Source: an uncultured Erysipelotrichaceae bacterium (lineage in GTDB: Bacteria; Bacillota_I; Bacilli_A; Erysipelotrichales; Erysipelotrichaceae). From it: a stretch of DNA of 12,738 nucleotides. The notes below the pieces were generated by a model, which ran no database searches, had not been told where the DNA came from, and saw nothing but the letters and a program-made list of their open reading frames with translations. The DNA lies in the NCBI GenBank assembly GCA_902795905.1, contig CADBMY010000087.1, forward strand, positions 1-12,738, written 5' to 3'. Within the stretch, counting starts at the first letter, position 1. Each line of letters opens with the position of its first letter. Below, piece after piece: positions 1 through 12,738 of this stretch. The position numbers and the translations under genes are program-made.

Positions 1-829
1 ACTGCTGGGCAAGGATGGCAGTTGTGCTTCCGGCAGGCATTGCGGTCATGATCACGGAGATCGCAAGGATCATCGGATCGACCGGCAGGAACTTCAGTAT
101 CGCAAGAACGATACCCGGGAAGACGACAAGACGGATCAGCGTAAAGTACAGGATCGCCCTGTCTGCCAGCTTACCGGCATGGATCTCGCTGAGGATGCCG
201 CCGATGATCAGCATGCTTAAGGCACTGACACATCTGCCAAGTGAAGACAGCGTGCCGGTCACGGCTGAAGGAAGTTTTACACCGGTCACAAGGATCACAA
301 AGCCGATGCCTACCGCAACGATGCACGGGTGTGTAAGCATCTTGATGATCTTCTGCTTCAGACTGCCGCTTTCGCCCGCATAGAGAGCCAGGCCCAGCGT
401 CCACATCGTCAGCCGTATCGGTATCTGATATACAGACGTATACATGGTGCCGATACTGCCGTAGATCGTCTCCACGACCGGGATACCGATGAACGAGGAA
501 TTCGATACGATCATCCCGTAGCGCATGACGACCGAACGGGCCTTGTCAAATCTTCCGAAGAGAAGCGGTCCCAGCACATAGGATGCGGTCTGTACGGCGG
601 CGGAGATGATCACGGCAGTTACGGCGTTGTGCAGCAGTTCACTGCTCATCTCAATACCGCCGGTAAAGGAAGCAATGATATTGGCAGGCAGGATCACGTT
701 GATCAGCAGTGACGAGAGTCCCTTCTGCTGTTCAGCCGTGATGACCTTCAGCTTCCTTACCGCATATCCGCACAGCATGAGCAGGAACAGCTGCATCTGC
801 AGGCGGATCATACTGTTGAATAACGTCAT
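1..829 (-). CDS. AEC-family (auxin efflux carrier-like) permease, 3' end cut by window edge
   Basis: Integral membrane transporter of the AEC family (PF03547). Bacterial members carry malate, lactate, malonate or other small organic acids. The frame runs from ATG at 829 through 276 codons to the left edge without a stop, against a usual length near 300-320, so only the last part is missing. The translation is almost all hydrophobic helices broken by short polar loops. Family-like motifs are LLINVILPANIIASF near residue 42, NSSFIGIPVVETIYG near residue 110, and MPAGSTTAILAQQ at the visible end. The start lies two bases after the TAA of the upstream dehydrogenase gene, with an AGGA in that gene's last codons as ribosome site, so the two are cotranscribed and probably coupled. 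I infer that the substrate is a 2-hydroxy- or 2-oxoacid handled by the partner enzyme. Family assignment is firm; substrate and direction are not. Confidence 0.9.
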   Translation of the reverse strand, partial: MTLFNSMIRLQMQLFLLMLCGYAVRKLKVITAEQQKGLSSLLINVILPANIIASFTGGIEMSSELLHNAVTAVIISAAVQTASYVLGPLLFGRFDKARSVVMRYGMIVSNSSFIGIPVVETIYGSIGTMYTSVYQIPIRLTMWTLGLALYAGESGSLKQKIIKMLTHPCIVAVGIGFVILVTGVKLPSAVTGTLSSLGRCVSALSMLIIGGILSEIHAGKLADRAILYFTLIRLVVFPGIVLAILKFLPVDPMILAISVIMTAMPAGSTTAILAQQ

Positions 830-831
830 GG

Positions 832-1830
832 TTAAATGATCCTGAAAGGAGCTTCACCGGTATCACACAGGCTTTTCGCTTCTTTTAACGCTATACGGAT
901 CTGGTTCTCTCTGGCTCTGACCGTGTTGGCACCGATATGCGGTGTGATCAGGATCCTGTCCTTCAGGGCGTACAGTTCCTTCAGGGTATCGTTGGTGATT
1001 TCTTCCACCTTTCTGCCGAAGATCTGCTTCTCATGTTCGACAACATCGGCGCCAAAGGCACGGATACGGCCTTCCTTCAGGGCATCGACCACAGCCTGCA
1101 GGTCTACTAACTCCCCTCTTGCGGCATTGATCAGGATCAGATCCTTCTGCGCATGTGAGAGCACCTCGGCGTTGATCATGCGGTCGTTCTGCCCGTAGAT
1201 ATAGGCCAGATGAATACTGACGATATCGCAGGTGCGGAAGATCTCCTCCATCGTTGTATACGTCAGGACAGCTTTGTTTTCTTCCTTCTCAAACTTGTCG
1301 AAGCCGTAGACTTCCGCGCCCAGTGCCTTGTACAGGGAAGCCGTGACCATGCCGATATGACCGGTGCCGAGGATCCCTACCTTACAGTCCCTGATCTCCT
1401 TCGGATATTCCGGGATCTGCGTAAAGTCCAGCGCTTCCGCCTTTGCGGCATAAGCTGAGAAATCCCGGTTCAGGGCCATCGCCATGCCTACTGCCAGCTC
1501 GGCGATCGCATTGGGCGAATAAGCCTCAATGTTGGCGATCATCACATTGTGTGCCTTGGCAGCGTCAAGATCGATCTGGTTGTATCCGGTCATCTTGATG
1601 ATAAAGACACGGATGTGATTCTCTTCAAGCATCGCAAAGTATGCATCGTTGAGCACGGTGGTGTTGTTTCCGCTGATCACGGCATCACAGCCGCCCTTAT
1701 ATATCTCGGGATCACGGATATCATGATCCATCGGATACATCGTGATCTCATAGCCGAATTCTTCGGTATTGATCTGCCTGTACATACCGAACTCTTTCTC
1801 TCTTACCCCAACAGCAATGACTTTAAACAT
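832..1830 (-). CDS. D-isomer-specific 2-hydroxyacid dehydrogenase (D-lactate dehydrogenase-like)
   Basis: NAD-dependent enzyme of about 332 residues, the normal length for D-lactate / D-2-hydroxyisocaproate dehydrogenases, interconverting a 2-oxoacid and a D-2-hydroxyacid. The Rossmann glycine motif GTGHIG is at 155-160, with the NAD-selecting acidic residue D178 at the end of the next strand (YGFD). Catalytic Arg is R238 (NAARGELVD), the acidic partner is probably E265, and the catalytic His is H298 (TPHIG). I chose the ATG at 1830 because GGAGGT lies 8 bases upstream and MFKVIAVGVRE matches the family N-terminus; an in-frame ATG 16 codons earlier would start upstream of the predicted transcription start. 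It is the first gene of an operon with the AEC permease and has a sigma-54 promoter in front. Lactate, phenyllactate or branched-chain hydroxyacids are all possible substrates. Confidence 0.92.
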   Translation of the reverse strand: MFKVIAVGVREKEFGMYRQINTEEFGYEITMYPMDHDIRDPEIYKGGCDAVISGNNTTVLNDAYFAMLEENHIRVFIIKMTGYNQIDLDAAKAHNVMIANIEAYSPNAIAELAVGMAMALNRDFSAYAAKAEALDFTQIPEYPKEIRDCKVGILGTGHIGMVTASLYKALGAEVYGFDKFEKEENKAVLTYTTMEEIFRTCDIVSIHLAYIYGQNDRMINAEVLSHAQKDLILINAARGELVDLQAVVDALKEGRIRAFGADVVEHEKQIFGRKVEEITNDTLKELYALKDRILITPHIGANTVRARENQIRIALKEAKSLCDTGEAPFRII

Positions 1831-1846
1831 CTGTTTACCTCCATTC

Positions 1847-1860
1847 GGAACGTTTGTTCC
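1847..1860 (-). promoter_or_regulatory. Small hairpin at the 5' end of the dehydrogenase leader
   Basis: Inverted repeat GGAAC-N4-GTTCC at the predicted start of the dehydrogenase mRNA, about +4 to +17, just ahead of the GGAGGT ribosome site. It could be an mRNA-end stabiliser or an operator. Its flank TTTGTTCCC (1853-1861) is the same 9-mer as in the inverted repeat before tag. The arms are only 5 bp, so it could be chance. Confidence 0.3.
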
Positions 1861-1873
1861 CACATATGTATAT

Positions 1874-1889
1874 TGCAAAATACGTGCCT
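1874..1889 (-). promoter_or_regulatory. Sigma-54 (-24/-12) promoter of the dehydrogenase-permease operon
   Basis: Read on the minus strand the sequence is AGGCACG-TATT-TTGCA, against the sigma-54 consensus TGGCACG-N4-TTGCW. The invariant GG (1888-1887) and GC (1876-1875) are exactly ten bases apart. This places transcription start near 1863, about 33 bases before the dehydrogenase ATG. A divergent sigma-54 activator gene and rpoN are the next genes on the other side, which strongly supports the call. I see no better sigma-70 promoter for this operon. Confidence 0.85.
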
Positions 1890-1904
1890 GTTTATTTCGG
1901 AGAA

Positions 1905-1936
1905 TTTACACATTTATCCGTACGATGTCATGTAAA
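1905..1936. promoter_or_regulatory. Candidate activator site (UAS) between the divergent genes
   Basis: Imperfect dyad TTTACA (1905-1910) ... TGTAAA (1931-1936), with a CGTACG palindrome (1919-1924) between the arms. It lies about 42-73 bases upstream of the predicted sigma-54 start and just in front of the regulator gene. That makes it a candidate binding site for the Fis-type HTH of the adjacent activator, with possible autoregulation. Sigma-54 activator sites are often further upstream, so the assignment is tentative. Confidence 0.35.
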
Positions 1937-1956
1937 ATAGTGACGGGAGTAACATT

Positions 1957-3855
1957 ATGAGTATCAGCAGGATCGTCTTTGTCTTTGAAGGACCTTATCA
2001 TTTAAAAAGCATTCCGAACTTTTTAAAACAGATCGGAAGAGATTATCCCGTTGTCGGAAACTATGCCAACAACGAGGAAATGTTTTCGTATGTGCAGGAG
2101 ATGCTCAGGAAGGGTGCCGAGATCTTCGTGTCAGCCGGCGGCTATTACGATTATCTGACCGAGCATCTGGAGGTGCCGATCATCAACCTGAAGCGAAGTT
2201 ATGCGACGATCGCTCTGGTTGCCAACAAAGCCAGGGAGATGTCGGACCATGTCGCCTTCATTGCCAGAAAGGGCGTTCTGTATGCGTCTGCGCTGCGTTA
2301 TAAAGAAGAGTTCAAGGATCCGATCATCCTCGAGACCTTTGCAAATGATGAGGAACTGCATGCCAAATTACAGAGCCTGAAGGAACGCGGCGTGGATACC
2401 CTGATCGTCGGTTCCCGCGGTTCGCAGATCGCACCGCAGTACGGCTTCAACTGCCTGACCGTGCCGTTTGAAGATCACGACGTCATGGAAGCGGTCAGAG
2501 AAGCTGAACGTATCCTCAAGTATCTGGATATCACCAGAAAGACATCCGATCTGTTAAGACTGATCCAGAACAGTGTCAACGAGGGTATCGCAGCTGTTAA
2601 CAATAACAATGTCATTACCGAGATCAACAACTACGGACTGAACATGCTGAACTGTTCCCGCAAGGAGATCCAGGGTCTGCCGATCACTGAGACTTTACTG
2701 GCGCCGGTAGCCGAACTGGATGCGTTTAAGCAGAGATCCGGATCGATCGCGGAACTGGTCACGATCAAGGAACAGATGATCTCGGTGACCCTGATCCCCG
2801 TAGGTGATGATGACAACGAACAGATGACGGTCATTACGTTTACCTCCGTGCAGCAGCTGCAGCGCAGTGAGCGCAGACTGCAGGAGAAGCTGAACAAGGG
2901 CCACAGAGCTGTCTATTCGTTCAAGGATATCATCGGCTCCAGTCCTGCCCTGCAGGCATCCATAGACCATGCCAGACGCTTTGCCAGAGTCGACAGTTCC
3001 GTACTGATCACAGCCGAGACAGGCTGCGGCAAGGAGATGTTTGCCCAGAGTATCCACAATGCCTCAAGACGAAGAAACGGACCGTTCGTGGTCGTCAACT
3101 GTGCGGCCTTACCGGAGAATCTGCTCGAGAGTTCACTGTTCGGATATGAAAAAGGTGCCTTTACCGGCGCTGCCAGAGAAGGCCGTCAGGGTTCCTTCCT
3201 GTCGGCCAACGGAGGCACGATCTTCCTCGATGAAGTCAGTGAGATGCCTTTAAGTCTGCAGGCAAGATTCCTGCGTGTGCTGCAGGAGAAGGAAATTGTA
3301 CCGTTAGGCTCCGATGAAGTCATCTCTGTCGATGTACGTGTGCTGGCGGCCACCAACCGGAACATGCCGGAGCTGATCGAAGCCGGCTCCTTCCGCAGAG
3401 ATCTCTACTATCGTCTGGCAGTGCTGCAGCTGGAGATACCGAATCTCAATGAGCGCAAGGAAGATATACCGGCTCTGGTCAGACACTTCATGTACAGCAG
3501 AGCCAAGGATCTTGACCTGCACAGTCCCGAGATCAGCGATGAAGCCCTTGCCTACCTGCAGACCCTGCACTATTCCGGCAATATCCGGCAGTTACAGAAT
3601 ATTACCGAGAGATTCCTGGTCCTGCATAACGATGTCGGTCCCATCTCGCTGGATCTTGTCAGGGCGGTCACCGGCAGTGAATTCGCGGCGGCCAGGAGCA
3701 CACCAACAGTGAAGATCCACTCCCGCAGAGATGAAAAGGAAGATATCCTGGAAGCCCTGCGGCAGTGTGACAACAACCGTGTGAAAACGGCTGAGATGCT
3801 GGGGATCAGCACCGTCACCCTCTGGCGCAAGTTAAAAAAATACGGTCTTGCCTGA
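1957..3855 (+). CDS. PrpR-type sigma-54-dependent transcriptional activator
   Basis: Bacterial enhancer-binding protein of 632 residues that remodels sigma-54 RNA polymerase by ATP hydrolysis. Domains in order: PrpR_N-like ligand-binding region (about 1-190, with VSAGGYYDYL near 50 where the family has a GG motif), PAS-like domain (about 200-300), a short coiled linker (QQLQRSERRLQEKLNK), AAA+ domain (about 320-550), and C-terminal Fis-type HTH (about 590-632, KTAEMLGISTVTLWRKL). Walker A is AETGCGKE at 353-360, the sigma-54 contact loop GAFTGA at 400-405, Walker B GTIFLDE at 420-426, and arginine-finger region FRRDLYYRL. There is no receiver domain, so activation is by ligand rather than phosphorylation. 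The start at 1957 follows GGGAG by 7 bases. It is divergent from the dehydrogenase-permease operon, its likely target. No propionate genes are nearby, so the PrpR ligand 2-methylcitrate should not be assumed. Confidence 0.93.
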   Translation: MSISRIVFVFEGPYHLKSIPNFLKQIGRDYPVVGNYANNEEMFSYVQEMLRKGAEIFVSAGGYYDYLTEHLEVPIINLKRSYATIALVANKAREMSDHVAFIARKGVLYASALRYKEEFKDPIILETFANDEELHAKLQSLKERGVDTLIVGSRGSQIAPQYGFNCLTVPFEDHDVMEAVREAERILKYLDITRKTSDLLRLIQNSVNEGIAAVNNNNVITEINNYGLNMLNCSRKEIQGLPITETLLAPVAELDAFKQRSGSIAELVTIKEQMISVTLIPVGDDDNEQMTVITFTSVQQLQRSERRLQEKLNKGHRAVYSFKDIIGSSPALQASIDHARRFARVDSSVLITAETGCGKEMFAQSIHNASRRRNGPFVVVNCAALPENLLESSLFGYEKGAFTGAAREGRQGSFLSANGGTIFLDEVSEMPLSLQARFLRVLQEKEIVPLGSDEVISVDVRVLAATNRNMPELIEAGSFRRDLYYRLAVLQLEIPNLNERKEDIPALVRHFMYSRAKDLDLHSPEISDEALAYLQTLHYSGNIRQLQNITERFLVLHNDVGPISLDLVRAVTGSEFAAARSTPTVKIHSRRDEKEDILEALRQCDNNRVKTAEMLGISTVTLWRKLKKYGLA

Positions 3856-3876
3856 TCCAGGCATGACCGTTTTTTC
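3842..3876. terminator. Bidirectional intrinsic terminator between the activator gene and rpoN
   Basis: Hairpin ACGGTC-T-TGCCTG-ATC-CAGGCA-T-GACCGT, fully paired but for one T-T mismatch, followed by a run of T residues on the plus strand. On the minus strand the same hairpin is followed by seven T residues (the A-run at 3834-3840), so it can stop both converging transcripts. The left arm lies within the last codons of the activator gene. Confidence 0.9.
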
Positions 3877-5141
3877 TATCTCCTCTTTCTCACCGCAGTA
3901 TCTCCTATGCCTGCTCTGATACGGTACTTGGTGACCGTACGTCTGGCACAGGTGATACCCTTAGCCTTCAGTATTTCCGTCAGTTTTGCGTCACTGAGGG
4001 GTGCGTCCTTATCCTCTTCGGCAATGATCTCACGGATCATCCGGATGATATCCGTACGTACGGGCTGATCCTGCTTGCCCTGGGTAAAGAAGTATTTTAA
4101 CGGGTAAGTGCCCCACTCACATTCCAGATACTTGCCGTTCACAGCCCGGGAAATGCTGGAGACATTGACATGCAGGGCATCGGCGGCATCCTGCATGCGC
4201 AGACTCTTCAGGTTGCCTTCGCCCAGCATGAAGAAGGCCTGCTGTCTTTCCAGGATATATTCACCAAGACCGGTGATCAGTTTCTCCCTGCCCTCGATCG
4301 ATCTCTGCAGCAGGTTGATCCTCTGTATCTTCTCCCTGACGTAGCTCTTTTCTTCCTTTGCGAAACTCTTATACAGTGTGCGGTATTCCTCACGGATGCG
4401 GATACCGGGGAAAAGCCTCCGGTTAAAGCGTATCTTAAAGCCTTCTTCGTCTCTTTCCACGTAGATATCCGGGACGATGTAGATACTGCGGTCATTGGCA
4501 CGGAAAGCACTGCCTGGTCTTGGCTCAAGTGTGCGCACATAGCTCAGGTATGCCGAGATCTCCTCTTCGCTCAGGCCCAGGCTTTCACGCAGGATACGTG
4601 TCTTTCCCTCCGCCAGAAGCAATAATCCCTCTTTCACAAACCGATAGAGCTTCGGATCTTCCACACCCTGTCGTTCCATCTGGATACAGAGGCACTTCTG
4701 CATGTCTGCGGCGCCGACACCGGCCGGTTCCAGGCTTTGGATCAGAGCTGTCATCTCCTGTACCGTCTTCTGCGATACCCCGAGTTTCTCCGCTGTCTCT
4801 GCAGGATCATGTTTCAGATATCCGTTATCATCAAGAAGCGAGCAGAGATACTCGAGGGTCCTTCTCTCCCTGGAACTAAGCTCACGCGTGACCTGGGCCA
4901 GCAGATGATCACTTAACGTCTCTTCATTACCGGGATCCATCCAGTATTCTTCCGTACCTTCGGTATCGGTATGCCCATAGCTGTAATGATCATCCTCGAC
5001 CAGTTCCAGCACCGGATTCTCCTCGGCCTCCTTATGCAGAAAAGTCTCCAGCTCACTGCCTGTCAGCTGCAGGATCATGTTCGTCTGGATCACTCTCGTG
5101 GATACCGTCTGGATCTGTTTTACCGTCAGTCTCTGACTCAT
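3876..5141 (-). CDS. rpoN: RNA polymerase sigma-54 factor
   Basis: Sigma-54 of 421 residues, shorter than the 477 of the Escherichia coli protein and lacking much of the acidic region II. Region I is the Gln/Leu-rich N-terminus (VKQIQTVSTRVIQTNMILQL, then ELETFLHKEAEENPVLEL), which contacts the activator. A core-binding domain follows. The -12 binding HTH is near 317-355 (VNVSSISRAVNGKYL...TYPLKYFF). The RpoN box recognising the -24 element is ARRTVTKYR at 399-407. The ATG overlaps the tag TGA as ATGA, with GGAGAGAAG as ribosome site inside the end of tag, so translation is coupled. It converges on the activator gene across a shared terminator. A sigma-54 gene beside its activator and a matching promoter suggests a narrow, dedicated regulon. 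Confidence 0.96.
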   Translation of the reverse strand: MSQRLTVKQIQTVSTRVIQTNMILQLTGSELETFLHKEAEENPVLELVEDDHYSYGHTDTEGTEEYWMDPGNEETLSDHLLAQVTRELSSRERRTLEYLCSLLDDNGYLKHDPAETAEKLGVSQKTVQEMTALIQSLEPAGVGAADMQKCLCIQMERQGVEDPKLYRFVKEGLLLLAEGKTRILRESLGLSEEEISAYLSYVRTLEPRPGSAFRANDRSIYIVPDIYVERDEEGFKIRFNRRLFPGIRIREEYRTLYKSFAKEEKSYVREKIQRINLLQRSIEGREKLITGLGEYILERQQAFFMLGEGNLKSLRMQDAADALHVNVSSISRAVNGKYLECEWGTYPLKYFFTQGKQDQPVRTDIIRMIREIIAEEDKDAPLSDAKLTEILKAKGITCARRTVTKYRIRAGIGDTAVRKRR

Positions 5142-5743
5142 TTCTTCTCTCCGTACGGACGTTTGTACACGACCGGATATTTCGTGATGATCCGGGTATA
5201 GCAGTCACACTGTTCACGGTGGTCATTGACCATCCCGCAGGCCTGCATGTAGGAGTATACCGTGACCGGTCCGAGGTACTTGAAACCGTGCTTCTTCAGC
5301 TGCTTTGCGATCTTCTCTGAGAGGGCGTTGGAGACCGGCATATGCCCTTTTTCGTGTCCCCGGTAACAGATGGTCATCCCCTCGGTAAAAGCCCAGAGAA
5401 AGGCGTCAAACGAGCCGTATTCCTGTACTACACGGTCATAGCACTTGGCATTGTGTATCATTGCCCTGATCTTGGGCAGGGAGCGGATCATCCCCGGTGT
5501 ATCCAGGATACGCTGTATATCGGCATCGGTATAGTTCATGACTATCTTCCAGTCATAATTATCAAAGCATGCCCGGAAGATCTCCCGTTTCTTCATCATC
5601 AGATCCCAGCTTAACCCGCACTGCATGCACTCCAGAAACAGGTACTCAAAAAGCAGTCTGTCATCATGAGCAGGTGTACCCCACTCCGTATCATGATAGA
5701 CCTTCATCGCTTCACTGCTGTATCTCCATCCGCAGTCGTTCAT
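5138..5743 (-). CDS. tag: DNA-3-methyladenine glycosylase I
   Basis: Base-excision repair enzyme of about 201 residues that removes 3-methyladenine from DNA. It aligns with E. coli Tag from its first residues: NDCGW (zinc ligand C4), YHDTEWG (zinc ligand H17), FEYLFLECMQCGLSW (catalytic-site E38, base-stacking W46), and C-terminal YMQACGMVNDH...C with the remaining His and Cys ligands. I start it at the ATG at 5743 because homology begins there; an ATG 20 codons upstream adds an unrelated hydrophobic stretch and lies within the upstream inverted repeat. No ribosome site is visible before 5743, and a TATACT sits only 6 bases upstream, so the message may be leaderless. It ends by ATGA overlap into rpoN. 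No alkylation-response genes are nearby. Confidence 0.93.
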   Translation of the reverse strand: MNDCGWRYSSEAMKVYHDTEWGTPAHDDRLLFEYLFLECMQCGLSWDLMMKKREIFRACFDNYDWKIVMNYTDADIQRILDTPGMIRSLPKIRAMIHNAKCYDRVVQEYGSFDAFLWAFTEGMTICYRGHEKGHMPVSNALSEKIAKQLKKHGFKYLGPVTVYSYMQACGMVNDHREQCDCYTRIITKYPVVYKRPYGEKK

Positions 5744-5749
5744 AGCATT

Positions 5750-5755
5750 AGTATA
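5750..5755 (-). promoter_or_regulatory. Candidate -10 element for tag-rpoN (possible leaderless start)
   Basis: TATACT on the minus strand, 6 bases before the tag ATG. If used, transcription would begin at or beside the start codon. No convincing -35 hexamer lies 16-18 bases upstream; that position is occupied by one arm of the 13-bp inverted repeat (5772-5784), which fits a regulated promoter. Confidence 0.4.
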
Positions 5756-5771
5756 TACAATCAGGATTACG

Positions 5772-5816
5772 GTTAGGGAACAAAACACTTCCAAAAAGCA
5801 CAATTTGTTCCCTAAC
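5772..5816. repeat. Perfect 13-bp inverted repeat with 19-base spacer upstream of tag
   Basis: Arms GTTAGGGAACAAA (5772-5784) and TTTGTTCCCTAAC (5804-5816) match 13 of 13, with spacer 5785-5803. It lies between the upstream operon's terminator and the tag promoter region. There is no T-tract after it on either strand, so it is not a standard terminator. It could be a paired-site operator for tag-rpoN, a short mobile-element remnant, or an RNA hairpin. On the minus strand the distal arm also begins a GG-N10-GC arrangement (GG 5811-5810, GC 5799-5798) resembling a weak sigma-54 promoter. Confidence 0.75.
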
Positions 5817-5824
5817 TGTTTTCA

Positions 5825-5852
5825 AAATAAAGATATACCCGAAGGTATACCT
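5825..5852 (-). terminator. UUCG-tetraloop terminator after the pyrophosphatase operon
   Basis: On the minus strand the stem AGGTATACC / GGTATATCT (9 pairs including one G-U) closes a TTCG loop of the stable C(UUCG)G type and is followed by TTATTTT. It begins 8 bases after the stop codon of the 82-residue gene and would end that operon before tag. Confidence 0.8.
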
Positions 5853-5859
5853 GTTAAGT

Positions 5860-6108
5860 TTACAAAGGATATCTCTTCAGATACTCTTCGATCACACGCT
5901 CATCATTTTCCGGGATATCTTCTTTCAAGCCAAGAATGATCTCATACTCCTCTTCTGATAAGTCGGGATTATACTTCAAGACGATCTTTCTCATCTCATC
6001 ATCAGTCATGTTTAATTCACGGAAAGATGCGATCATATGCCTGACTGTATTCCAGAACCTGCGCAGATCAGCCACCTTTGCGCCATATCTGGTCAGATAG
6101 TAATCCAT
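5860..6108 (-). CDS. Small uncharacterised protein, 82 residues
   Basis: I do not recognise a family. The protein is short, soluble, strongly charged and predicted helical. It has an Arg/Lys-rich first half (DLRRFWNTVRHMIASFRELN) and an acidic second half (LSEEEYEIILGLKEDIPENDE), ending in RVIEEYLKRYPL; it has no cysteines, signal peptide or membrane segment. The ATG lies 11 bases after the pyrophosphatase stop, with AGGAGA spanning that stop as ribosome site, so it is the last gene of the pyrophosphatase transcript and is followed at once by a strong terminator. The tight spacing and good ribosome site make it a real gene. A role with the pyrophosphatase is conjecture from position only. Confidence 0.8.
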   Translation of the reverse strand: MDYYLTRYGAKVADLRRFWNTVRHMIASFRELNMTDDEMRKIVLKYNPDLSEEEYEIILGLKEDIPENDERVIEEYLKRYPL

Positions 6109-6119
6109 CAGCTGTTCTC

Positions 6120-7769
6120 CTATCTCTCGATCACTCTGGTCAAAGCCGGCAGGATCTGACTCTTCCGTGAGAAGATCCCCTTCTGCAGATCATGCCCTAC
6201 TTCACTGCTGTCCGGGAAAGCTTCAAGACACTTGCCTTTCTTCTCTCCTGCCGCAAAGAAGACACTGCCTTCATCTGCTACGGAAGTAAATGCCGCAACG
6301 ATCAGGTCCAGATCTTTCTTTTCGACAAGACCTTCCAGAGTCCTCTGTATTTCTCTTTCCCGGCCGATCAGACTGCGTACAGAGGGCACCATGCACTGGG
6401 AGATCATGGTCCGGCATCTGCCGATCTCGTAGTACTTGATATCCTGTACGACCATCTCCCGTATGCTCTGACGCATGTTGGCGGCAGAAGCCGTGAACAG
6501 TTCCTTGCCGAACGTTTCGATATCAAGATCTGCCAGGGCAGCCAGGATATTTGCCGTATCGATATCCTTCTGCGTCGTTGTCGGTGACTGGAAGATCAGC
6601 GTATCACTGAGCACAGCCCCAAGCATCAGCCCCGCCAGTTCCCTGGGAATCGGGATATTGTTTTCACGGTACATCGTCGCAATGATCGTGGCCGTGGAAC
6701 CGACGATCTCGTTGCGGAAGGACACCGGCTGCGTTGTCGCAAAGTCATTGATCCGGTGGTGGTCCACGACCTCCAGGATCTGTGCTTTCTCGACAGCTTT
6801 CACGGATTGTGAGAACTCGTTATGATCGACCAGGATGACCTTCTTGTTCCGGTATTCCATGATGTGGGCAGGTGTAACATAACCAACAAGATGGTCATCC
6901 TCATCCACCACCGGATAACTCCTGAACCTGGTGCGGGTGATCTTCTCCCCGGCCTCCTCTGCCAATTCATCTTCCCTGAACATGACCGGCTTCCGGCTCA
7001 TCACCAGTTCGACCCGCGGTGCGAAGAAGATGTAGCGGGAAGTATTCATCGTACCATGGCCGGAGATGATGATCGGGCAGTGATGCTGCGCTGCAGTACT
7101 GATCACATCTTCTTCAATCTTTTCGCTCCAGACCGTGATGATCATGCCGGCACCCTTTTCGATCAGAGCCTTCTGGGCCTTCGGGTCATTGCCGATGATG
7201 ACGATGCGGTCCTTGATCTCGTAGTCATCGATACCGGTATCGGTCAGAGCGATGATCGAGACCTTGCCGTTCAGATGCAGTTCGGGATCGTCATAGATGA
7301 TCTTGCCGCTGACGGTGCGGGCGATCTCCTGCACACCGGTATGCCGCAATAACTCAATACCTACAGCCGTATCACCGAGCGAGAGTCTGGCCAGGTCACT
7401 GCGTGAGACAAAGCCGATGACTTTATCATTGTCATCGGTGACCGCAAAGCTCGAGCGTTCCTGCTCGTGCATGCGGGCTACGGCCTCGTATACCGTGGCG
7501 GTATACGGGATGGAGACGGGAGGATCGAGTTCGATCTCCTTTAACTGCTTGCGGGCATCTTCCAGCAGGAGCGGTTCTTCGTAGCCGAATCTCTTTAACA
7601 GGTAGGATGTCTCGTAGCTGAGTGCGCCGAGTCTGCAGGGAATCGCCTTGATACCCTGCATACGTTTGAATAATGCATAGGCTATGGCCGATACGACGGA
7701 GTCGGTATCGGGATGCCTGTGACCGGTAATATAAACAGGTTCCTGTGATATTTTTGTTTGAGTGAACAT
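6120..7769 (-). CDS. ppaC: Manganese-dependent inorganic pyrophosphatase with regulatory CBS and DRTGG domains
   Basis: Family II (DHH) pyrophosphatase of 549 residues, the length of the nucleotide-regulated CBS-PPase class. It hydrolyses PPi to two phosphates in the cytoplasm. The catalytic DHH domain is split by the regulatory insert: GHRHPDTDS at 16-24 supplies metal ligands H17/D21/D23, then CBS1 (about 75-130), DRTGG (about 150-245) and CBS2 (about 255-306). The DHH domain then resumes with VDHNE (314-318), DHH (336-338) and SDT (388-390). The DHHA2 domain ends with the substrate-binding motif SRKSQ (534-538), where the family usually has SRKKQ. In studied members AMP/ADP inhibit and ATP or diadenosine polyphosphates activate through the CBS pair; that is family knowledge. 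The ATG at 7769 has AGAGGA upstream and its own promoter; the 82-residue gene follows. Confidence 0.95.
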   Translation of the reverse strand: MFTQTKISQEPVYITGHRHPDTDSVVSAIAYALFKRMQGIKAIPCRLGALSYETSYLLKRFGYEEPLLLEDARKQLKEIELDPPVSIPYTATVYEAVARMHEQERSSFAVTDDNDKVIGFVSRSDLARLSLGDTAVGIELLRHTGVQEIARTVSGKIIYDDPELHLNGKVSIIALTDTGIDDYEIKDRIVIIGNDPKAQKALIEKGAGMIITVWSEKIEEDVISTAAQHHCPIIISGHGTMNTSRYIFFAPRVELVMSRKPVMFREDELAEEAGEKITRTRFRSYPVVDEDDHLVGYVTPAHIMEYRNKKVILVDHNEFSQSVKAVEKAQILEVVDHHRINDFATTQPVSFRNEIVGSTATIIATMYRENNIPIPRELAGLMLGAVLSDTLIFQSPTTTQKDIDTANILAALADLDIETFGKELFTASAANMRQSIREMVVQDIKYYEIGRCRTMISQCMVPSVRSLIGREREIQRTLEGLVEKKDLDLIVAAFTSVADEGSVFFAAGEKKGKCLEAFPDSSEVGHDLQKGIFSRKSQILPALTRVIER

Positions 7770-7790
7770 ATATGTCCTCTTTCTGAAGTC

Positions 7791-7799
7791 ATTATAACA
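7791..7799 (-). promoter_or_regulatory. Extended -10 promoter of the pyrophosphatase gene
   Basis: On the minus strand TG-T-TATAAT is a perfect -10 hexamer with the extended TGn element. Transcription would start near 7784, leaving a leader of about 15 bases that contains AGAGGA. The -35 region is poor, which extended -10 promoters tolerate. It lies between the mutT stop and the pyrophosphatase start. Confidence 0.75.
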
Positions 7800-7816
7800 G
7801 GGTTATGAGAAAGTAC

Positions 7817-8206
7817 TCATCCCAGTCGGTTACGGACAAGGTCAATGATCGTCCGGTCGGCAGGCAGCCAGTCTACGCTGTCCAGTTCTTCGCGGGTCAG
7901 CCATCTTGCGGCTTCGTGCTCCAGCAGTACCGGTGTTCCGTGAACGATCTTCGCCAGGTAACACTGCATGCTTAAGTGAAATGCAGGATAGTCATACTCG
8001 ATGCTGGTCAGGTACTCTGTGACCGTGATCTCGGCAGCCAGTTCTTCTTTGATCTCGCGTACGAGTGCTTCTTCGGGTGTTTCCCCTGCTTCGATCTTAC
8101 CGCCGGGAAACTCCCAGCCATCCTTGTATTCGCCGTATCCGCGCTGGGTAGCGAAGATCCGGCTGCCGTCGGTGATCACGGCACAGACAACATTAACAGT
8201 TTTCAT
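7817..8206 (-). CDS. mutT: MutT-type Nudix hydrolase (8-oxo-dGTP diphosphatase-like)
   Basis: Nudix hydrolase of 129 residues, the same length as E. coli MutT, which cleaves oxidised nucleoside triphosphates to monophosphate and PPi. The Nudix box runs from G36 (GGKIEAGE, then TPEEALV) to REIKEELAA at 50-58 and retains every metal-binding Glu, but has Ala where the consensus Gly usually stands near the end. KDGWEFPGGK before the box and RWLTREELDSVDWLPAD near the C-terminus are typical of the MutT/NudG group. I start it at the ATG at 8206 because MKTVNVVCAVI matches the family N-terminus; an ATG 6 codons earlier is possible, and neither has a clear ribosome site. It is followed by the pyrophosphatase gene, which has its own promoter. 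The exact substrate (8-oxo-dGTP, CTP analogues) is unknown. Confidence 0.88.
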   Translation of the reverse strand: MKTVNVVCAVITDGSRIFATQRGYGEYKDGWEFPGGKIEAGETPEEALVREIKEELAAEITVTEYLTSIEYDYPAFHLSMQCYLAKIVHGTPVLLEHEAARWLTREELDSVDWLPADRTIIDLVRNRLG

Positions 8207-8230
8207 AGGAAAAGCATAACACACATACAG

Positions 8231-8243
8231 AATAACGGTTATT
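8231..8243. promoter_or_regulatory. Palindrome in the mutT / dehydrogenase divergent region
   Basis: AATAAC-G-GTTATT, 6-bp arms around a single base, 24 bases upstream of the mutT start on one side and 84 bases from the dehydrogenase start on the other. It could be an operator for either gene. It is short and AT-rich, so chance is possible. Confidence 0.3.
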
Positions 8244-8267
8244 TATGACAAAGATAAAAAACCGGAA

Positions 8268-8297
8268 TTGTACCGTGCTGAGGAAGAATGCTACGAT
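8268..8297 (+). promoter_or_regulatory. Candidate promoter of the LDH2-family dehydrogenase gene
   Basis: TTGTAC (8268-8273), 18 bases, then TACGAT (8292-8297) preceded by TGC, giving an extended -10 element. The start would be near 8304, leaving a leader of about 24 bases with GAGGT before the ATG. The hexamers are imperfect. Confidence 0.35.
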
Positions 8298-8327
8298 GAC
8301 CTTGCATAAGTATACTGAGGTACAGCT

Positions 8328-9374
8328 ATGAAGATCGTAAGAGAATCCCTGCAGAGCAGTCTGAAGGCACTGCTGACAGCCGTCGGCGAAAGTGAAGAGA
8401 ATGCCGAAACTGCTTCCAAATACATGACGATGTGTGATGCCCGCGGGGTAACGACCCATGGCTCCTATATGATCAATCCGATCATTGACCGCAGAGAGGC
8501 AGATATGTTTGCGTTTCCGACAGCACTGAGTATTGTCAGTGACAGCGGTGCGGTGTGCGTGATCGACGGCGGTGACGGACTTGGGCAGGTGGCTGCCGAC
8601 AGGGCCTGTGATATCGCCTGTGTCAAAGCGAAGGAATACGGCATTGCGGCAGTGCTGCTGCGCAATACAAACAATGTCGGTGCTCTCGGTCCCTACGTTG
8701 AGAAACTGGCAAAGAACGGTCTCGTGGCGTTAATGTGCTGCAACGCTTCTCCGGCCATGGCACCCTGGGGCGGCAGAGAACAGTTTACGGGTACCCAGCC
8801 CTTTGCGGCCGGCATTTACACCGGTGAGGATCTCGTTTTCAGTGCCGACATGGCAACAGCCGTTGTGGCGAGAGGAAAGATCCGTCAGGCTCTGCGGGAA
8901 GGCAGAACGATTCCGGAGACCTGGGCTCTCGATGCCGAGGGCAGACCTACCACCGACCCGGCGGAAGCGATAAAAGGTATCCTGTTACCGATCGGGGGTC
9001 CCAAGGGTTCGGCAATGGCATTGACGATCGATATCATGGCCGGCATGCTGTCGGGGTCTGCCTATGCTCCGAACGTCAAGGCGATCCACTATCCGGAGGG
9101 CAAGGCCGGTGTCGGCGGATGCCTGATCGCCCTTGATATTGCCCACTTCATGGATCTTGAGGAATTCCGCGAGAAGATGCAGACGTATCTTTCTTCGGTC
9201 AGAAACATGGAAAAAGCCGAGGGTGTGTCCAGGATCTACATCCCCGGTGAGATCGAGTATGAGAAGACGCAGAACTCCTATGCGAATGGTATTGCCCTGA
9301 GTGACGCGGCTGTTGAGCAGCTGAATAAGCGGCTGACCGCTTACGGACTGCCGCTGTTAACTCCTGCAGAATAA
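8328..9374 (+). CDS. LDH2/MDH2-family NAD(P)H-dependent oxidoreductase (malate/L-lactate dehydrogenase-like)
   Basis: Enzyme of 348 residues in the PF02615 family, whose non-Rossmann fold reduces 2-oxoacids such as pyruvate, oxaloacetate, sulfopyruvate or 2,3-diketogulonate. The N-terminal DARGVTTHG (37-45) contains H44, aligned with the catalytic His described for E. coli YiaK. GGPKGSAMALTIDIMAGMLSG near 223-243 is the conserved C-terminal core segment. Two signatures deviate: NTNNVGALGPY (113-123) has Asn at 116 where most members have His (NSNHFG), and GTQP (155-158) replaces GTNP. The ATG at 8328 has GAGGT 7 bases upstream. It is monocistronic, divergent from mutT and convergent with the ferredoxin operon, with a terminator just after the stop. 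Family is firm; substrate is not, and the two changes argue against plain malate or lactate. Confidence 0.92.
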   Translation: MKIVRESLQSSLKALLTAVGESEENAETASKYMTMCDARGVTTHGSYMINPIIDRREADMFAFPTALSIVSDSGAVCVIDGGDGLGQVAADRACDIACVKAKEYGIAAVLLRNTNNVGALGPYVEKLAKNGLVALMCCNASPAMAPWGGREQFTGTQPFAAGIYTGEDLVFSADMATAVVARGKIRQALREGRTIPETWALDAEGRPTTDPAEAIKGILLPIGGPKGSAMALTIDIMAGMLSGSAYAPNVKAIHYPEGKAGVGGCLIALDIAHFMDLEEFREKMQTYLSSVRNMEKAEGVSRIYIPGEIEYEKTQNSYANGIALSDAAVEQLNKRLTAYGLPLLTPAE

Positions 9375-9386
9375 CGTATATACAGA

Positions 9387-9417
9387 AATACCGGGTGTTA
9401 TCCCGGTATTCTTTTTA
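9387..9417 (+). terminator. Intrinsic terminator after the LDH2-family dehydrogenase
   Basis: Perfect 9-bp stem AATACCGGG / CCCGGTATT with a 6-base loop, followed by CTTTTTATT. It starts 12 bases after the stop codon. On the minus strand it is followed only by TTTCTG, so it is weaker for the converging operon. Confidence 0.9.
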
Positions 9418-10047
9418 TTCCTGCGGTACGTATTTCTGCAGAAGTTTTACTGCCCGTGTGGGGTTGAAGAAGCCGCATACACAGGGTGTACCGATACGGA
9501 CAGCTCCCTGCTCCGGTGTCATTCTTCCGGCTTTGACTTTCTGTATCGTGTCTTCCACCAGAGCACGTGAGATCAGTCCGTGTCCGCACATCGTGATGAA
9601 CTTCATGACATCTTCTTCGGGGAGTCTTTCGGTGGTGCCCCAGACCTGCAGCGACAGGTTGGCCGAATGCGGATGAATGCCGAACTCCTGACACAGTTCC
9701 TCGATATCCTTACGGGGACCGGAGATCGTTGTCGATACACCGAGATCCATGGCGATCATCCGTTTCAGCATCTCCCGTATCTTTTCCTTACTGTCGAAGC
9801 AGCAGCGGATACGGGGCACTTTCGTAAAGCCCTGTTTGATCTCATCAACACTGACACCGGACAGGATCGTACCGGTCTCGTTGGAGCCTGTATTCACAGG
9901 TCCGACATCCCACATCTCATCGAGTACTCTTCTGAGCTTATCCTTGGCATCGGGGCTGTTGTTTACACCGTTTGCGATCGTGACCAGCAGCAGATACTCA
10001 TCCTTCAGTTCTTCGTATGTACCTCTTCTGTGCAGGGAGTGTGTCAT
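9415..10047 (-). CDS. Conserved-looking Cys/His-motif protein, partner of the ferredoxin-domain protein
   Basis: I cannot name a family. Of 210 residues, it begins MTHSLHRRG, has no signal peptide or membrane helix, and carries motif-like segments of the kind that bind a cofactor or metal: RCCFDS (C82, C83), FGIHPHSANLSLQVWG (122-137), ITMCGHGLIS (C154, H156) and GTPCVCGFFNPTRA (C189, C191). The middle (EKIREMLKRM...GVSTTISG) looks alpha/beta. The ATG overlaps the upstream gene's TGA as ATGA, with GGAGG 8 bases upstream, so the two proteins are translationally coupled and probably form one complex. The six cysteines next to a ferredoxin-domain partner suggest an iron-sulfur or redox function, but that is inference. 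It ends 41 bases from the LDH2-family gene, which converges on it. Confidence 0.85.
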   Translation of the reverse strand: MTHSLHRRGTYEELKDEYLLLVTIANGVNNSPDAKDKLRRVLDEMWDVGPVNTGSNETGTILSGVSVDEIKQGFTKVPRIRCCFDSKEKIREMLKRMIAMDLGVSTTISGPRKDIEELCQEFGIHPHSANLSLQVWGTTERLPEEDVMKFITMCGHGLISRALVEDTIQKVKAGRMTPEQGAVRIGTPCVCGFFNPTRAVKLLQKYVPQE

Positions 10048-10820
10048 TGTGCGTTCCTCCTCTCTCTGTCTTCTCTTTCAATTACGTAGGGTCTGCCGAT
10101 ACCGACATTGACCTTTGAATTGAAGCGGGGTTCCATCCCCATCTTTTCACAGAGTGCAAGTACAGGAAGCGTACCGTCCTCATCGTAGCAGCACACGACA
10201 TCCAGCGAGAATACGGTACCGGCGTTCTGTGCGATCTCCTTCACCTTGTTCAGGATCTCTTCACCGCGTTCAAACGGTACCGTAAATTCGATAATGGCAC
10301 TGACAAAACGTTCATCGAGGTATTCTTCCTTAAAGGTACCCTTCTCCTTATCCTTGAGCAGATCATACAGAGGATTGCTGTTTTCCAGCTGTACCCCGAG
10401 TTCCGCAAGAGCCATCGTGGCTTTCTCGATCTCTCTGACATCGGTGCCCAGTACCGGTCTGCCGAGTTCCAGACAGAAGCCCAGTTCCCCGCGGCATACA
10501 CGTCCGGTCACATCGTTCGTCTTGACTTCTTCGGTGCCTCTGCCGGGTACTCCGGTCAAAGGATGGGTGGTGGAGGGATCGCTGAAGAATCTGCGCATCT
10601 GACGGCCGACACTTCTTTCTTCCTTCGGGAGTTCATAGATCGCATCGGCAGGACACTTGACGACACGCTTGCGGATGCAGTTGCCGCACTCAAGACATCT
10701 GTCCTGATCGATACAGGCTTTGCGCTTTCCTTCGGCATTTACGGCGACAGTGATCGCGTCGGCAGGACAGTACAGTGTACATATACCGCAGCCGATACAT
10801 TTGGTCTGATCAATGATCAT
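10044..10820 (-). CDS. Ferredoxin-domain protein with a 200-residue unidentified C-terminal domain
   Basis: Protein of 258 residues. The first 60 are a two-cluster [4Fe-4S] ferredoxin domain: C8-x2-C11-x2-C14-x3-C18-Pro, then C42-x2-C45-x2-C48-x7-C56-Pro. The second motif has 7 residues before the last Cys instead of 3. After a linker, a segment VPGRGTEEVKTNDVTGRV (91-108) and C109, C116 lead into a domain I do not recognise, with C210-C211 and C224 in a second half that resembles a small alpha/beta regulatory fold. The ATG has AAGGAG 8 bases upstream. It is first in a coupled operon with the 210-residue protein and divergent from a LysR-type regulator, its likely controller. No transmembrane segment is present, so it should act in the cytoplasm as an electron carrier or the electron-transfer subunit of a reductase. 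Confidence 0.88.
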   Translation of the reverse strand: MIIDQTKCIGCGICTLYCPADAITVAVNAEGKRKACIDQDRCLECGNCIRKRVVKCPADAIYELPKEERSVGRQMRRFFSDPSTTHPLTGVPGRGTEEVKTNDVTGRVCRGELGFCLELGRPVLGTDVREIEKATMALAELGVQLENSNPLYDLLKDKEKGTFKEEYLDERFVSAIIEFTVPFERGEEILNKVKEIAQNAGTVFSLDVVCCYDEDGTLPVLALCEKMGMEPRFNSKVNVGIGRPYVIEREDRERRNAQ

Positions 10821-10844
10821 GGGTTTCTCCTTCCTGATAAAGTG

Positions 10845-10882
10845 TGATATCTAAGCACAAAGTATCAGAGAAATACCGGTAT
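10845..10882. promoter_or_regulatory. Candidate LysR-type operator sites, ferredoxin-operon side
   Basis: Two dyads lie upstream of the ferredoxin gene: TGATA-N13-TATCA (10845-10867) and the 10-bp palindrome ATACCGGTAT (10873-10882). The ATAC/GTAT type of half-site and the placement between divergent genes fit LysR-family binding regions. No convincing -35/-10 pair was seen for the operon, which is common at activator-dependent promoters. Confidence 0.4.
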
Positions 10883-10933
10883 GTATAATTCAAAAACAGT
10901 CTTCCTGTAATAAACTCCGTTTATATCTGAGTT

Positions 10934-10958
10934 CAGTATTTACTATCATGGTATACTG
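10934..10958 (+). promoter_or_regulatory. LysR gene promoter (extended -10) overlapped by an inverted repeat
   Basis: TG-G-TATACT (10949-10957) is an extended -10 element giving a start near 10964. The dyad CAGTAT-N13-ATACTG (10934-10958) lies across it, so a bound regulator would block its own promoter, the usual autorepression of LysR-type genes. Its arm spacing of 13 equals that of the TGATA-N13-TATCA dyad nearer the ferredoxin gene. Confidence 0.5.
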
Positions 10959-10991
10959 CAGATATAGAAGAACTTGATTTCGGAGAAGTAT

Positions 10992-11891
10992 ATGAAGACG
11001 GAAGACTGGCAGATCCTGGCATCCCTGTACAACACGAATAATCTTACGCAGACAGCCAAACAGCTGTATATGTCACAGCCGGCTTTGACTGCGCGTCTCA
11101 AGAGTATTGAGGAAGAGCTGGGCATGGAGATCGCTGTGCGTTCCAACCGCGGTATTCGCTTTACGCCGGAGGGGAAGTTTCTGGCCGGCAATGCGGCGGA
11201 TATCCTGAGTCATATCGACAGGATCACTGAACAGGCACAGATGATCCAGCGCCGTTCCAGCAACATGATCAATATCTGTGCAAACTCCACATTTACGAAG
11301 TATCACCTGCCGGAGATCCTGTCCCGGTACAGTGCTGAACACCCTGATACACGTTTCTATACCAGAGTAGCAGCATCTTCCGGTGTGCAGGATCTGATCA
11401 GTACCGGAGCCTGTGACTGCGGTTTCATGAACAGAGAACCTACCGTAAACCTGCCGGGCAGAAAGATCGTTACCCAGCAGGCATACCTGGTATCTTCCAC
11501 TCCTTTTACTTCTGAGAATGAACTGAAGGATATACCCCTGATCATGCATAACAAGGATATCCCTACCCAGAGGATCATCACCGGCTGGTGGAAGAGCTGC
11601 TTCGGCAGAAGACCGGAAGTGGTCATGGATGTGATGACCCTGGATACATGCCTGGAGATGGTCATGAACGGGTTCGGGTGTGCTATTGTCTTCGGAGATT
11701 TCTGGTCTCTGCAGTATCCCCGGTTATATAAAAAAGCTCTCTTCCGTAACGGAGAAGAGCCTTTCACCAGAGATACATGGTTTGTATGGTCCGAAGATAC
11801 GGTCGTATCCGAAGCTGTAGCTGACTTTGTACACTATGTCTGTACACTGGAAGATGAGTTCTTCCTGACTGTCAGAGAACCCGGTCAGTAA
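10992..11891 (+). CDS. LysR-type transcriptional regulator
   Basis: Protein of 299 residues with the standard LysR layout. The N-terminal winged HTH comprises LTQTAKQLYMSQPALTARLKS and ELGMEIAVRSNRGIRFTPEG (about 1-62), followed by a helical linker (about 63-88) and a LysR substrate-binding domain (about 89-299) starting INICANSTFTKYHLPEIL. I use the ATG at 10992, which has GGAG 6 bases upstream and puts the HTH at the usual place; an in-frame TTG six codons earlier lacks a ribosome site. It is divergent from the ferredoxin-domain operon, the classical arrangement for a LysR protein and its target. The effector is unknown. Its last 20 bases overlap the end of the converging 115-residue gene, and no terminator separates the two. 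Confidence 0.93.
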   Translation: MKTEDWQILASLYNTNNLTQTAKQLYMSQPALTARLKSIEEELGMEIAVRSNRGIRFTPEGKFLAGNAADILSHIDRITEQAQMIQRRSSNMINICANSTFTKYHLPEILSRYSAEHPDTRFYTRVAASSGVQDLISTGACDCGFMNREPTVNLPGRKIVTQQAYLVSSTPFTSENELKDIPLIMHNKDIPTQRIITGWWKSCFGRRPEVVMDVMTLDTCLEMVMNGFGCAIVFGDFWSLQYPRLYKKALFRNGEEPFTRDTWFVWSEDTVVSEAVADFVHYVCTLEDEFFLTVREPGQ

Positions 11892-12219
11892 CCAGACGCA
11901 CACAGATCTGTTTCAGCTCATCCGTAAACGGATCATGGAACTTCAGACTCTGACATCCGTTCTCCGTCAGTCTCTGTATATGCCTGTTCACAAGATCGGA
12001 GAGATCCACAGTAAAGGAACCGGGAAGTCTGCGTAAGGAACTGCAGATAACCTGTAACATGGTCTTCTCTGTATCTTCATCCGCAGATTCCGTATGCTTT
12101 ACAGCCAGCAGGATATCCTTCTCATCGCAATGTACGGTATACCCCTCATTCAGGTATGCACTCCTCAGCGTATCCATGATCAGGGTATCCGGATTCTTTA
12201 CAAGTATATACGTATTCAT
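11872..12219 (-). CDS. Uncharacterised protein, 115 residues
   Basis: I do not recognise a family. The sequence begins MNTYILVKNPDTLIMDTLRSAY and has an early helix-strand pattern. An acidic stretch ESADEDTEK at about 45-53 follows, then a second half with SLRRLPGSFTVDLSDLVNRHIQRL. It lacks a signal peptide, membrane helix and metal motif, so it is probably cytoplasmic. The ATG overlaps the TGA of the upstream gene by one base (TGATG), indicating coupled translation with the larger protein before it. Its 3' end runs 20 bases into the converging LysR gene. The coupling supports it as a real gene. Confidence 0.72.
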   Translation of the reverse strand: MNTYILVKNPDTLIMDTLRSAYLNEGYTVHCDEKDILLAVKHTESADEDTEKTMLQVICSSLRRLPGSFTVDLSDLVNRHIQRLTENGCQSLKFHDPFTDELKQICVRLVTDRVL

Positions 12220-12738
12220 CAGTAGCAGGTACCGCAGGGCTCCATTTCCAGTGCTTCAACATCAAACATCGTCGTAGTAATATAGTTCTCACCGGCGTGT
12301 CTGGCTGTCTTATGATACTTCTCCCCTGTCGGCGTTACGTAGACGACCTGACCGTCTTTCTTATCCAGTTTATAGACATCAAACTGGTAGTACGGAGCAT
12401 CCTCATCATACTCAAAGTAATCATACATGGAGACAAGATACATCTCTGTCATGCCTTCCTGCAAAGCCTGTACTCTGTACGTGATCACGGGAGAAGAACC
12501 GGAAGTACAGATATCCGTACTGATCACTTTAAACTCCTCTTCATCATACAGAAGTAAGAGATCCTTCTCTTCAGCCTTCTTATTATTGGTCTGGACAATG
12601 ATCTCAAACATCTCTCCGTTACCCTGGATGATGGTCTCTGTAATACAGTGGGCATAGTCAGTCTTTGTACTGACACTCATCTTCTCCAGATTATGATACG
12701 GATTGGCATTGGAGGCAGTATATCCTGTAAAGGGAATA
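12219..12738 (-). CDS. C-terminal part of an uncharacterised protein with a degenerate zinc-type tail, 5' end off the window
   Basis: The frame is open to the right edge: the 19 codons before the first internal Met (ATG at 12680) read IPFTGYTASNANPYHNLEK with no stop, so the true start lies beyond 12738. At least 172 residues are visible. The body is beta-rich and acidic (EFKVISTDICTSGSSPVITY, then MYLVSMYDYFEYDED), suggesting a beta-sandwich or surface-type domain. The C-terminus, VYVTPTGEKYH then PCGTCY, resembles the short metal-binding tail seen on several Firmicutes secreted or nuclease-related proteins (V-x-TxTG-KYH-x2-x-C...PC-x2-C). Here the first cysteine of that motif is Ala (HKTARHAG), so zinc binding may be lost or altered. 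Function unknown. The TGA overlaps the next gene's ATG. Confidence 0.75.
   Translation of the reverse strand, partial: IPFTGYTASNANPYHNLEKMSVSTKTDYAHCITETIIQGNGEMFEIIVQTNNKKAEEKDLLLLYDEEEFKVISTDICTSGSSPVITYRVQALQEGMTEMYLVSMYDYFEYDEDAPYYQFDVYKLDKKDGQVVYVTPTGEKYHKTARHAGENYITTTMFDVEALEMEPCGTCY

Follow-up and report, generated by a model that had tools for sequence, protein, structure and literature searches.

Sigma-54 factors hold RNA polymerase in a closed complex at −24/−12 promoters until an activator carrying a GAFTGA motif drives opening with ATP, and sigma-54 is usually one global factor serving many activators. The locus described here raises the question of whether its sigma-54 serves a single circuit of its own. 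The window, the whole 12,738-nucleotide stretch of DNA analysed, is all of contig C87 in a 1.83 Mb, 353-contig assembly (85.8% complete) of an uncultured Erysipelotrichaceae bacterium. The original prediction placed rpoN, an activator, a −24/−12 element and a target operon within 4.3 kb, and Pfam domains and sequence motifs confirm that all four are real. Our reading, to which we give a probability of roughly 0.77, is that a self-contained sigma-54 cassette in the window drives a dehydrogenase–permease operon, and that the order (Erysipelotrichales) mostly inherits sigma-54 in such one-sigma/one-activator cassettes.

Gene content and protein domains

The features of the locus are listed in Table 1. 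The three domains of the rpoN product and an intact RpoN box (ARRTVTKYR, encoded at 3921-3947), which aligns with ARRTVAKYR of solved sigma-54, place it in the sigma-54 family; its TIGR02395 score is 363.8 bits against a cut-off of 277.35. Because the rpoN start overlaps the tag stop by ATGA, the two genes are probably read together as one transcript.

Table 1. Features of the window, by position in the 12,738-nucleotide stretch
Feature	Coordinates	Strand	Basis or remark
AEC-family permease, operon gene 2	1..829	−	276 codons seen; cut by contig end
D-2-hydroxyacid dehydrogenase, gene 1 of predicted sigma-54 operon	832..1830	−	2-Hacid_dh PF00389, 2-Hacid_dh_C PF02826
Shine-Dalgarno GGAGG for dehydrogenase ATG 1830	1838..1842	−	Sequence
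Palindrome GAACAAACGTTC in predicted leader	1848..1859	−	1 match vs 0.04 expected
−24/−12 (sigma-54) promoter-like element AGGCACGTATTTTGCA	1874..1889	−	Near-consensus; conserved in G013
Candidate activator-binding site TTACA-N20-TGTAA	1906..1935	−	Both half-sites in G013, one spacer change
Sigma-54 activator	1957..3855	+	PrpR_N, Sigma54_activat (AAA+), HTH_8, all above Pfam cut-off
rpoN (sigma-54), 421 aa	3876..5141	−	Sigma54 AID, CBD, DBD (PF00309, PF04963, PF04552), above cut-off
tag-type DNA-3-methyladenine glycosylase	5138..5743	−	PF03352 222.1 bits over 5138-5740

The divergent activator next to rpoN likewise has its expected domains and motifs intact. Its AAA+ domain aligns with solved activators (PF00158, 226.8 bits), its GAFTGA motif is encoded at 3154-3171, and together with HTH_8 these features give it the domain composition of a bEBP. 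A PAS-like stretch between PrpR_N and the AAA+ domain is recognised by eye, without a Pfam match. The activator is assigned to neither of two equivalogs, scoring 340 bits against the TIGR02329 (PrpR) cut-off of 499.2 and 371.8 bits against the NCBIfam PrdR cut-off of 795. Nor does it belong to a LevR-type circuit, since it combines PrpR_N with HTH_8 and has no PTS-related Pfam match.

Both Pfam domains of the dehydrogenase score above cut-off (PF02826, 138.7 bits; PF00389, 53 bits), and its top NCBIfam models are D-lactate dehydrogenases, at scores below the model cut-offs. A TTG start at 1878 is rejected because the reading frame would enter the promoter, and ATG 1830 with its Shine-Dalgarno sequence is taken instead. 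The truncated permease is 98% identical to a 306-aa protein of G013, a close relative, and that protein matches PF03547.

The promoter element and the intergenic region

The −24/−12 consensus is TGGCACG-N4-TTGCW, with GG and GC invariant. Measured against this consensus, the element at 1874-1889 has a single mismatch, in keeping with its original description as near-consensus; in CAGGCACGTATTTTGCA the GG-N10-GC pattern is satisfied by a GG at positions 1888-1887 and a GC at 1876-1875. The extended core GGCACGN4TTGCA occurs once in the window against 0.01 matches expected. The loose GG-N10-GC pattern is not enriched in the window (99 matches against 92 expected), and such uninformative counts led us to reject the bare pattern as promoter evidence. 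Conservation in a close relative, a further expectation of the original prediction, is borne out: the G013 element differs at one position, inside the N4 spacer. From its placement, transcription is predicted to start near 1863, 33 nt ahead of the dehydrogenase ATG. In the predicted leader, the GAAC-N4-GTTC core of the palindrome is conserved in G013, with changes at R/Y positions only; we take this palindrome to resemble the Gram-positive LexA box.

The candidate activator-binding site falls in the 67 bp that separate the −24 element from the activator gene. Across four upstream regions, TTACA/TGTAA half-sites number 12 against 2.65 expected, a count reached in 0 of 2000 resamplings, for a motif that was picked by eye after the sequences had been viewed. 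These four come from six regions, near-duplicates being left out and the long gap of G072 being represented by its last 185 bp only; the G008 region alone has two half-sites.

The circuit within its own assembly

One rpoN copy is found in the 85.8%-complete assembly. Three of its proteins match PF00158, namely the activator, a PrpR-like relative on contig C14 and a protein that is ClpB/C-like by eye. The activator is the only GAFTGA protein found, and the C14 relative, which does not have the motif, is rejected as a second sigma-54 activator. A genome scan for TGGCACGN4TTGCW allowing up to two mismatches returns 98 matches against 232 for the reversed control, and so, with no excess, a broad regulon is not indicated and site position alone is discriminating. 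GG-N10-GC is retained in 48 of the 98 matches, and 47 of these 48, every one except the window's own, are covered by ORFs of 164-600 aa in a six-frame test. Thirteen of the covering ORFs are shorter than 300 aa; of the ten that were scanned, seven have a Pfam match and three have none. By the same test the window site is itself covered by ORFs of 128 and 63 aa antisense to the dehydrogenase; the 128-aa ORF is taken as spurious and the site is treated as intergenic.

With one rpoN, one GAFTGA protein and one intergenic site among 48, the genome-wide check gives good support to the dedicated sigma-54 module that had been proposed. The word 'only' is provisional for all three components, as the assembly lacks about 14% of the genome. 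This incompleteness also leaves room for an ordinary global rpoN in a small genome, lying by chance beside one of few activators, with its other targets unassembled or served by weak promoters that a scan tolerating at most two mismatches would pass over. Species with a single activator are known, Lactobacillus plantarum and Chlamydia trachomatis being two examples in excerpts of PMC3162934. We consider a global rpoN unlikely, on the order-wide evidence given below.

Predicted targets of the activator in close relatives

The dehydrogenase operon had been proposed as possibly the only sigma-54 target, and here the relatives point elsewhere: it is probably neither the only target nor the original one. 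G013, whose activator is 98% identical to that of the window and which also carries the dehydrogenase–permease promoter element, has a second −24/−12 site (TGGCACGATAATTGCA, L018:13892-13907) matching the consensus at all positions. This site follows the permease and precedes an operon encoding an RraA-like aldolase together with a CitMHS-like transporter, which by G013 coordinates would start about 200 bp past the left end of the window. The same operon is divergent from the activator in G072, G008 and G064, where the site is TGGCATGATATTTGCA, scoring the same as the window's, or TGGCACGGTTTTTGCA, scoring higher. Thus, four relatives have an RraA-aldolase/CitMHS operon with a −24/−12 site equal to or better than that of the window. 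A dehydrogenase match is absent from the stretches fetched for G072, G008 and G064 (19, 19 and 11.7 kb). With the aldolase and transporter present in these three and no dehydrogenase match, the RraA/CitMHS operon appears to be the core target, and the dehydrogenase–permease pair an accessory addition.

CitMHS relatives at E<=1e-50 occur in 6 of 70 genus genomes. At 80-100% identity they are found in four genomes, all with the rpoN–activator pair, and at 44% identity or less in G018 and G071, the latter without rpoN. In the window's own assembly the gene is not found except for a 29% match over 141 residues, and it is presumably missing through an assembly gap.

Conservation of the pair within the genus

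Within the 70 genus genomes, rpoN occurs in nine (the G008 copy is split), with fragments in two more. PF00158 matches at E<=1e-20 number 23; of the 22 examined, GAFTGA or GAYTGA is present in 11 and absent in 11. Each of the nine rpoN genomes carries one of the 11 motif-bearing activators. The other two belong to G077 (92% complete) and G009 (74% complete), where rpoN is not found. The 11 GAFTGA-less proteins are in genomes that lack rpoN or on contigs other than that of rpoN.

These counts bear on whether the cassette is a decaying relic whose operon has come to be transcribed from a sigma-70 promoter. Decay would fit the presence of rpoN in just 9 of 70 genomes, the fragments, the split G008 gene and the 11 of 23 PF00158 proteins without GAFTGA, as would a sigma-70-like match upstream of the dehydrogenase (1931-1903, minus strand), which is weak at 9 of 12 positions. 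Such matches are no commoner in 700-6200 than in shuffled sequence (6 against 5.3), and neither domains nor motifs are disrupted in the window or G013, both of which keep the −24/−12 element. A relic is therefore very unlikely.

All six PrpR-type activators of the genus (51% identity or more) are tail-to-tail with rpoN, in surroundings that differ: tag and a DHH phosphatase in G013, a Tex-like gene (by eye) in G072 and G008, and butyrate-kinase-like and 3-hydroxyisobutyrate-dehydrogenase-like genes (both named by eye) in G064. Of the four genes whose synteny the original prediction proposed to compare, rpoN and activator stay together (6/6), and the dehydrogenase is unmatched in the stretches fetched for G072, G008 and G064. 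Among the genus loci compared, tag adjoins rpoN in G000 and G013 only, and this changeable gene order around the pair is what one would expect had a rearrangement joined rpoN and activator with no special link between them. The tail-to-tail arrangement is nonetheless kept in six of six genomes despite the differing surroundings, and a mere chance neighbourhood is extremely improbable.

Pairing and copy number across the order

Among 315 genomes of the order, 55 have an rpoN match above cut-off, of which 50 genomes with 67 copies are kept. This count omits G028, G048, G142, G278 and G096, whose matches are partial and weak, as well as additional weak hits in G064 and G121, and two-piece matches (G008; G204 contig C44) are treated as one copy each. 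Five uninspected PF00158 matches at 62-74 bits, presumed Clp-type, are also left out, and four GAFTGA-less paralogues are excluded from the copy-number table. An activator domain lies within 10 kb of 62 of the 67 copies, each with a different activator, at a median of 1189 bp. Four of the other five copies sit on 3-4 kb contigs or no more than 1.6 kb from where a contig ends; the fifth (G138) is activator-less. The original statement that an rpoN gene rarely adjoins a single activator may be true elsewhere; in this order, with 62/67 paired, the opposite is usual.

As many activators as rpoN copies occur in 45 of 50 genomes, with one pair in 35 of them, two in nine and three in one; the unequal genomes, given as rpoN and activators, are G242 (2, 4), G122 (5, 6), G131 (1, 2), G116 (2, 1) and G138 (1, 0). 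Two to five rpoN copies are found in 13 of 50 genomes, and in these multi-rpoN genomes 28 of 30 copies are paired with an activator. G122, at 6% estimated contamination, has its five copies on contigs of 187-1283 kb, two sharing one contig, and G050, a single-contig genome, has two copies. Neither the adjacency, nor the equal counts, nor the pairing within multi-rpoN genomes is expected of a global factor.

Copies within one genome are 25-38% identical. For none of 27 copies (12 multi-copy genomes with complete pairs) is the nearest rpoN in the same genome, and the copies are therefore not from recent duplication. Distances among rpoN and among activators are correlated over 59 pairs (64 rpoN of 330 aa or more, 65 activators of 500 aa or more), with a Mantel rho of 0.49 where the largest of 999 permutations gives 0.22; for the 51 long activators alone, the values are 0.41 and 0.27. 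In 29 of 59 pairs, rpoN and activator point to the same nearest relative. Among the 27 copies of multi-rpoN genomes, 19 are best fitted by their true partner, against 12 expected, while eight fit another activator of their own genome as well or better. The correlation, the nearest-relative agreement and the partner fits together support rpoN and activator being inherited together, short of proving strict linkage; the correlated distances may stem in part from whole-genome descent.

All six long activators that were scanned have PRD domains and five have EIIA-man above cut-off, a composition shared with LevR-type activators; the remaining long activators are taken to be LevR-like on the basis of length and similarity. 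The G140 activator has no GAFTGA-like motif.

Candidate promoters of the other cassettes

With promoter weights set by hand from the −24/−12 consensus and expected numbers taken from the same loci, a threshold of 14.7 bits yields 87 sites in 1.02 Mb (72 loci), 70 of which lie beside an activator gene or rpoN. Of 65 activator genes, 46 have a −24/−12 site close by, where 0.45 would be expected; the distance allowed was 350 bp on the downstream side and 450 bp on the divergent side. The remaining 19 are without a flanking site above threshold. Sites directly upstream of rpoN number 9 of 66 (0.14 expected).

A proposed mechanism and its implications

In the proposed circuit, RpoN-RNA polymerase would rest closed at the −24/−12 promoter of the dehydrogenase–permease operon, and the activator would bind at the TTACA/TGTAA half-sites in the 67-bp gap. 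Its PrpR_N part may sense a carboxylic-acid-like ligand, as suggested by the domain itself, upon which the activator would spend ATP, through its GAFTGA loop, on opening the dehydrogenase promoter; in the close relative, the promoter of the adjoining aldolase/citrate-type transporter operon would be opened as well. The pathway could take up a 2-oxo or hydroxy carboxylate, cleave it and then reduce or export the product, with the RraA-type aldolase cleaving, the dehydrogenase reducing, and the CitMHS and AEC proteins transporting. Across the order, sigma-54 would be passed on mostly in one-sigma/one-activator cassettes and not as a global factor.

We read these loci, from sequence comparison, as portable one-sigma/one-activator cassettes. 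A stronger claim, which we put forward tentatively and hold to be rather doubtful, is that sigma-54 in Erysipelotrichales is local and cassette-borne, each RpoN being insulated with its own activator and promoters and spread horizontally as a unit. If this were true, a five-cassette cell would run five parallel, orthogonal sigma-54 systems. The approximately 1:1 pairing, with divergent copies in one genome, provides a natural test of sigma-54/activator specificity, and the order offers a view of a global sigma factor turning local, along with compact, ready-made regulatory modules.

Comparison beyond the order and with known systems

Among the best 80 of 557 activator relatives, Solobacterium sp. 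UBA3691 is the closest record bearing a name, its activator being 98% identical, and the next two are records from sheep duodenum and goat jejunum. The cassette host is a gut bacterium, in whose order the one-sigma/one-activator layout is usual. Five of these 80 relatives are in-group by named genome, all with rpoN alongside, and rpoN is found in none of the other 75 loci (Clostridia, Bacillaceae, Spirochaetales and Desulfobacterales titles), searched with a profile from this order's rpoN that had no positive control from elsewhere. These loci are activator-centred and include unplaced Bacillota; 50 are 11 kb or longer and 25 are shorter. They serve as the comparison because class and phylum outgroup searches yielded nothing stronger than weak matches outside the order.

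Excerpts of a 2025 survey (PMC12316311) describe one rpoN in most organisms and several in ~5.04%, with up to four in Rhodobacter sphaeroides; they also infer rpoN autoregulation in several classes including Erysipelotrichia, and have Erysipelotrichia tending to lack activators, so that the pairing may have been overlooked. The individual elements are already known; the order-wide rpoN/activator pairing and its multi-rpoN genomes did not turn up in searches of open-licence papers.

The nearest parallel among single-activator species is the sigma-54/activator/mannose PTS circuit of L. plantarum (Stevens 2010, as cited in PMC3162934). As excerpted, PMC3162934 links sigma-54 directly to the mannose PTS in L. 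plantarum and Pediococcus and describes Firmicute PTS activators as LevR/CelR-like. The window resembles that circuit in its single activator, a sigma-54 tied to a transporter and carbon-source regulation, whereas its activator is of PrpR_N type, its operon is of hydroxyacid/aldolase type, and the several cassettes per genome seen in part of the order are not described in those excerpts. With the propionate activator PrpR, the window activator shares PrpR_N, AAA+ and a Fis-type HTH; unlike PrpR, it falls below the TIGR02329 cut-off, and no propionate genes are recognised at the locus.

In the available parts of PMC6615313, each of 57 Clostridiales genomes has one sigL, which serves between 1 and 35 activators; 170 of the 263 activators regulate just one operon, the activator is usually by its target, and PrpR_N sensors occur. 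The window has the same proximity of activator and target operon and the same PrpR_N domain. Unlike the lone sigL of Clostridiales, its rpoN adjoins the activator and can be multiplied in the order. Several specialised sigma-54 paralogues per cell are also a feature of R. sphaeroides (PMC12316311, in excerpt), from which the Erysipelotrichales differ in that nearly every copy adjoins an activator and the copies are 25-38% identical.

Sigma-54 promoter-like elements near rpoN and activator genes

Of 66 rpoN genes across the order-wide loci, 9 have a -24/-12 element of their own upstream, which suggests that these nine are autoactivated via the neighbouring activator. Directly downstream of long activator genes, -24/-12 elements occur in tandem at a spacing of 56-75 bp (seven loci); the stretch in L025, from the single-contig genome G050, includes a 67-bp unit repeated about six times.

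Variation in activators and rpoN

Eleven activator relatives in the genus match PF00158 and lack GAFTGA (L002:1081-2955, on contig C14 of the window's own genome, G000, and ten others), and most genomes of this genus are missing rpoN. These proteins have perhaps switched to sigma-70. In G008, rpoN is broken into two frames (L020:9467-10519), reflecting either sequencing error or decay. GAFTGA or GAYTGA activators occur in G077 (L082) and G009 (L065), two incomplete assemblies in which rpoN was not found.

Coordinates of sequence features (L, fetched loci, own numbering)
Feature	Position	Context
Palindrome GAACAAACGTTC	window 1848-1859	predicted leader of dehydrogenase operon
Perfect inverted repeat TTAGGGAACAAA ... 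TTTGTTCCCTAA	window 5773-5784 + 5804-5815	upstream of tag-rpoN
Tandem -24/-12 elements	L025:5080-5502 (G050); L026:13153-13505; L022:5427-5510; L023:14241-14324; L173:10196-10333; L145:4864-4935; L152:10809-10899	directly downstream of long activator genes
-24/-12 element	L022:8389; L025:8288; L026:10352; L138:1742; L143:8075; L145:7721; L152:8027; L173:7282; L179:7315	before rpoN
Long activator, altered motif (GSYTDS where GAFTGA expected)	L148:10356-13118 (G140)	adjoining rpoN

Repeats in the window

The leader palindrome, which is retained in the close relative G013, resembles a LexA box.
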